This document shows positions 1-58,187 of a stretch of DNA of 58,187 bases, in pieces. This DNA is from an uncultured Dehalococcoidia bacterium. GTDB taxonomy: Bacteria; Chloroflexota; Dehalococcoidia; Dehalococcoidales; UBA1222. Within the stretch, counting starts at the first letter, position 1. Each line of letters opens with the position of its first letter. The stretch lies in assembly GCA_903844845.1 (NCBI GenBank), contig CAIMVG010000017.1, positions 1 through 58,187 of the forward strand. The letters are read 5' to 3'. The position numbers were made by a program, and so were the translations under genes. Below the pieces are notes generated by a model. The model was given only the letters and a program-made list of their open reading frames with translations, did no database searches and was not told the origin of the DNA.

Positions 1-2199
1 GTCGGTTACAGTTAGAATGGCGGAGTTGAAGTTCCCGGTTGCCGTTGGTGTGCCGCTGATGATTCCTGAAGAGGCGTTTATGGAGAGCCCTGTCGGCAGA
101 CCTGTAGCTGAAAAAGTACGGGTTCCCGTGCCGCCGCTGGCAGTCACGGTATATGGAGTGAACGCCATATTCTTGTCCCAGGCCGAAGGCGGTGCAGGAG
201 AGGTGATACCGGGACCCGCAATAATATTAAGGGTGAGTATTTTAGAATCATTCCCCCCTGCGGTATCTATCACCTTGACAGTCAGGGAAGTCGGCCCTCC
301 GGCTGTAGTCGGGGTCCCGCTGATGATGCCGGTGGATGCTGCGAGAGACAAGCCGGTGGGCAGTGTCCCTGTTGTGATGCTCCAGGTAAACAAAGATGTT
401 CCCCCGCTCACGGACAATGTCTGTGAATAGGGGGCGGTAGCTTCTCCGTCAGGTAAGGAAGCGGTGCTGATGGCAGGAGCGGCATTTATGGTGATAGATA
501 AAGCTTTGGTGGCACCCCCGCCTACACTGTCGTTTACTTTGAACCTAATAGAAGTCGGCCCACCGGCTGTGGTTGGGGTCCCGCTGATGATGCCGGTAGA
601 GGCACCGAGAGATAAACCTGTGGGGAGAGAACCAGACGTAATGCTCCAGGTGAATGGCGCTGTCCCTCCGCTTACGGACAATGTCTGTGAGTAGGCAACC
701 CCGACGTCACCGGGTGTATGTTTGACGCTGTCGACAACCCCACCGAGAGTTATCCATTTACCATCGGATACGCTGTAATAGGCTACCTTCAGTTTGCTGT
801 AGTCAACCCCGGAGATCGCGATATAGTGAATGGTGATCTTTACAGGCGGGCTGAAATGAGCGCCGGAGGGACCGAACTCATACGCCGATGAAATAATGCT
901 TTCTCCCGTCGGTGGAGGAGACGGCGGTTCCAAAAGCTGCGTTATAGAAACCGAGGTAACCGGCTTGCCATCAGGCCCGGTTCCGGTTATTCCGGCTGAA
1001 ATATCAATGCTGGCATCCCCATCGGCGCTTGTCACCTTGACCGGGCTGATGAATACGCCATTAGAGCCGATGATTGAGGTCAAGTCCTGGCTAACGGTCA
1101 CAACCCCGTTAACAGTTTTGGTACCCGGCGGTGTTGTGGTTGTAGTTGGGGGTGCCGTTGAAGTAGTCGGCGGGGTCGTGCTGGTCTTCGGCGGCGGAGT
1201 CGTGGTCGTCGTCGGAGGTACCGTTGAAGTAGTCGGCGGGGCCGTGCTGGTCGTTGGCGGCGGAGCCGTGGTCGTCGTCGGAGGTGCGGTCGAAGTGGTC
1301 GGCGGGGCCGTGCTGGTCGTTGGCGGCGGAGCCGTGGTTGTCGTAGGGGGTACCGTCGAAGTAGTCGGCGGGGCTGCGATCTGAACGAAATTTGCAACCA
1401 CAGTTTTATCACTGTTCATAACTACCGTAGTTACAGCTGAGCTGGGATCAGCTACGTCTCCTGTCCAATTCTGGAATTGCCATCCTGACGCTGGGGTTGC
1501 GGTAAGAGATACGCTTTTCCCTTCAAATGCGACATAGGTTCCCGTATCCGGGCTGGTAGTTCCATCGCCGGTATGTTTGACCGTGAGATAATAACTGGCC
1601 GCAGGCGGTGGCGGCGCGGTGGTTGTGGTGGGCGGGGGTTCAGTGGTCGTTGTTGGAGGGGGGGTGGTTGTGGTAGTCGGGGGAGAAGAAACGATGTTGA
1701 TGGTCAGACTGGAAGAAACGCTGTTGATAGTGTGGGCATCGAAGTCGTATAGAGTACCGCTCAGACCGATTGTTGCTGAACTGCCGGCTGCCCCGACCGC
1801 ACTGAAGGAAATTGTCGCCACGTTCCCGCCGCTGCTGCCGCTGCCGCCGGCCCAGTTCATCGATGCGGAACCTGACGTGGAATTAGCTGCAGTAGCCAAC
1901 GCCCCGGCTGAAATGCCCGTGAACTGGATCGCGCCGGGATTGCTGTTGGACACACTTAACGCCAAACCCCAAATTAAAGTAGGGCTGGAGGAAACGCTTA
2001 CCGAGATGCTGCCCCCCGCGCCGGGGTAAACGTTTGAGGGGCCGGATAGACTGCCCGAACCTGCAGCCAGCAGGGGTGTCTGCAAAGCCAAAAAAGAAGC
2101 CACAACAAGCGCAGAAACTGCCAGCAGGCTGGATATCCTCAGGATCGTCGTTCTCCGGGTTGCTGGATTTCGGGATCTATTTAAGATTGTAATTTTCAT
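1..2199 (-). CDS. Secreted multidomain protein: cohesin-like, InlB B-repeat-like and putative Ig (He_PIG-like) repeats; C-terminus beyond window
   Basis: The reading frame is open from an ATG at 2199 to the window edge (733 codons, no stop), so the C-terminus is missing. Residues 1-46 look like a Sec signal peptide (basic start, then a hydrophobic run ending near LLAAG). Residues about 48-165 resemble a cohesin-like beta-sandwich. A PTTTT linker is followed by a divergent InlB B-repeat-like module (about 196-270; motifs LTVKHTGDG and GWQFQNWTGD). A second PPTTST linker spans 272-356, then an unassigned domain, then at least three Ig-like repeats with the He_PIG signature GLPTGLSxxxxTGxISGTPT. 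The start overlaps the stop of the upstream gene by 23 bp, and a GGAG lies 12 nt before the ATG, so coupled translation is likely. It is probably an extracellular adhesion or scaffold protein. The exact ligand cannot be read from the sequence. Confidence 0.85.
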   Translation of the reverse strand, partial: MKITILNRSRNPATRRTTILRISSLLAVSALVVASFLALQTPLLAAGSGSLSGPSNVYPGAGGSISVSVSSSPTLIWGLALSVSNSNPGAIQFTGISAGALATAANSTSGSASMNWAGGSGSSGGNVATISFSAVGAAGSSATIGLSGTLYDFDAHTINSVSSSLTINIVSSPPTTTTTPPPTTTTEPPPTTTTAPPPPAASYYLTVKHTGDGTTSPDTGTYVAFEGKSVSLTATPASGWQFQNWTGDVADPSSAVTTVVMNSDKTVVANFVQIAAPPTTSTVPPTTTTAPPPTTSTAPPTTSTAPPTTTTAPPPTTSTAPPTTSTVPPTTTTTPPPKTSTTPPTTSTAPPTTTTTPPGTKTVNGVVTVSQDLTSIIGSNGVFISPVKVTSADGDASIDISAGITGTGPDGKPVTSVSITQLLEPPSPPPTGESIISSAYEFGPSGAHFSPPVKITIHYIAISGVDYSKLKVAYYSVSDGKWITLGGVVDSVKHTPGDVGVAYSQTLSVSGGTAPFTWSITSGSLPTGLSLGASTGIISGTPTTAGGPTSIRFKVNDSVGGGATKALSITINAAPAISTASLPDGEATAPYSQTLSVSGGTSLFTWSITTGTLPTGLSLAASTGIISGTPTTAGGPTSLTVKVIDTAGGNDSKILTLNIIAGPGITSPAPPSAWDKNMAFTPYTVTASGGTGTRTFSATGLPTGLSINASSGIISGTPTATGNFNSAILTVTD
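1136..1386. repeat. 66-bp tandem repeat, four copies, coding for the Pro/Thr linker
   Basis: Copies start at 1136, 1202, 1268 and 1334, exactly 66 bp apart; the last is slightly truncated or diverged. Each encodes 22 residues of PPTTST/PPTTTT linker in the minus-strand protein. The unit is a multiple of three, so copy-number change would alter linker length without shifting frame. Confidence 0.85.
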
Positions 2200-4282
2200 C
2201 TCTGAGATCAACTCCATATTGCGCGATTAACATCGCATCGGTAATCAAGATCGTATCGCCTGAAGCCCCGTCCTGTCTGACGCTGGCTGCATTAATCGCG
2301 TTGATATTGGACAATGACCTTAAATCCACCAGATATTGCGCGATAAACATGGCATCCCTTATATCTACAACCCCATCCCCATTTACGTCACCGCGTCGGA
2401 ACGTGAATGTCTGTACACTCTCTGCCGGCACATTCATCCCGGGCGCCCCCGCAGAAATTATACCCTGATAAGTTATGGTGAGTGGGTAGGGTACCAGAGC
2501 ACTTCCCTTAAGCCGCACAACCAGCTTGGCAATGACTGAATTGTTTGGATTCAAAGCAGACGTGGCAGTACCGCTCAAAATTTTGGTTGTCGGATTCCAC
2601 GTGGGGACGTTGCCAAAGGGGGTTGTCCCGCTTCTTGCTTCGACAATTTCTATACCTGCCGGGTCATAAGCCAGCTGCACCTGGTATGACGTAACGCCGC
2701 CCGGCACTGGCTGGGTTGAACCGTCGGCCGAGTTTTTAGCGCGGTTGATCATGAGCTGGACAACTATGACTCCGTCCGTATCCTGTATCTGGGTAGCGCT
2801 GGTTTCAGCCACCAGGTTAAAGCCCGTCGCGTACCCTACAGTTGAAGTGGTCCCTTGAAGCATGTCCACGATATTCTGGGCAGAAAGGGTGCTTAAGCCC
2901 CGGGTGTACCACATCTTATACGTGCCGCTGTCCAGTATCACGCTGGGTGCGGCAAGGCTGTTCCACAGCGCGCTGCCGATAAAAAGGTTGGAATTTTGAA
3001 CAGTCCAAGTGATGCCGTCGTCCGACGCGGCGTATGTTATCCCCGAACTGGTGTTAGCCACGTCCGCTCTGACAGCCGTCATATCGTTGTCGATTAGATT
3101 CTTGAGGGCGGTGATGAAATCGTTGAGGGTCCCGGTCTTAAGAGTGGTCATCAGGCTGCCCAGTTGCGGCGAGAGCGCAAGTAAGTCATGCAATAGGGTG
3201 CTTATGCTTATAGGCGTAAGGTCGGTCTGCGCCCGCGTATACCACATTTCGTAGCCGCTGTTTTTTTTCAATACCGTGGGCATGGCAGCACTGCCCCAGA
3301 CCCCGTTCGAGCCCGTGATAACCGAAGGATTTTGGATGGTCCAGGTGGTTCCGTTGGGCGAGGTGGCGTAGCCGATAGATGACCCAACCTTGGACGATAT
3401 CGTCTGGAGGAAAGTATCTACCCCGGAATTCGGGTTATTCAGGATAGTGTCAAGGTCGGTGCCCGTCAAAGTTGTCTGGGAATTGGTGTACCACATCCTG
3501 TAAGTTCCGGCATCGTTGATAACGCTGGGAGAACCGACGCTGTCCAGCAAGCTGCCGCCCGAACCCGCGAACCCCCCAGAGACAGGTGTCCACGTAGTTC
3601 CGTCCGGCGAAGTGGCATAACGAATAGAAGTTGCGCTCGCTTGAAGTAACGAAATAATGCCCTGTCTCTTTTGAGCGGCAGTGCCCTTGAGGTTATTCAG
3701 GATATTTGTTACATCGGTTTGAGTCAAAGTCGCTGTGCTTGCTGAATACCACATTTTGTAGGAAGATGTCCCCTCTTTAATTACCGTCGGATTACCGACG
3801 ATATTCAAGGCGCCTCCCCCGGTACCAGCCACAACACTGTGATTCTGAATGGCCCATGTAATTCCGTCGGAGGATGTGGCATAACCTATGACCGTTGAAA
3901 AAGTATTGAGCAAATTGTAAACATCAGTCGCGCTGAGTCCGCCCAAATCGTTCAGCAGCGCGTTGAGGTTACCTGCACTGAGGTCGTTGACGATGGACTG
4001 GGTAAGCAGCGCACCGACCCTGTTTGCCAGGTCGGTCAAACTCAGGCTGGCCTGGCCGTGCGTATACCACATCTTGTAAGTCGTGCCATCTTTGATGACA
4101 CACGTATCGGTAACGTACAACTCACCGGAGAGAGAGACGTTGCCCTGGTCAGCCAAGGGGACGGCCGCATTGATATGCGTCACTGGTCCGATGGTGCAAA
4201 GGATGAGTGCAAACACAGCAGCGAGACTAAATGGGATATGTGCCCTTTTAGTTTTAGTAAGAGTACCGGGGGAAAAACTCAT
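2177..4282 (-). CDS. Secreted protein with MWYT beta-propeller-like repeats, cohesin-like domain and C-terminal dockerin
   Basis: A 701-residue protein with an N-terminal signal peptide (about 1-40). Five repeats of about 85 residues each carry the core YKMWYT (variants MWYS, YRMWYT, YEMWYT) and a GYATSxDGxTW strand. This pattern is typical of five-bladed propellers of the glycoside hydrolase 43/32-like fold, but each blade here carries an inserted helical stretch (LTxTDVxxIL), and I see no clear catalytic acids. Residues about 490-625 resemble a cohesin-type beta-sandwich. From residue 629 there is a type I dockerin: the calcium loop DVNGDGVVDIRD, helix AMFIAQYLVD, then a second copy with a weaker loop and helix AMLIAQYGVD. 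The dockerin could bind cohesin-like modules, including the one in the next gene. Function is extracellular and probably sugar binding or surface assembly. The start has GGGTCAGAG upstream. Confidence 0.88.
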   Translation of the reverse strand: MSFSPGTLTKTKRAHIPFSLAAVFALILCTIGPVTHINAAVPLADQGNVSLSGELYVTDTCVIKDGTTYKMWYTHGQASLSLTDLANRVGALLTQSIVNDLSAGNLNALLNDLGGLSATDVYNLLNTFSTVIGYATSSDGITWAIQNHSVVAGTGGGALNIVGNPTVIKEGTSSYKMWYSASTATLTQTDVTNILNNLKGTAAQKRQGIISLLQASATSIRYATSPDGTTWTPVSGGFAGSGGSLLDSVGSPSVINDAGTYRMWYTNSQTTLTGTDLDTILNNPNSGVDTFLQTISSKVGSSIGYATSPNGTTWTIQNPSVITGSNGVWGSAAMPTVLKKNSGYEMWYTRAQTDLTPISISTLLHDLLALSPQLGSLMTTLKTGTLNDFITALKNLIDNDMTAVRADVANTSSGITYAASDDGITWTVQNSNLFIGSALWNSLAAPSVILDSGTYKMWYTRGLSTLSAQNIVDMLQGTTSTVGYATGFNLVAETSATQIQDTDGVIVVQLMINRAKNSADGSTQPVPGGVTSYQVQLAYDPAGIEIVEARSGTTPFGNVPTWNPTTKILSGTATSALNPNNSVIAKLVVRLKGSALVPYPLTITYQGIISAGAPGMNVPAESVQTFTFRRGDVNGDGVVDIRDAMFIAQYLVDLRSLSNINAINAASVRQDGASGDTILITDAMLIAQYGVDLRDENYNLK

Positions 4283-4497
4283 CTCTGACCCCTTGCCGGA
4301 TTGATACGCCCCGTAAGTGTATTGCCAGGCGTATTCGAGTGGCTTGAATACCTGGGTACAATCAAATCCGGCGGATGGCGCTGGGTGTCATTGTATACCC
4401 CGTGTCACGATGGGTCAATAGTTTTGTGTAATAAGGCATAAAAACATTAGTCATATCATATCCGGATTTAACGTTCTGCGATGCGTGTACCTTGGTA
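4283..4497. other. Intergenic region upstream of the propeller/dockerin gene
   Basis: No gene is seen. It should hold the promoter for the minus-strand secreted-protein pair, but I could not pick out a convincing -35/-10 pair. Confidence 0.4.
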
Positions 4498-4530
4498 CAA
4501 AAGTATGGCCCGGGAATAATCCCGGGCCAT
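4498..4530 (-). terminator. Intrinsic terminator of the MarR-ABC operon
   Basis: A perfect 11-bp stem (4505-4515 with 4520-4530, ATGGCCCGGGA) with a four-base loop. Read on the minus strand it is followed by a short T run (ACTTTTG). It lies 30 bp past the stop of the last exporter gene. Confidence 0.8.
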
Positions 4531-4559
4531 GCCTGATTCGATTTTGGATGAAGGTGTCT

Positions 4560-6449
4560 TTAGGCCGCGGCCGTCTCGAACTGGCTGTTGTAAAGCGAAG
4601 CGTAGAACCCGCCCGCCGCCAGAAGCGTCTCGTGGTTGCCCTGTTCCACGATGGCGCCGTCTTTCATCACCAGTATGATATCGGCGTTGTGTATCGTGGA
4701 GAGGCGGTGGGCGATGATGAAGCTGGTGCGCCCGGTCATCAGGTGTTCCATAGCTTTCTGGATAAGCACCTCGGTGCGGGTGTCGACCGAACTGGTCGCC
4801 TCATCCAGGATGAGTATCTTCGGGTCTACAAGGATGGCCCTGGCGATAGTCATCAACTGCTTCTCGCCTTGCGAGATGTTCGAAGCTTCCTCGTTGATGA
4901 CCATGTCATAGCCTTTCGGCAAAGTCCGTACGAAATGGTCGACAAACGCCATCTTGGCGGCGTCCACCACCTGCTCGTCGGTCGCGTCAAGCTTTCCGTA
5001 GCGGATGTTGTCCCTGATGGTCCCGTTGAACAGCCAGGTGTCCTGCAGCACCATGCCGAAGATGCGCCTGAGTTCGCCGCGCTTCATGTCGCGGATATCG
5101 ACCCCGTCGATGGTGATGGAACCGCTGTTTACGTCGTAGAAACGCATCAGCAATTTGACCATCGTGGTTTTCCCGGCACCTGTCGGTCCGACGATGGCGA
5201 CCTTCTGCCCGGGTTTGATGACGGCCGAGAAGCCCTTGATGACAGGTTCGGCAGGGTTGTATCCGAAATGGATGTCCTTGAACTCGACGTTGCCTCTGAC
5301 CTCGGTCAGTGTAGCCGGTTTGGCGTTTTCGGGGATCTCTTCAGGTTCGTCCAGGAACTCGAAAACACGCTCGGCGGCGGCGGCGGTTGACTGCAGCACG
5401 TTGGCTGTCTGGGCCGACTGCACCAGGGGCTGGTTGAAAGACCGCACATACTGCATAAAGGCCTGTATATCGCCCACCTGGATGCTCCCGCGGACCGCCA
5501 GGAAGCCGCCCAGGATGGCCACAGCGACATAACTGATGTTGCCGATGAATCCCATGATGGGCATCATCAAGCCGGAAAGGAACTGTGACTTCCATGCGGC
5601 GCCGTAAAGCACGTCGTTGAAACCGGTGAACTGCTTGATGGAGCGTTCCTCACCGTTATAAGCGCGGACGATATTGTGCCCGGCATACATCTCCTCGACA
5701 TGCCCGTTCACGTGGCCGAGGTAGTCCTGCTGCTGTTTGAAGTATCTCTGGGAAGCCTTCACCACCACGGCGATAAGAATGAAGGCCAATGGGATGATTA
5801 CCAGCGACACGCCGGTCATGAACAAGTTGATGGTGAGCATCATCACGAGGACGCCGATGATGCTGGCGATCGATGTGATTATCTGTGTGAGGCTCTGGTT
5901 GAGGGTAGTGCCCACAGTATCGACGTCGTTGGTCACGCGCGACAGCACCTCGCCATAAGTGCGCGTGTCGAAGTATTTGAAGGGCAGCCTGTCGATCTTC
6001 TCGGAGATGTCCTTCCTGAACTTGTAGGTGACCTTCATGGCCACGCTGGTCATTATCCATCCCTGTACGTAAGAGCAGATTGCGCTGATGACATACAGGA
6101 TGAGCAGGATGATGATGATCCGGCCGATATAGTGGAAATCGATGCCGGTCCCGGTATGGGCCAGTTTACCGAGTATCCCTTCGAACAGCTTGGTAGTGGC
6201 TTTGCCGAGTATCTTGGGCCCGATAACGGTGAATATCGTGCTTGCGATGGCAAAAAGGAATACCAGTATGATGGACCAGCGGTGCGGCCGCATGTACCCG
6301 ACCAGCTTGCGGAGGGTGCCCTTCATGTTTTTGGCTTTCTGGCCGCCTCCCATCATCATTCCGCCGGGCCCGTGTCCCCCGCCCCCCGGGCCGAAAGGCC
6401 GGCGCGGCGCGCCTTTGTCTTTATTCAGGGTCTCGTTATCGGGGGTCAT
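4560..6449 (-). CDS. ABC exporter subunit, fused membrane and ATPase domains (canonical catalytic Glu, degenerate signature)
   Basis: A 629-residue ABC half-transporter. The N-terminus is Gly/Met/Pro-rich (GPGGGGHGPGGMMMGGG), then six predicted membrane helices (about 55-360), then the nucleotide-binding domain. Walker A GPTGAGKT is at 421-428, the Q loop at VLQD, Walker B ILDE with catalytic Glu550, and switch His581 (IAHRLST). The signature is ISQGEKQ (525-531) in place of LSGGQ. It overlaps the upstream exporter gene by 4 bp (ATGA), so the two are almost certainly subunits of one heterodimer of the BmrCD/LmrCD/TM287-288 type. Family knowledge says such pumps export lipids, drugs or peptides; the substrate is unknown. 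It is the last gene of an operon headed by a MarR repressor. Confidence 0.95.
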   Translation of the reverse strand: MTPDNETLNKDKGAPRRPFGPGGGGHGPGGMMMGGGQKAKNMKGTLRKLVGYMRPHRWSIILVFLFAIASTIFTVIGPKILGKATTKLFEGILGKLAHTGTGIDFHYIGRIIIILLILYVISAICSYVQGWIMTSVAMKVTYKFRKDISEKIDRLPFKYFDTRTYGEVLSRVTNDVDTVGTTLNQSLTQIITSIASIIGVLVMMLTINLFMTGVSLVIIPLAFILIAVVVKASQRYFKQQQDYLGHVNGHVEEMYAGHNIVRAYNGEERSIKQFTGFNDVLYGAAWKSQFLSGLMMPIMGFIGNISYVAVAILGGFLAVRGSIQVGDIQAFMQYVRSFNQPLVQSAQTANVLQSTAAAAERVFEFLDEPEEIPENAKPATLTEVRGNVEFKDIHFGYNPAEPVIKGFSAVIKPGQKVAIVGPTGAGKTTMVKLLMRFYDVNSGSITIDGVDIRDMKRGELRRIFGMVLQDTWLFNGTIRDNIRYGKLDATDEQVVDAAKMAFVDHFVRTLPKGYDMVINEEASNISQGEKQLMTIARAILVDPKILILDEATSSVDTRTEVLIQKAMEHLMTGRTSFIIAHRLSTIHNADIILVMKDGAIVEQGNHETLLAAGGFYASLYNSQFETAAA

Positions 6450-8671
6450 TGGGTTAACTCCTTCTCTGAAAGCTGCGAGAGCGCCAGTTCGCGATAAACC
6501 TCGGACGTCTGCATCAGTTCTTTGTGGGTCCCTATCCCGGCAATCGTGCCGGCATCGAGGACCACGATCTGGTCGGCTTGCATGATGGTGCTTATGCGCT
6601 GGGCGACTATCAGCACCGTGGAGCCCGTTGTTTCTTTTTTAAGCGCTTTTCTCAGGGCGGCGTCGGTCTTGAAGTCGATGGCGGAAAAGGTATCGTCGAA
6701 GATATATATCTCGGGCTTTTTGGCCAGTGCCCTGGCTATGGAGAGGCGCTGTTTCTGCCCGCCCGAGAAATTGGTCGCGCCTTCGGAAGTAGGAGTCTCG
6801 AAGCCCTTTTCAGTGGCCAGGATGAAGTCCAGCCCCTGTGCCGTCTGAGCGGCTTTTTCGACCTCCTCCCTCGTTGCATTTTCGTTGCCGTATTTGATAT
6901 TGCTCTCTATGGTGCCGGAAAACAGCAGCGTCTTCTGCGGCACGTAGCCTATCTTGTCACGCAGGTCATGCTGGGTTACATCGCGCACATCAACCCCGTC
7001 TACCAGGATCTGGCCCTCGGTAACGTCGTAAAAACGCGGGATAAGGTTGATAAGCGTGCTCTTGCCGCTGCCGGTGCTGCCGACGAAAGCCGTCGTTTGC
7101 CCGAGGCGCGAGGTGAAGTTGATGTCCTTGAGAACGTAATCCTCGGCGCCGGGATAGCGGAAACATACATTCTTGAATTCCACCTGGCCGCTGATGGCGC
7201 TTGCATATTCTTTCGGTTTGCCCGGGTCGTCGATGGCCGAGGGGGTTTCGACAACTTCCGCGATTCGTTCTGCGGAAACAGTGGCCCTCGGCAGCATGAT
7301 GAATACCAGGGACACCATGAGGAAGGCGAAGATGATCTGCACCGCGTACTGCATGAAGGCGATCATATTGCCTATCTGCAGGTGGCCGGCGTCGATCTGG
7401 TGCGCGCCTACCCATACGACCAGCAAAGTCGTGCCGCTCATCAGGAGCATCATGAAAGGCATCATGACTACCATGACCCGGTTTATATAAAGAGTTATCT
7501 TGGTAACGTCCAGGTTGGCCTTGTCGAACTTCTTCTCTTCATAACGCTGGGTATTGAAAGAGCGGATGACCATCAGGCCGGTGAGTATCTCTCGGGTCAC
7601 CAGGTTAAGGCGGTCTACCAGTTTCTGCACCAATTTGAAGCGCGGGACGGCGACCGCGAATGCTACGCCAATCATGGCAAGCAGCGCCATCACTGCGGCG
7701 GCGATTATCCATGACATCGAAGCATCTTCCCCGACGGCCCTGATGACGCCTCCGATGCCCAGCAGCGGGGCGTAAAACACGATGCGGAGCAGCATCACCA
7801 GCACCAGCTGTATCTGCTGGATGTCATTCGTGGACCTCGTGATGAGCGACGCAGTCGAGAATTTATCGAATTCGATATTTGAGAAGTTGGTCACTTTGCG
7901 GAAGAGTTTGAGGCGCACGTCGCGTGCGAACCCTGCCGCTACCCGCGACGCGAAATAACCCACGGTTATCGAGCAGGCGGCGCTTGCGAGGGCCAGCAGC
8001 AGCATCAGAACACCGATGCGCCACATGTACATAGTTTCCAGGTGCGATAGGCTTATGCCAACGGCCTTGTACTGTACAGCCAGGTAGGCGATGGCCGATT
8101 GGTTGATAATCTCCTTCGGCAGGGCGGAGACAGTCGAATTAACAGTCTGGAGCATAGCGGCCTGGGCGCTCGCTGGCATCTTCGAAATATAATCAAAAGC
8201 GTCTATCCCGGCGGGTAGGGTGGTGCCGGCCGGCAGAAAAGGCGCAAGACCTTCCTGTTCGATGGCGAAGGTCACGTCTTCGGCTTTCCCGAATATCGCG
8301 TCGAGTTCGGTCATCTCGGTTTTGCTGACGCTTCCCAGTTTGTAAACAGGCGAGGTCGCCAGGATCGGGTAGCTCTTCAGGTACGCGGCGTAGTCGGCGT
8401 TTGAAAGCGACGCTTTATCGAGAAGCGTGTAAACCTGGGCTACCTCCGCTTTATCGTCGGCGCTCATGAACAGCTGGATGCGATTCATTTCGCTGGCCTG
8501 GATCGCGGTCGGTACGGAGTTCTCGATACCGTTCTGCTGCACGCCTACATTCAGGATATTGGACATGTAGCCGGGCAGCGACAGGTCGGCGGAAGCCTGA
8601 GCGAACAGGAGCACGAATATCAGGAGGATAAGCCATTTGAACGGCTTCAGGAATTTTATTAGTTTGCTCAT
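6446..8671 (-). CDS. ABC exporter subunit with degenerate ATPase site and large extracytoplasmic insert
   Basis: A 741-residue ABC half-transporter. After the first membrane helix (about 12-33) comes an insert of roughly 170 residues before helix 2, expected to lie outside the cell, then the other helices and the ATPase domain. Walker A GSTGSGKS is at 531-538 and the signature FSGGQ is intact at 635-639. The Walker B catalytic position is Asp (IFDD, residue 660) instead of Glu, and the switch histidine is Gln (VAQRIST, 691). These changes fit the degenerate-site subunit of a heterodimeric exporter; the partner's ISQGEK signature would face this site. GGGGAAG lies 7 nt before the ATG, and the start is overlapped by an 11-codon leader ORF. 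Confidence 0.95.
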   Translation of the reverse strand: MSKLIKFLKPFKWLILLIFVLLFAQASADLSLPGYMSNILNVGVQQNGIENSVPTAIQASEMNRIQLFMSADDKAEVAQVYTLLDKASLSNADYAAYLKSYPILATSPVYKLGSVSKTEMTELDAIFGKAEDVTFAIEQEGLAPFLPAGTTLPAGIDAFDYISKMPASAQAAMLQTVNSTVSALPKEIINQSAIAYLAVQYKAVGISLSHLETMYMWRIGVLMLLLALASAACSITVGYFASRVAAGFARDVRLKLFRKVTNFSNIEFDKFSTASLITRSTNDIQQIQLVLVMLLRIVFYAPLLGIGGVIRAVGEDASMSWIIAAAVMALLAMIGVAFAVAVPRFKLVQKLVDRLNLVTREILTGLMVIRSFNTQRYEEKKFDKANLDVTKITLYINRVMVVMMPFMMLLMSGTTLLVVWVGAHQIDAGHLQIGNMIAFMQYAVQIIFAFLMVSLVFIMLPRATVSAERIAEVVETPSAIDDPGKPKEYASAISGQVEFKNVCFRYPGAEDYVLKDINFTSRLGQTTAFVGSTGSGKSTLINLIPRFYDVTEGQILVDGVDVRDVTQHDLRDKIGYVPQKTLLFSGTIESNIKYGNENATREEVEKAAQTAQGLDFILATEKGFETPTSEGATNFSGGQKQRLSIARALAKKPEIYIFDDTFSAIDFKTDAALRKALKKETTGSTVLIVAQRISTIMQADQIVVLDAGTIAGIGTHKELMQTSEVYRELALSQLSEKELTQ

Positions 8672-8703
8672 GTTAAATCTTCCCCGTTGGTAGTTTTTTG
8701 CAT
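8668..8703 (-). CDS. Possible 11-codon leader ORF overlapping the exporter start
   Basis: ATG at 8703 reads MQKTTNGEDLT and stops in TGA that shares bases with the exporter ATG (ATGA). An AGAGGA lies about 7 nt upstream. It may couple translation or tune the exporter after the MarR gene. It is very short and may be chance. Confidence 0.35.
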   Translation of the reverse strand: MQKTTNGEDLT

Positions 8704-8776
8704 GATTGGTTCCTCTCTATACTTTGGACACGACTATATAATTTTTGCCGTTGTATTTTGATATTTCAATCGGTCT

Positions 8777-9235
8777 TCAGTCCAGGTGTTTTTCTTTTAG
8801 CGCCTGGTCTTGGTTGGCCTTGAGAAAGGCCGCCATACCGAGGTACAGGTGATTCAATTCTTCCCCGCTCAATCCCGAAAGCATCCTGGCGGAATGTTCG
8901 GTGGCCATCTGCTCCAGGTTCGCGAGAAGTTTCTTGCCTTCGTCGGTGGTTTCCAGGAATACGACCCGCCGGTCTTCGGAGTTTTCCACCCGCCTTACGA
9001 ATCCCTGTTCTATCAGTTTGTCGACTATTCCTGTGACGTTGGCAGGCGTCACGTCCAGCATGTCGGCAAGTTTCCTGGAGCTTATCCGTTCATTCTCGAC
9101 GATGCAGAACAGGCTTTTTACCTGGGTGGTGCTCAGGCTCAGCGTCATCCAGTGTTTGAAAGCGTGAGCGCGCATGTTTTTAGCCAGCTCACGCTGTAAT
9201 ACGGTGATTTTTTTTATAGCCTCGATTTTTTCCAA
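8777..9235 (-). CDS. MarR family transcriptional regulator
   Basis: A 152-residue winged-helix repressor. The recognition region SSRKLADMLDVTPANVTGIV is followed by the wing with the family hallmark EDRRV and an ETTDEGKKLL helix. MarR proteins bind as dimers to palindromes and release on binding phenolic or lipophilic ligands, or on oxidation. It is the first gene of the operon with the two ABC subunits (105 bp gap), so it most likely represses itself and the exporter. The chosen start is TTG at 9235; the first ATG is 22 codons further in and would cut into the dimerisation helix. TAGTTAAC repeats lie just upstream. Confidence 0.93.
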   Translation of the reverse strand: MEKIEAIKKITVLQRELAKNMRAHAFKHWMTLSLSTTQVKSLFCIVENERISSRKLADMLDVTPANVTGIVDKLIEQGFVRRVENSEDRRVVFLETTDEGKKLLANLEQMATEHSARMLSGLSGEELNHLYLGMAAFLKANQDQALKEKHLD

Positions 9236-9251
9236 TTGTCCCGTGCCCTTA

Positions 9252-9290
9252 TAGTTAACATGGAATTAATAGTTTAACTCTAGTTAACTA
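9252..9290. promoter_or_regulatory. Probable MarR operator (TAGTTAAC repeats)
   Basis: TAGTTAAC occurs at 9252-9259 and 9281-9288, and TAGTTTAAC at 9270-9278. The last two form an imperfect palindrome of about 22 bp, and TAGTTAACTA (9281-9290) is itself a perfect palindrome. The array sits between the divergent marR and YkgJ-type genes, in the expected position for autorepression. A TATAAG -10-like box for marR abuts it near 9246-9251. Confidence 0.7.
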
Positions 9291-9340
9291 TTCTGTCAAA
9301 TCCAGCCTTGAAACCCCTTTTTCCACGCCCCGCTTTGTTG

Positions 9341-9353
9341 TATACTGCCACCA
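9341..9353 (+). promoter_or_regulatory. -10 box placed for a leaderless transcript
   Basis: TATACT (9341-9346) ends six bases before the ATG at 9353 and no SD is present, so transcription would begin at about the A of the start codon. No good -35 is visible. Confidence 0.45.
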
Positions 9354-10114
9354 TGTCAAAATTGATAGATTTTGCCGCCATCAAAGAGATACAAAGAAAA
9401 TCCCGCCAGGGAGAAGCCGGGCGGCTGCGGAAAGAATTCAACCGCAGCTACCGGGCGCTGCTGGACAGCAGTTATGAAGAGATCCGCGATAACGTGTCGG
9501 GTTACATCAGTTCGACAGGTGAAAGCGTCACCTGCGCCAAGGGCTGCGCTTACTGCTGTGAGCATTTTGTTTCCGTCCCCGTCTCACATGCGATCGTTGC
9601 AACCGATTATCTTTACGCGAGCGAAAATGCCATGTCCGCTTTTCTCCGCAGCTACCCGGCATGGCTCTCCGCCATCGAGGACAATCCGGCGGCGAAGGCA
9701 GTTTTCGATAAACTTGAGGAAGACACGACACTGAGAGCAATCGTGAAACAGTCCTCTGAAGAATTGCGCTCTGCCTATCATCATTTCGCCGTTCCCTGCC
9801 CGTTTCTTGTTTCCAAACGGTGTTCGATCTACCCCGTGCGCCCCATCGCCTGCGCCGCCTTCTTCTCGCTCACGTCGCCCGAATTTTGCCTGGCGGAGAA
9901 CGAGATTCCGGTGGTCCATTTCCAGTCTGTCCCTTCTCCTGCAAAATTAAAGAGAATGTCCGAACTCACTAACTATAGGCTTTGGGCCCATCAGGAGAGC
10001 CTGCCGAAACTCGTTTACAGGCTATTAACGGTCGGACTCCCTGAAGTGTCGCGCGAAGTCGACAAGCTTTTCAACACGCCGCAGCAACCCGGCGAGGATG
10101 ATCCGCGGCCATGA
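9353..10114 (+). CDS. YkgJ family cysteine-cluster protein (CxxxCxxCC)
   Basis: A 253-residue protein with the YkgJ/UPF0153 pattern: an N-terminal CAKGCAYCC cluster, a later CPFL...CSIYP segment and RPIACAAF. These cysteines are thought to bind iron-sulfur or zinc. The biochemical role of the family is unknown. I use the ATG at 9353; a TTG 45 bp upstream is in frame but lies before the likely -10 box. The stop overlaps the next gene's ATG by 4 bp (ATGA), so the two are cotranscribed. Confidence 0.88.
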   Translation: MSKLIDFAAIKEIQRKSRQGEAGRLRKEFNRSYRALLDSSYEEIRDNVSGYISSTGESVTCAKGCAYCCEHFVSVPVSHAIVATDYLYASENAMSAFLRSYPAWLSAIEDNPAAKAVFDKLEEDTTLRAIVKQSSEELRSAYHHFAVPCPFLVSKRCSIYPVRPIACAAFFSLTSPEFCLAENEIPVVHFQSVPSPAKLKRMSELTNYRLWAHQESLPKLVYRLLTVGLPEVSREVDKLFNTPQQPGEDDPRP

Positions 10115-10926
10115 AAAAGCTTCTCGGCGGAAAAGTCGTGGTCGTCACCGGCTCCACCCGGGGTATCGGCAGGGCCATTGCCGAAGGCTGCGGCCGTTCA
10201 GGTGCAAAAGTTGTGGTTTCTTCGAGGAACGTTGCCGGCGTGGCTGATTGCGTGGACGAGTTGGGCCGCAAAGGCATCGCCGCAAGTGGTTTCGTTGCCG
10301 ATGTTTCGCGCCCTGCTGAAGTCGCCGGGCTCTTCGATGCCGGCCTGAAGGCTTTTGGTAAGATCGACGTGTGGGTGAACAATGCAGGGGTATCCGGAGG
10401 GTACCGCATCATCCAGGCGATGACGCCGGAAGAGATAGAAGAAGTATTGGAAATCAACGTGCTCGGGACGTTTTATGCCTGCCGCGCCGTTATTCCGTAT
10501 TTCATCTCCGCAGGAGGCGGTGTGATAGTCAACCTCAGCGGTCGCGGCGGGCGGCTCGCCCCCAGTCCTTATCAGGCCTCTTACGCCGCGAGCAAAGCGG
10601 CGGTGACCAGCCTCACGCGGAGCCTCGCGGCGGAGAACAAGGGCAAGCCGCTTTCGATCAATTGCCTGTTCCCGGGCATGGTTGAAACCGACCTGTATAA
10701 AGACGTGCAAACCTGTCCGGAAACCGAGAATAAGATGGGCATCATGCCGGTCTTGCTGAAGGCTTTCGGCACTCCCATGGAACGTGTGCAGCAGGTAGCA
10801 GTTAAGATGTGCGCGGTGAAACCCGGTTCGGTTACGGGTAAATCATATTCGGCGGAGCGGCCGGAACGATACTGGCGTGCCCTGAAGTGCACCCCGGATT
10901 TCATGAGGGCGATGAAAAAGCAGTAA
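10111..10926 (+). CDS. Short-chain dehydrogenase/reductase (SDR)
   Basis: A 271-residue classical SDR. The nucleotide-binding motif TGSTRGIG is at 13-20, NNAG at 90-93, and the catalytic residues are Ser143, Tyr158 and Lys162 (YAASK). The Arg after the Gly-rich motif and SSRN at the end of strand 2 favour NADP(H). It reduces or oxidises a carbonyl/alcohol pair; the substrate cannot be told. Its start overlaps the YkgJ-type gene, so it is the second gene of a two-gene operon. Confidence 0.93.
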   Translation: MKKLLGGKVVVVTGSTRGIGRAIAEGCGRSGAKVVVSSRNVAGVADCVDELGRKGIAASGFVADVSRPAEVAGLFDAGLKAFGKIDVWVNNAGVSGGYRIIQAMTPEEIEEVLEINVLGTFYACRAVIPYFISAGGGVIVNLSGRGGRLAPSPYQASYAASKAAVTSLTRSLAAENKGKPLSINCLFPGMVETDLYKDVQTCPETENKMGIMPVLLKAFGTPMERVQQVAVKMCAVKPGSVTGKSYSAERPERYWRALKCTPDFMRAMKKQ

Positions 10927-10930
10927 CGTT

Positions 10931-10960
10931 AAAAATGCCCCGGAGAAACCTCCGGGGCAT
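10931..10960 (-). terminator. Terminator between convergent genes
   Basis: A perfect 11-bp stem (10935-10945 with 10950-10960, ATGCCCCGGAG) with an AAAC loop. On the minus strand it is followed by TTTTT, so it ends the DUF4870 gene and probably also stops readthrough from the SDR gene. Confidence 0.85.
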
Positions 10961-10986
10961 TCGCATGGCAGGGCCGTTGGGTTAGA

Positions 10987-11565
10987 TTAAACTTTGCCGG
11001 CTATACTGCTGGCGATGTCGCCTGCGATGGGCAATTTATAATTCTCGCCCTGGTAGGCTTTGTACATAAGGAAAACCCAGAGCGCCAAACCGGCGATCCA
11101 AATCACGGCGGACAACAAGCCGCCAATGATCCAGAATCGGCGAAACGCTATATTCAGAATGAAATTGAGGATGGATACCGCCCCAAAAACCACGATGGAT
11201 TGGGCGGCATGAAACCTGACGAATTGGCTCTTTTTCTCAAGGACAAGAAAAATAATTCCGGTTACCCACCACCCAAAATAAGCGATGAGCGCGGCAACAT
11301 TGGCTTTAAGGCCCGTCGATGAGTCGCCGCTGGTGCCGGGTACCGTTGCGGGAGGCGGTGCGTATTGTTGGTATCCGCCGGGAGGCGCATTGTAAGCTGG
11401 CGGAGGTGGGGCCTGGGGTTGAACGGGTGCTGCCTGGTAAGCAGGGGGCGGCGGCGGTGGTGCCGGTTGGGCAGTAGGAGCCCCCGGAACGCGGGTTGTG
11501 CCGCAGGCCGCACAAAATTTATCGTTTTCACCGACTTTGTTTCCGCAATTTGCACAAAAAGCCAT
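10987..11565 (-). CDS. DUF4870 membrane protein with N-terminal zinc ribbon
   Basis: A 192-residue protein. Residues 1-24 form a zinc ribbon (CANCG...CAACG), followed by a Pro/Ala/Gln-rich linker (about 25-85), then the DUF4870 (Tic20-like) domain with three to four membrane helices. That domain carries the family's FVRFHAAQSI motif and the ending YKLPIAGDIA. A related protein without the zinc ribbon lies at 19847-20161. Function is unknown; the family is often membrane-associated near stress or quality-control genes. AAGGAGGG is placed well before the ATG. Confidence 0.9.
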   Translation of the reverse strand: MAFCANCGNKVGENDKFCAACGTTRVPGAPTAQPAPPPPPPAYQAAPVQPQAPPPPAYNAPPGGYQQYAPPPATVPGTSGDSSTGLKANVAALIAYFGWWVTGIIFLVLEKKSQFVRFHAAQSIVVFGAVSILNFILNIAFRRFWIIGGLLSAVIWIAGLALWVFLMYKAYQGENYKLPIAGDIASSIAGKV

Positions 11566-11570
11566 TCTTG

Positions 11571-11604
11571 ACCCTCCTTGCTTTATTTGCGCCCTATTAT
11601 AGCA
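11571..11604 (-). promoter_or_regulatory. Extended -10 promoter and SD of the zinc-ribbon DUF4870 gene
   Basis: TGCTATAAT (11604-11596 on the minus strand) is a perfect extended -10 element, with no clear -35. AAGGAGGG (about 11578-11571) is the ribosome site for the ATG at 11565. Confidence 0.65.
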
Positions 11605-11718
11605 CGGCAGAAAAGTGATTTGGTCTGTTTTTACAAGATTAATGTACTTTTTTGGTTTGTCGGTTTATTGGTGCTCTGTTAAGATGATTGTCTTGTTATG
11701 ATTTGGAGAAAGGCCTGG

Positions 11719-11847
11719 TTGTCATTGTCGGACCGGATTCGACAACCTCGCACGTCATTCCCGGGCGGCGAGACCCGGGAATCCAGAATCTGGAGGAGAG
11801 CCGGTTCCCTAGTTGTCATTGTCGGACTGGATCCGACAATCCATTTC
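11719..11847. repeat. Cluster of three GTCATT...AATCCA hairpin repeats
   Basis: Copy 1 (about 11719-11747) has stem TTGTCG (11725-11730 with 11740-11745). Copy 2 (11754-11786) has stem ATTCCCGGG (11757-11765 with 11774-11782). Copy 3 (11814-11845) has stem ATTGTCGGA (11818-11826 with 11832-11840). Ends are alike but stem bases differ while staying paired. These fill most of the 340-bp gap, in which I see no gene. Confidence 0.75.
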
Positions 11848-11905
11848 CATAACTTTTCCACGCGACACCTGGCAAATAATAAATAACTTCACGAAGGATT
11901 TGTGA

Positions 11906-12439
11906 ATGACAGAAGCCAATTTCCCTGCCGGTGTAAACGTGCGCCGGGCTTCTCCCGGCGACATAGCCGTGTTTTTAAAGCTGGTCGTGGCCCTCGCGGA
12001 CTACGAAAAACTGGAACCCCCGGATGAAGCCGCCCGGGCCAGGCTTGTCAGCGACATGTCCGGAGAGAGCCCGTGTTTCGAAGTCCACATAGCCGAATTC
12101 AAAGGTAAACCAGCAGGTTATGCCATCACGCTTGAAAGCTATTCCAGCTTCCTGGCTTTGCCCACCCTGTACGTCGAAGACCTGTTCGTCCTGCCGGAAT
12201 ACCGCAAGAAAAAGGTGGGGTATGCCATCTTCGTCACCCTTGCGAAGGAAGCCTTACGGCGCGGATGCGGCCGCATGGAATGGACTGCACTCGATTGGAA
12301 TACACTGGCGACCGATTTCTACAAACGCGCGGGCGGTAAACATGTGAAAGACCTTCAGTTTTTCCGCATGCTGCGCCCCGAGATAGAACTCCTGGCAAAA
12401 GGGAATGATCAGTCCGTCAACGGATGCGGGGAAGCGTAG
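11906..12439 (+). CDS. GNAT N-acetyltransferase, spermidine/thialysine acetyltransferase-like
   Basis: A 177-residue GNAT protein. The acetyl-CoA site lies in the segment VLPEYRKKKVGYAIF, preceded by the strand TLYVEDLFV and followed by LDWNTLATDFYKRAGG. This layout resembles the SSAT/thialysine N-acetyltransferase branch (LEDlfV...RGxGiG...vldWN...Ygalga), which acts on small amines. GAAGGA stands before the ATG. It is convergent with the next gene and appears monocistronic. Confidence 0.9.
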   Translation: MTEANFPAGVNVRRASPGDIAVFLKLVVALADYEKLEPPDEAARARLVSDMSGESPCFEVHIAEFKGKPAGYAITLESYSSFLALPTLYVEDLFVLPEYRKKKVGYAIFVTLAKEALRRGCGRMEWTALDWNTLATDFYKRAGGKHVKDLQFFRMLRPEIELLAKGNDQSVNGCGEA

Positions 12440-12503
12440 AAAAGCACTGCGGCAGTGTTCGTAGTTTTCCGGGGCAAAACAGCCGACCGCTGATAGCGAC
12501 CGC

Positions 12504-12872
12504 TTACGTCTTCAACAGGAAATTCGGGCCCGGATTGCTGTTGTTCCCGCGCGCTTTCAGCCATTCGTTCTTGATAGCATTGCTGAGTTCCTTGGCGCCG
12601 GCCTGTGAATAAGAGTTCAATTTAAGCTGTTTGAGAAGGTCGGTTATCGCCGAATCTATCTCGACCTCGCCGACGTCGGCGAGGCTCCTGGGAGGTATCG
12701 CAGGCTTCGATTTATCGCCGCAGGCCAGTTTATACTGGCACTGGTCTTCGCTGACCACCTCCACCCCGCCGCTCCCTGAAGCCAGCAGGTAGCTGCCAAG
12801 GTCCTGGCTGGCGTCCTCGGACGCACTGAGCCGCTCCATACAGCGGCGGCAGACCTTCAGGCGGTTGGACAA
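12504..12872 (-). CDS. Hypothetical cysteine-containing protein downstream of threonine aldolase
   Basis: I chose TTG at 12872 because GAGGAG (12884-12879) sits six bases before it and because this start lies just past the stop of the upstream gene; the longer frame (TTG at 12926) would overlap that gene. The 122-residue product begins MSNRLKVCRRCMERL. It has a CRRC pair and a CQYKLACG pair that could bind a metal, then a helical C-terminal half. I do not recognise the family. The 17-bp gap to the threonine aldolase gene suggests cotranscription. Confidence 0.7.
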   Translation of the reverse strand: MSNRLKVCRRCMERLSASEDASQDLGSYLLASGSGGVEVVSEDQCQYKLACGDKSKPAIPPRSLADVGEVEIDSAITDLLKQLKLNSYSQAGAKELSNAIKNEWLKARGNNSNPGPNFLLKT

Positions 12873-12888
12873 CGCACTCTCCTCAAAA

Positions 12889-13929
12889 TTAAATCGTGCC
12901 GGTGACCGCTTTCTGTATTCGGACAAGCGCTTCGTCGATATCGCTAGAGTTTACCATACGATGGGTCGTCGCGCGCACCCTGTGCCCTCCGGGGTAAGTG
13001 AAAAGCACGCCGTTCCCCAGCATCATCTTGATGAAAGAGGGGGCTTCCATGTGTTCCGGGGGCTCGAACATCACTATGTTGGTCTGGACCAGCGACAGGT
13101 CTACCTTCATGCCTTTTATCGAAGCTACCCCCAGGGCAAGCTGCCTGGCGCTTTCGTGGTCTTCGGCCAGCCGGCCGACCATCTTTTCTATCGCGATGAT
13201 GCCTGCGGCTGCTATCACGCCTGCCTGGCGCATGCCTCCGCCCACCATTTTGCGCAGCTTGCGGGCGCGGGCGACAAATTCGGTTGAACCGCAGAGCAGT
13301 GAACCCACAGGAGCGCTCAATCCCTTGGAAAGGCAGAAACAAACCGTATCGGCGGGTTCGGCCAGCTTTGCCGCAGGCACCCCGAGGAATACTTCGGCAT
13401 TGAAGATGCGCGCCCCGTCCAGATGGACTTTAAGGGAATGGGAATGGGCCATGTCGCACATCGCCCTGGTGTATTCGGCAGTCAGTACCGTTCCGCCGCA
13501 GCGGTTCTGGGTATTTTCCAGGCACAGGAGGGTGGTCGGGGGGTAATGGATGTTCTGGGAACGGATGGATTCTTCGGCTTTGCGGATATCGATGGTTCCG
13601 TCGGGGAGATTTTCAACGATGCGCATCGATACCCCGCCGAGCGCCGCCGATCCGCCCACTTCATTCCAGTAGATGTGCGCTTCGGAACCAAGGATTATCT
13701 CGTCACCGTGCCTGGTTTCTGACAGTACCGCGAGGAGATTGGACATGGTGCCGCTGGGAGTGAAAAGGGCCTCCTGTTTGCCCATCTTCTGCGCAGCCAG
13801 TTTCTCGAGGCGGTTAACGGTCGGGTCCTCGCAGAACACGTCATCCCCGACCTCGGCTTTGTACATGGCATTCCGCATCTCGTCTGTGGGATGAGTGATT
13901 GTGTCGCTGCGCAGGTCTATGGTTTTCAT
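12889..13929 (-). CDS. ltaE: Low-specificity L-threonine aldolase
   Basis: A 346-residue fold-type I PLP enzyme that cleaves L-threonine or L-allo-threonine to glycine and acetaldehyde. The N-terminus IDLRSDTITHPT is the family hallmark. His85 (GSEAHIY) would stack on PLP, Asp171 (HLDGAR) contacts the pyridine nitrogen, and Lys202 (CLSKGLSAPVGS) forms the Schiff base. Length matches the family. The FMN reductase gene lies 25 bp upstream and the CRRC protein downstream on the same strand. Confidence 0.95.
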   Translation of the reverse strand: MKTIDLRSDTITHPTDEMRNAMYKAEVGDDVFCEDPTVNRLEKLAAQKMGKQEALFTPSGTMSNLLAVLSETRHGDEIILGSEAHIYWNEVGGSAALGGVSMRIVENLPDGTIDIRKAEESIRSQNIHYPPTTLLCLENTQNRCGGTVLTAEYTRAMCDMAHSHSLKVHLDGARIFNAEVFLGVPAAKLAEPADTVCFCLSKGLSAPVGSLLCGSTEFVARARKLRKMVGGGMRQAGVIAAAGIIAIEKMVGRLAEDHESARQLALGVASIKGMKVDLSLVQTNIVMFEPPEHMEAPSFIKMMLGNGVLFTYPGGHRVRATTHRMVNSSDIDEALVRIQKAVTGTI

Positions 13930-13954
13930 TACTAATCTCCGTATGTTTCGAATA

Positions 13955-14521
13955 TCAGGGATTACTGCCTGCAGGTCTTACCCGGTCGACCAGGGTCTTC
14001 AATAAAACCCGTATCAATTCTCGTCCGGATTCGTCGGTAAATTTCCCTTGCTCGTCGAATTTCTGGGCTGCGAAAGTAACGAATACTTCCGGTTTGTTAA
14101 GGGGACGCATGTCTAAATATACAAGTGATTGCCGCAGATGATATTGCGCACGGGATCCTCCCAGCATGCCTGTTGAAACGCTCATGATGGCGGCATTTTT
14201 CCCCTGGAACGAATTGTTCCCGGAAGGCCTCGACGCCCAGTCGATGGCGTTCTTAAGCACGCCCGGGACGGAATAATTATATTCCGGGGTAACTATGAGC
14301 AACGCATCGGCGGCCTTGATTTTCTGCTTGAATTCAATAACAGTCTGGTGCACTACGGATTCGATGTCCTGGTTGAACAAAGGGATACCTTCAAGCTCGA
14401 AAATCTCCAGGGTGGTGTCCGGGGGTAAAAGTTCGAGACAGTTACGCAACAGAGCGCGGTTGTAGGATTTCTGGCGCAGGCTTCCGGCAAAACCCAGGAG
14501 ATTTATTACTTTTGGATCCAT
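13955..14521 (-). CDS. NADPH-dependent FMN reductase (flavodoxin-like)
   Basis: A 188-residue protein of the SsuE/ChrR/YieF group. The phosphate-binding loop is GSLRQKSYNRALL, and the motif PEYNYSVPGVLKNAIDWAS is diagnostic. Such enzymes reduce FMN, quinones or metal ions with NAD(P)H. It sits just upstream of ltaE on the same strand. A 0.85-kb gene-free region lies upstream. Confidence 0.93.
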   Translation of the reverse strand: MDPKVINLLGFAGSLRQKSYNRALLRNCLELLPPDTTLEIFELEGIPLFNQDIESVVHQTVIEFKQKIKAADALLIVTPEYNYSVPGVLKNAIDWASRPSGNNSFQGKNAAIMSVSTGMLGGSRAQYHLRQSLVYLDMRPLNKPEVFVTFAAQKFDEQGKFTDESGRELIRVLLKTLVDRVRPAGSNP

Positions 14522-15319
14522 TTCAAAGTAATTCTAAGCCATAGCGGCGCAATAGGCAATGCATCCATGGTCTTTGCGACCAAAGTGCGACTATTTCCTG
14601 CCATCTTCTACTATCCCATTATTTCTCCTTGCCATTTCGGGCTGAGACCCGGAAGCTAGAATACTATAACCGTGCGTTGTTTTCGGGGCACACTCGTTGT
14701 CATCCCGGCGCGATAGCCGGGATCCAGAGCCGATTCTGCCCTGCAGGTCCGCCTCAGAGGGATCATCTGATTGCTGATAGCTGTTCCGTGCCCGCCTGCA
14801 TGTCAGGCAGCTTATCGCCGGTGTCAATCGAACGTCCAGGTTGCTGTCCCTTGCGGGAGGACAATCCACGAGATTCTTTTGAGGAAACGCATCGCTGTTC
14901 TGAGGTATCGGTCAGGCACGGTCATATCTTATCCCCACTCAATGTCATTCCGGCGCGATAGCCGGAATCCAGAGTCGATATAGTCTTATTGGCGCCCCTC
15001 TCCACGCCCGAACCGCCTCATCGTTTGGGTCAAACTGATAGTCTGATTGTTGTCACTTTACATAAGAACAATCAAAGCATCTTTTTAAGGAAACGAATCA
15101 GTTTATCAGGCATCAAGAGATGGCGTCACAGGCACGGTATTCGTTTTTCGTTCCAGCAAACAAACCGGTTTTATTCAAACTTTTCCCGGAGCTGATAGCT
15201 GAAAGCGGACCGCTGACATCTGTATTGTTTTTCTTCAAGATATTCAGTTGTTAATTCGGCTACTAAAAAGTGCCAAGGGGTGCAATCCCAATGTAGCACA
15301 TATGTTCTATTTTATCAAA
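14522..15319. other. Gene-free region rich in short repeats
   Basis: No ORF here looks like a protein. It holds hairpin repeats (14626-14973), a GCTGATAGCTG-type repeat (14773-14784 and 15192-15216), and two diverged copies of an AGGAAACG...GTCA(C)AGGCACGGT module (about 14874-14929 and 15085-15145). Confidence 0.6.
14626..14973. repeat. GTCATT...AATCCAG hairpin repeats, two clear copies and one diverged
   Basis: Copy at 14699-14728 has stem ATCCCGGC (14702-14709 with 14716-14723). Copy at 14944-14973 has stem ATTCCGGC (14947-14954 with 14961-14968). Both have the loop GCGATA. One T-C change in the stem is matched by a compensating A-G change on the other arm. A weaker copy is at about 14627-14658. 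Confidence 0.75.
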
Positions 15320-15351
15320 TAAAAAAGACCGGGAGATTGCTGCCCCCGGTC
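15320..15351 (-). terminator. Terminator of the M23-like lipoprotein gene
   Basis: Stem GACCGGG (15327-15333) with CCCGGTC (15345-15351). On the minus strand it is followed by TTTTTTAT. It lies 27 bp past the stop. Confidence 0.75.
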
Positions 15352-15377
15352 CCGGCTGATTACATTATGGATACTTT

Positions 15378-16628
15378 TTATCTCTGATAATAGACGGCAT
15401 TTTCGTCGAACCCGGTCACCTCGGAGGCTGATTTTCCTGCGAAAAACTCCAGTTTTATCTTCCTTTTCTCGGTCATCTGTATCAGCATTGTATCCTTCGG
15501 CTTTGCCAGCAGGTCCTTTATTTCCTGGCGGATGTAATCTTTTTTCTGCTCCTCTGCGGTACCTAGCATCTGCTGTAGATTGTCTAACTGCTCCTCATAG
15601 TTGGGATCAATGAGTTCATATTTGACCAAGCCCGAACTGACGTCGATCACAGCCGGGTCGGGCGTGTTCCCGGTAACCTCATAAACATGCCCGGTTCCGC
15701 CATAACCGATGCGGACGGTTGAAGGCTGTAGATTATAGTAGAAAAAACCCAGGAGATCAGCGTCTTCATAGAGGTATTTATTTCCGGGCAGTGGCGGTTT
15801 CACACGGTACCAGAGCCCCGCGAGTTTGCCGTCGATATCATATACCCATTGCCCTATACGCGGCTCGGGCCGGTCCGGCAGCATCGCTACTACCTGGCTG
15901 CGCAAAGGTTCCGCAAAATAGTTCAGGGGCGAAACGGTGTGCTGAGACCTTTCTGGATTGGCAGCGGGATCGATATAAGGAGTATTCACGTTCATGTCGA
16001 TGGTCCAGAAATCGTACGCGTGCAGGGCGGAGCAACCGCCGTACCTCCCAATCTCCTGACCGGCCTTGACCGGGATCTTACAGAAGTTGTCCTCGCCTTT
16101 TTGTAGGGGCGGGAACTGGTTTTTCAGGTCCGCTGCGATATCGGTTAAATGCCCGAGCACAAGGAAGAAATTCTTGGAGTACTGAAATAACAGTCCGTAA
16201 TCGTCCAGAATGACAGAACCGTCATCGCTTTTCCAGCGCTGGGGCTGATAGAAGATAGCCGCAAGGTAACCGTCAGCGGGGGCGATGGCGATGTAAGGGG
16301 AGGGATATGTGCCTGAATCAGGCAAATCGAAGGAGATATGATCGGAAGGGATTAGATGCCCGCCGTTGCCGGCTCCGCCCAGTATCTGGATGCCATTTGT
16401 CTGGCTGAAGTCCATGCCGATATTTACGAAGCTGGGAAAGCCATTCTCTTTGAAGAGCCCGGTTTGAGCGTATACATCATACCTTTGATTGTTCCCGGTT
16501 TGTTGGCTGCTGCTGTGGCTGCATGCGGAAAAAAGAGTAGATACAAGGCATATCAGGCTAAGGATGCAAACACCCGGCCGTAAACGGATGGCTTGGTTTT
16601 TTACCCGATGGGTTGATTCAACCTTCAT
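15378..16628 (-). CDS. Lipoprotein with degenerate M23 (LytM)-like domain
   Basis: ATG at 16628 is preceded by AGGAGG and gives 416 residues; the longer frame to 16781 runs into repeat DNA. A basic start and hydrophobic stretch end in a lipobox-like STLFSAC, so the protein should be lipid-anchored outside. Residues about 120-260 resemble the M23/lysostaphin fold: APADGYLAAI, LVLGHLTDI and VKAGQEIGRYGG. In true M23 peptidases a zinc HxH follows; here the corresponding stretch is ALHAYDFWTID, so peptidase activity is doubtful. The C-terminal part is unassigned, with a helical charged segment near the end. Confidence 0.8.
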   Translation of the reverse strand: MKVESTHRVKNQAIRLRPGVCILSLICLVSTLFSACSHSSSQQTGNNQRYDVYAQTGLFKENGFPSFVNIGMDFSQTNGIQILGGAGNGGHLIPSDHISFDLPDSGTYPSPYIAIAPADGYLAAIFYQPQRWKSDDGSVILDDYGLLFQYSKNFFLVLGHLTDIAADLKNQFPPLQKGEDNFCKIPVKAGQEIGRYGGCSALHAYDFWTIDMNVNTPYIDPAANPERSQHTVSPLNYFAEPLRSQVVAMLPDRPEPRIGQWVYDIDGKLAGLWYRVKPPLPGNKYLYEDADLLGFFYYNLQPSTVRIGYGGTGHVYEVTGNTPDPAVIDVSSGLVKYELIDPNYEEQLDNLQQMLGTAEEQKKDYIRQEIKDLLAKPKDTMLIQMTEKRKIKLEFFAGKSASEVTGFDENAVYYQR

Positions 16629-17056
16629 TGCGGCCTCCTGAAACTTATCCTTCACGCGGTTAAAAATACCAGCTATATGCCCGTCGGTCAACCCGATGGC
16701 CCAACACTGACGCCGCATTGTCATTGCCGGACTTGCACCACCAATCCATCGGCCTTTCTTCTCTCGTCTCGCCCATGTCATGCCCGGTCATCGGCCTTAA
16801 GCGGGTACTTGAAATTCTTGCCCTCGAGGTTCGAGGAGACCCAGGGTTTCGTCTGCCCCTAATTATCATTGCGAAACGAGCGTGAGCGAGTGCGGCAATC
16901 TCGTACCCATCCCCTCGTGTCATTGCAGAGCTGCAGACCCGTCAATCCAGATTAAAGTTGCCTGCGGACTGAACGGAGCCGCAAATAATTTTTGCGCGAA
17001 CACCTCAACCTATGGACAGCCCTGCTTTCAGGCGAGTATATTGAGAATCAACCACT
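16629..17056. repeat. Gene-free region with diverged TCATTGC...CAATC repeats
   Basis: Copies at 16717-16749 (GTCATTGCCGG...CCAATCCAT), 16864-16903 (TCATTGCG...TGCGGCAATCTCG) and 16919-16950 (GTCATTGCAG...GTCAATCCAG). They are less symmetrical than those at 11.7 and 14.7 kb. No gene is seen. Confidence 0.6.
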
Positions 17057-17072
17057 TTGAGGAGGCAGCTGT

Positions 17073-18227
17073 ATGTTTAAATCGGCTCATCTCTTGGTGA
17101 CGAGAAGCATGACCATGGCGGTGCTTCTGATGTTATTTGCTGCAACACTTGCGGGGTGCGGCGGTACCCGGGAAACACAATCCGCTGGCCCTACGACAAC
17201 CACCGTCTCCTCTGTTACGTCTGCCAAAACAACACTTTCTTCGACAAAATCAACAGCTGGAACCGCCACAGCCAAAACAACTACAACCTCGAACGCGAAC
17301 ACCGGCGGGCTGACCTCAACTGAAGCGTCCAACCTGGCCTGGACCCAGGCTAAAAAGACATTTGGCGACGCCGTACTGTGGCGCCTCGCGCCGGTAAGCG
17401 ACCGCTATTCCACCGTGATAAAACTGGATTCCGACTGGCGAAATAACGACCGTGCTGCCGCATGGTTCGTGTGGTATGCCGATCCTATCGGTGAGAACTG
17501 GCTGCTCATAACTATCTCCGGCAAAAGCATCACCCACACCGATATCGGCACCCGGGGTTCGGTCATGTCGATGGGCGCAGACTGGCCAAGGCAGAGCGCC
17601 AAATATACGATGAAGGATGCGGCCGCGGCTGCTGCCAAACAGGGCGCCAATCTCAGCGCGGTAACGTGGGTTGAGTTTACCTGTGATTACCAGAGCAGCG
17701 ACTACCGGCGTAAACCCTCCTGGGTTTTTGGTATTTCGGACACCCTGGCCAACGGGGGAACCCTGAACTACCGCATCTTTGTCGATGCTATCACAGGCAG
17801 TGTTTCGGGCGCTATCAATGACAGGGATGAAACCATGAAACTGCCGATCGACGTTCAGGCGCTCCAGCAGACGCATGCGGTCAATCATCAGGCCGACCTG
17901 CTGCAGTTCTTCTCATTCATTTCAAAAGGAGACCAGATCACGGCCGTTCGCCAGCTGGCATACCAGGCATCACCCAACGAAACGACGGCGCAGCAGTGGT
18001 TGGCCAACTTCAACAGTATCAAGTCACTGAAAATCGTCTCCGTCGAACAGGTCAACCTCGAGCAGTGGACGGCGACCTGGGAAAGCTACAAGGTGACCCT
18101 CGACATCACAACCAGTGAAAAGCCCGAAAAATACGGCTGGGACAACGGTCGCAACATCCGCTGGGTCACCATCATCCCCCAGGGCGCCGGGGCTTGGAAG
18201 GTGGCGGAACTGGCCCAGAACCCGTGA
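17073..18227 (+). CDS. Lipoprotein of unknown function
   Basis: A 384-residue protein. A signal peptide ends in lipobox LAGC (Cys28 region), followed by a Thr/Ser/Ala-rich linker to about residue 80. A globular region follows, with a Trp-rich part (AAWFVWYADPIGENWLLITI), a repeat-like strand (FVDAITGSVSGAIND) reminiscent of PepSY modules, and a C-terminal segment with many Trp. GAGGAGGC stands before the ATG. The family is not recognised. Confidence 0.85.
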   Translation: MFKSAHLLVTRSMTMAVLLMLFAATLAGCGGTRETQSAGPTTTTVSSVTSAKTTLSSTKSTAGTATAKTTTTSNANTGGLTSTEASNLAWTQAKKTFGDAVLWRLAPVSDRYSTVIKLDSDWRNNDRAAAWFVWYADPIGENWLLITISGKSITHTDIGTRGSVMSMGADWPRQSAKYTMKDAAAAAAKQGANLSAVTWVEFTCDYQSSDYRRKPSWVFGISDTLANGGTLNYRIFVDAITGSVSGAINDRDETMKLPIDVQALQQTHAVNHQADLLQFFSFISKGDQITAVRQLAYQASPNETTAQQWLANFNSIKSLKIVSVEQVNLEQWTATWESYKVTLDITTSEKPEKYGWDNGRNIRWVTIIPQGAGAWKVAELAQNP

Positions 18228-18280
18228 GGCTGCCCATAGGCACGGTGAAGAAATCAGCGGCCCTTCCGCCTGAGGTGGTA

Positions 18281-18619
18281 TTAACTTCGGTAGAAGATGT
18301 AGTAGACCGAACCGGCCAGGTATGCGGCGCTGAGCAGGATCATAAAGAAAGCCCTCAAAACTGTGGCTTTGAACTTCAGCAGTGAAACCAGGGCCAGAAA
18401 CATTATCAGCGCGCCGATGGCACTGCCGGCTAATGCGTAATTCCTGGGCTCAATAGCCAGCCGTCGCACCCATAACCATATACCGATGCCCGCTGCCGCC
18501 GCAGATAAAAGCAGGAATCCCCTTCGTATCACCAGCAGCAGGCTTTTTTTGAAGAACCACCAGCCGATAGCTTTTTTGGGATTGAAGGATTTCAAACCGG
18601 GGAATTCGTTTGTGGGCAT
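18281..18619 (-). CDS. Small membrane protein of unknown function
   Basis: A 112-residue protein with a short soluble N-terminus (FNPKKAIGWWFFKKS) and three hydrophobic segments (about 28-48, 60-82, 88-108). AGGAGG lies six bases before the ATG, which supports the start. It is convergent with the lipoprotein gene. The family is not recognised. Confidence 0.75.
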   Translation of the reverse strand: MPTNEFPGLKSFNPKKAIGWWFFKKSLLLVIRRGFLLLSAAAAGIGIWLWVRRLAIEPRNYALAGSAIGALIMFLALVSLLKFKATVLRAFFMILLSAAYLAGSVYYIFYRS

Positions 18620-18725
18620 CGCAGCCTCCTTGAGGACATGCTATTCGCCTGAGAGGCGGTATTGACTAACGTAATTATAGTCTCAACGGTCAAGCAGGCC
18701 TGGTCATAAGAGCGGATGGATAGGT

Positions 18726-19577
18726 TTATTTCTCTTTGCGTGCTCCGTCGATAGCGGCCTTGGTGAGTTTGACGGCGATGCTTCCGCCCGGCACAACCAT
18801 ACCCAGCACGTCTGCGCCCAGGTCGAACAGCAGGTCGCGTGAAAGCTTACCGTTCAAGGTTTGCCGCAGCGTCTTGCCGCCGGTGGTCATCTGACCCGAA
18901 AGACCGTCGAACTCGGCCACGACCACACGGTCTTTAGGTATCCACCTGTACTCGAAGGCAAAAAGCGGCCGGTAATAAAGCTCCAGACGCTCGATAGTCA
19001 CCTGCTCTTCAAGGATCCTGTCCGCTTGAACCGGCTTTATCATCTCCCCGAGCAACTGGCGCACCACGTAACTGGCTCTTATCTCGGGCGCCACCACGAT
19101 GCCTTCGGGCGCGAAATTTTCCAGCGCGATTTCCTGCCGGGGGTACTTTAGCACAGCCGACAGGTCCTGCCGTTCACCGCTGAGGCCTTCGAAGTAGGCT
19201 TCCTTGCGGTTGTCTTCGTGGCAATGTTCCACACCGGGCAGGAAAAAAGTCAGCGGCCCGTGCTTGTTGTCATTCAGCAGGCAGTAGTCTTTCCCCTCGA
19301 CGGTCACGTTCTTCACTTCCGGTCCGCTAGCCTTGACAGCGAACCTCACGGAACGGTCATAGACATAGTGGCTCAGGCATTGGATGAACCAGAAGGGTTC
19401 GTAGCGCTTCTCGCTGTAGGTGACCTCTATCTCTTCCGCCTTGGGGCGGGAGAAGATACTGGTGATGCCGGAGGCGAAAGCACTCGCCTTTTTGTCCCAT
19501 GCGCGCTCGCGGGCCTGGTCGGGGGTGATGACTTCGGGCAGGAGAAAGGCTTTCTGTTCAACGATCGAGATTTCCAT
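18726..19577 (-). CDS. Conserved-looking soluble protein of unknown function
   Basis: A 283-residue protein without signal peptide or membrane helices. Features are an N-terminal LLPEVITPDQARERAW, an ATPase-free alpha/beta body, a short Cys/His stretch (GVEHCHEDN), a YYRPLFAFEYRW segment like that of a peptide-binding or PepSY-like domain, and a C-terminal hydrophobic Gly-rich helix (VLGMVVPGGSIAVKLTKAA). AGGGAGGC lies before the ATG. I do not recognise the family. Confidence 0.8.
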   Translation of the reverse strand: MEISIVEQKAFLLPEVITPDQARERAWDKKASAFASGITSIFSRPKAEEIEVTYSEKRYEPFWFIQCLSHYVYDRSVRFAVKASGPEVKNVTVEGKDYCLLNDNKHGPLTFFLPGVEHCHEDNRKEAYFEGLSGERQDLSAVLKYPRQEIALENFAPEGIVVAPEIRASYVVRQLLGEMIKPVQADRILEEQVTIERLELYYRPLFAFEYRWIPKDRVVVAEFDGLSGQMTTGGKTLRQTLNGKLSRDLLFDLGADVLGMVVPGGSIAVKLTKAAIDGARKEK

Positions 19578-19769
19578 CAGTCGCCTCCCTGAGCAAATCC
19601 AGTCTCAATATTGGCCTGCATCCTACGGCGCAGGCATCAAGATTTACCGGGGTTCAGCCGCAACTCTTCGTACTATATTTTACCACGCTGTCCAAGAGGC
19701 ATTATCATGTTTTCATCCGGCGCAAGACTTGATGATTTTTATGCTCACACCCTCGTTACCGGCTCAAAA

Positions 19770-19801
19770 TAAATCGAGGCTGGAATGACATTCCAGCCTC
19801 G
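19770..19801 (-). terminator. Terminator downstream of the short DUF4870 gene
   Basis: A 13-bp stem (19775-19787 with 19789-19801, CGAGGCTGGAATG). On the minus strand it is followed by ATTTATTTTG. The stretch 19578-19769 holds no gene. Confidence 0.75.
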
Positions 19802-19846
19802 AACGGGTACAAAGGGCGCTAAATTTATTTCAGTAATACTTGCGGA

Positions 19847-20161
19847 CTAGGCGACTTTGTTAGCCTGCTGCTCGGCAAAATTGCCCACTATGGGCAATTT
19901 GTACATCTTGCCCTGGTAGGCCCTAAGCATAAGAATGATCCAAAGTACAAAGACAGCTATACCGAGGAGCATACTGATTATCCAGCCGATCACTGGGATA
20001 ATAAAAAGAATGATGTAGATGACCATCAGGACAACCGTCAACGCGATGGACTGTACAGCATGAAAGCGTACGAATTTATTTTTCGGCTCGACTAAGAAAA
20101 AGATGAGCCCGGTAACCCAGCCAAAAAGATAGCACAATAATTGCCCGCTGTCAATATGCAT
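19847..20161 (-). CDS. DUF4870 membrane protein (no zinc ribbon)
   Basis: A 104-residue protein matching only the DUF4870 part of the 10987-11565 protein: WVTGLIFFLVEPKNKFVRFHAVQSIAL, then two more helices and YQGKMYKLPIVGNFAEQQA. A stop lies one codon upstream of the ATG, so this start is forced. No SD is visible. TAACTA ends six bases before the ATG, so the message could be leaderless. Composition is AT-rich like the island that follows. Confidence 0.85.
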   Translation of the reverse strand: MHIDSGQLLCYLFGWVTGLIFFLVEPKNKFVRFHAVQSIALTVVLMVIYIILFIIPVIGWIISMLLGIAVFVLWIILMLRAYQGKMYKLPIVGNFAEQQANKVA

Positions 20162-20248
20162 GTTTTATAGTTACACGCGCGTAACAAAATATGAAACATT
20201 TTCCTTCATTAAAACCACGCGTAGTGGACTTCTCGTCAATAAAAGTTG

Positions 20249-20785
20249 TTATCTCGACACGATATTTCCGTTATCAAGAAATACATTCCCAAAAAATATC
20301 CCTGTGCAATAACCTTGAACAGTGACGGTTTGTCCTTTAATCAAACCCGAAATTGAAGAAGCCGATGCGAAATTGCATCCGACCCTTGTAGTCTCCGTTG
20401 AACCGCTAATATAATGGGTTGTCACAAATCCTATTGAGGCAGTCGTACCTGTATTAACGGATCCTATGACACCGTTGATTACAACGGTTTTATTTTTGTA
20501 CTTCGCATCCGACCCACTCGTGTTGGTTGCGTAATCCAAATATAATTGTTGGGCTGTAACCTGCACAGAGCCTGGCTGAATTTGCACCGAATTGATCGTT
20601 GTAGTGATGGTCGATACAGGAAGAGTTACCGTGGTTGATACCATGTTAGTCTGAACGATTGTTGAGGTCAGAGTAATCGGGCTCTGAGGAGTCACATAAG
20701 GCTGGGCTTGGCAGCCGGTTGTTGTAACCAATATAAGCATAGCGCCGAAAAAGCGAAAATTTGGCTTTATTTTAATTGCTTTCAT
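20249..20785 (-). CDS. Lipoprotein with OB-fold (tRNA_anti-like) domain
   Basis: A 178-residue protein. The signal peptide ends in a lipobox (TTTGCQAQ), then a Thr-rich linker. Residues about 75-178 match the tRNA_anti-like OB-fold of secreted proteins: VTAQQLYLDYATN, KYKNKTVVINGVI, LIKGQTVTVQGYC and a terminal strand VFLDNGNI. These domains are envelope proteins of unknown ligand; nucleic acid binding is not implied. The start has only GGTGAGAG upstream. It lies in the AT-rich island. Confidence 0.82.
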   Translation of the reverse strand: MKAIKIKPNFRFFGAMLILVTTTGCQAQPYVTPQSPITLTSTIVQTNMVSTTVTLPVSTITTTINSVQIQPGSVQVTAQQLYLDYATNTSGSDAKYKNKTVVINGVIGSVNTGTTASIGFVTTHYISGSTETTRVGCNFASASSISGLIKGQTVTVQGYCTGIFFGNVFLDNGNIVSR

Positions 20786-20840
20786 CTCTCACCATCAAGC
20801 CACGTTTCTTTAAAAAAATAAATCGATTTTTAACCGGGTT

Positions 20841-21308
20841 CTATTTGACAATGTTAGTCGTAACAATCACCGGTGGAGGCGTGACAGTGATAGTTGTTGT
20901 TCTGGTTACAATTTGAGTCGTTCTAACAGTGTTGACGAGGATCCTCACATAAATCGTATTGTCAGTTGCCTTGATATTTATCTTATCGTCTTCCTTTACC
21001 AATGTCTGAAATGCTGAAACAAACAAATCCTCCGTCTTCAAGGCACCACTATGGTCCGCACTTATTTCTACGGTTACTCGTCCGCTCGCATCACCATAAT
21101 TATGCAGCGTGTATGTAACATTCGCATACCAACCTTGGTCTATGTCCAAAGAGGCACCGTAGGTTAAGTTATCAATTCTGATATCAGGTTGTGGTACACC
21201 TTCATCATACTGGAAATTTGCGGAATTGCTTGAACATGCCATGCATGCCGATAATAATACAATCATTGAGCCTAAAAAGGGCATTTTCTTAGATGCGAAT
21301 ACTTTCAT
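20841..21308 (-). CDS. Lipoprotein of unknown function
   Basis: I use the ATG at 21308 (155 residues); a TTG at 21344 is in frame but adds a poor signal sequence. The lipobox is LLSAC with a second Cys three residues on (CMACSS). The middle has an Ig/CARDB- or FxLYD-like beta pattern (NVTYTLHNYGDASGRVTVEI), and the tail is Thr/Val-rich. No SD is seen. A TTGACT and TATTTT pair 16 bp apart upstream (minus strand, about 21358-21331) may be the promoter. Confidence 0.72.
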   Translation of the reverse strand: MKVFASKKMPFLGSMIVLLSACMACSSNSANFQYDEGVPQPDIRIDNLTYGASLDIDQGWYANVTYTLHNYGDASGRVTVEISADHSGALKTEDLFVSAFQTLVKEDDKINIKATDNTIYVRILVNTVRTTQIVTRTTTITVTPPPVIVTTNIVK

Positions 21309-21398
21309 AATATGCCAATTCAACAAGGTAAAATAGTGCCACAACTTCTTTAGTCAATCTATGTCGGTAGTACAAAACACCGGAATTCGTCTAATGCT

Positions 21399-22151
21399 CT
21401 AGCCCAATAATCGAATCATCTCGTTTATTGATTCTTTTACCTGATTCATCTCAATTGCCATATTTTCAGGGCTAAACTTCGCTATTTTTTCCGAAAAGGC
21501 ATCCAATTCTAAGGACAATTTTTGTATCGCTGCGTTATCGTCATTTTCTGAGACTCGCGCGTATTGCAGACTACGGGTTTTGTTTCGGAGAATTTCCGCC
21601 TTATCTGTAACTTCGTTTAACAGCGCTTTATCACCGGAATTTACTTGAAGCCTCCGAAGTTCACTTGAGACTCTATTGACAGTTTTGTTCAGAGCAAGTC
21701 TTTGAGGTTGGTAAGATGCTATCTTTATTTCTTGTTCAATACCCTCACTCCCGGTTATCCCTAAAACCGCGGTGATCACAAATAAGGCTACCCATTTAAT
21801 AATAACAACCCAAATAAATAATCGCTCAGAACTATAACCTAGTGTTGAATGATGCAATAAATATACGTCGATAATGGCGCTGCCAAAAAGAAAAAGCATC
21901 ATCGTCCATGCGATTGAAGCATGCATCGCGAATGGGAAACGCCCAGGGCCGGTTCTTCTGGATGCTTGTACCATACTTACTGATAAATACCCGAACGCTA
22001 GAAGTTCCAGGGTAGATATGTCTAACATAGCAACCCAATATGCAACGCCCGCGGAGGCCGGGGCCCAATTGATAAACGCCGCCAGCGTCGTAATTAAAAT
22101 GACTATCGCCAGAAGAGCGGCTAGGGTGATTCTTATATTGAATTTGGACAT
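21399..22151 (-). CDS. Membrane protein with C-terminal coiled coil
   Basis: A 250-residue protein. Four hydrophobic segments (about 8-30, 38-62, 78-100, 108-132) are followed by a long charged helical region (about 140-250), rich in Glu/Lys/Leu with heptad-like spacing. GGGGGAT precedes the ATG by 7 nt. The SPFH gene ends only 37 bp upstream, so the two are probably cotranscribed, and the coiled coil could contact the SPFH protein. The family is not recognised. Confidence 0.8.
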   Translation of the reverse strand: MSKFNIRITLAALLAIVILITTLAAFINWAPASAGVAYWVAMLDISTLELLAFGYLSVSMVQASRRTGPGRFPFAMHASIAWTMMLFLFGSAIIDVYLLHHSTLGYSSERLFIWVVIIKWVALFVITAVLGITGSEGIEQEIKIASYQPQRLALNKTVNRVSSELRRLQVNSGDKALLNEVTDKAEILRNKTRSLQYARVSENDDNAAIQKLSLELDAFSEKIAKFSPENMAIEMNQVKESINEMIRLLG

Positions 22152-22188
22152 ATTTTCGATCCCCCTGTCTGTGGAATAAATCCCGAAG

Positions 22189-23343
22189 TTAATTTATTGT
22201 TTTTCCGCACTGAGGGCAAAACTTCATGCCCGATTTAACTGTCGCACCGCAACCAGAACAGGAGGGGGATCCGCTCACCTTCGTTCCGCATTGATGACAA
22301 AATACTTCATTTCCATTTAGCTGTGCTTTACAGGAGGAACAAATGGCCACAGATTCAATCTTATTGCCGCATAGAACGCAAAACTTGCTGTCCTGGGGCA
22401 GGTTTGCGTTGCACTTCGGGCAGGTTGATTGAGTTTGATTATTCAAAGTTGAAGCGGCTGAAAGAGCCTCTTGTGCTTTTTCAGCAAAAGGCTTCACCAT
22501 CGCGGAACCAGCTCCCAACCCGACACCCGCAGCCATAAAAGTGCCGGCAGAGCCTGTATTTTGAGCAGCATTGTTCATGATATCCAACGAGCGAATCATC
22601 TTGTAACGATCGTCACCAAGCTGGTCGACTTCAAGGCGCGCAAAACTTCCCTTTTGTATTTTTTCAAGCTGATTTTCCGGAATCGCAATGTTTTCAACAA
22701 AAAACCTAAGGAGTTCGATACCATATTTTGCAAATTCGTCTTTTAATCTGTCTTCAACAATTTTTGAAATTTCATCGATATTAGAGTTAACGGTAAGCAG
22801 AGACTGGCTGTTTTGTAGCAGATATTTTGCAACCGAATCTTTAACTCTTGATTTGATGGCACCCCTGAAATACTCCAATATTTTGGCGGTGTTCCAGGTA
22901 GAAATTGTTCCAACGATTTGGGTTACAAATACTCGTGAATCTTGGACCTTGAGGCCAAATTGCCCACGGCATGAAACAGAAATTAAGACTTTCAGCTTAG
23001 GGTCTTCAATCAGCATGGGGGTGTCGGTGCCCCATTTATAACTGAGGTTTGAAGTTTTGTTAACGAAGTAAATTTCCGCCGAAAATGGAGTTTTATTTCC
23101 GAACACGGGATCTACGAAAAGACTACCGAGGACCGGAAGATTTTTAGTTGACAATGTATGTGTTCCCGGTTTGAACACGTCTAAAGCCTGTCCTCCTTTA
23201 AAGAAGACGGCTTCCTGGCTCTCATTCACGATAAGTTGAGATCCCAGCATAATATTGTCGGATTCTCCGGTAGATTCCCTGAACCATCTTTGTACCAGTG
23301 TATTAGGGTCTACGAAGTTCTTTTTTATTCTATCCAACGGCAT
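22189..23343 (-). CDS. SPFH 'virion core' family protein with three C-terminal zinc ribbons (YdjI-like)
   Basis: ATG at 23343 is preceded by GAGGAGG, giving 384 residues; the longer TTG start at 23397 is less likely. Residues about 20-280 match the Band_7_1/SPFH group typified by Bacillus YdjI: IKKNFVDPNTLVQRW, IVNESQEAVFFKGGQALDVF, FAKYGIELLRFFVENIAIPE. A Gly/Ala hydrophobic stretch follows, then three zinc ribbons (CPKC...CVLC, CSSC...CHQC, CSGC...CPQC). In Bacillus the homologue lies with other zinc-ribbon membrane proteins and helps recruit a phage-shock-type protein to membranes. A membrane-stress scaffold role is inferred here. Confidence 0.9.
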   Translation of the reverse strand: MPLDRIKKNFVDPNTLVQRWFRESTGESDNIMLGSQLIVNESQEAVFFKGGQALDVFKPGTHTLSTKNLPVLGSLFVDPVFGNKTPFSAEIYFVNKTSNLSYKWGTDTPMLIEDPKLKVLISVSCRGQFGLKVQDSRVFVTQIVGTISTWNTAKILEYFRGAIKSRVKDSVAKYLLQNSQSLLTVNSNIDEISKIVEDRLKDEFAKYGIELLRFFVENIAIPENQLEKIQKGSFARLEVDQLGDDRYKMIRSLDIMNNAAQNTGSAGTFMAAGVGLGAGSAMVKPFAEKAQEALSAASTLNNQTQSTCPKCNANLPQDSKFCVLCGNKIESVAICSSCKAQLNGNEVFCHQCGTKVSGSPSCSGCGATVKSGMKFCPQCGKTIN

Positions 23344-23424
23344 GTGACTTGCCTCCTCTTGGGTTTGTAAAGTGTCCGTCTGTGTTGCTTGAAGCAAAAT
23401 TTGCCAGGATTGAGCGGCAATGTT

Positions 23425-23895
23425 TCATCGAAATTCACCAATAATTCTCCGCTGTCCATCTTTATATTTCCCCAAAATGATCCTGACGATGTCGGCAACC
23501 CACCAAAATACCAAAATACAAGCGAGACCAAGGATAACAATGGTCAAAGGAAGGACTGAACCCAGACCCACCAATCGGGAGAATGGTACAAATATCGCAA
23601 ATGCCAAGCATCCAAATAATAAAACAGAAAAGATTCCGGCCATTATTTTTCCTGTATAAAATCGGTGTACCCCAAATATCCCCAATAATATCGCAAGAAT
23701 AACTGTTGACGATTTCGACCTTGGAAGATCAGATTCTGTCTTCTGGAGAGGCATGATTTGTGTAGGATTGAAGCGATATTCAGAAGGGTTAATTTTAAAA
23801 ACGGCACCGCAATACTCGCAAATAACGTTTGAATCTTGCGGGCTAACCGGTTCTGGTAAAGGTGCCATACACCCAGTGCATTTACTAGGCATCAT
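23425..23895 (-). CDS. TM2 domain protein with N-terminal zinc ribbon
   Basis: A 156-residue protein. A zinc ribbon (CTGCMAPL...CEYCGAVF) is followed by a linker, then the TM2 domain (LLGIFGVHRFYTGKIMAG) and more hydrophobic segments. The C-terminus is basic. No strong SD is seen; two ATG codons are adjacent. It is about 30% alike by eye to the next gene, suggesting a tandem duplication. It lies 81 bp upstream of the SPFH gene. Confidence 0.87.
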   Translation of the reverse strand: MMPSKCTGCMAPLPEPVSPQDSNVICEYCGAVFKINPSEYRFNPTQIMPLQKTESDLPRSKSSTVILAILLGIFGVHRFYTGKIMAGIFSVLLFGCLAFAIFVPFSRLVGLGSVLPLTIVILGLACILVFWWVADIVRIILGKYKDGQRRIIGEFR

Positions 23896-23978
23896 GAATC
23901 ATGAACAGCGAGTTGATGGTATCATGTGGGTTTATCTCACGCTCAACCACTGCTGTTCTGCCAATCATTTCAGTTGTA

Positions 23979-24428
23979 CTACCAAACCACGATTTTTCGG
24001 CTTTCTTTGTCAGCGAAAGCTCCCGCTAAAATCGTGATAAAATCTATGAGCGCCCAAATTGATGTTACTAATAGTCCCCAAAAGGTAAACGATATTACCA
24101 ACATCGCAACGGCTGACCCTGTTTTCCCGGCATAAAAACGATGTGCTCCGAAGATTCCCAAAAAAAATGCTAGTAAAGCAGCTCCAAGTCTAGATTTTGG
24201 GGATATCGTAGAGTTAAAAACACTAGAATTTACCGCTGCATTTGGTTGTGGATAATAAGACTGGTTTCCCGATTGCACATTTATACTAGGAATATTCGGG
24301 GGTTGACCTAGCGGATAGGAAAATTCGACGGGAACGACCCTACCACAATACTCGCACGAAATGTTGATCTGTGAAGATGATTCCGGTTGAGGAAGTGGTG
24401 CCATACATCCCGGGCAATTATTAGGCAT
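23979..24428 (-). CDS. TM2 domain protein with N-terminal zinc ribbon (paralogue)
   Basis: A 149-residue protein with the same layout as its neighbour: CPGCMAPLPQP...CEYCGRVV, an Asn/Pro/Ser-rich linker, then TM2 (FFLGIFGAHRFYAGKTGSA) and a second helix. AAGGAG lies 5-6 bases before the ATG. It is the first gene of the AT-rich run 24428-21399. Confidence 0.88.
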   Translation of the reverse strand: MPNNCPGCMAPLPQPESSSQINISCEYCGRVVPVEFSYPLGQPPNIPSINVQSGNQSYYPQPNAAVNSSVFNSTISPKSRLGAALLAFFLGIFGAHRFYAGKTGSAVAMLVISFTFWGLLVTSIWALIDFITILAGAFADKESRKIVVW

Positions 24429-24560
24429 TTTTCTCCTTGGAGGCTAACCAAGATAGTATCATCGTGTGTGCGTAGAGTCAATAGTAATCTCCCTGACCAT
24501 ACCTCAAAAAACGGAAGGGGGCCAATGTAAGATAACTCTCGCCTTTTCTATGTTTCTCCC

Positions 24561-24595
24561 CAAAAACAAGGACCGGAGGCAAAATGCCCCCGGTC
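24561..24595 (-). terminator. Terminator of the stomatin-like gene
   Basis: Stem GACCGGAGGC (24571-24580) with GCCCCCGGTC (24586-24595), one mismatch. On the minus strand it is followed by CTTGTTTTTG. It is followed upstream by a CTGCTGATAGCTGAG repeat like those at 12.5 and 15.2 kb. 24479-24560 holds no gene. Confidence 0.75.
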
Positions 24596-24634
24596 CGCTG
24601 ACTGCTGATAGCTGAGTGCTGACAGCTTCTCGGT

Positions 24635-25501
24635 TTACCCCGCCTTCTTTTCGTCCACACCCATCAGATTGCCGATGACGTTCATCAGCGAGGAACCCGA
24701 AGGCACCACGATCTTGGCATTGGTAGAAAGCGACTTTTCGACCGCCTCCAGCTTGCGCAGGACCTGTGCGTTGCCCTTGAAATACAGGTTGGCTGCTTCG
24801 TTGACCAGCTTGATGGCTTCGGCTTCGCCTTCGGCCCTGAGGATGGTGGACTGCTTGTCCGCTTCCGCGAGCTTGATGACCGCGCGGCGCCTGCCGTCTG
24901 CCTCGGTTTCGGCAGCGGTGGCGGTGTCGATGGCGGCTATCTTTTCGTTCTCCGCCTTGACCACTTTATTCATGGTGGCCTGGACGTCCGGCGGCGGGTT
25001 TATCTCTTTTAGTTCGGTGCGCACGATCTCGATGCCCCAGCGCTGGGTTTCGGTGAACAGGGTGTCATAAAGCGCGCTGTTGATGCGCCCGCGCTCACTG
25101 TTGGCGGAACGCAGGGTCAGCGTGCCGATGATATTTCTGAGCGTCGTGCGCGCCAGGTTCACTATCTGCCGTTCGTAATTGCGCACGTTATAAAGACAGG
25201 CTTTAACGTCTTCTTCTGAATCCTTCACTTTGAAGTACACCTGGGCATCGACGGTGGCGTTGAGGTTATCGTTGGTGATGATCTCCTGGGGCTCGGCGTC
25301 CACCATCTGTTCGGTGATGTTCACCAGGTACATCTTTTCCGCGAAAGGCACCATGAAATGCATGCCGGGAGACGCGAAGCGGTTATATTTGCCGAACCGT
25401 TCGACGAGGCCCCTCTGCGTCGGGCGCACGATCTTCACGGCCGAGGCGACTACCCATATTGCCAGGATTACGATGACAGCGAGCACTACTAAAGTTGCCA
25501 T
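24635..25501 (-). CDS. SPFH/Band 7 stomatin-like protein (paraslipin type)
   Basis: A 288-residue protein. It has one N-terminal membrane helix (about 3-22), then the SPFH domain with hallmarks VERFGKYNRFASPGMHF and EIVRTELKEINPPPDVQATM, followed by an Ala/Glu-rich coiled coil (AETEADGRRRA...ILRAEGEAEAIK). Such proteins form membrane ring scaffolds, often with an NfeD partner, which is not seen here. AGGAGG precedes the ATG. The next gene upstream is a small membrane protein 38 bp away, which could be a functional partner. Confidence 0.94.
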   Translation of the reverse strand: MATLVVLAVIVILAIWVVASAVKIVRPTQRGLVERFGKYNRFASPGMHFMVPFAEKMYLVNITEQMVDAEPQEIITNDNLNATVDAQVYFKVKDSEEDVKACLYNVRNYERQIVNLARTTLRNIIGTLTLRSANSERGRINSALYDTLFTETQRWGIEIVRTELKEINPPPDVQATMNKVVKAENEKIAAIDTATAAETEADGRRRAVIKLAEADKQSTILRAEGEAEAIKLVNEAANLYFKGNAQVLRKLEAVEKSLSTNAKIVVPSGSSLMNVIGNLMGVDEKKAG

Positions 25502-25539
25502 ATTTTTTAAACCTCCTGTTAATCAGCTTTAAATAGATA

Positions 25540-25947
25540 TCAGACGATGCCGGGCGCCGAATCCGCCGGTTGAACGGAGGGGGCCGCATTGAATTCGGAA
25601 CGGCCCATCGCCACCAGGACCACAGCCGCGACGCCGACCGGCAGGAAGCTCAGGGTCCCCCCGATAGCGCCGGCCAGGGCCCAGCCCCAGTGCTTCCTCT
25701 GGAGGGAAAAGATGCCCCCGACGATAGACAGTACGCCGATCCCGATGTAAAAAACACCCATAACCGCGTAAGTGATCGTTAAAAAAGTCACGAATTGATC
25801 GGGAGGCGCGGTCGAAGCGGTGAAGAGGTCCTGGTTGTTGAACAAGGCCCCGAAAAATACGCCGAAGAACGCCAGGAGAAGGCCGCTCAACAGCCCCAGC
25901 GCCCCTGCCACGATGGAAAGAACGCCCCCTACCGTAGATTTGTGCAT
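25540..25947 (-). CDS. Small four-helix membrane protein
   Basis: A 135-residue protein with hydrophobic segments at about 7-35, 55-80, 83-100 and 100-115, and a soluble Pro/Ala tail. AAGGGG stands before the ATG. It resembles small DUF4064-like membrane proteins in pattern, but I am not sure of the family. It is likely cotranscribed with the stomatin-like gene. Confidence 0.75.
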   Translation of the reverse strand: MHKSTVGGVLSIVAGALGLLSGLLLAFFGVFFGALFNNQDLFTASTAPPDQFVTFLTITYAVMGVFYIGIGVLSIVGGIFSLQRKHWGWALAGAIGGTLSFLPVGVAAVVLVAMGRSEFNAAPSVQPADSAPGIV

Positions 25948-26158
25948 GCCTTATCCCCTTTCATGGCTCGTGGTATTTGACATAATGTGCTTGATAAATA
26001 AACCGACCAATGTTAGCACCGCCGAAGGAAGGGCGCAACAGCTGCTATTTTCAAGAAACCTGCAGTGACATTTTTGGATAACGCCAAGCGCTCCCTTTTT
26101 TATAGTGTCGGAATGATATCGGCGGATGTCGCTTTGAATGTTCGGATTCCGATACTGC

Positions 26159-27121
26159 TTACGCTTCGACGAAATTCAACCTCGTAAATTCGGAATTACG
26201 CTTAACCTTTTCGTAGATCATATGCGCGCACGCGATGTCCTCGATAGCCAGTCCCGTCGAGTCGAAAACGGTTATTTCCCTGTCGTTTGTTCGCCCCTTC
26301 TTCGTCCCTGCCACGACGTCGCCCAGGGAACCCCGTATGCGGTTGGGGTCGAGCAGGCCTTTATCGAGAGGAACGTTTACCTCTCCCGAGGTGCTCGCCT
26401 GCCGCATGTCGTCGACAAATATGACCGCTTCGTTGAGTATTTCGGGGTCCAGTTCCTCTTTCCCGTGAGCGTCGGCGCCCACCGCGTTGATATGGACGCC
26501 GGGCTTGACCCATTCTTTCCGTACCACCGGGCTGTGCGCCGGCGTGACGGTGCAGACTATGTCCGAATCCATGACTTCGGGCAGGGTATGGGCCTCGATG
26601 CGGTACTGCGGGAAAGCCTTGATCAACCTGGAGGTAGATGCTTCCGAAAGGTCGTAAACCTTGACGAGTTTGAGGTCATAAAGGGCGGCGTGGGCCATCA
26701 ACTGGGTGTGCGCCTGCCGTCCCGCGCCGACCAGCCCCAGCGTGGAAGCATCCTTGCGCGCCAGGTATTTGGAGGCGACGGCGGAAGCCGCCCCCGTCCT
26801 GTAAGCCGTGATGTCGGTGCCGTCCATGACCGCCAGCGGATAACCGGTTTCCGGGTCGCTGTAGATGATGACCGCCATGACGGTCGGCAGGTTTCGGGAC
26901 GGGTTTGCGGGGTGAACGTTCACCCATTTCATGCCCGCGGCACCCGGGAGCGAGGCCGGCATGGCCCGGAAATCGCCTTTATCGACTGTGAGATATGATT
27001 TCGGCGGCATCTGCGCTTTTCCCAGCGCCCACTGGCGGAAAGCGTTTTCGACAGCGGGGATGACTTCTTTCATATCGAGCAGGGGCAGGATTTCGCTTTT
27101 ACAAAGGAACATGGTGGGCAT
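26159..27121 (-). CDS. Ornithine cyclodeaminase / alanine dehydrogenase / mu-crystallin family enzyme
   Basis: A 320-residue NAD(P)-dependent enzyme. The N-terminal part has MPPKSYLT, DFRAMPASLPG, MKWVNVHPANP and PLAVMDGTDITAYRTGAASA, all typical of the family. The nucleotide loop is LGLVGAGRQAHTQL. Known members make proline from ornithine, or oxidatively deaminate alanine and other amino acids; the residues seen do not settle which. AAAGGAGGGG precedes the ATG at 27121. 25948-26158 is noncoding with no clear features. Confidence 0.93.
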   Translation of the reverse strand: MPTMFLCKSEILPLLDMKEVIPAVENAFRQWALGKAQMPPKSYLTVDKGDFRAMPASLPGAAGMKWVNVHPANPSRNLPTVMAVIIYSDPETGYPLAVMDGTDITAYRTGAASAVASKYLARKDASTLGLVGAGRQAHTQLMAHAALYDLKLVKVYDLSEASTSRLIKAFPQYRIEAHTLPEVMDSDIVCTVTPAHSPVVRKEWVKPGVHINAVGADAHGKEELDPEILNEAVIFVDDMRQASTSGEVNVPLDKGLLDPNRIRGSLGDVVAGTKKGRTNDREITVFDSTGLAIEDIACAHMIYEKVKRNSEFTRLNFVEA

Positions 27122-27227
27122 AAGTCCCCTCCTTTATACGCGTAGTGCTCACTTTGACTCTATGCCCGCAAGCGAAGATTGTCAAGAAAAAACAGCCCTT
27201 CCTGCCCGATGCCTATAATGGATTCCA

Positions 27228-27256
27228 TTGTTCACCCCCTGTGTTTGCCGTATACT
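27228..27256 (+). promoter_or_regulatory. Sigma70-type promoter of the HELGH protein gene
   Basis: TTGTTC (27228-27233), 17-bp spacer, TATACT (27251-27256). The start codon used (27291) is about 28 nt past the expected transcription start. This rules out the in-frame TTG at 27228 as a start. Confidence 0.65.
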
Positions 27257-27290
27257 TTATTCAGAAAATCGCTTTACCCCGGTAAAAATC

Positions 27291-28070
27291 ATGAAATTAC
27301 CCGGACAGGCTGAGCCAGTTTCCGCAAGATTCGAAGAAGCTGTCGGGTCCTTGGAGAAGAGGCTTGGCAGAAAAATCGTGTTCCTCCCTATCGAAGGACG
27401 CCATGCGGACCTTTTGCAGACCAACATCGGGGGGTTTCACGACAGTTTCGAAGGGACCGAACGGTTGTGGCTGGACCCAAGTCTGCCTGAAGATGCCGGG
27501 GAAGCCACGGCGGCGCATGAACTCGGGCACATCATGCAGTCGATGGAAGGATACCCCAGGGCGACGAGCATGGTACCCGCGCTTGATCACCTCGCCGCCA
27601 GGATAACGGACCTCGTGATGGACTGTTCAGCGGACCTGTGGGCCATCCGTCACGGATTCGACATGGGCCGGGCTTTCGGTGAGATCGGCATTAAAAACCT
27701 GTTAAATCACATCAATAAACAGGTCGCTGTACCAGAAGCGGCCGATTGGAGAACTTATTCGGCTTTTTTACGAAAACTGGAGTCCCGTAAACAGGCCGAA
27801 AACACCGGCCCGGTCGAACTCCCGCCTGAGGCGGGAACGCAGGTCATGGTCATTGATTATGCCGGGTTGTCCCTGCGCCTGGGGCGCTACGGGCTTTTCG
27901 ACGGCCTGGACGCGGCCTGGGCGACCCAGTGGCCCGTATCCAGGAAGATGGGGAAAGAACTTGCCGGCCTGCTGGGTGAGATGAAAACCCGCGGCGAATG
28001 CCGCACAGCACTTGATAAAATCATCGTTTTTTTAAAGGTCCCGCCGCCGCTGATAAAGATCGATTCGTAA
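27291..28070 (+). CDS. Putative zinc metallopeptidase-like protein (HELGH)
   Basis: A 259-residue protein with TAAHELGHIMQ, the zinc-binding HExxH of many metallopeptidases, about residue 85. A later SADLWAIRHGFDMG could supply a third ligand. No signal peptide or membrane helix is seen, so it is cytoplasmic. No SD is clear at the ATG. The family is not recognised, and peptidase activity is inferred only from the motif. It is convergent with the ABC-F gene (3-bp gap). Confidence 0.82.
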   Translation: MKLPGQAEPVSARFEEAVGSLEKRLGRKIVFLPIEGRHADLLQTNIGGFHDSFEGTERLWLDPSLPEDAGEATAAHELGHIMQSMEGYPRATSMVPALDHLAARITDLVMDCSADLWAIRHGFDMGRAFGEIGIKNLLNHINKQVAVPEAADWRTYSAFLRKLESRKQAENTGPVELPPEAGTQVMVIDYAGLSLRLGRYGLFDGLDAAWATQWPVSRKMGKELAGLLGEMKTRGECRTALDKIIVFLKVPPPLIKIDS

Positions 28071-28073
28071 AAG

Positions 28074-30068
28074 CTATCCGTCTTCCCCTTCGATGCGCCC
28101 GAGCGCCGTCTCGAATTCCAACCGCAAACGTTCGGCTTCCGACGAAAGCTCCCCCCACTTCTCGGTCAGTTCTTCGGCGCGGACTTTCAATTCGCGGTGC
28201 CTGTCGATGCTGGCTACCACTTCCCTGGAATCCTTGTAATGCTCCGGCTGTGCGAAGAGGCTTTCGAGTTCTTTGATTTCGGTTTCGGCGCCGGCGAGTT
28301 CTTTCTCGATCTTGTCGATGCTTTTCTTCAGAGGGGTGCTTTTCTCGTAATATTCACTGCGCAGTTCACCCGAAAGCACGCGCTTCTGCCTGGCTCCGGG
28401 AACGGGTACGACCGGATTTTTTGCCCGGGGCAAGACTGTTTCGCCCGTCTCCGGCCCGGCCTTACTCAGCGCCTTGTGATAAAGATAGCTGTCATAATCG
28501 CCCTGGTAAACGCATATTTTCCCCGCGCTCACGTCGATGATGCTGGTAGCGATCTGGCGGATAAGCGTGCGGTCGTGGGTAACGAAACACATCGTGCCGT
28601 GGTACGATTCCAGGGCGTCGGTCAGCACTTCCCTGGACGGGATATCCAGGTGGTTGGTCGGCTCGTCCATCAACAGCAGGTTGGCGGGCTGGGTGAGCAT
28701 CTTGGCCAGCGCCAAACGCGCTTTTTCGCCGCCCGACAGGACCGAGACTTCCTTGAAGGCGTCGTCCCCGCTGAAGAGAAACCCCCCGAGGATGGCCCTC
28801 AGCCGGGCGTCTTCCGTGTCGGGCGGGGCCACACTCCGCAGTTCCGCCAGGGCGGTCTTGTTCATCTCCAGGATCTCAAGCTGATGCTGTGAATAATACG
28901 CGGGAACGACCCCGTGCCCCAGCCGGCGTTCCCCCTTTTCAAACGGGAGGACCCCTGCCAGAATCTTCAGCAGGGTCGTTTTGCCGGCCCCGTTGGGGCC
29001 CACGATGGCCACTTTTTCACCCCGCCCCAGGCGCAGGTTGAGGTCCCGGTAAATGGTATTCGTGCCGTAGGATTTTGAAATGTTGACGAGGATCAGGACG
29101 TCGATATCCGAATGCGGAGGGTCGGGGAAATGAAATTTTATCTTTTTGGCCAGCCTGGGGACCTCGATGCGTTCGAGCTTTTCGAGTTTTTTGATGCGGC
29201 TCTGCACCTGCGTGGCTTTGGTGTTTTTTGAGCGGAAGCGGTTGATGAAGCGCTCTTCCTGTTGGATCTTCACGCTCTGGCGTTTCGCCGTCGATTCGAG
29301 CACTTCCAGTTCCTGCTGCCTTGTTTCGATGTACTTGTCGTAATTTCCGTGGTAGAGCACCACCTTGCCAAACTGTATGGCGAGCACTTTGGTGACTACA
29401 CGGTTGAGAAATGCGCGGTCATGGGAGGTGAGCAGGACCGCTCCCTCGTAATCCTTCAGGTATTCCTCGAACCATAACTGGGTCTCCAGGTCGAGGTGGT
29501 TCGTGGGCTCGTCCAGCAGGAGCAGGTCGGGGTTTTGCAGCAGTATCTTGGCCAGTTCGGCCCGCATCCTCCAGCCTCCGCTGAAATCGGAAAGGGGGCG
29601 GTCGAAGTCCGTTTCCCTGAACCCCAGGCCGCATAAAATGACCCTGGCCTCCTGTTCGACATCGTAGCCCCCGGCTGCTTCGAAACGGTGCTGCAATTCG
29701 CCGAGTTCAGCAAGAAGGATGCCCTGTGTTTCGGTGTCGGGGGTGATCGCCAGTTCTTCCTGGATCACTTCGATGCGGTGCCCCAGCTGGTTTATCGGGC
29801 CGGCGGCAGACGTGATTTCGTGAAGCAGTCCCTTATGAGACCCTGCCCCGCTTTCCTGGCTGAGGTAGCCGACAGTCAGCCCTTTGCGGCGGGTGATCGT
29901 GCCGCTGTCCGGGACGATAACACCGGCTATTATCTCAAGCAGGGTGCTTTTCCCGCTGCCGTTGGCGCCTAACAACGCCAGGCGGTCGCGTGCCCCGATA
30001 TTAAAAGTGACCTGGCTGAAAAGGAGGCGCTGGCCGTAGGATTTGGAGAGATTGTTCAGACTGAGCAT
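28074..30068 (-). CDS. ABC-F family ATPase (translation factor type)
   Basis: A 664-residue protein with two ABC domains and no membrane part. Walker A is GANGSGKST then GPNGAGKTT; signatures are SGGWRMRAELA and SGGEKARLALA; Walker B is LLLLDEPTNHLD then LLLMDEPTNHLD. Between the domains is the charged helical ABC-F linker (KATQVQSRIKKLEKLERI), and the C-terminus is a coiled coil (about 590-655) as in Uup/YdiF-like members. ABC-F proteins act on ribosomes, at the E site, to relieve stalls or antibiotics. A housekeeping role is likelier than resistance, but this cannot be decided here. Confidence 0.95.
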   Translation of the reverse strand: MLSLNNLSKSYGQRLLFSQVTFNIGARDRLALLGANGSGKSTLLEIIAGVIVPDSGTITRRKGLTVGYLSQESGAGSHKGLLHEITSAAGPINQLGHRIEVIQEELAITPDTETQGILLAELGELQHRFEAAGGYDVEQEARVILCGLGFRETDFDRPLSDFSGGWRMRAELAKILLQNPDLLLLDEPTNHLDLETQLWFEEYLKDYEGAVLLTSHDRAFLNRVVTKVLAIQFGKVVLYHGNYDKYIETRQQELEVLESTAKRQSVKIQQEERFINRFRSKNTKATQVQSRIKKLEKLERIEVPRLAKKIKFHFPDPPHSDIDVLILVNISKSYGTNTIYRDLNLRLGRGEKVAIVGPNGAGKTTLLKILAGVLPFEKGERRLGHGVVPAYYSQHQLEILEMNKTALAELRSVAPPDTEDARLRAILGGFLFSGDDAFKEVSVLSGGEKARLALAKMLTQPANLLLMDEPTNHLDIPSREVLTDALESYHGTMCFVTHDRTLIRQIATSIIDVSAGKICVYQGDYDSYLYHKALSKAGPETGETVLPRAKNPVVPVPGARQKRVLSGELRSEYYEKSTPLKKSIDKIEKELAGAETEIKELESLFAQPEHYKDSREVVASIDRHRELKVRAEELTEKWGELSSEAERLRLEFETALGRIEGEDG

Positions 30069-30182
30069 TTTGCAAACGTATTATAGCTGGCAGAGAGGCC
30101 GGCAGGCAAAGTTACCAGCAAGGATGCGGCAGAAAGCTCAGTCTGGTCACCTTGATATGCAGATGACGCCGGCCGAATGCTT

Positions 30183-30854
30183 TTAACCGGGCTGAGACGT
30201 TTCTTCGGGAAAAGGAACGCCCTGGAACGAATCGCTCGTTCCGACATCCAGCACCACATATTTGCCGGCGTCGTTGGTCTGATAAACGCCCGGGGCGGTT
30301 ATAGATTTCAAAATACCGATAAGCTTCTGCATCTGGAGCGTGATGTCCTCTTTTTCCTGTTTGTAGGAACTCGAAAAAAGGAAAACCCCGTTCACGCTCT
30401 TCGATTTGGCGCACAGGTCCACCAGATTTTGGTATTCAACGTTGGTTTTAAACCCGACGATGAATTTCCAGATCCCAGGGCGCAACTGGTCCACGGCAGC
30501 CAGGCTCTGAATGGCGTCCCCAAGGTTGTCCATGCTGACGGTCCCTTTTACCTGTATGACGCACCTGACGGCCTCGGGGCTCACGACAAAGATATCTCCT
30601 GAACTGAAAAGGGGCCCGTATTCCACCGCATTATAAACGATGATGTCGCACTCTTTGCTGGCATGGCCGTCGGGAGCCAGGATAACGCCCCGGCCTACCG
30701 AAAACGAGGCTGATACAGCTTCCCTGACGGCATCGCGTACTATGGCCTCGTAGTAGTCACCGATGATGCGGGGGTCCTTCAGCAGGGAGTTGATGACGTC
30801 CCTCTGGACCATCACCTTTTCCTGGACCTTGCGGTAGTATTGTTCCATGCTCAT
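30183..30854 (-). CDS. DUF6602 family protein (nuclease-like fold suspected)
   Basis: ATG at 30854 follows the upstream stop by one base and has GGGAGG before it; the longer frame overlaps the zincin gene. The 223-residue product matches DUF6602: IIGDYYEAIVRDAVREAV, FSVGRGVI, ECDIIVYNA, FVVSPEAVRCVIQVKGTV. The D-x-x-VY...E-x-x-VIQVKG layout looks like a PD-(D/E)xK nuclease core (Asp, Gln/Glu-Val-Lys). Family function is unknown; it is met in phage-defence settings. It is translationally coupled to the zincin gene. Confidence 0.82.
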   Translation of the reverse strand: MSMEQYYRKVQEKVMVQRDVINSLLKDPRIIGDYYEAIVRDAVREAVSASFSVGRGVILAPDGHASKECDIIVYNAVEYGPLFSSGDIFVVSPEAVRCVIQVKGTVSMDNLGDAIQSLAAVDQLRPGIWKFIVGFKTNVEYQNLVDLCAKSKSVNGVFLFSSSYKQEKEDITLQMQKLIGILKSITAPGVYQTNDAGKYVVLDVGTSDSFQGVPFPEETSQPG

Positions 30855-30855
30855 T

Positions 30856-31230
30856 TCAGGGCCTCCCGGGTTTGGACCGTTTCGCGGCGGCGATTTCATC
30901 CAGCCGCCGGTCATTTATCCCGAAGTGATGGGCCACCTCGTGCAGCACTACTTCCTGAACCTTGAGTTCGATTTCGCTGTCGGTACGGGCTATGGATTCG
31001 ATGGAATCCTGGTATATGGTGATTTTGTCCGGGGCGACCATGTTATACCCGGTCCCACGGCTTACAGCGGGCACGCCCTCGTAAAGCCCCAGGAGCAGAC
31101 TATTACCTGATCGAGATTTAAGCGGCAAATCCTCGACCACGATGTCCAAATTATCCAGTTTGTCGATAAATTCCTGCGGCAATCCTGCGACAGCATTTGA
31201 CACCAGCTGCTCAAATCGCGTTCGTTCCAT
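30856..31230 (-). CDS. Zincin-like metallopeptidase (DUF1025 / MMP type)
   Basis: A 125-residue protein in which the family motif EVVLHEVAHHFGINDRRL supplies HExxHxxGxxD zinc ligands. Preceding it is TIYQDSIE, which is also conserved. The ATG at 31230 has no SD; TATAAT (31244-31239) ends eight bases before it, consistent with a leaderless message. The C-terminus is basic (AAAKRSKPGRP). Function of the family is unknown. It forms a two-gene unit with the DUF6602 gene. Confidence 0.9.
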   Translation of the reverse strand: MERTRFEQLVSNAVAGLPQEFIDKLDNLDIVVEDLPLKSRSGNSLLLGLYEGVPAVSRGTGYNMVAPDKITIYQDSIESIARTDSEIELKVQEVVLHEVAHHFGINDRRLDEIAAAKRSKPGRP

Positions 31231-31244
31231 GTTCAAGTATTATA
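31230..31244 (-). promoter_or_regulatory. -10 box for a probable leaderless transcript of the zincin gene
   Basis: Consensus TATAAT at 31244-31239 on the minus strand, eight bases from the ATG. No SD and no clear -35. Confidence 0.5.
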
Positions 31245-31307
31245 GAACAAAGCCAATCACAATATAAACCGGGGCAGCCGGAGTTGAACGAGGATGGACC
31301 AGGGGGC

Positions 31308-31799
31308 TTAAGGGAAACGTTTTTCGAATATCAGCCTGTGGTCCCCCGGTGCATAAAAATCGCGGATGCGGGAGACCCTTTTATAGTCCTTTTTGATGTA
31401 AAAACGTCGGGTGTTAAGATAATTCGGCTTGCTCGAAGTCTCGATCAGCGCCAGCTTGCCGCCGGCCTTCTGTATCTGTTCCTCTGTAGTTTTTAAAAGT
31501 TGGCTGCCCGCGCCCATCCCGCGGCACTCGAGCGCCACGGCCATCCAGTAGATGTCCCAGGTGCTCTGGGTGAGTGGTGTCCGGCCGAAACAAACATATC
31601 CGATTATCTTCGAGGAAGAGACTGCCACAGTGACCAGGTAATCCCTCCCGGGGCAATCGAGATAAACATCGATGACTTCCTCGGCCACGGGGACCTCTTC
31701 GGGCTCAAATTCGGGAGTGGCCCGCAGCAGGGCCATGACAGCGGGTTTATCTGCGGCCGTCATCGGCCTCAATCGAAGTTCCACGCTACTCACTATCAA
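31308..31799 (-). CDS. GNAT N-acetyltransferase, last gene of the KamA/ATP-grasp operon
   Basis: About 163 residues. The acetyl-CoA loop lies in WMAVALECRGMGAGSQLLK (R-x-x-G-x-G), after IIGYVCFGRTPL, and the end is FYIKKDYKRVSRIRDFYAPGD, a layout shared with RimI-like and AblB-like enzymes. The start could be TTG 31799, GTG 31793 or GTG 31784; all lie at or in the end of the upstream ligase gene, which implies coupling. In known beta-lysine systems a GNAT enzyme (AblB) acetylates beta-lysine, so that role is possible but unproven. Confidence 0.88.
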   Translation of the reverse strand: MIVSSVELRLRPMTAADKPAVMALLRATPEFEPEEVPVAEEVIDVYLDCPGRDYLVTVAVSSSKIIGYVCFGRTPLTQSTWDIYWMAVALECRGMGAGSQLLKTTEEQIQKAGGKLALIETSSKPNYLNTRRFYIKKDYKRVSRIRDFYAPGDHRLIFEKRFP

Positions 31800-32784
31800 A
31801 TGCGAGCTGCATGATTCTGTCTACAAATTGCGGATAGGTCAGACCGATGGCGGACGCCTGCCGCGCAGCCCCCGAGGTTATCGAGATATCAGGGTTGGGA
31901 TTGACCTCGAGGACGCTGGCATGGCCGTCAGCATCGAGGCGCATATCAACCCGCGCGTAACCCCGGCATGCAAGCAGCCGATAAGCCGCGGTCGAAACTT
32001 CGGAAACATGAGCCCACAGGGCATCATCGACTTTGGCCGGGCAAACCGGGTCGGTATGATGAAAATATACATCGTCGGTCAGCCACTTGGCGCCGAACGT
32101 CAGCATATTCGGCAAACCCGGAGGCAGTGAAAACACGATCTCGGAAACTGACAAAACGATGGGCTTGCGTATCCCCATTATCGTCGAACTCAACTCGCGC
32201 CCGTCGATGAATTCTTCTACCAGGGCACGGCCCCCGAAAAGAGAGCATATTTTTTCGATTTGGACCAGAAGCGCGGCTGTGTCGTTAACGACGCTGTCCT
32301 GGTTCACGCCGTGACTCGCGTCTTCGGCTGCCGGTTTTACGATGCAGGGGAAGCGCAGGTTAAAGCTGGAGATTTGCTCGGGCCTCAGTTCCTGATATCT
32401 CGGAGTGTTGATGCCCGCTGCGATCAGGAGTTCTTTGGTTTTTACCTTATCCAGCGCCAGTGCCAGCGTCGGAGCTGATGACCCTGTAAAAGGCTTGCCA
32501 AGCACGGCCATTATGCCAGCCACCTTGGCCTCGGTGTCCGGCTGTCCAGCAAACCCTTCGAAAAGGTTAAAGAAAATATCCACATCCAACCCCGCCAGGA
32601 TAGAAGGGATGCTTTCTATCGGGGGGATGAGCGGAACTTTGATAACGCTGTGGCCCATCTCAAGAAGCGCATCGTAGACGGCTTTAACTTCTTCCAATAC
32701 GTCGGCGATTGCGTCGGCTTCGCCAAGCTGGCTGTATCGATCCGGAATAGGATCGTTGTAAACGAGCGCAACTCTAAGAGCCAA
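31786..32784 (-). CDS. ATP-grasp ligase, D-Ala-D-Ala ligase-like (second copy)
   Basis: A 332-residue ATP-grasp enzyme that would join a carboxylate to an amine. The central lysine motif is FPCIVKPAAEDASHGV, the acidic grasp loop ALVEEFIDGRELS, and the magnesium motif LEVNPNPDIS. In place of the HGxxGExG segment of true Ddl there is FNLFEGFAGQPDTEAKVAG, so the N-terminal substrate should not be plain D-Ala. It overlaps its upstream paralogue by 11 bp and the GNAT gene downstream. Its distance from housekeeping ddl/mur genes argues against cell-wall synthesis. Confidence 0.9.
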   Translation of the reverse strand: MALRVALVYNDPIPDRYSQLGEADAIADVLEEVKAVYDALLEMGHSVIKVPLIPPIESIPSILAGLDVDIFFNLFEGFAGQPDTEAKVAGIMAVLGKPFTGSSAPTLALALDKVKTKELLIAAGINTPRYQELRPEQISSFNLRFPCIVKPAAEDASHGVNQDSVVNDTAALLVQIEKICSLFGGRALVEEFIDGRELSSTIMGIRKPIVLSVSEIVFSLPPGLPNMLTFGAKWLTDDVYFHHTDPVCPAKVDDALWAHVSEVSTAAYRLLACRGYARVDMRLDADGHASVLEVNPNPDISITSGAARQASAIGLTYPQFVDRIMQLAFDSE

Positions 32785-33775
32785 GGCCGCACCTTTGAAT
32801 CGCCGAATTGAGGACTTCCGCTATGAGGGAGTTATAATTCCAGCCCATCGCCTCTCCCATTATCACGTAATCTCCGCTCTGGGGGTTAAGCCCGGGGAGG
32901 GGATTGACCTCGATGAAATAAGGCACGCCGTCGGCGGCTACCCGGAAATCCACGCGGGCGATGTCACGTATGCCCAGTACTGCGGAGGCTTTCAGCGCTG
33001 ATTCTTTGATACGGTTCAACACCGCGGCATCAAACCTGGCCGGGCATTCGTACTGCACCATCTCCCGCCAGTTCCGCTTGACCTCCAGGGAGTAAACGAA
33101 ATCCGGGCTTTTTTGCCTCGGCACTACGTGCATGATACCGGTCAGGCGCATCGGATTGTTCCCGATAAGCCCGACTGTGACCTCGTCACCCGCGATAAAC
33201 TCCTCCACCATCATGGGTTGTATGTAAAGCGCCATCTGCCGGCGTATCAGTTCTTTGAGTTCCCGCGGGCTGTTCACGCGGGAAGCGTTGCGGATACCCT
33301 TGCTGGAACCCTCGTGCGCAGGCTTGGTAAAAGCTGGGAAGGGGAACCCGTTCCAGTCCGTTTTCTCAAGTTCGGCCATGTCGTTTATAACCATCCAGCG
33401 CGGTGTTGCCACCCCGCAGGCAGCGACGAGCTGTTTGGTCAGCGGTTTTTCGAGGCAGATCGAAAGGGTCAGCGGGTCTGAGCCGGAGTACGGAACATCA
33501 AGCATTTCGAGGACCGAGGGGACCTGCGCTTCGCGGCTGCGGAAGTTGCCAAGCCCTTCGGCGATATTGAAAACAAGATCCGGGACGCCTTCGGCCAATT
33601 GATTTAACAGGCCGCGGCCCCCGCCCAGCTTGATGACCGAGTGCCCCTGAGACCTGATGGCGGCAGCCAATGCCTCTACGGTTTCGGGAGAATCGTATTC
33701 CTCAAAGGCGTCTTCAGGCAGCCCTTCCGCTCCCGACGCCTGTTCTTTGATGTCATAACTCAGGCCAATTTTCAT
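32774..33775 (-). CDS. ATP-grasp ligase, D-Ala-D-Ala ligase-like (first copy)
   Basis: A 333-residue ATP-grasp enzyme. Motifs: FPAFTKPAHEGSSKGI (Lys, nucleotide loop), MMVEEFIAGDEVTVG, ARVDFRVAADGVPYFIEVNPLPGLNP (magnesium Glu and Asn). The N-terminal segment FNIAEGLGNFRSREAQVPS replaces the Ddl HGxxGExG. The gene starts 15 bp after kamA stops and overlaps the next ligase. Two paralogous ligases in a row suggest two successive amide bonds, or a heteromeric enzyme. Confidence 0.91.
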   Translation of the reverse strand: MKIGLSYDIKEQASGAEGLPEDAFEEYDSPETVEALAAAIRSQGHSVIKLGGGRGLLNQLAEGVPDLVFNIAEGLGNFRSREAQVPSVLEMLDVPYSGSDPLTLSICLEKPLTKQLVAACGVATPRWMVINDMAELEKTDWNGFPFPAFTKPAHEGSSKGIRNASRVNSPRELKELIRRQMALYIQPMMVEEFIAGDEVTVGLIGNNPMRLTGIMHVVPRQKSPDFVYSLEVKRNWREMVQYECPARFDAAVLNRIKESALKASAVLGIRDIARVDFRVAADGVPYFIEVNPLPGLNPQSGDYVIMGEAMGWNYNSLIAEVLNSAIQRCGLGS

Positions 33776-33790
33776 CCGCAGTCCTGGTAA

Positions 33791-35056
33791 CTAGGCGGGA
33801 ATAGCGTCGTCGCAAACCAATTCGGTTTGAGGTCTGCGAACTTTTGCCCCGCTCGGATTGGCATAGTGGAGGATTTTCCCCTGGTAGTTGCGGACTGTGA
33901 GTTCTTCTGCATTCCGTTCGAGGATATAATCAGGCTGGACAGGGATTTTCCCGCCGCCGTTGGGGAGATCGATGACGAAGGTCGGTACAGCCAGCCCGGA
34001 AGTGAACCCGCGCATGCCCTGGATGATGTTGATGCCGGTCTCGACGGGAGTCCAAAAATGTTCTGTTCCCTGGACATCATCGCACTGGAAGAGATAGTAC
34101 GGGCGAACTTTTATCTTGAGCAGCCCCTGGCACAATTTGAGCTGGGTTTCGACTTTGTCGTTGACTCCCTTGAGCAGGACGGACTGGTTATTGACCGGGA
34201 CACCGGCGCGTACCAAGCGGTCGCAGGCTTTCGCGGCTTCGGGGGTCAATTCCCTGGGATGGTTGAAATGCGTATTGAGCCAGATAGGCCCGTATTTCGA
34301 AAGCATGTTGCAAAGCTCGTCGTCCACGCGCTGGGGGAGTACCACGGGCACCCGTGTTCCTATGCGGATGATCTCGACGTGCGGGATCGTGCGTATACCG
34401 GCCAGCACTTCTTCGAGGCGCTGGGTCGAAAGCGTCAGCGGGTCACCGCCTGAAATGATAACGTCGCGAACTTCCTTATGGCCCCGGATGTAGCCCAGCA
34501 TCGCTTCAACTTCCTGAGACGTCCGCACCCAGCCGCCGTGTCGCCATTCACGCTTGCGCGTGCAATGCCGGCAAAGCATGGGGCAGATATCGGTGAGGAC
34601 CATGAGTACGCGGTCAGGATAGCGGTGGACCAGGCCGGGAACAACGGAGTGTTCGCCCTCTGCGAGCGGGTCTTCCATCCCGCAAGAAGCCATCGACAGT
34701 TCTTCCGCGGCAGGCAGCGACTGCATGCGTATGGGATCGGCGGGGTCGTCCGGGTTCATAAGCGACAGATAGTACGGGGTGATCGCCAGGGGATATTTAA
34801 TGCTGACCAGCCTGAGCTGGGAGCGTTCTTGCGGGGTCAGATGTACGTACTTGGACAGTCCTTCAACCGTTGTTATCCGGTTGCGGAATTGCCACCGCCA
34901 GTCATTCCAATGTTCGGATGGGGTAGTACAAAAAAGACGGCGCTGGGCCGTCGCCGTTTTACCGGGGGGTTCTTCGTCCTCAAGTTGGACTGCGGTGGCA
35001 GTGGTACTGGGAGGCTCTTCTTTAACTTCCTTGGTGAGTGTAGCTTGGGCTTTCAC
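33791..35056 (-). CDS. kamA: KamA family radical SAM enzyme, lysine 2,3-aminomutase-like
   Basis: GTG at 35056 is chosen because GGAG lies nine bases before it; an ATG at 35086 (ten codons longer) has no SD. The 421-residue product has the radical SAM triad Cys158, Cys162, Cys165 (CPMLCRHC), and PLP lysine Lys370 (GGGKIPV). Asp326 (QCDD) and Asp363 (VIDLP) stand 44 and 7 residues before the lysine, as do Asp293 and Asp330 before Lys337 in the clostridial enzyme, where they bind the lysine side-chain amine. This favours lysine over glutamate. The N-terminal 40 residues are low-complexity. Reaction: L-lysine to L-beta-lysine, using SAM and PLP. It is the first gene of a four-gene operon. Confidence 0.93.
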   Translation of the reverse strand: MKAQATLTKEVKEEPPSTTATAVQLEDEEPPGKTATAQRRLFCTTPSEHWNDWRWQFRNRITTVEGLSKYVHLTPQERSQLRLVSIKYPLAITPYYLSLMNPDDPADPIRMQSLPAAEELSMASCGMEDPLAEGEHSVVPGLVHRYPDRVLMVLTDICPMLCRHCTRKREWRHGGWVRTSQEVEAMLGYIRGHKEVRDVIISGGDPLTLSTQRLEEVLAGIRTIPHVEIIRIGTRVPVVLPQRVDDELCNMLSKYGPIWLNTHFNHPRELTPEAAKACDRLVRAGVPVNNQSVLLKGVNDKVETQLKLCQGLLKIKVRPYYLFQCDDVQGTEHFWTPVETGINIIQGMRGFTSGLAVPTFVIDLPNGGGKIPVQPDYILERNAEELTVRNYQGKILHYANPSGAKVRRPQTELVCDDAIPA

Positions 35057-35147
35057 TATCTGATTCTCCTTTTTAAGTGTTGCCATTTTTCAATGCTCGC
35101 AATTCATGCAATATTTTTCATGAATCGCGACTAATTTATAATTCAAT

Positions 35148-35176
35148 TTTATAGCATTGCCATATATATATGTCAA
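35148..35176 (-). promoter_or_regulatory. Near-consensus sigma70 promoter of the kamA operon
   Basis: TTGACA (35176-35171), 17-bp spacer, TATAAA (35153-35148), on the minus strand. The leader to the GTG start is about 85 nt. Confidence 0.85.
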
Positions 35177-35264
35177 GAGAAATTACGCACGGGACTTACA
35201 TTAGGAAAATATTTTCGAAAATATTTTTTAGAAACAGCGTCCGAAAGCGGGCCGCCGGCTGAAA

Positions 35265-36527
35265 TTATTCCGCTTGCGCCGATGCCGATATGACTGCAGG
35301 CTCTTTTACGGTCTTTGTACCAGGGGCCTGTTCGCCGAGAAGCAGAAATGCCAGAAAAACCAGCAGGGTATTGCGCAGGATCAAGGCATCGACGGAGACC
35401 TGCCGGGTGTCGACCAGGTCGTAGTAGTGAAGGGGATATATATACCAAGTCAGGCATGAAATAGTGATGTAAATGACCCATATGGCCGGACGGAACCTCC
35501 CGCTCACCAGAGGGAATACCGGATAAAGCCAGACCAGGTATTGAGGGGAAAACACCTTGTTCGTCACCATGAATACGACAATGGCCGCGAAAGAATAATT
35601 GAATAATTGAGCCAGCATCTCGTGGCTGGAACCTGCCTCGTCGCGTTTCATTCCCCGGAGGCTGCGGTAAAAAAGGCCGTAAACCAGCAGCAACCCGAGC
35701 CCGACGAACAAAATGGAATACTTTGCGAGCAGGCCGGCGGCGGGAGAAGCCAGGTCGAAAGAAATCAGGCCCTGTACCGGGACCGCTGAGGTCAAACCCA
35801 GTGAACCGAGCAGCAGGAGGACTGACGCGTATGTGCTCTCCAATTGCAGCGGCCTTCGCCCTTGAACGGTAAATGACGCGATAAACCCTTGACTGCCGTG
35901 AACGACAAAAGGCAAGACGATAACGAGGATCACTCCCGCGAAAATGGCTAATCCCGGGATAACGCTGCGCCACCCTCCCTGTTTCCACTGGTAGATAAGG
36001 AAAAGCGGGGCCAGCAGGCCCGGGATCAGTTTAGTCATCGTACCGATCGCAAGGACACACCATGCCATTTTATAATTACCGCGGGAGAAAGCGAACAAAG
36101 CCCCCAGTGTCATAACCCCGGGTATCATGTCGAACCGCTGGACCATGATGGACCCGATGGCCACCATCGCGAGAGTGTACCCGATGAGGGCAAACCATTC
36201 GGAGATCCGCGCCCTTCGGGCGGCGCCAACCAGCATCAGCATCCCGATGATATCGAAGATCAGCATTTCGAAGGTGAAGGCGGTACCGTACCCTTCAAGC
36301 GATCCGGAGGCCAGGTAGGGCAGGTAGAACACCGCCAGCGCCCCGGGGGGGTATTCAACTTTGAAGTCCCTGTAGGCGACCAGTCCCTGATTTATCTTCT
36401 CGGCGTACTGGTAATAACCCTGCACGTCGGGGCCGCCGCTGTAAAAAACCCGTGTGAAGATCAGCAGATGCAGCAGGCAGAAGGCCAGCACCACGACCGC
36501 CCATTGGACTTTCGTCATCCTATTCAT
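35265..36527 (-). CDS. GT87-like (DUF2029) polytopic glycosyltransferase
   Basis: ATG at 36527 overlaps the upstream gene's stop by 8 bp; the longer frame is in that gene. The 420-residue product has about ten membrane helices. Near the N-terminus an extracytoplasmic GPDVQGYYQYAEKI and FKVEYPPGALAVFYLPY carry the acidic and PP motifs of GT-C enzymes that use polyprenyl-phosphate sugars, as in mannosyltransferase PimE-like GT87. Sugar and acceptor are unknown. The C-terminus is a soluble tail. Confidence 0.87.
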   Translation of the reverse strand: MNRMTKVQWAVVVLAFCLLHLLIFTRVFYSGGPDVQGYYQYAEKINQGLVAYRDFKVEYPPGALAVFYLPYLASGSLEGYGTAFTFEMLIFDIIGMLMLVGAARRARISEWFALIGYTLAMVAIGSIMVQRFDMIPGVMTLGALFAFSRGNYKMAWCVLAIGTMTKLIPGLLAPLFLIYQWKQGGWRSVIPGLAIFAGVILVIVLPFVVHGSQGFIASFTVQGRRPLQLESTYASVLLLLGSLGLTSAVPVQGLISFDLASPAAGLLAKYSILFVGLGLLLVYGLFYRSLRGMKRDEAGSSHEMLAQLFNYSFAAIVVFMVTNKVFSPQYLVWLYPVFPLVSGRFRPAIWVIYITISCLTWYIYPLHYYDLVDTRQVSVDALILRNTLLVFLAFLLLGEQAPGTKTVKEPAVISASAQAE

Positions 36528-37860
36528 AAAGAACCACCCCGGGTCCCTCGGCGGGCAGTTGGCTTGAGAAGGGGTTATACGGGCTGTGCGGGGGCACGAG
36601 CGGGAAAGACAACGCCGACTGTGCGAAGAACAACACACCCCAAATTATGGACAGGGCGGTTACGGCAACCGCAAGTTTCCGCGGGACCCGCGTGAGAAGC
36701 AGTACAGCCGCCAGCGTCAGCGGTAAAACAGCAGGGAGGTAATACCGGGCCAAAATGATAAACGGCATGCCTGAAACCTGATAATTGGCGGTAAATTCGA
36801 AATTGAGATACAAGCCGAAGACGGCGGCGGCCCATCCAGTCAGCAGAAGCGCTATATCGAGGGGCAATTCAGGCAACATCTCAGGGTTTCCGGCGTCCTG
36901 ACGGCCGTCGAAAAACGTCTTTGTTTTCCCATTGACCCCGGCGCAAAATGAGTATCCGGCAACAAGCAGCAGCGGGAACCCGACAAGCAATGCTGTCGAG
37001 ACGAATTTAATATTGTTGGTGAAATAATGGATGCTGAATCCCAGCGGAAGCTGGTGGTACTGGAAACCGAACCTCCACGGCGACCCGAATACCGCATTCT
37101 GGTAAATAAGCAGCAATGCGAACGGGACCGCCAGGCCTATTATCATCGCCGGGTAAACTCCGACAGGGGCTTTTTTCATCAACCCGCGCAAAAACTGAAA
37201 CGCCAAGTGAACGGCAAAAACAAGCACCACCAGCGCGTTGTTGTAATTTGAAACGGCTCCCCAGGCCAGCAGAAACCCCGCGGAAAAAAGCAGGATGGCG
37301 CTTGCACGTTTCGAGAGTTCGCGTGCGCGCAGGCAATAATAGATATACAGTCCGCCTCCCATGCTCAAAAACGCCGTGGCGCCGAAACTATCGGCGTAAA
37401 TACGCTGCATCATGGCCAGGGCAACCGGGGTGAAAATCAATAAAAGCGAACCAACACAGGCTGCTTTTTCGTCACGCAGGCGTTTCAACAGCAGGTAAGC
37501 CACCATGACCATGCCAGCCGCGAGCACAAGGCTCCCCAGTTCCGGGGCATGTATGTAGTAAAAGGGCAACAGGTAGAAGATATAACCCGGGGCTTCGGTC
37601 AGGGCCCACCGGTTGTCGCCTACGAACACGTATTGGCTCAAATCGCCGCCGAATCGATGGGCCTCCGATTCCTCGAGCCCGATGTTGACCCCGTCCTCGG
37701 TAAGGTGCCCAAGAGAGAAATTCCGGGTGGCGTACTGAAACGACCAGTCGGAACCCTCGCGCATGTGCTGGGGTATGAGCAGTATCAATAAAAAAGCCAG
37801 CACTACCCCCAGGGCGGTGATCGACCGGTACAATAAGAGCCGGGAGCTTTCGTTAGGCAT
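36520..37860 (-). CDS. Polytopic membrane protein, GT-C/PMT-like glycosyltransferase
   Basis: A 446-residue protein with about eleven hydrophobic segments. The first outside loop has QHMREGSDW and later VGDNRWALTEAPGYIFYLLPFYYIHA, a layout like ArnT/PMT-family enzymes, although the usual DE/DD motif is not clear. It is coupled to the GT87-like gene, and together they may add sugars to a lipid or surface protein. The N-terminus begins after a short soluble stretch. SD is weak. Confidence 0.82.
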   Translation of the reverse strand: MPNESSRLLLYRSITALGVVLAFLLILLIPQHMREGSDWSFQYATRNFSLGHLTEDGVNIGLEESEAHRFGGDLSQYVFVGDNRWALTEAPGYIFYLLPFYYIHAPELGSLVLAAGMVMVAYLLLKRLRDEKAACVGSLLLIFTPVALAMMQRIYADSFGATAFLSMGGGLYIYYCLRARELSKRASAILLFSAGFLLAWGAVSNYNNALVVLVFAVHLAFQFLRGLMKKAPVGVYPAMIIGLAVPFALLLIYQNAVFGSPWRFGFQYHQLPLGFSIHYFTNNIKFVSTALLVGFPLLLVAGYSFCAGVNGKTKTFFDGRQDAGNPEMLPELPLDIALLLTGWAAAVFGLYLNFEFTANYQVSGMPFIILARYYLPAVLPLTLAAVLLLTRVPRKLAVAVTALSIIWGVLFFAQSALSFPLVPPHSPYNPFSSQLPAEGPGVVLYE

Positions 37861-37965
37861 AACTGGTCTTGTTTTGTAGTATAACCTTAAGCCCGCATTC
37901 CCGCTATCCTCTAATTCAAGAGCCTCTACATTCGTGAGCGTTAAACCGGGACGATGGGCGCGGTT

Positions 37966-38727
37966 TTAGAGTTCTTTTTTCTTCAAGCTTGCCCAGGTGA
38001 GGTAGACGCTGAGCCCGGTAATAAGTGCCACAGAGATTACGGCAGGCCATCCGGAGGATCCGGGGGCTTTGAGCACCAGGCGGTTGCCCCAGTTGATGAG
38101 TTGCCCCGGAAGATAACGTCCAATCCAGGGCAGGTTCGATATCGCCGACAAAAAGATGATAAGCGCCAGAGCCAGCCCGCCGGCCGCCAGCTGGTTTTTC
38201 ATCAGGCTCGAGAAATAAAGTGTAACCCCGAGGCAAAAAACGATAAACAGGCCAAACAGGAGGTTCTGGTAAAGGAACCCAAGGGCGTTGGCGTCCCCGA
38301 ACAGGATGAAGGTATAGCCCCAGCATGCCAGACCTCCCAGCACCAACGCCACCAGAAAAGTGAAACTTTCGGCCTTGAGTTTCGCGAGTATAAAGGCCAG
38401 TCGGCCCACGGGTTTGGAAAGGACGATTGCCGCTGTGCCGGTTTCGATTTCCTTGGCGATAGCGCCCATGGCAACCAGGACCGCGATCAGGACCCCGAAC
38501 TGGACCATATTGGAAGTGTAGCCTATCAATGAATCCGCCGATGTCGGGATCGGCATTTCTATCGTGATGCCACCCGTACCTGCCGCCTTGATCAGTTCGG
38601 GCGTGTATTTAGTAAGGATAGGAGTCCCCAGGCCGAAAAACAGAAAGACGGCAGCTACGATTATGACTTTGCTGGTTTTGAACTGTTCTTTTAATTCTTT
38701 GCGTAAAAAAACCCAGAAGCCGCTCAT
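37966..38727 (-). CDS. ABC-2 type transporter permease (YxlG-like)
   Basis: A 253-residue protein with six membrane helices and the ABC-2 features: N-terminal FLRKELKEQFKTSK and central AKEIETGTAAIVLSKPVGR, typical of NosY/GldF-like permeases. Its ATG overlaps the ATPase gene by 4 bp. Gene order with its two upstream neighbours equals yxlE-yxlF-yxlG of Bacillus (PLDc_N protein, ATPase, permease). Confidence 0.93.
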   Translation of the reverse strand: MSGFWVFLRKELKEQFKTSKVIIVAAVFLFFGLGTPILTKYTPELIKAAGTGGITIEMPIPTSADSLIGYTSNMVQFGVLIAVLVAMGAIAKEIETGTAAIVLSKPVGRLAFILAKLKAESFTFLVALVLGGLACWGYTFILFGDANALGFLYQNLLFGLFIVFCLGVTLYFSSLMKNQLAAGGLALALIIFLSAISNLPWIGRYLPGQLINWGNRLVLKAPGSSGWPAVISVALITGLSVYLTWASLKKKEL

Positions 38728-39665
38728 GATTTTGTGTCCCCCTCCACCAGTTTGACGAAGATGTCTTCGAGACTTGGCATAGTGAGTTCATAACGTATAA
38801 GCCCGAGGCCGCTCTGCGCGATCAATTGCGGAAGGGAGTGTTTAGCCTGGGCGACATCCCCGGCCTGGACGCGCAGACCCGGGGTATGATTGATCTCCAG
38901 TTTTTCTACCTTTTTGATCCACGGCTGGGCCTCGAGCACCGGCACGAATTTCGCCGGATCGTCTTCAAACTCCATTTCGAAGGAAGACAGGGCGAACCGC
39001 GAATGGAGGCCGCTCACCGTCGAAGTGGTTACCAGCTTGCCTTTATTGATGACTGCCAGGGAGTCGCACACCCGCTCAACGTCGGAGAGTATATGGGTCG
39101 ACATAAAAACGGTCGTCGTTTCCTTGAGCTTCAGGATAAGGTTGAGCACATCGCGACGACCCATCGGGTCAAGCGCCGAACAGGGCTCATCGAGGAAAAG
39201 GACCCGCGGGCGGTTCATCAGGGCCTGGGCCATCCCCAGCCTCTGTTTCATACCGCGCGAGTAGCCTCCCACCTTGCGCCTGGCTGATTTTTTAAGGTCG
39301 GCCAGCGCCAGCAGTTCTTCACTGCGCTTTTTATTTTCGGCTTCCGGGAGATGGTGCAGTTCCCCGACGAAACGCAAGAACTCGGCGCCCGTCATCCAGT
39401 TGTAAAAATTGGGAACGTCTGGCAGGTAACCGATATGGGACCGGAGTTCCGGCGTATCGGCGGCAACTTCTTCGCCGTCAACCCAGGCCCGGCCGGCCGT
39501 CGGACGGCTCATACCCATGAGAAGTTTCACAGTCGTGGTTTTACCCGCTCCGTTGGGCCCGAGAAAACCGAAAATCGTGCGTCCGGGCACCTCGAGGGTC
39601 AACCCGTCGAGAGCCGTGACATTGCCATATTTTTTTGTGAGATTCTCACATTTGATAGCCGCCAA
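38724..39665 (-). CDS. ABC transporter ATP-binding protein (YxlF-like)
   Basis: A 313-residue ATPase. Walker A GPNGAGKTT, signature YSRGMKQRLG, Walker B VLFLDEPCSALDP and switch STHILSDVERV are all intact. A C-terminal extension of about 90 residues (FEMEFEDDPAKF...LEDIFVKLVEG) is common in ABC-2 exporter ATPases. It pairs with the permease just downstream. Substrate unknown. Confidence 0.94.
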   Translation of the reverse strand: MAAIKCENLTKKYGNVTALDGLTLEVPGRTIFGFLGPNGAGKTTTVKLLMGMSRPTAGRAWVDGEEVAADTPELRSHIGYLPDVPNFYNWMTGAEFLRFVGELHHLPEAENKKRSEELLALADLKKSARRKVGGYSRGMKQRLGMAQALMNRPRVLFLDEPCSALDPMGRRDVLNLILKLKETTTVFMSTHILSDVERVCDSLAVINKGKLVTTSTVSGLHSRFALSSFEMEFEDDPAKFVPVLEAQPWIKKVEKLEINHTPGLRVQAGDVAQAKHSLPQLIAQSGLGLIRYELTMPSLEDIFVKLVEGDTKS

Positions 39666-39730
39666 TTCGCCCTCCTTGCAGTTATAGCGGTGACAGAAAT
39701 CAGTTGCTGCCTGCTAAACCCCGCTTTGCC

Positions 39731-39967
39731 TCAGGAATTTGATTCACTATCGTCTTCTGCCGATTCTTCTCCGCGCCCGAAGAGGAAGTAAGCTATAGGG
39801 CCGATTATCTCAAACACCACGACAACTATTATCCAGACTATTTTGGGGCCTTTGACATTTTTGCGCCGGATGACATCCAGCAAGGCCCATACCAGCAATC
39901 CGAATTCGATGATTGCGACGGGGATAAGAAGTGGCAGCAATTTCGCCAAATTAATATCGCTATTCAT
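39731..39967 (-). CDS. PLDc_N domain membrane protein (YxlE-like)
   Basis: A 78-residue protein with two membrane helices and the phospholipase-D-nuclease N-terminal motif (PVAIIEFGLLVWALLDVIRR...IVWIIVVVVFEIIGPIAYFLFGR), without any nuclease domain, and an acidic tail. AAGGAG precedes the ATG. YxlE of Bacillus is the same kind of protein and sits before an ABC transporter as here. Confidence 0.9.
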   Translation of the reverse strand: MNSDINLAKLLPLLIPVAIIEFGLLVWALLDVIRRKNVKGPKIVWIIVVVVFEIIGPIAYFLFGRGEESAEDDSESNS

Positions 39968-39977
39968 TCAAATCTCC

Positions 39978-40469
39978 TTATAAATTAACGAAACGCGATT
40001 TGAGCATGCTATACGTCTCACCTATGGCCTCGTTGATGACTTTCGTGTCCGCAAGTATCGGCATGAAATTCGTGTCGCCATTCCAGCGCGGAACTATGTG
40101 AGTATGAATATGCTGGTCCATCCCCGCGCCTGCAACCCGCCCCAGGTTGAGGCCGACGTTGAAACCGTCGCAGTGAAAGGACTCGCGCAGGATGGCCACG
40201 CAACGGGTCACAAGCATGAAATGCTCGTCGCGTTCTACGGATTCAAGCCCCTCGAGAAGGCCGCAATGCCTTGATGGCGCCACCATAAGGTGCCCGGCAT
40301 TATAGGGATAACGATTCATCATAACGTAATTGAGTTTCCCGTGGTAGAGGACGAGGTTCTTTTCATCATCTTCGCTCCGGGGGTTGTCGCAAAGAAAACA
40401 ACCCTCGGGTTTAGGCCCCGTCGCCTCTTTGATGTACTGGATTCGCCAGGGCGCCCACATATGTTCCAT
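39978..40469 (-). CDS. HIT family hydrolase/phosphorylase (Ap4A-type)
   Basis: ATG at 40469 has AAGGAG before it; the longer frame starts at 40514. The 163-residue product begins MEHMWAPWR, has a CFLC zinc pair, and the histidine triad QHIHTHIVPRW. This architecture (WAPWR, CxxC, HxHxH) is shared with Ap4A phosphorylase-like HIT enzymes, which cleave dinucleoside polyphosphates or related nucleotides. It is likely cotranscribed with the PLDc_N gene (10-bp gap). Confidence 0.94.
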   Translation of the reverse strand: MEHMWAPWRIQYIKEATGPKPEGCFLCDNPRSEDDEKNLVLYHGKLNYVMMNRYPYNAGHLMVAPSRHCGLLEGLESVERDEHFMLVTRCVAILRESFHCDGFNVGLNLGRVAGAGMDQHIHTHIVPRWNGDTNFMPILADTKVINEAIGETYSMLKSRFVNL

Positions 40470-40556
40470 ACTGCTCTCCTTGATTCCGAGCCATTTTAGG
40501 AGGACCCCACTCATATGTCAACGCATGGACATTTGCCGGCTCTCCAAGCCTTTCGA

Positions 40557-40585
40557 TGACAAAGGCATCGTTCTCCGACTATAAT
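40557..40585 (+). promoter_or_regulatory. Promoter of the radical SAM gene
   Basis: TGACAA (40557-40562), 17-bp spacer, TATAAT (40580-40585). This puts the transcription start near 40591 and rules out the in-frame TTG at 40585 as a start codon. Confidence 0.75.
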
Positions 40586-40605
40586 TGACGGGAGGAGAAC
40601 ACGAA

Positions 40606-42417
40606 TTGAAATATCCCGACCATTTGCTTTACCAGGTCACCAAACCCGCAAGATACACCGGCGGTGAATGGAACATCACCCAGAAAGATTGGGCCGGGAC
40701 GCCCCTCAAGTTTGCATTGAGTTATCCAGATACCTACGAGATAGGCATGTCCAACATGGCCGTCGGTATTCTCTACGAGCAGATCAACACCCGCGCCGAT
40801 TCCCTCGCCGAACGGGTCTTCGCGCCCTGGACCGATATGGCGCTGGTCCTGAGAAACAATAAAATCCCGCTTTTAAGCCTGGAAAGCGGGCATCCTCTCG
40901 GGGACTTCGACGTTATCGGGTTTTCACTGGGTTATGAATTCACTTTCACAAACATACTCAACATGCTCGACCTGGCAAATATCCCGGTGTGGTCGAAAGA
41001 AAGAGATGATTCATACCCTCTGGTCATAGCGGGGGGCAGCGCGGCCCTTAACCCGGAGCCGATGGCTGATTTTATCGACCTTTTTGTTATCGGTGAAGCC
41101 GAAGAAATCCTTCCGGCCCTGATCGACCTATTTTTACGCCATAAAAACCGGGCAGGCAGGTTCGACAAACGGGGACTTTTACGGGAGGCAGCGACACTTC
41201 CCGGGATTTACGTCCCCAGCCTCTACGAAGTGGATTACCTGGACGGCAAGTACCAGACCCTGACCCCGCTCGTTCCGGAAGCCCCGAAAAGCATCCGCCG
41301 ACTGATGGTTTCAAAGCTTCCGCCGCCTCCAGTGAACCCTGTTGTGCCCTACATCGAGATAGTGCACGACCGCGGCGCGGTCGAAATAGCGCGCGGGTGC
41401 TCGCACGGCTGCCGCTTCTGCAACGCAGGCGTTATCTACCGCCCGGTGCGGGAGCGCCCCCGGGCCGAAATCCTGAAAGCCATCGGGGACATCATCGAGA
41501 ACTGCGGGTATGACGAGATGTCGCTCGTTTCCCTTTCCACCGGGGATTATTCACAGATAGATGAACTGGTGGCAGAGATCACGGCAAAATACGGGAACCA
41601 GGTCGCCCTGTCGCTGCCGAGCCTGCATCTCGATACCCATTCCGTGAAACTGATAGACTCTCTGCCCGGACGGCGCAAGAGCGGTTTGACCTTCGCCCCC
41701 GAAGCCGGTTCCGAACGGCTGCAGAGGGTCATCAACAAACACATCCCCGAATCTGAACTCCTCGCTACCGCCGCGCTGGCATTCGAACGCGGTTGGACGA
41801 CCCTCAAGCTGTATTTCATGCTGGGACTGCCTACGGAGACCGACGCCGACGTGGAAGGCATCATCGAACTGGTAGCCAAAGTTAAAGCACAGGGGAGCAG
41901 GGCCCCCGGCCGCACCCCTCAGATACGGCTGACGCTATCCACCTTCGTCCCCAAACCCCATACCCCTTTCCAGTGGTCTGCCCAGGAAAGCGAAGCAAAC
42001 CTTATGCGCCGACACGAGATACTCAAACATGCGCTGGCGAAACGCGGGGTAAAAATATCCTGGCAGGACACGCGGGTCAGCCTGCTCGAAGCGGTCGTCT
42101 CAAGGGGAGACCGGAAAATCGGGCGCCTCATCCACCGCGCCTGGAAGGCAGGGGCTGTTTTCGACGGCTGGAGCGAATGTTTCAATTTCGAGATATGGCG
42201 CAAGGCCATGGAGGAAGAGGGCATCGACCCGGCTTTCTACGCCACCCGCGAACGGCCGCTGGATGAGCCTTTGCCCTGGGCGCATATAGATACCGGGGTA
42301 TCAGACGAATTTTTGAAGAGGGAATACCGGGCAGCCGTGGCCGCCGAGCTTACACCCGACTGCCGGGTTTCCGCATGCAACGCCTGCGGGCTGGAGGGGG
42401 TGGGCCCGGGGTGCTAA
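40606..42417 (+). CDS. TIGR03960-type B12-binding-domain radical SAM protein
   Basis: TTG at 40606 has GGAGGAG eight bases before it. The 603-residue product has an N-terminal B12-binding-like Rossmann region (about 25-195; YPDTYEIGMSNMAVGILY, GEAEEILPALIDL), then the radical SAM core with CSHGCRFCNAG (C-x3-C-x2-C), TFAPEAGSERL and LKLYFMLGLPTE. The end is CRVSACNACGLEG, a further Cys motif seen in the family. Homologues are often followed by a DUF2344 (TIGR03936) partner, which is missing here. The reaction is not known. Confidence 0.94.
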   Translation: MKYPDHLLYQVTKPARYTGGEWNITQKDWAGTPLKFALSYPDTYEIGMSNMAVGILYEQINTRADSLAERVFAPWTDMALVLRNNKIPLLSLESGHPLGDFDVIGFSLGYEFTFTNILNMLDLANIPVWSKERDDSYPLVIAGGSAALNPEPMADFIDLFVIGEAEEILPALIDLFLRHKNRAGRFDKRGLLREAATLPGIYVPSLYEVDYLDGKYQTLTPLVPEAPKSIRRLMVSKLPPPPVNPVVPYIEIVHDRGAVEIARGCSHGCRFCNAGVIYRPVRERPRAEILKAIGDIIENCGYDEMSLVSLSTGDYSQIDELVAEITAKYGNQVALSLPSLHLDTHSVKLIDSLPGRRKSGLTFAPEAGSERLQRVINKHIPESELLATAALAFERGWTTLKLYFMLGLPTETDADVEGIIELVAKVKAQGSRAPGRTPQIRLTLSTFVPKPHTPFQWSAQESEANLMRRHEILKHALAKRGVKISWQDTRVSLLEAVVSRGDRKIGRLIHRAWKAGAVFDGWSECFNFEIWRKAMEEEGIDPAFYATRERPLDEPLPWAHIDTGVSDEFLKREYRAAVAAELTPDCRVSACNACGLEGVGPGC

Positions 42418-42443
42418 CCCAAGCAACCTGATTTTGACGGGCG

Positions 42444-42463
42444 CGGCAGGTTATGACCTGCCG
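42444..42463 (+). other. Hairpin after the radical SAM gene
   Basis: Stem CGGCAGGT with ACCTGCCG around a TATG loop. There is no T run, so this is not a clear terminator; it may mark an mRNA processing or stability element. Confidence 0.4.
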
Positions 42464-42486
42464 TATCCGTTATTTGAGAGATTCAT

Positions 42487-42675
42487 ATGGTTGAAATAAC
42501 AAAAACAGAACTGGAAGAAGCCCAAAAAGCCCTGTCCCGAAAACAGCCCCCATGTACCCCCCAGCTGACCTTGCTTTCTCGAAGGCTCGCAGCTTTCCGG
42601 CTGGCTCTGTCATTGATAACCCGGGAGTTGGAGGGCCTCGGCGAGCAGAAGGAGGCGGTTGATAAACACCTTTGA
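42487..42675 (+). CDS. Small helical protein of unknown function
   Basis: A 62-residue ORF starting MVEITKTELEEAQKAL, strongly helical and charged. It follows the radical SAM gene by 69 bp and ends just before a strong terminator, which favours a real gene over the overlapping minus-strand frames. The SD (GAGAG) is weak. No family recognised. Confidence 0.55.
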   Translation: MVEITKTELEEAQKALSRKQPPCTPQLTLLSRRLAAFRLALSLITRELEGLGEQKEAVDKHL

Positions 42676-42706
42676 CAGCAGCTGCGGAACCACGACATAA
42701 CAAAAG

Positions 42707-42733
42707 AAGGGGGGAGCTTTCGCTCCCCCTTTT
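42707..42733. terminator. Bidirectional terminator
   Basis: Stem GGGGGAGC (42710-42717) with GCTCCCCC (42722-42729), loop TTTC. T run follows on the plus strand (TTTT) and CTTCTTTTG on the minus strand. The same hairpin core recurs at 46641-46661. Confidence 0.85.
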
Positions 42734-42765
42734 AATATACGAATTTTAGTGGTTTCCGCGGATTC

Positions 42766-43254
42766 CTAATAATAGCCCACCGATATCTGGGCCATATCCC
42801 ACGCCAGGGTAGCGTCAACCTTCATCACGCCGGTGACGGTCTTGAGTTCCAAGGGCTGGATAATGACACCGGCTTGATGCTGGGTTGCGATATCGACGCA
42901 ATCAGAATCCAGGAATTGAATGATCAGGTTAATTTCCAGCGAATAATTAGTGTTGTTCTGAACTTTGAAGCTGTAATCGAAGGTCCACCACGGTTCCCCA
43001 ACCTCCTTTAGCTGATATGTCGATTCGGCGATCCTGAACGGGTCGGCTTCGACAGTCGGGATCACCGGGGTGGCAGGCGTAGAGCTTACCGTAACCCACC
43101 CGATCGTGGCCGAGCTCGACTTGGAAGGGGGAGCGGACGTCTTTGTCCCCGTGATGGACGGCGTGTCGACTGTCTCACTACTGGAACAGGCTGAAAGCAC
43201 GGCGGTTGAAAGGACAGAGGCGAATATGACAACCGTGGCGATCAATATTCTCAT
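42766..43254 (-). CDS. Lipoprotein of unknown function (FxLYD-like pattern)
   Basis: A 162-residue protein. The signal peptide ends in a lipobox (VLSAC), then comes a Ser/Thr/Pro linker to about residue 65. The rest forms a beta pattern (WTFDYSFKVQNNTNYSLEINLIIQFLDSDCVDI...IIQPLELKTVTGVMKV) close to FxLYD-type secreted domains. GGAGAA precedes the ATG. It lies 66 bp after ccmF and may be in the same unit. Confidence 0.82.
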   Translation of the reverse strand: MRILIATVVIFASVLSTAVLSACSSSETVDTPSITGTKTSAPPSKSSSATIGWVTVSSTPATPVIPTVEADPFRIAESTYQLKEVGEPWWTFDYSFKVQNNTNYSLEINLIIQFLDSDCVDIATQHQAGVIIQPLELKTVTGVMKVDATLAWDMAQISVGYY

Positions 43255-43319
43255 ATATTCTTCTCCAACACGGAAATACTCCGGGCTAATATTATTACTT
43301 GCCGCCGTAACTCCAGGAT

Positions 43320-45287
43320 TCAGGAGTCCTGGTCCTCGTCTCCGGCGGAAAGCCCTTCCGTTTTACGGCTGTCTGGCCAGAAGGCCACCAGCCCGCCTAG
43401 AATCATCAGACACCCTCCGACCCAGATCCACTCGGCCAGCGGGTAGATGCTGGCTTTGAACTCGGTCAGGCCGGTCTCATCCCAGCCGTTGATGGTTACG
43501 TACAGGTCGTCTATCAGCGTTGAGCGGATGGCCGCAGTATTGATGTCCCCGTTGAAGCTGCGGTCGAAATAAGCCCTGGGCACCACCGTGCCTACGAGTT
43601 TGCCGCTTCGGTACACCGACATATCGGCCAGAAAGATCATCCTCCCGGTGGCCGGGGTATAGTTCAATCTCTCATAGGTCAGCGTGTAGGCCCCCACGGT
43701 CATCGAGTCTCCCGGCAGCAAGCGCTTCTCGGCGCTGATGGAATAGGCGTTCGTCCCTATGATGCCGGCGGCAATCATAACCAGGGCGATATGCACGATA
43801 TAGCCGCCGTTCCTCGGCTTGTCAGCCCATATCAGGCTGAAAAAGGCCCTGACGTAATTCTCACCGCGCGCCCGGTGCCGCGAACGGGTGAACCTGATCC
43901 ACTCCGAAATCACGGCGAACGGCACCACCAGGCAAGAGCCCAGCCCGATGGCGGCATACCAGTTTTTAAGGCCGAACAGATAGACCGCCACCGCGATCAC
44001 AGCTCCCGCCGTAAGCGGGAGCACCAAGTCGCGCCCGAGGCTACGCAGGTTGTCGTGCTTCCATCCCACCACCGTGCATACCCCGGTCAACAACAGGGTG
44101 AACAGGAGAAGGGGAGCGCAGACTCGGGTGTAGAAAGGGACGGCCAGATTGTTCTGCAGATTACGCGCGTCGGTATTTACCAGCAGGAATACCGTTCCCA
44201 GCAGTATCACCAGCGCCGTACTCACCAGCACCAGGTTGGTGAGTAGGAACGTCCCCTCCCTGGAGACGATGTGCTCAATCTGCCGCTCGCTCTTTAGCCG
44301 GTTATGGCGCAAAGCAATCAACACCGCCGGGATGCCCATCGCCGCCACCAGGAAATACAGGAAAGCCGGGCCGAAAGCGGAATCCGTGAAAGAGGCGATG
44401 GAGGAGATGATCTCGCTGCGGCTGACCATCGTTGCGAAGATGATGACGCCAAAGGTCAGCGTGATCAGCAACATGGTCCATATTTTGAATATGCCGCGTT
44501 TCCGCTGGATGGATAGCGAGTGCAGCAGAGCGGTGAGCGACAGCCATGGCACCAGGCTGACGTTCTCAACCGGCTCCCAGTGCCAGAAAAGCCCCTCACC
44601 CAGCCTGACATAGCTGAACCAGCCGCCTGAGATAATGCCGGCCCCCAGCAGCAGCCAGGCGAACAACGTCCAACGTCGGGTGGTGGCTACCCAGTCGTTG
44701 TCCAGTTTGCCAGTCACCAAGGCGGCTATCGCCAGGGCGAAAGGAACGGTGATGGCAGCATACCCGGTCATAATCACCGGCGGGTGCACCAGCATGACGA
44801 AGTTTTCGAGCAGAGGGTTCAGCCCCAGCCCTTCGGAAGGCCCAAATGCCATCTGCCCGAAGGGATTCTGGATGAAGACCAGAAGGCCCAGCAGGAAAGC
44901 TTCGGTGACCATGACTACCGCAGCGGCGAAAGGCATCAATTCGCGGCTGCGCCCGCGGATTGTGATCAGCACCAACACTGCCACGATAGATATCAGCCAT
45001 GCCCAGAATAGCATCGTTCCCAGGTTGCCTGCCCATAGGGCGCCGACTAAATAGACCGGGGAAAGGTCACCCGACGTGTACATGGCAACATATTCGTATG
45101 AGAAGTTGTGAGTCAGAAGCAGGAAAATCATAAAGCCGACGGCGGCTGTCACCAGCCCGCATGATATTGCGACAGCGGCTCTGGCACCGACGAGGACCGG
45201 CTTTTTTTTGGTGATGCCCCCGATGATCAATGCCGCGATGGAGACCAGCGAGAACACAAAGGCTGCCAGCAGGATTTTATACCCCAT
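43320..45287 (-). CDS. ccmF: CcmF/NrfE-type cytochrome c heme lyase, variant WWD motif
   Basis: ATG at 45287 has AGAGGA before it; an in-frame TTG two codons upstream overlaps that SD. The 655-residue product has about 14-15 membrane helices and a C-terminal beta-rich domain outside. Conserved parts are NPLLENFVMLVHPPVIMTGY and PVENVSLVPWLSLTALLHS. The heme-handling WWD motif, usually WGGWWFWDPVEN, reads GEGLFWHWEPVEN: the Asp is Glu (residue 238) and several Trp differ. CcmF attaches heme to apocytochrome CxxCH. Two such cytochromes are encoded upstream on the same strand. Other ccm genes are not in this window. Confidence 0.93.
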   Translation of the reverse strand: MGYKILLAAFVFSLVSIAALIIGGITKKKPVLVGARAAVAISCGLVTAAVGFMIFLLLTHNFSYEYVAMYTSGDLSPVYLVGALWAGNLGTMLFWAWLISIVAVLVLITIRGRSRELMPFAAAVVMVTEAFLLGLLVFIQNPFGQMAFGPSEGLGLNPLLENFVMLVHPPVIMTGYAAITVPFALAIAALVTGKLDNDWVATTRRWTLFAWLLLGAGIISGGWFSYVRLGEGLFWHWEPVENVSLVPWLSLTALLHSLSIQRKRGIFKIWTMLLITLTFGVIIFATMVSRSEIISSIASFTDSAFGPAFLYFLVAAMGIPAVLIALRHNRLKSERQIEHIVSREGTFLLTNLVLVSTALVILLGTVFLLVNTDARNLQNNLAVPFYTRVCAPLLLFTLLLTGVCTVVGWKHDNLRSLGRDLVLPLTAGAVIAVAVYLFGLKNWYAAIGLGSCLVVPFAVISEWIRFTRSRHRARGENYVRAFFSLIWADKPRNGGYIVHIALVMIAAGIIGTNAYSISAEKRLLPGDSMTVGAYTLTYERLNYTPATGRMIFLADMSVYRSGKLVGTVVPRAYFDRSFNGDINTAAIRSTLIDDLYVTINGWDETGLTEFKASIYPLAEWIWVGGCLMILGGLVAFWPDSRKTEGLSAGDEDQDS

Positions 45288-45327
45288 TTTCAATCCTCTT
45301 CATCTCGAAATCACGGCCTGTTCAGCG

Positions 45328-45942
45328 TTATTTGGGTTCAAGTACCATGATCCTGGCTCCGACCGTCCCGTAGAGATGTTCGGTCGAAGGTCTGAATTCT
45401 GTATACTCAAAGGCATAGTTGAATACTCCGGGTGTTTCGAAAACGTAACTCCAGCTCTCGCCCGGCTTGAGGGTGATAGTCTCATAAGGCCATCTATCGG
45501 CGGTAGAGCTCGCCAGGAGTGTGTGGTCGCGTATATCGAGATTGGTCCAGGTTACCGTCGTTCCGACCGTGATGTTGGAGAACGTCTGGAAAATACGACG
45601 GTCGAAGATATGCACCTGGACACGCTCTTCGGTGTGCCCGTCCGCCAGCGGCACTATCATGCCCTGGGGAATAGATTCGTGTGAGATTATCCATTCGATG
45701 TGGTCTCCCAGGTACATCCGGCTCTGATAGGTTTCCGAAGGGAGAACGTTATGGCAATACCACGAGGGGCCTGGCAAGCCCGGCGCGTGGCAGTCCAGGC
45801 AGTTGTCTTGAAACTTGATGCTGTAACCGGGGTCAGGGTTGGCTTTAGCAGAGGTGTAACTGGTGCCGTAGGCGAAATAAACGAGGCCGGAGGTCAAAGC
45901 GAGTGTTGCAATCGAAAGCCATAACCCGGTCCTGTGTTTCAT
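45328..45942 (-). CDS. Monoheme c-type protein with cupredoxin-like domain
   Basis: ATG at 45942 has GAGGAG before it. The 204-residue protein has an N-terminal membrane anchor or signal (about 7-25), one heme-binding CLDCH (48-52), a second Cys-His (WYCHN) without CxxC, and a C-terminal cupredoxin-like beta-sandwich (TVTWTNLDIRDHTLL...GVFNYAFEY). The His of a type 1 copper site is present (RDHT), but the usual Cys after the Tyr strand is Phe (YAFEY), so copper binding is doubtful. Gene sits 34 bp before ccmF. Confidence 0.87.
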   Translation of the reverse strand: MKHRTGLWLSIATLALTSGLVYFAYGTSYTSAKANPDPGYSIKFQDNCLDCHAPGLPGPSWYCHNVLPSETYQSRMYLGDHIEWIISHESIPQGMIVPLADGHTEERVQVHIFDRRIFQTFSNITVGTTVTWTNLDIRDHTLLASSTADRWPYETITLKPGESWSYVFETPGVFNYAFEYTEFRPSTEHLYGTVGARIMVLEPK

Positions 45943-46096
45943 GCGTAAGCTCCTCAACCAGTCAGGTTGCTACTATGCTGCGTGGAGTCTCAGAGTCCAG
46001 ATGGGATGCCAGGAAATATTAACGAATATGATAATTTATAAAAAATTTTTCAGGTACAATTTAACGTATTCGACTTTCCTTGTCAACACAGTCCTT

Positions 46097-46516
46097 CTAC
46101 ACCAACGGCTTGTGGCAGATTAGGCACGAGGCATTTAGTCTCGGCAGGTCGTTCATCGCGTTGTTGTCGTGCGAGCCCCATGAGGGTTCGGGTACCGTGG
46201 CGTGGCATTGCTCACAGGGGTGGGTAATCTCGAAAACCAGGCTCTGCGCGCTGCCGTCCACTCCGTGGCACGAAATGCAGTTCTCATAACCCTGGACGGG
46301 ATGAGTCATCACCGTGGGTTTGCCGCCGGTGGTCTGGCCGCCGATATGGCCGCTACCGACGGAAGTGCTTTGCGCTGCTGCAGAGATGGTAGAAACCGGT
46401 GACAAGGCAGGAGGGCGAGTGAATTGGATGGTGGTTCCGCCTTGATCCCCCGAGGAACACCCTTCTAAAAGGCTGAATAGTGCAAGGAAAAGGAGAAATG
46501 ATGAAGCGCCTTTCAA
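46097..46516 (-). CDS. Triheme c-type cytochrome lipoprotein
   Basis: TTG at 46516 has AAGGAG five to six bases before it; the longer GTG start at 46558 would fall at the promoter. The 139-residue product has a lipobox (LLEGC, Cys20), a Ser/Thr-rich linker, and heme motifs CISCH (80-84), CEQCH (101-105) and CLICH (131-135), all in the C-terminal 60 residues. It would be an outward-facing electron carrier anchored in the membrane. It is first in the ccmF unit. Confidence 0.87.
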   Translation of the reverse strand: MKGASSFLLFLALFSLLEGCSSGDQGGTTIQFTRPPALSPVSTISAAAQSTSVGSGHIGGQTTGGKPTVMTHPVQGYENCISCHGVDGSAQSLVFEITHPCEQCHATVPEPSWGSHDNNAMNDLPRLNASCLICHKPLV

Positions 46517-46560
46517 TCTTTCTCCTTTGCTTTGACGAAGATTCCCGGATTTTCTCACTT

Positions 46561-46589
46561 ATATTAAAACATCGGACTGCTTTTCGCAA
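46561..46589 (-). promoter_or_regulatory. Promoter of the triheme cytochrome-ccmF unit
   Basis: TTGCGA (46589-46584), 17-bp spacer, TAATAT (46566-46561), on the minus strand. Confidence 0.65.
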
Positions 46590-46630
46590 TAACCCCGAGA
46601 GTCCGGATAAACTTCTTGCTGCGGCGGTAA

Positions 46631-46664
46631 AAAGAAGCAGGGGGGAGCTTTCGCTCCCCCCTGC
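46631..46664 (-). terminator. Terminator of gyrA
   Basis: A 12-bp stem GCAGGGGGGAGC (46637-46648) with GCTCCCCCCTGC (46653-46664), loop TTTC. The minus strand then reads TTCTTTTT. Core identical to the 42707 terminator. Confidence 0.85.
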
Positions 46665-46690
46665 TTTATTCTTGGACAGGAAGATCCGAT

Positions 46691-49174
46691 TTACCCCGCG
46701 TCCGTCGTCTCGGTCGCGGTCGGTTCTTCCTCTTTTTCCTCGATGCAGGTAAGGCCCACCAGGCTGTCGCCTTCGTCAAGCTTCATCAACCTGACTCCCT
46801 GTGTGGCGCGGCCCTGGGTGGTTATGCCCTTGCGCGGATCTTCTTCCTTCACCGGCGTACGCGTGATGATGCCGTTGGACGATACCAGCATGACCTCGCT
46901 GTATTCGTCGACTGAAGTTGCAGCCACCACCGGCCCGGTCTTGTCGGTGACAGTGAAGGTGATGACGCCGCTGCCTGCCCTGTGCTGGACCGGATACTCT
47001 TCCAGAGCGGTGATCTTGCCGTAACCGCCGGATGTCACCACCAGCAGGTACCCTTTCGGATTAACGACGTCCAAACTCACCACCTGGTCTTTTTCGCCGA
47101 GCTTGAAGCCGTCCACGCCGCCAGACGCCCTGAGGCTGTCGCGGAGTTCATTGACCGGGAACCTTATCGATTGCCCGTCTTTAGAAACCATGATGACTTC
47201 ATTCTCGTCCGTACCCATGGTCGCCCCGATAAGGCTGTCGTTTTTCGACAGGTCCATGGCGAGCAGGCCGCTGGAGCGTACAGAACTGAACGCGTCCACA
47301 GCGACTTTCTTGGCTTCGCCCATCGACGTGGCCATTATCAGGAATGTACCGGGTTTGAAGGTTTTTACCGGCACTACAGCCGTAACCTTTTCTGCGGGGT
47401 TGATGGGGAAAAGGTTGACTACGGCTATGCCCTTCGAGATGCGCGAAATATCAAGCGGGATTTCGTGGCACTTGATGCTGAAAACGCGCCCCTTGTTGGT
47501 GAAGAAAAGCATGGCATCATGCGTATCCGCAGTCAGCAGGAAGCGCACCGCATCTTCTTCGCGCGTGGACATCCCTATGATGCCGCGGCCTCCGCGGTGC
47601 TGCAGGGCGTAAGCCTGTGCGGGGACCCGTTTGACGAAGCCGCGATCGGACAGGGTAACTACCATGTCCTGGTGAGCGATCAGGTCTTCTTCCGAGAACC
47701 CGGTCGACTCCTGCCCGGTTATCTCGGTGGCCCGGGCGTTGCCGTATTTGGCGCCGATGCCTTTGGTTTCTTCTTTTACCAGGCCGTAGATGCGGTGCCG
47801 GTTAGCCAGCAGGTCTTCCAGGTCGTCGATGGTCTTTTTGACCTGGGCAAGCTCTTCCAGTATCTGGTTGCGTTCCAGGTTTGCCAGGCGGCGCAGCTGC
47901 ATGTCAAGGATCGCCTGGGCCTGTATCTTGGACAGTTTGAATCTGTCCATGAGGGCAGTGCGCGCAGCATCGGCGTTGGCCGACTGCCGGATAGTCTTGA
48001 TGACCTCGTCGAGATAGTCGAGGGCGATTTTTAGCCCTTCGAGTATGTGGGCACGGTCTTTGGCGATCCTAAGTTCGTATTTCGCCCGGCGGGTGATTAC
48101 TTCGCGCCGGAAATCGATAAAAAATTGAAGGGCTTCCTTGAGCGAGATAACCCGGGGCTGGTTCTCGACGAGCGCCAGCATGTTGACGAAAAATGCGCTC
48201 TGCATAGGGGTATGCTTGTAGAGGTTGTTCAACACCTGGCGCGGCTGCGTTTCGCGTTTAAGTTCCATGACGATGCGCATGCCCTGGCGGTCGGACTCGT
48301 CGCGGAGTTCACTGATCCCCGTGACCTTTTTATCCTTGACCAGTTCAGCGATGCGCTCAACCAGCGATGCCTTATTCACCTGGTAGGGAAGCTCGGTGAC
48401 AACTATCTGCTGATGCTGTGTACCGGGTGTATCCTCAACGAACGCTTTTGCCTGGACCAGGATGCGCCCGTGGCCTGTTGCGTAGGCTGAACGGATGCCT
48501 TCCGTCCCCAGGATGGTTCCCCCCGTGGGGAAGTCGGGGCCTTTTACAAACTTCATCAGGTCGTCGACGCCGCAGTCCGGATTATCTATGAGATATGCGA
48601 TCGCCCCTGAGATTTCATTGAGGTTGTGCGGCGGGATATTGGTAGCCATGCCCACGGCGATACCCGAGGACCCGTTCACCAGGAGGTTGGGAAACCGTGT
48701 CGGCAGGACCGACGGCTCCTTGAGGCTGTCGTCGAAGTTTGGCACGAAATCGACGGTTTCCTTGTCGATATCAAGCATCATCTGCTCGGCAACGTCGGTC
48801 AGGCGGCATTCCGTATAACGCATGGCAGCCGCAGGGTCGGCGTCGACGGAACCGAAGTTGCCCTGCCCGTCAACGAGGGTATGGCGCATGGACCAGCTTT
48901 GCGCCATGCGGACCAGGGCGTCATAAACCGAGGTGTCGCCGTGCGGATGATATTTACCCAGGACGTCGCCGACAACGCGGGCACTCTTTTTGTAAGAGCT
49001 GTTATGGGTCAGCCCCAGTTCCCGCATGCCGAAAAGGATGCGGCGATGTACAGGTTTAAGGCCGTCCCTCACGTCCGGCAGGGCCCTGGAGACGATGACG
49101 CTCATCGCGTAGTCCAGGTAGGAACTGCGCATTTCCTCTTCTATTTTTATCGGTTTGATATTACCTATGACCAT
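46691..49174 (-). CDS. gyrA: DNA gyrase subunit A
   Basis: An 827-residue type II topoisomerase subunit. The N-terminus is [27 protein letters not shown], the catalytic Tyr120 lies in AMRYTECRL, and the quinolone region is [17 protein letters not shown] (Thr81 at the E. coli Ser83 position, Asp85 at the Asp87 position). The GyrA box is QHRGGRG, which marks gyrase rather than ParC, and blades of the C-terminal DNA-wrapping propeller follow, with an acidic tail. It introduces negative supercoils with GyrB, which is not in the window. The start overlaps the TPR gene by 14 bp. Confidence 0.97.
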
Positions 49175-50009
49175 TGTTTAAACCCATCCCCTCTTGTTGT
49201 TGATCCTCTTCTTCCTCTTCACCCTCGTCGATGCCTTCCGGTTCTGCGTCGTCCTCCTCGGAGAGCAGCCCGTATCCGGGTTCTTCGGACGTGCCTTCCT
49301 CGAAATCTGTGTGCCTGTGGGCTAATTTATCGCTGGCAGAAGACCTTGAACTTTCCAGCCCTTTTGACGGGAAAGAAAGCTGCCCGGCCTGTTTCGGATG
49401 CTGGTATGTCTCGCGAATGATGATAGAGAGCGTGTCCTCGGACGAACTGGTGACGCTCGCCGCGTACCTATTCCCGCCTGCCATGAGGCGTATCAGCCGC
49501 TGCCCGTGGCGGGATTCCACCGTCCCCAGCATGTCCCCGTTTTCATTTTTGACGATCAGGTTGCCGCTGACGGATTCCAGTACTACTTTATCACCTGCAA
49601 CCATCTTCGCCAAAACCTCTTTACGCCCGGGCTGTTGAAGACGGACTATGCCTGACTTTCCGGTTTCTTCGATAAAATAATTCGGTTCAAGTTTAGTCGC
49701 GCCTTCCCCCTTCACTCCCTCTTCATCCCCATCGAGGTGGGCGAGCCGGCGCAGGTTCTTTTCAGCGATATTATTATAGGGGTCGAGTTCCCTGGCCCGG
49801 CTATAAGCATTCCTGGCTTCGGCGTATTCGCCTAGTTCGATATGGGCGCGTCCGAGCCTGTTAAAGGTGTCGACATCGCCCGGGAAATTCTCCAGGATAC
49901 CTTTATTTGCCTCGACAGCCTCACGCCACCGGCCCTCGATGGCCAGGGCGATCGCCTGCTTGGAGGCTTGCCTGATAAGGCGGGCCTGTTCTTCTTTATC
50001 GTGTACCAT
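49161..50009 (-). CDS. TPR protein with acidic tail, upstream of gyrA
   Basis: ATG at 50009 (282 residues) follows GGGCGG; an in-frame GTG at 50051 is less likely. Residues about 20-95 hold two TPR units ([41 protein letters not shown]). A beta-rich domain (about 115-205; [22 protein letters not shown]) follows, then a long disordered acidic tail ending EEEEEDQQQ. Cytoplasmic; function unknown. It is coupled to gyrA. Confidence 0.85.
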
Positions 50010-50187
50010 TTTTCCGCCCCAAACCAGAAATTCTGGGCTAATCCAGTCCACATTTTACCTTAGAATCAGTCAATAAAACAAGCTGGGGCAATGTGTTTTT
50101 AATCCGTTTGGCGGAATAACAGAGATACCCGTAAAGCGCGCTTTAGGGTCGGCACGTCTTTCACACCCGCGCGGCAGGATTCTCAAA
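50010..50187. other. Divergent intergenic region, no gene seen
   Basis: Between the TPR gene and the Nfu gene. A TTGTTT and TAAAAT pair with an 18-bp gap on the minus strand (about 50085-50055) may drive the TPR-gyrA operon. Confidence 0.4.
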
Positions 50188-50214
50188 TTGACAGCCGGAG
50201 GGTGCTATGATAAT
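50188..50214 (+). promoter_or_regulatory. Possible promoter of the Nfu-type gene
   Basis: TTGACA (50188-50193) and GATAAT (50209-50214), spacer 15 bp (or TAATCT with 17 bp). The leader would be about 140 nt; I see no known riboswitch in it. Confidence 0.45.
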
Positions 50215-50361
50215 CTCACTTGATAGGGATCTGCATAACTCTTTCAACGGATAACCAAAAGTATACGTATTATCAAATGGGTATCCGGTGTTAGTATGGC
50301 GGACTGAAGCCCCGAAGGATATCATCCCGAATAAATCGAAATAAGCTCAAAAGGAGAGAAC

Positions 50362-50589
50362 ATGGAAGACCTCAAACCCAAAGTAGAAAAAGCACTGGAT
50401 AAGATCCGTCCCGCACTGGTTGCCGACGGCGGCAACGTGGAACTCGTCGACGTTAAGGACGGGGTCGTCAAGGTCAAACTCGTAGGGCATTGCGCCGGCT
50501 GCCCGATGTCGCAGATGACCTTGAAGAACGGGATCGAGCGGATGCTCAAACAAGAGCTCCCCGACGTCAAGCAGGTCGTTTCGGCCTAG
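50362..50589 (+). CDS. NifU C-terminal domain (Nfu) Fe-S scaffold protein
   Basis: A 75-residue stand-alone Nfu domain: KIRPALVADGGNVELVDV and the cluster-binding CAGCPMS. It carries and delivers [4Fe-4S] clusters. AAAGGAG precedes the ATG. It is monocistronic with a strong terminator. Confidence 0.95.
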   Translation: MEDLKPKVEKALDKIRPALVADGGNVELVDVKDGVVKVKLVGHCAGCPMSQMTLKNGIERMLKQELPDVKQVVSA

Positions 50590-50611
50590 TCCGGATTTAG
50601 TACTGCATAAT

Positions 50612-50647
50612 AAAAAGGCGGGAGCCCTAAAGGGCTCCCGCCTTTTT
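50612..50647. terminator. Bidirectional terminator between nfu and lysC
   Basis: A 17-bp stem (50612-50628 with 50631-50647) that includes A5 on one side and T5 on the other, so it works for both convergent genes. Confidence 0.93.
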
Positions 50648-50685
50648 CATACCAACAGTAATGCGGGGTACTTCACCGGCCGGGT

Positions 50686-51900
50686 CTATTCTTTTTCCAA
50701 CTCGAAGGCTTTGTGCAGGGCCCTGACGGCTTCCTTGGCTTTATCCTCGGCGATGATGACCGTTATCCGGATCTCCGAGGTAGTAATAAGCTGGATATTT
50801 ACACCGGCGGCGTAAAGTGTGCTGAACATGGTGGCGGCATATCCCGGCGTGTTCTGCATGCCGCAGCCTATGATACTAACTTTAGCCAGCCTGGTATCCG
50901 CCAGGCATTCCCTAGCACCGATTTTTGCGGCTATCGGATTCACTACCCGCAGCGCTTTTTCAGCGTCGCCCTTGGCCACGGTGAACGTGAGGTCGGTGAT
51001 ATTCTTGATACTCGCGTTTTGAACGATCGTATCGACGCTGACACACGCTTTTGCCAGGGGTTCAAATATCGAAGCGGCGATACCCGGCTTGTCCGGCACA
51101 CCCACGATAGTGATCTTTGCCACGTCCATGTCCTGGGTGATTGCTGTAACCTTGTTTCGTATCTCCATAGGCCCTCCGTGAATGAGAGTACCCGGGTGAT
51201 CGTTAAAACTGGAAGCCACCAGAATCGGGATATTGTAAATCTGCCCCAACTCAACCGCCCTCGGGTGCATCACCTTGCTTCCGTAAGTGGCTAACTCCAG
51301 CATCTCGTCATAACTGATCTCTTTTAATTTAGTCGCCTCCGGGACTGCGCGCGGGTCCGCGGTATATATACCTTCGACATCCGTATAACGTTCGCACACC
51401 TTCGCCCCCAGGATAGCCGCCAGCGCAACGGCAGTGGTATCCGAGCCCCCTCGGCCAAGAGTGGTTACGTCGCTCTCTTTCGTCACTCCCTGGAAACCGG
51501 CGACTATGATTACGCAGCCCTTTTTGAGTTCGCTTACGATGCGGCTGGGTTCGATATTCAGGATTTTGGCCTTGTTATGATTTGCATCCGTCTGGATCCC
51601 GGCCTGCGCGCCGGAGAGGCTGATGGCGTCGCACCCCAGGCTTTTCAGGGACATGGCCAGGAGGGTGCTGGCCACTATTTCACCTGTGGAAAGCAGTACG
51701 TCAAGCTCGCGTTCACTGGGTTTTTCAGACACCTGGTAGGCAAGTTTTATCAGGTCGTCCGTTGTGTCGCCCATGGCAGAAACCACCACGACGACATCAT
51801 TGCCTGCTTTGCGCGTAGCAATGATCCTATTAGCAACGTTGCGGATCCTGTCGGCGTCGCCGACGGAAGTACCGCCGTATTTTTGAACGATAAGAGACAT
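50686..51900 (-). CDS. lysC: Aspartate kinase
   Basis: A 404-residue enzyme making 4-phospho-L-aspartate, the first step to lysine, threonine and methionine. It opens with VQKYGGTSVGDADRI; TLGRGGSDTTAVALA and YTDVEGIYTADPR are also hallmarks. Two ACT domains (about 265-400) suggest feedback by lysine and/or threonine. It is the last gene of the unit 53573-50686, after an ApgM-like putative homoserine kinase. No lysine riboswitch precedes it. Confidence 0.96.
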   Translation of the reverse strand: MSLIVQKYGGTSVGDADRIRNVANRIIATRKAGNDVVVVVSAMGDTTDDLIKLAYQVSEKPSERELDVLLSTGEIVASTLLAMSLKSLGCDAISLSGAQAGIQTDANHNKAKILNIEPSRIVSELKKGCVIIVAGFQGVTKESDVTTLGRGGSDTTAVALAAILGAKVCERYTDVEGIYTADPRAVPEATKLKEISYDEMLELATYGSKVMHPRAVELGQIYNIPILVASSFNDHPGTLIHGGPMEIRNKVTAITQDMDVAKITIVGVPDKPGIAASIFEPLAKACVSVDTIVQNASIKNITDLTFTVAKGDAEKALRVVNPIAAKIGARECLADTRLAKVSIIGCGMQNTPGYAATMFSTLYAAGVNIQLITTSEIRITVIIAEDKAKEAVRALHKAFELEKE

Positions 51901-51923
51901 TTAAAATCTCGAGTTCGGGGTGT

Positions 51924-52115
51924 CTATTCCCTGCCCCAGTAAATCGCTACCACAGCAGCCACTCCCGCTGTGAAGAAAAAACCCAGGGTTGCAAGGATGC
52001 CGGCGATGCCGCTGGCTCCGAATACGGAGAAATTACCCACCGGGCCGAGCCCGAGAAGAAAGATGACCAATACGGCGAGAACTACTGCCCAGGCTACCAA
52101 AGTTTTTGTTTTCAA
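51924..52115 (-). CDS. Small membrane protein
   Basis: TTG at 52115 (63 residues) has GAAAGG nine bases before it; TTG at 52124 is the other choice. Two helices (about 7-28 and 36-58) are joined by a Gly-rich loop (GPVGNFSVFGASG). It lies 23 bp before lysC. Family not recognised. Confidence 0.68.
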   Translation of the reverse strand: MKTKTLVAWAVVLAVLVIFLLGLGPVGNFSVFGASGIAGILATLGFFFTAGVAAVVAIYWGRE

Positions 52116-52171
52116 GCTTACCAACCTTTCAATAATTGTGATGGTATATTATAGCAAAAATCAAACAATAT

Positions 52172-52378
52172 TTAGTCTTTTCCCCTGAACCTGTCCCACC
52201 ATGAGGGTTTGCCGTGGGCGCCGTAACTGGGCGTCGGAAAACTCTGTTCGCAGCCGTTGCAGCGCCATGATTTATACATCTTGTTGTAGGAAAGATTCGG
52301 GCTGCCGCACCTCGGGCATAGACCCGTTCCGCGCGGTTCTTTATTCTGCCGGCCGTATTCGTCCTCACGCCTTGGCAT
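52172..52378 (-). CDS. Zinc-ribbon protein
   Basis: ATG at 52378 with GGGAGG before it gives 68 residues. A single zinc ribbon (CPRCGSPNLSYNKMYKSWRCNGC) is followed by a basic Trp-containing tail. It overlaps the end of the ApgM-like gene by 14 bp. Function unknown. Confidence 0.82.
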   Translation of the reverse strand: MPRREDEYGRQNKEPRGTGLCPRCGSPNLSYNKMYKSWRCNGCEQSFPTPSYGAHGKPSWWDRFRGKD

Positions 52379-53573
52379 TTTTACCTCCCCCGGTAAAACG
52401 GGCCATGAGATCATGTCCCCTGGGGATCAGCAGGCCGGTACCCCCGGCTTCGGCCTCTGTGAAACGAGAGGCGCTGTCAGATTCGAATCCAGCGCCCCAC
52501 AAGAGGAACGGCACCGGTTCCGCCACGTGGGTCCGTACGGCTACAGGGGTCGGGTGGTCCGGCATTACAAGTATGCGCAACGGGTTGTCCCGGGCATACT
52601 CCCTTAACCTGCCAACGACTTCAGTATCGGTCACCTGTATAGCATTGATTTTTTCGTCCGCGTTTCCTGCGTGTCCTGCCTCATCGGGCGCCTCTACATG
52701 GATAACCGTCAGGTCATTGTCCCTTAAAGATAAAAGGGCCCCTTCGGCCTGACCCGAGAAGTTGTTTTTCATGTCATCCGTCACGCCTTTGATATCCAGG
52801 ATCGTCATTCCCATCATCTGCCCCAAACCACGAAGAAGGTCTACCCCGGAGGTGATGGAAGCTTTCAGCCCGTAGGCATCGTCGAACGAAGGCATCTTCG
52901 GGATCGCACCGCTGCCCCAGAACAGCCAGGCCGTCGTAGCAGGGACCTGCCCCCTGGCTACGCGATGGTAATTCACAGGGTGGTGCTTAAGAACTTCTTG
53001 AGAATCGGCCATGACCTTGTTAAGCAAACGGCTACCGCGGCCTTTTGGAAGGAAATCCGCCACCGGTTTTTCGGGGATGTCATGGGGAGGCGTGCAAACA
53101 GCTTTAGTGGTCTCCATATGCCCCTTGATCTTGAGAAGGTGCCGATACCCCACACCGGGATAAAACCGGACGTACTCGCTCCCCAGTTTCTCGTTGAGTG
53201 CCTCGATGAGTTCGCGGGCTTCTTCGTTTTCGATATGCCCGGCGCAGTAGCTCCACATACGCCCCGCTTTGACAGCCACCAGGTTGCAGCGGAACACAGC
53301 TTCGCCGCGCTGTATGGGGACACCCATGCTGACAGCTTCGATAGCGGCGCGCCCGCGATAGTAAACCACCGGGTCGTACCCGAGCAGGGACATGCATGCC
53401 ACCGCGCTGGACGGCTCCATCCCGGCCGGGACGTTATTGGTCAGACCGAGCGTCCCTTCCCGCGCGAGGGCATCCAGGTGAGGGGTATGGGCAAGCTCAA
53501 GAGTGGTTTTATTGCCCCTGTCCGCCAGAGGCCATCCCGCAGACCCGTCTAAAATCAACACGCAGTATTTCAT
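52365..53573 (-). CDS. ApgM-superfamily protein, putative homoserine kinase (TIGR02535-like) or cofactor-independent phosphoglycerate mutase
   Basis: A 402-residue alkaline-phosphatase-superfamily protein. MKYCVLILDGSAGWPL supplies the first metal Asp; PSSAVACMSLLGYDP holds the catalytic-region Ser; HVEAPDEAGHAGN and MPDHPTPVAVRTH give metal ligands. Archaeal ApgM usually has GSD where this has SSA. COG3635 contains a branch annotated as proposed homoserine kinase, found in bacteria lacking ThrB, often near threonine genes. Aspartate kinase in the same unit supports that role; glycolytic mutase activity remains possible. Confidence 0.88.
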   Translation of the reverse strand: MKYCVLILDGSAGWPLADRGNKTTLELAHTPHLDALAREGTLGLTNNVPAGMEPSSAVACMSLLGYDPVVYYRGRAAIEAVSMGVPIQRGEAVFRCNLVAVKAGRMWSYCAGHIENEEARELIEALNEKLGSEYVRFYPGVGYRHLLKIKGHMETTKAVCTPPHDIPEKPVADFLPKGRGSRLLNKVMADSQEVLKHHPVNYHRVARGQVPATTAWLFWGSGAIPKMPSFDDAYGLKASITSGVDLLRGLGQMMGMTILDIKGVTDDMKNNFSGQAEGALLSLRDNDLTVIHVEAPDEAGHAGNADEKINAIQVTDTEVVGRLREYARDNPLRILVMPDHPTPVAVRTHVAEPVPFLLWGAGFESDSASRFTEAEAGGTGLLIPRGHDLMARFTGGGKNAKA

Positions 53574-53644
53574 GCCGGTACACTCCTCCGCGTCCTGGTT
53601 GTGCAGTTGCCCCTTGAAGCGAAACCACCTATAATATCACTTTA

Positions 53645-53723
53645 CGGGGCGTAGCGCAGTTTGGTTTAGCGCGCAGCGTTCGGGACGCTGAGGCCGGTGG
53701 TTCAAATCCACTCGCCCCGACCA
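53645..53723 (+). tRNA. tRNA-Pro (anticodon CGG), CCA encoded
   Basis: Acceptor CGGGGCG (53645-53651) pairs with CGCCCCG (53713-53719), then A and CCA. D stem GCGC. Anticodon stem CAGCG/CGCTG with loop TTCGGGA, giving CGG for proline codon CCG. T arm GGTGG-TTCAAAT-CCACT. It ends two bases before the stop codon of the convergent mazG gene. Confidence 0.95.
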
Positions 53724-53725
53724 TC

Positions 53726-54505
53726 TCACACCGATTTCTTAGCCTCATTCCACAGAACATTCTGTTCATCCAGCGTCATTTTGGAAAGATCCAGGTTCCT
53801 GTCGCGGCATATCTTTTCCATGCAGGAAAACCGCCGGAAAAATTTCTCGTTGGCCCCGCGCAGGGCCGATTCCAGGTCTATTCCCTGCCTGCGGGCATAA
53901 TTTGCAAGCGTAAACAGGATATCCCCGAACTCCCCGGATTTCTCTGGTTCGCCCGCCGCCTGCTTGTATTCGGTAATTTCTTCGGCAAGTTTATCCAGCA
54001 CGCCCCCATCGTCAGGCCAATCGAAACCCACCCTGGCCACGCGCCCCTGCACAGACTGGGCGTATGATAAAGCCGGAAGCGATTTCGGGACCCCGTCGAG
54101 CATCCCGGCCTCATTTTTCCGCTCTTTTTTCTTGAGTTCCTCCCAATGCACAAGCACTTCTTCGGCGTCTTTGGCGCTTCCGGAACTAAAAACGTGAGGG
54201 TGGCGGTATACCAACTTTTTATTGATGCCCTCGACCACATCTCCGATATTGAACTCGCCGCTTTCACTCGACAACTGGGCATGCATCACTATCTGCATGA
54301 GCAGGTCGCCCAGTTCCGTACAGAGCAATTCCCGATTGGACTGGTCCAGCGCCTCCAACACCTCGTAGCTCTCTTCGAGGAGGTTTTCACGCAGAGAAGA
54401 GTGGGTCTGTTTTTTGTCCCACGGGCATCCCTGCGGCCCTCTCAAGCAGGCTATGATTTCAACGAGGCTGGTAAACTGTTTCAGGTCCTGAGGAATTTCC
54501 AACAT
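53726..54505 (-). CDS. mazG: MazG family nucleoside triphosphate pyrophosphohydrolase
   Basis: ATG at 54505 has AAGGAG before it; the longer frame begins at 54538. The 259-residue product has two MazG domains. The first keeps the metal motif EESYEVLE...ELGDLLMQIVMHAQ; the second has LAEEITEYKQ...EFGDILFTLANYAR. It hydrolyses NTPs to NMP and PPi, probably clearing damaged nucleotides. CPWD near the N-terminus is typical. Confidence 0.96.
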   Translation of the reverse strand: MLEIPQDLKQFTSLVEIIACLRGPQGCPWDKKQTHSSLRENLLEESYEVLEALDQSNRELLCTELGDLLMQIVMHAQLSSESGEFNIGDVVEGINKKLVYRHPHVFSSGSAKDAEEVLVHWEELKKKERKNEAGMLDGVPKSLPALSYAQSVQGRVARVGFDWPDDGGVLDKLAEEITEYKQAAGEPEKSGEFGDILFTLANYARRQGIDLESALRGANEKFFRRFSCMEKICRDRNLDLSKMTLDEQNVLWNEAKKSV

Positions 54506-54641
54506 ATCGTCTCCTTGGTGTATCGTTCGATTATACATTTTAGGCGTTGGTCGGGCAATGAAGTTTTCCGTCCGAAAGCAGGTTCCGCGTCTCTTGACGC
54601 ACCAACATGCGGCTGTTACTCTATATTAGGGAGGCTGGATT

Positions 54642-55451
54642 ATGGGATTTTTCGCCGAAATCGATGAAGCCGCACGGAAAAACAACAGCCTCCTGTGCGT
54701 CGGGCTCGACCCCGACCCCGACCTTCTGCCCCAGGGCATAAACCCGCTGGATTTCAACAAAGCGGTCATCGATGCCACTTCAAACTTCGTCTGTGCATAC
54801 AAACCCAACCTGGCATTTTATGAGGCCGGAGGGCTGGCGGGCTGGGAACTCCTGGAAAAAACGCTGGATTATATACCGAAAGGCATCCCGGTCATCGCAG
54901 ATGCCAAGCGCGGCGACATCGGCAACACCGCGAAAGCCTACGCAAGCGCGATTTTCACCGGGCTCGGGGCCGGGGCGGCAACCGTAAACCCCTACCTGGG
55001 GTTCGACTCTATCGAGCCCTTCCTTGACTACAAAGACAAGGGGGTTTTTATACTATGTAGAACCTCCAACCCGGGAGCATCGGATTTCCAGAGTCTGAGA
55101 TTAACTTCCGATGGGCGGGAACTGGCCCTGTACCAGTTGGTGGCGAAAAAATCGAATGAATGGAACAAGAACGGCAATATCGGGCTGGTGGTCGGCGCTA
55201 CTTTTCCCGAAGAACTAAAAGTGTTGCGGCAGGCATACCCGGATATGCCTTTCCTCATCCCCGGGGTCGGGGCCCAGGGAGGCGACCTGAAAACCGCAGT
55301 GGCCTGCGGCATAAACAAGGATGGCTTTGGCATAATTATCAATTCCTCCCGCCAGGTGCTGTACGCTTCAAGGGGCAGGGATTTCGCCCGGGCGGCCTCC
55401 TCGTCGGCCCTTAAACTGCGTGATGATATCAACATGTTCCGGGGCCTTTGA
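54642..55451 (+). CDS. pyrF: Orotidine 5'-phosphate decarboxylase, type 2
   Basis: A 269-residue enzyme that makes UMP from OMP. Conserved: LCVGLDPDPDLLP, KPNLAFYEAGG, the catalytic ADAKRGDIGNTAKAY, and SSRQVLYASRGRDFA. Length and DAKRGDIGNT mark the type 2 subfamily. GGGAGG precedes the ATG. A TTGACG box (about 54594) with TACTCT 17 bp later is a possible promoter. It heads an operon with DUF951, a ferredoxin and dinB. Confidence 0.97.
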   Translation: MGFFAEIDEAARKNNSLLCVGLDPDPDLLPQGINPLDFNKAVIDATSNFVCAYKPNLAFYEAGGLAGWELLEKTLDYIPKGIPVIADAKRGDIGNTAKAYASAIFTGLGAGAATVNPYLGFDSIEPFLDYKDKGVFILCRTSNPGASDFQSLRLTSDGRELALYQLVAKKSNEWNKNGNIGLVVGATFPEELKVLRQAYPDMPFLIPGVGAQGGDLKTAVACGINKDGFGIIINSSRQVLYASRGRDFARAASSSALKLRDDINMFRGL

Positions 55452-55460
55452 TAGGAAGTC

Positions 55461-55652
55461 ATGGCTGCCGAACTCAGACTCAACGACATCGTGCGCCTTA
55501 AAAAGGCCCATCCCTGCGGTAGTCTTGATTGGCAGGTTACACGGTTGGGCGCAGACATCGGCCTTAAATGCAAGGGTTGCGGCCGTTACATACTCATCGT
55601 CCGTTCGGAGTTGACCCGGCGGATGAAGGGCGACCCTCGCCAGGAGGAATAG
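55461..55652 (+). CDS. DUF951 family protein
   Basis: A 63-residue protein with the family's LNDIVRLKKAHPCGSLDW, RLGADIGLKCKGCGRYI and SELTRR. The Cys residues (CGS...CKGC) may bind zinc. Function unknown. AGGAAG precedes the ATG; 10 bp after pyrF. Confidence 0.93.
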   Translation: MAAELRLNDIVRLKKAHPCGSLDWQVTRLGADIGLKCKGCGRYILIVRSELTRRMKGDPRQEE

Positions 55653-55654
55653 AC

Positions 55655-55867
55655 ATTCCCGGCAAAACAGCCCTGGTGAATTTTGAAAAATGCCGTCCTG
55701 CTCTTTGTTCGGGGGGGATTTGCGCGGCGGCAGCCTCCTGCAAGCGGAAGGTCCTGACACAGGAAAAACCGTACGAAATCCCCCAATCCAGTGTGTCCTT
55801 TTGCGCTTCCTGCTCCGACTGTGTGCATGCCTGCCTGCAAAATGCCGTGAAAATCGTGGTGACATAA
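55655..55867 (+). CDS. Small 4Fe-4S ferredoxin-like protein with apparent ATT start
   Basis: The frame has no ATG in reach. AGGAGG (55642-55647) sits seven bases before ATT (55655), two bases past the DUF951 stop. GTG at 55676 is the nearest standard start, without SD. The 70-residue product has FEKCRPALCSGGICAAAASC and a ferredoxin-type CASCSDCVHAC (C-x2-C-x2-C-x3-C). It would be an electron carrier or Fe-S adaptor. It ends two bases before dinB. Confidence 0.72.
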   Translation: MPGKTALVNFEKCRPALCSGGICAAAASCKRKVLTQEKPYEIPQSSVSFCASCSDCVHACLQNAVKIVVT

Positions 55868-55869
55868 CG

Positions 55870-57093
55870 ATGGTCACCAGGCGCATCATGCATGTCGACC
55901 TGGACGCCTTCTTCGTCTCGGTTGAACAGGTCGATCACCCTGAACTCAAAGGTAAACCTGTGGTTGTCGGCGGGCGCCCCGACGCAAGGGGTGTTGTTGC
56001 GGCAGCTTCGTACGAGGCGAGGGCTTTAGGGGTTCATTCGGCCATGCCCCTCCGCACGGCCGCCCGGCTTTGCCCGCAATGTATCTTCGTTGAAGGTAAT
56101 TTCGCCCGCTATTCAGAGACTTCTCGTAAATTTATGGCCATACTGGCAGAATTTACACCGTTTATCGAGCCCATGGGTCTGGACGAAGCCTACCTGGATG
56201 TGACCGGGTTCGAATCACTTCACGGCACCATCCGGCAAATGGGTTATTCCATAAAAAAAATGGTCAGATCCGAGCTGGGAATAAACGCATCCGTCGGCAT
56301 CGCAAATTCAAAAGTAGTGGCGAAAATCGCTTCTGACGCCTCAAAACCCGACGGCTTGATTGAGGTCGCGCCAGGCGGTGAAGCCGCTTTTCTGGCGCCG
56401 CTGCCTATCCGCCGGATGCCAGGCATCGGCGAGAAAACCGAACCGGTCTTCAAACGCCTCGGAATAGTTACCATCGGTACACTTTCACAGATGCCGGCGG
56501 AAAGCCTGAAAAAACTGCTGGGCAACCACGGCGAACACCTGAGAAACATGGCGCTTGGAATCGATGACAGCCCCGTGCAAGCCCGGGAGGAAGCCAAATC
56601 TATGAGCCGCGAGACAACTTTCGGCGAAGACGTGCACGACCGGCAGGTTCTGGAAGCCACATTGAGGTACCTGTCGGAAAGGGTGGGGGCCGGGCTGCGT
56701 CGTAACGGCAGGTTTGCCCGTTGCGTCACGCTTAAACTGCGTTATTCGGACTTTGTCACCATTACACGAAACTGCACGCTGCAGCAGATGACCGATGCAG
56801 ACGGAGTAATATTCGATGCCGGTTTGAAACTGTTGCGGACCGCTCTTCTGAAAGAGAAAAAGGCCGTGCGTTTAGTCGGCATAGGGGTGACGGGATTTTC
56901 GGAATCAGGCCGGCAGTTAAGCCTGCTGGATGACACAACCCTGCGGCTGGAAAAGCTCGATAAAGCCGTCGACCGCATACGCGGGAAGTATGGTTTCGGA
57001 GCGATACAGACCGGGCGCACCATGAAACTCAAGGAACTCTTCGAAGAGAATGAACGCGGTTACAACCTGCACACGCCGGGGCTCTCGCGCTAA
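55870..57093 (+). CDS. dinB: DNA polymerase IV (Y family)
   Basis: ATG at 55870 gives 407 residues; the longer frame to 55690 overlaps the ferredoxin. Catalytic residues are Asp10 (HVDLDAFF), and Asp105-Glu106 (LDEAYLD). The steric-gate region is FFVS. RRMPGIGEKT is the helix-hairpin-helix, and QLSLLD near residue 350 looks like a beta-clamp motif. It copies past damaged DNA with low fidelity. No LexA box is seen, since it is inside the pyrF operon. Confidence 0.96.
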   Translation: MVTRRIMHVDLDAFFVSVEQVDHPELKGKPVVVGGRPDARGVVAAASYEARALGVHSAMPLRTAARLCPQCIFVEGNFARYSETSRKFMAILAEFTPFIEPMGLDEAYLDVTGFESLHGTIRQMGYSIKKMVRSELGINASVGIANSKVVAKIASDASKPDGLIEVAPGGEAAFLAPLPIRRMPGIGEKTEPVFKRLGIVTIGTLSQMPAESLKKLLGNHGEHLRNMALGIDDSPVQAREEAKSMSRETTFGEDVHDRQVLEATLRYLSERVGAGLRRNGRFARCVTLKLRYSDFVTITRNCTLQQMTDADGVIFDAGLKLLRTALLKEKKAVRLVGIGVTGFSESGRQLSLLDDTTLRLEKLDKAVDRIRGKYGFGAIQTGRTMKLKELFEENERGYNLHTPGLSR

Positions 57094-57161
57094 AAAACCT
57101 TTGCCGCGGGTTCAAGCAGATGTTAAACTAATCGCAAGATAAAACAGGAGGAGGCAAAACC

Positions 57162-57536
57162 CTGAATCCTACAATCGCCAAAGCCGTTATCGTCGTTACT
57201 TTCGCCCTTGTATTTTATTCGATAGGTGTGATTCTGGAGCAGCGCCGGTCTCGTATAACGGGCACGGTATTGACTTTCCTTTCAATAGGGGTGGCTCTAG
57301 ATATTACTTCCACCATCTTGATGATACTTGGTTCTTCGCATATAACCATCCACGGGTTCATAGGCTGGTCGGCGCTTGCTGTCATGCTAACCGATGCGAC
57401 GCTGGTCTGGAGGCACAGGTTCAAGCAAAAAGATGCGATGGTATCAAGAGGCCTCAACTTATACACCCGTTACGCCTATGCCTGGTGGGTAGCGGCATAT
57501 ATAGCCGGCGCCGTGATTGCATCGACACTGAAATAA
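57162..57536 (+). CDS. HsmA-like (TIGR03987) membrane protein with apparent CTG start
   Basis: AGGAGGAGG (57146-57154) lies seven bases before CTG (57162). The next standard start, GTG 57228, lacks an SD and would remove the first membrane helix (AKAVIVVTFALVFYSIGVIL). The 124-residue product has four helices: GTVLTFLSIGVALDITSTIL, HGFIGWSALAVMLTDATLVW and AYAWWVAAYIAGAV resemble the TIGR03987/HsmA family. Function unknown. Confidence 0.8.
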   Translation: MNPTIAKAVIVVTFALVFYSIGVILEQRRSRITGTVLTFLSIGVALDITSTILMILGSSHITIHGFIGWSALAVMLTDATLVWRHRFKQKDAMVSRGLNLYTRYAYAWWVAAYIAGAVIASTLK

Positions 57537-57548
57537 TCCAGCAATACC

Positions 57549-57575
57549 AAAAGGGGAGGTTTAAAGCCTCCCCTC
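57549..57575 (-). terminator. Terminator of the PAS gene
   Basis: Stem AGGGGAGG (57552-57559) with CCTCCCCT (57567-57574); minus strand then TTTTGG. It lies between two convergent genes. Confidence 0.75.
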
Positions 57576-57594
57576 GAAAGTCCGGCCAGATGCA

Positions 57595-57936
57595 TCAATC
57601 GATCCATTCCGCAGTTTCGAGAATCCCCGCATACTTTCCCTTTTCGTCCTTTACCGCGATATAGAGCCCCCGTACTTTTCGCCCGTTCTTTTCGGCAGAG
57701 AACTCCGAAACACCTTTTTCCCCGCTCTTCAACTCTGCTATGACGCGCTCCACCTCTGCCCTGCTTGCCTGGCTGTGGCAATTTTGGACCGTCGTACCCA
57801 GTATTTCAGGTGTACGGTTGAAGATACGGTAGTCGCTGTAATAACGGATTATATCGCGCTCATCGGCAAAAGTGACGTCCATCGGCAATGCCTTCATGAT
57901 ACTGGCAATCGTTTCCCTCGGTAATTCTCCGGGCAT
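57595..57936 (-). CDS. PAS domain protein (DUF438-type PAS)
   Basis: ATG at 57936 has AGGAGG before it, giving 113 residues. IMKALPMDVTFADERDIIRYYSDYRIF, RTPEILGTTVQNCHSQASRAEV and GLYIAVKDEKGKYAGILET match the PAS domain at the end of DUF438/hemerythrin-like proteins, including the NCH motif, a candidate heme ligand. It stands alone, so it may sense ligand or redox and act on a partner not seen here. Confidence 0.88.
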   Translation of the reverse strand: MPGELPRETIASIMKALPMDVTFADERDIIRYYSDYRIFNRTPEILGTTVQNCHSQASRAEVERVIAELKSGEKGVSEFSAEKNGRKVRGLYIAVKDEKGKYAGILETAEWID

Positions 57937-58102
57937 GGCGACCTCCTGAGATAGAATGAGAGAATATAACACTAAAATTCATTGGCCGCCAGTAGAATAT
58001 CCGCCCAGGACATTCGCCAAACGGAGATTTGCGCCGGATTTGTAAACTGAAAAAGTTCAGAAACATATTGGACTCTCTGGGGGGTGAAGACAGGGAGCCC
58101 GA

Positions 58103-58187
58103 TTGAAGCAGATCTACCTAGAAAGTTATTACCGAAGCGGGTATATTCGCTTCATGCATTACGTCAATGATGTTCTCGACAATCCCA
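58103..58187 (+). CDS. Start of an unidentified gene running off the window
   Basis: TTG at 58103 has GGGAG five bases before it. The frame stays open to the edge (MKQIYLESYYRSGYIRFMHY...). Too short to assign. 57973-58090 holds no other feature. Confidence 0.45.
   Translation, partial: MKQIYLESYYRSGYIRFMHYVNDVLDNP

What the first reader, a model, noticed from the sequence alone, without database searches (positions are those of the whole stretch)
31308..35176. Candidate beta-lysine amide/peptide pathway: KamA, two ATP-grasp ligases and a GNAT in one operon
Seen: near-consensus promoter, then four genes with gaps or overlaps of 15, -11 and -14 bp. KamA keeps both Asp residues that bind the lysine side chain in lysine 2,3-aminomutase, at the same distances (44 and 7) before the PLP lysine. 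The two ligases are Ddl-like in the grasp core but lack the Ddl HGxxGExG segment. Known: ablA/ablB makes N-acetyl-beta-lysine with only KamA and a GNAT. Inference: the two ligases extend beta-lysine with other amino or carboxylic groups, giving a new osmolyte, peptide or modified cell-wall part.
Basis: partly seen in the sequence, partly recalled or inferred. Interest (0 to 1): 0.85.

Follow-up and report, generated by a model that had tools for sequence, protein, structure and literature searches.

The report
Beta-lysine and twin ligase operon
A four-gene bacterial operon pairs an enzyme that should make the unusual amino acid beta-lysine with two ligases and an acetyltransferase; the same gene set recurs in distant phyla, so it probably builds an undescribed small beta-lysine amide, though no product has been shown.

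Summary
In detail: promoter-like site, kamA, two Ddl-like ATP-grasp ligases (ligA, ligB) and a GNAT gene, with the stated spacings. The order is conserved far beyond close relatives. Of 80 named LigA loci, 59 carry kamA and 28 carry all four genes, in Chloroflexota, Myxococcota, Acidobacteriota and Planctomycetota. All 77 KamA proteins aligned keep both lysine-binding Asp residues of lysine 2,3-aminomutase. Both ligase families keep the Ddl ATP site but replace Ddl His63 by Glu (112/112 and 71/72). The genome shows no Mur ligases and no alanine racemase, so D-Ala-D-Ala or cell-wall synthesis is unlikely here. The GNAT is not AblB, and three related genomes carry a second, acetyltransferase-fused KamA besides kamA-ligA, so this is not simply N-acetyl-beta-lysine. 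A distant ligase relative sits on a plasmid with diaminopropionate/diaminobutyrate genes and kamA. New finding: the genome also has efp-epmA, and epmA tracks the operon in relatives (35/49 versus 3/52), so beta-lysine may also feed EF-P modification. Best reading: an uncharacterised beta-lysine amide pathway, with product and role untested. A possibly relevant 2009 prediction paper (Iyer et al.) could not be read.

The parts
35148..35176 (-). Promoter-like site TTGACA-17-TATAAA upstream of kamA
   Evidence: one match in the window, 0.07 expected; consensus match only. The general scanner does not list it because it requires T at the last position of the -10 hexamer.
33791..35086 (-). kamA: radical SAM/PLP lysine 2,3-aminomutase-type protein (431 aa)
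   Evidence: 54% identical to C. subterminale LAM over 361 aa; cluster Cys, R134, D293, D330, K337 equivalents conserved in 77/77; below the NCBIfam AblA cut-off (479.7 vs 525.4).
32774..33775 (-). ligA: Ddl-like ATP-grasp ligase A (333 aa)
   Evidence: PF07478, AF2 model pLDDT 94.3, closest PDB folds are Ddl; His63 replaced by Glu73 in 112/112.
31786..32784 (-). ligB: Ddl-like ATP-grasp ligase B (332 aa)
   Evidence: PF07478, pLDDT 92.8; His63 to Glu76 in 71/72, Ser150 mostly Ala, Gly276 to Asp299 in 69/72.
31308..31799 (-). gnat: GNAT-fold N-acetyltransferase (163 aa), RGMGAG acetyl-CoA motif
   Evidence: Acetyltransf_1/7; no match to AblB TIGR03827; best PDB 2r7h, named putative D-alanine N-acetyltransferase, E 1e-23.

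Best explanation
The operon makes a small beta-lysine-containing amide or peptide without ribosome or NRPS. KamA converts L-lysine to beta-lysine. LigA activates a carboxylate as an acyl phosphate with ATP and joins it to an amine, one partner being beta-lysine. LigB makes a second such bond, and the GNAT acetylates a free amine of the product. KamA plus LigA is the smallest recurring unit with an aminomutase; LigB and then GNAT are additions. The same beta-lysine pool may also supply EpmA for EF-P. Shown: gene order, conservation, residues, fold of the predicted models, absence of detected Mur ligases and alanine racemase. Inferred: substrates, order of steps, product, role (a compatible solute or small peptide metabolite is most likely).
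For: Four-gene order across phyla. KamA within 59 of 80 LigA loci, and elsewhere in 17 of 19 genomes whose LigA locus lacks it. Operon KamAs mostly group apart from AblA/LAM, and a second KamA group occurs in the reversed order LigA-KamA, which suggests more than one recruitment. LAM substrate Asp pair in 77/77. Ligases keep the ATP/Mg residues but not Ddl substrate residues. Distant context: on a Thioflavicoccus plasmid a ligase of this clade follows dat, sbnA and an sbnB-like gene and lies next to kamA. LigA relatives sit near peptidases: S58 in Myxococcus, S66 in a Margulisbacteria locus. No detected Mur ligases or alanine racemase in G000.
Against: No biochemical data. NCBIfam gives KamA only subfamily rank. 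LigA also occurs without adjacent kamA, e.g. as a LigA-LigA fusion in myxobacteria, so it may not be tied to beta-lysine. The KamA of G000 could be explained by EF-P modification alone. No riboswitch was found that would support an osmolyte role.
Confidence: 0.6

Rival explanations
1. KamA mainly supplies beta-lysine to EpmA for modification of EF-P; the two ligases and the GNAT serve another purpose and are only co-transcribed.
For: G000 has efp with the PGKG loop followed by an EpmA above its NCBIfam cut-off, and only one KamA. EpmA tracks the LigA operon in 101 relatives: 35/49 vs 3/52, Fisher 3e-12; 22/29 vs 1/18 in genomes at least 90% complete. Chloroflexi were already listed as scattered holders of yjeA/yjeK (PMC2821294).
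Against: 14 of 49 LigA genomes lack EpmA; kamA, ligA, ligB stay together in many phyla; E. coli EpmB is only 32% identical and makes (R)-beta-lysine, whereas this KamA is LAM-like, and LAM makes (S)-beta-lysine. Relatives are not independent samples.
Confidence: 0.13
2. The operon makes N-acetyl-beta-lysine as in ablA/ablB, with this GNAT in place of AblB; the ligases are accessory.
For: KamA plus a GNAT in one operon, as in abl.
Against: GNAT has no match to AblB TIGR03827; all GNAT-bearing named loci also carry LigB, while kamA-ligA occurs without GNAT; related genomes carry a true AblA-AblB fusion as well as kamA-ligA.
Confidence: 0.07
3. The ligases make D-Ala-D-Ala or another peptidoglycan piece.
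For: Both proteins fall in PF07478 and their models match Ddl structures best.
Against: G000 has a single Mur_ligase_M hit, FolC, no Ala_racemase_C, and both ligases score far below every Ddl cut-off and lack His63.
Confidence: 0.03
4. KamA acts on an amino acid other than lysine (for example ornithine or arginine), so the product is another beta-amino acid amide.
For: Profile scores for AblA, glutamate and arginine aminomutases are close (480, 459, 428 bits) and all below cut-off.
Against: Both lysine-binding Asp residues are kept in 77/77. No over-cut-off glutamate aminomutase was found in 301 genomes of the phylum to serve as a contrast, so this rests on published knowledge of LAM.
Confidence: 0.1

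Closest known systems
ablA/ablB N-epsilon-acetyl-beta-lysine pathway
   Same: KamA-type lysine 2,3-aminomutase with a GNAT in one unit
   Different: Two ATP-grasp ligases are added; GNAT is not AblB; KamA is below the AblA cut-off; AblA-AblB fusion coexists with kamA-ligA in relatives
[quoted passage not shown]
   Same: Fold, ATP and Mg residues, PF07478 domain
   Different: His63 to Glu, loss of other substrate residues, far below Ddl cut-offs, host without detected Mur ligases or alanine racemase
EpmB/EpmA EF-P beta-lysylation
   Same: Uses beta-lysine; EpmA and a PGKG EF-P are present in G000
   Different: KamA scores 249 bits against the EpmB cut-off of 369 and is 32% identical to E. coli EpmB; ligases and GNAT are not part of that pathway
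N-acetylglutaminylglutamine amide (NAGGN) synthesis (from memory, not tested)
   Same: ATP-grasp ligation plus GNAT capping gives an acetylated dipeptide osmolyte
   Different: No beta-amino acid, different ligase family
ATP-grasp/GNAT amidoligase neighbourhoods of Iyer et al. 2009 (doi 10.1039/b917682a)
   Same: General idea of linked ATP-grasp ligases and GNAT capping, restated in PMC4431377
   Different: Paper not held; whether it describes kamA-linked cases could not be checked

Membership tests
Lysine 2,3-aminomutase (KamA/LAM) | CxxxCxxC cluster motif, R134, PLP Lys337, Asp293 and Asp330 | tested here: met
   all present in 77/77
Lysine 2,3-aminomutase (KamA/LAM) | NCBIfam AblA equivalog cut-off (525.4 bits) | tested here: not met
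   479.7 bits; KamA subfamily cut-off TIGR00238 is met (347 vs 199)
Lysine 2,3-aminomutase (KamA/LAM) | Converts lysine to beta-lysine | not testable with these tools
   needs enzyme assay
AblB beta-lysine acetyltransferase | TIGR03827 match | tested here: not met
   not listed at E 0.001; positive control in L162 scores 346
D-alanine--D-alanine ligase | ATP-grasp catalytic residues (Lys97, Lys144, Glu180, Glu187, Arg255, Asp257, Glu270, Asn272 in DdlB) | tested here: met
   invariant or nearly so in 112 LigA and 72 LigB
D-alanine--D-alanine ligase | His63 of the HGxxGE segment | tested here: not met
   Glu in 112/112 LigA and 71/72 LigB
D-alanine--D-alanine ligase | NCBIfam Ddl cut-offs | tested here: not met
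   best 161.3 vs 243 (LigA), 143.3 vs 243 (LigB)
EpmB | TIGR03821 cut-off | tested here: not met
   249 vs 369.3

The most novel reading that the evidence does not exclude
A widespread NRPS-free pathway, present as the full four-gene set in at least four phyla, makes an acetylated beta-lysine peptide as a primary metabolite, and its aminomutase is also the beta-lysine source for EF-P modification in organisms without peptidoglycan genes.
Probability: 0.25. Interest if true: 0.8.

Novelty: new variant of a known kind. Interest (0 to 1): 0.6.

Why it matters
If right, a conserved but unassigned gene set in many uncultured bacteria, whose ligases look like D-Ala-D-Ala ligases to automatic annotation, would encode a beta-peptide metabolite. 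It would correct wall-synthesis annotations in cells that appear to lack a wall, offer beta-amino-acid ligases as tools, and link such metabolism to translation factor EF-P.

Tried and rejected
Rfam scans near the operon and in 27 relatives found no riboswitch beside it. A glutamate aminomutase contrast set was sought and none exceeded its cut-off in the phylum. Recurrent extra neighbours were sought; none was general, and the downstream Zincin and DUF6602 genes recur only in close relatives. Rhizobial plasmid ligase relatives sit by transporters and insertion sequences and gave no clear substrate. Literature searches found no description of kamA with ATP-grasp ligases, in a library that lacks most subscription papers. 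A tree with EpmB had very long branches, so only identity is used from it.

Full report
Observation. The last two genes begin with TTG, so those overlaps depend on start choice. A TTGACA-17-TATAAA site lies at 35176-35148 and is the only such match in the window, against 0.07 expected. It is a consensus match, not a mapped promoter.

KamA. The protein is 54% identical to C. subterminale lysine 2,3-aminomutase and aligns to PDB 2a5h without gaps. In 77 KamA proteins (this one and 76 from ligase loci), the three cluster cysteines and the R134, D293, D330 and K337 equivalents are all present. From established knowledge, the two Asp residues bind the lysine side chain in LAM. NCBIfam places the protein in the KamA subfamily but below the AblA cut-off. 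No over-cut-off glutamate aminomutase was available in the phylum as a contrast, so the residue argument rests on published knowledge, not on a control made here.

Ligases. LigA and LigB are Ddl-like by Pfam, PDB sequence search and fold; AF2 models have mean pLDDT 94.3 and 92.8. They are 31% identical to each other and 27-28% to E. coli DdlB. Aligned to DdlB, both keep K97, K144, E180, E187, K215, R255, D257, E270 and N272, invariant or nearly so. Both replace H63 by Glu (112/112, 71/72). LigB also has Ala for S150 in most rows and Asp for G276 in 69/72. My inference is that the acidic changes suit amino-group-bearing substrates; this was not tested.

GNAT. It matches general acetyltransferase families and keeps an RGMGAG motif. 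It has no AblB match. Its best PDB relative is 2r7h, named a putative D-alanine N-acetyltransferase by its depositors.

Genome context. The window lies in a 1.9 Mb genome, 97.9% complete. The closest named relatives are Dehalococcoidia. The only Mur_ligase_M hit is FolC, and no alanine racemase C-terminal domain was found. Of four PF07478 hits, two are LigA and LigB; I read a third as a biotin carboxylase from its sequence, and the fourth, a weak hit in a 1087 aa frame, was not analysed. A wall role is therefore unlikely in this organism.

Distribution. LigA is found strongly in 49 of 101 relatives, counting E at most 1e-60 (list used). All four genes are in 23 of the 29 loci taken from relatives. 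Of these, 28 carry all four genes, 12 kamA-ligA-ligB, 19 kamA-ligA, 7 ligA-ligB-gnat, 2 ligA-ligB and 12 ligA alone. The 28 comprise 23 Chloroflexota loci and five others, in Myxococcota, Acidobacteriota and Planctomycetota. Partial sets reach Omnitrophota, Margulisbacteria, Riflebacteria, Bacillota and Coriobacteriales. Of 19 genomes whose LigA locus lacks kamA, 17 have a KamA elsewhere. In the KamA tree, 81 of 87 operon KamAs fall on one side of a branch (SH-aLRT 95); six, from Bacillota, Coriobacteriales, Omnitrophota and an uncultured bacterium, fall with AblA/LAM. The tree is midpoint-rooted and quick, so repeated recruitment is suggested, not shown.

Clues to substrates. On a Thioflavicoccus mobilis plasmid, diaminobutyrate transaminase, SbnA and SbnB-like genes lead into an ATP-grasp gene of this clade (Glu at the His63 position), with a KamA on the opposite strand beside it; that KamA keeps D293 and D330. 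The SbnB-like protein is below its cut-off (293.6 vs 326.9). In Myxococcus a LigA-LigA fusion lies near an S58 peptidase gene, and in a Margulisbacteria locus kamA-ligA is followed by an unknown gene and an S66 peptidase gene. From established knowledge S58 includes beta-aminopeptidases. These are hints only.

Relation to acetyl-beta-lysine. Three single-contig genomes of the same order, probably Dehalococcoides by size and form (inference), carry kamA-ligA without ligB or gnat beside it, and elsewhere a second KamA in a long open frame. In L162 this is a 741 aa AblA-AblB fusion with both halves above their NCBIfam cut-offs. So kamA-ligA coexists with the known pathway and is likely to make something else.

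EF-P. G000 also has efp with a VKPGKGRA loop and, 3 bp after its stop codon, a 308 aa EpmA above its cut-off. The operon KamA is the only KamA found. Across 101 genomes a stand-alone EpmA-like protein is in 35 of 49 LigA-positive and 3 of 52 LigA-negative genomes (Fisher 3e-12); in 47 genomes at least 90% complete it is 22/29 vs 1/18 (2.3e-6). EpmA was scored by me by eye from the table, mostly as a stand-alone frame of about 300-370 aa; this includes a few below the cut-off and one over-cut-off-scored genome set is therefore not identical. LysS-length frames were left out. Relatedness was not corrected for, and this association was found after looking, not predicted. Bailly and de Crecy-Lagard already listed Chloroflexi among scattered holders of yjeA/yjeK (PMC2821294).

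Judgement. The best-supported reading is a beta-lysine amide pathway, at 0.6; a solute or peptide-metabolite role is my guess within it. The literature held here has no such description, but Iyer et al. 2009 was not readable, so priority is open. Novelty: a new variant combining known enzyme kinds.

Noticed in passing
G000:C7:20178-21653 (locus L213): efp followed 3 bp after its stop codon by a stand-alone EpmA; EpmA presence tracks the LigA operon across 101 relatives.
   Followed up: partly
L162, L163, L164 (genomes G016, G088, G052): A second KamA outside the ligase operon; in L162 and L164 it is a 741-753 aa fusion with an acetyltransferase, scored as AblA-AblB in L162, in genomes that also carry kamA-ligA.
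   Followed up: partly
L150, L151: Loci elsewhere in the phylum with ligA, ligB, gnat and a second ligB-like gene in one row.
   Followed up: partly
L094, L096, L100, L101, L103, L110: Myxobacterial loci with two LigA domains in one reading frame, some near an S58 peptidase gene.
   Followed up: partly
L036:4998-6014: A LigA-like protein (about 35% identical) on an IMG/VR viral contig, among methyltransferase-like genes.
   Followed up: partly
window 26159-27121, minus strand: Archaeal-type alanine dehydrogenase of the ornithine cyclodeaminase family (TIGR02371, above cut-off).
   Followed up: partly
window 40585-42417, plus strand: TIGR03960 family B12-binding radical SAM protein, above cut-off.
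   Followed up: no
window 30183-31236, minus strand: Zincin-like and DUF6602 genes just downstream of gnat; found beside the operon only in close relatives.
   Followed up: partly
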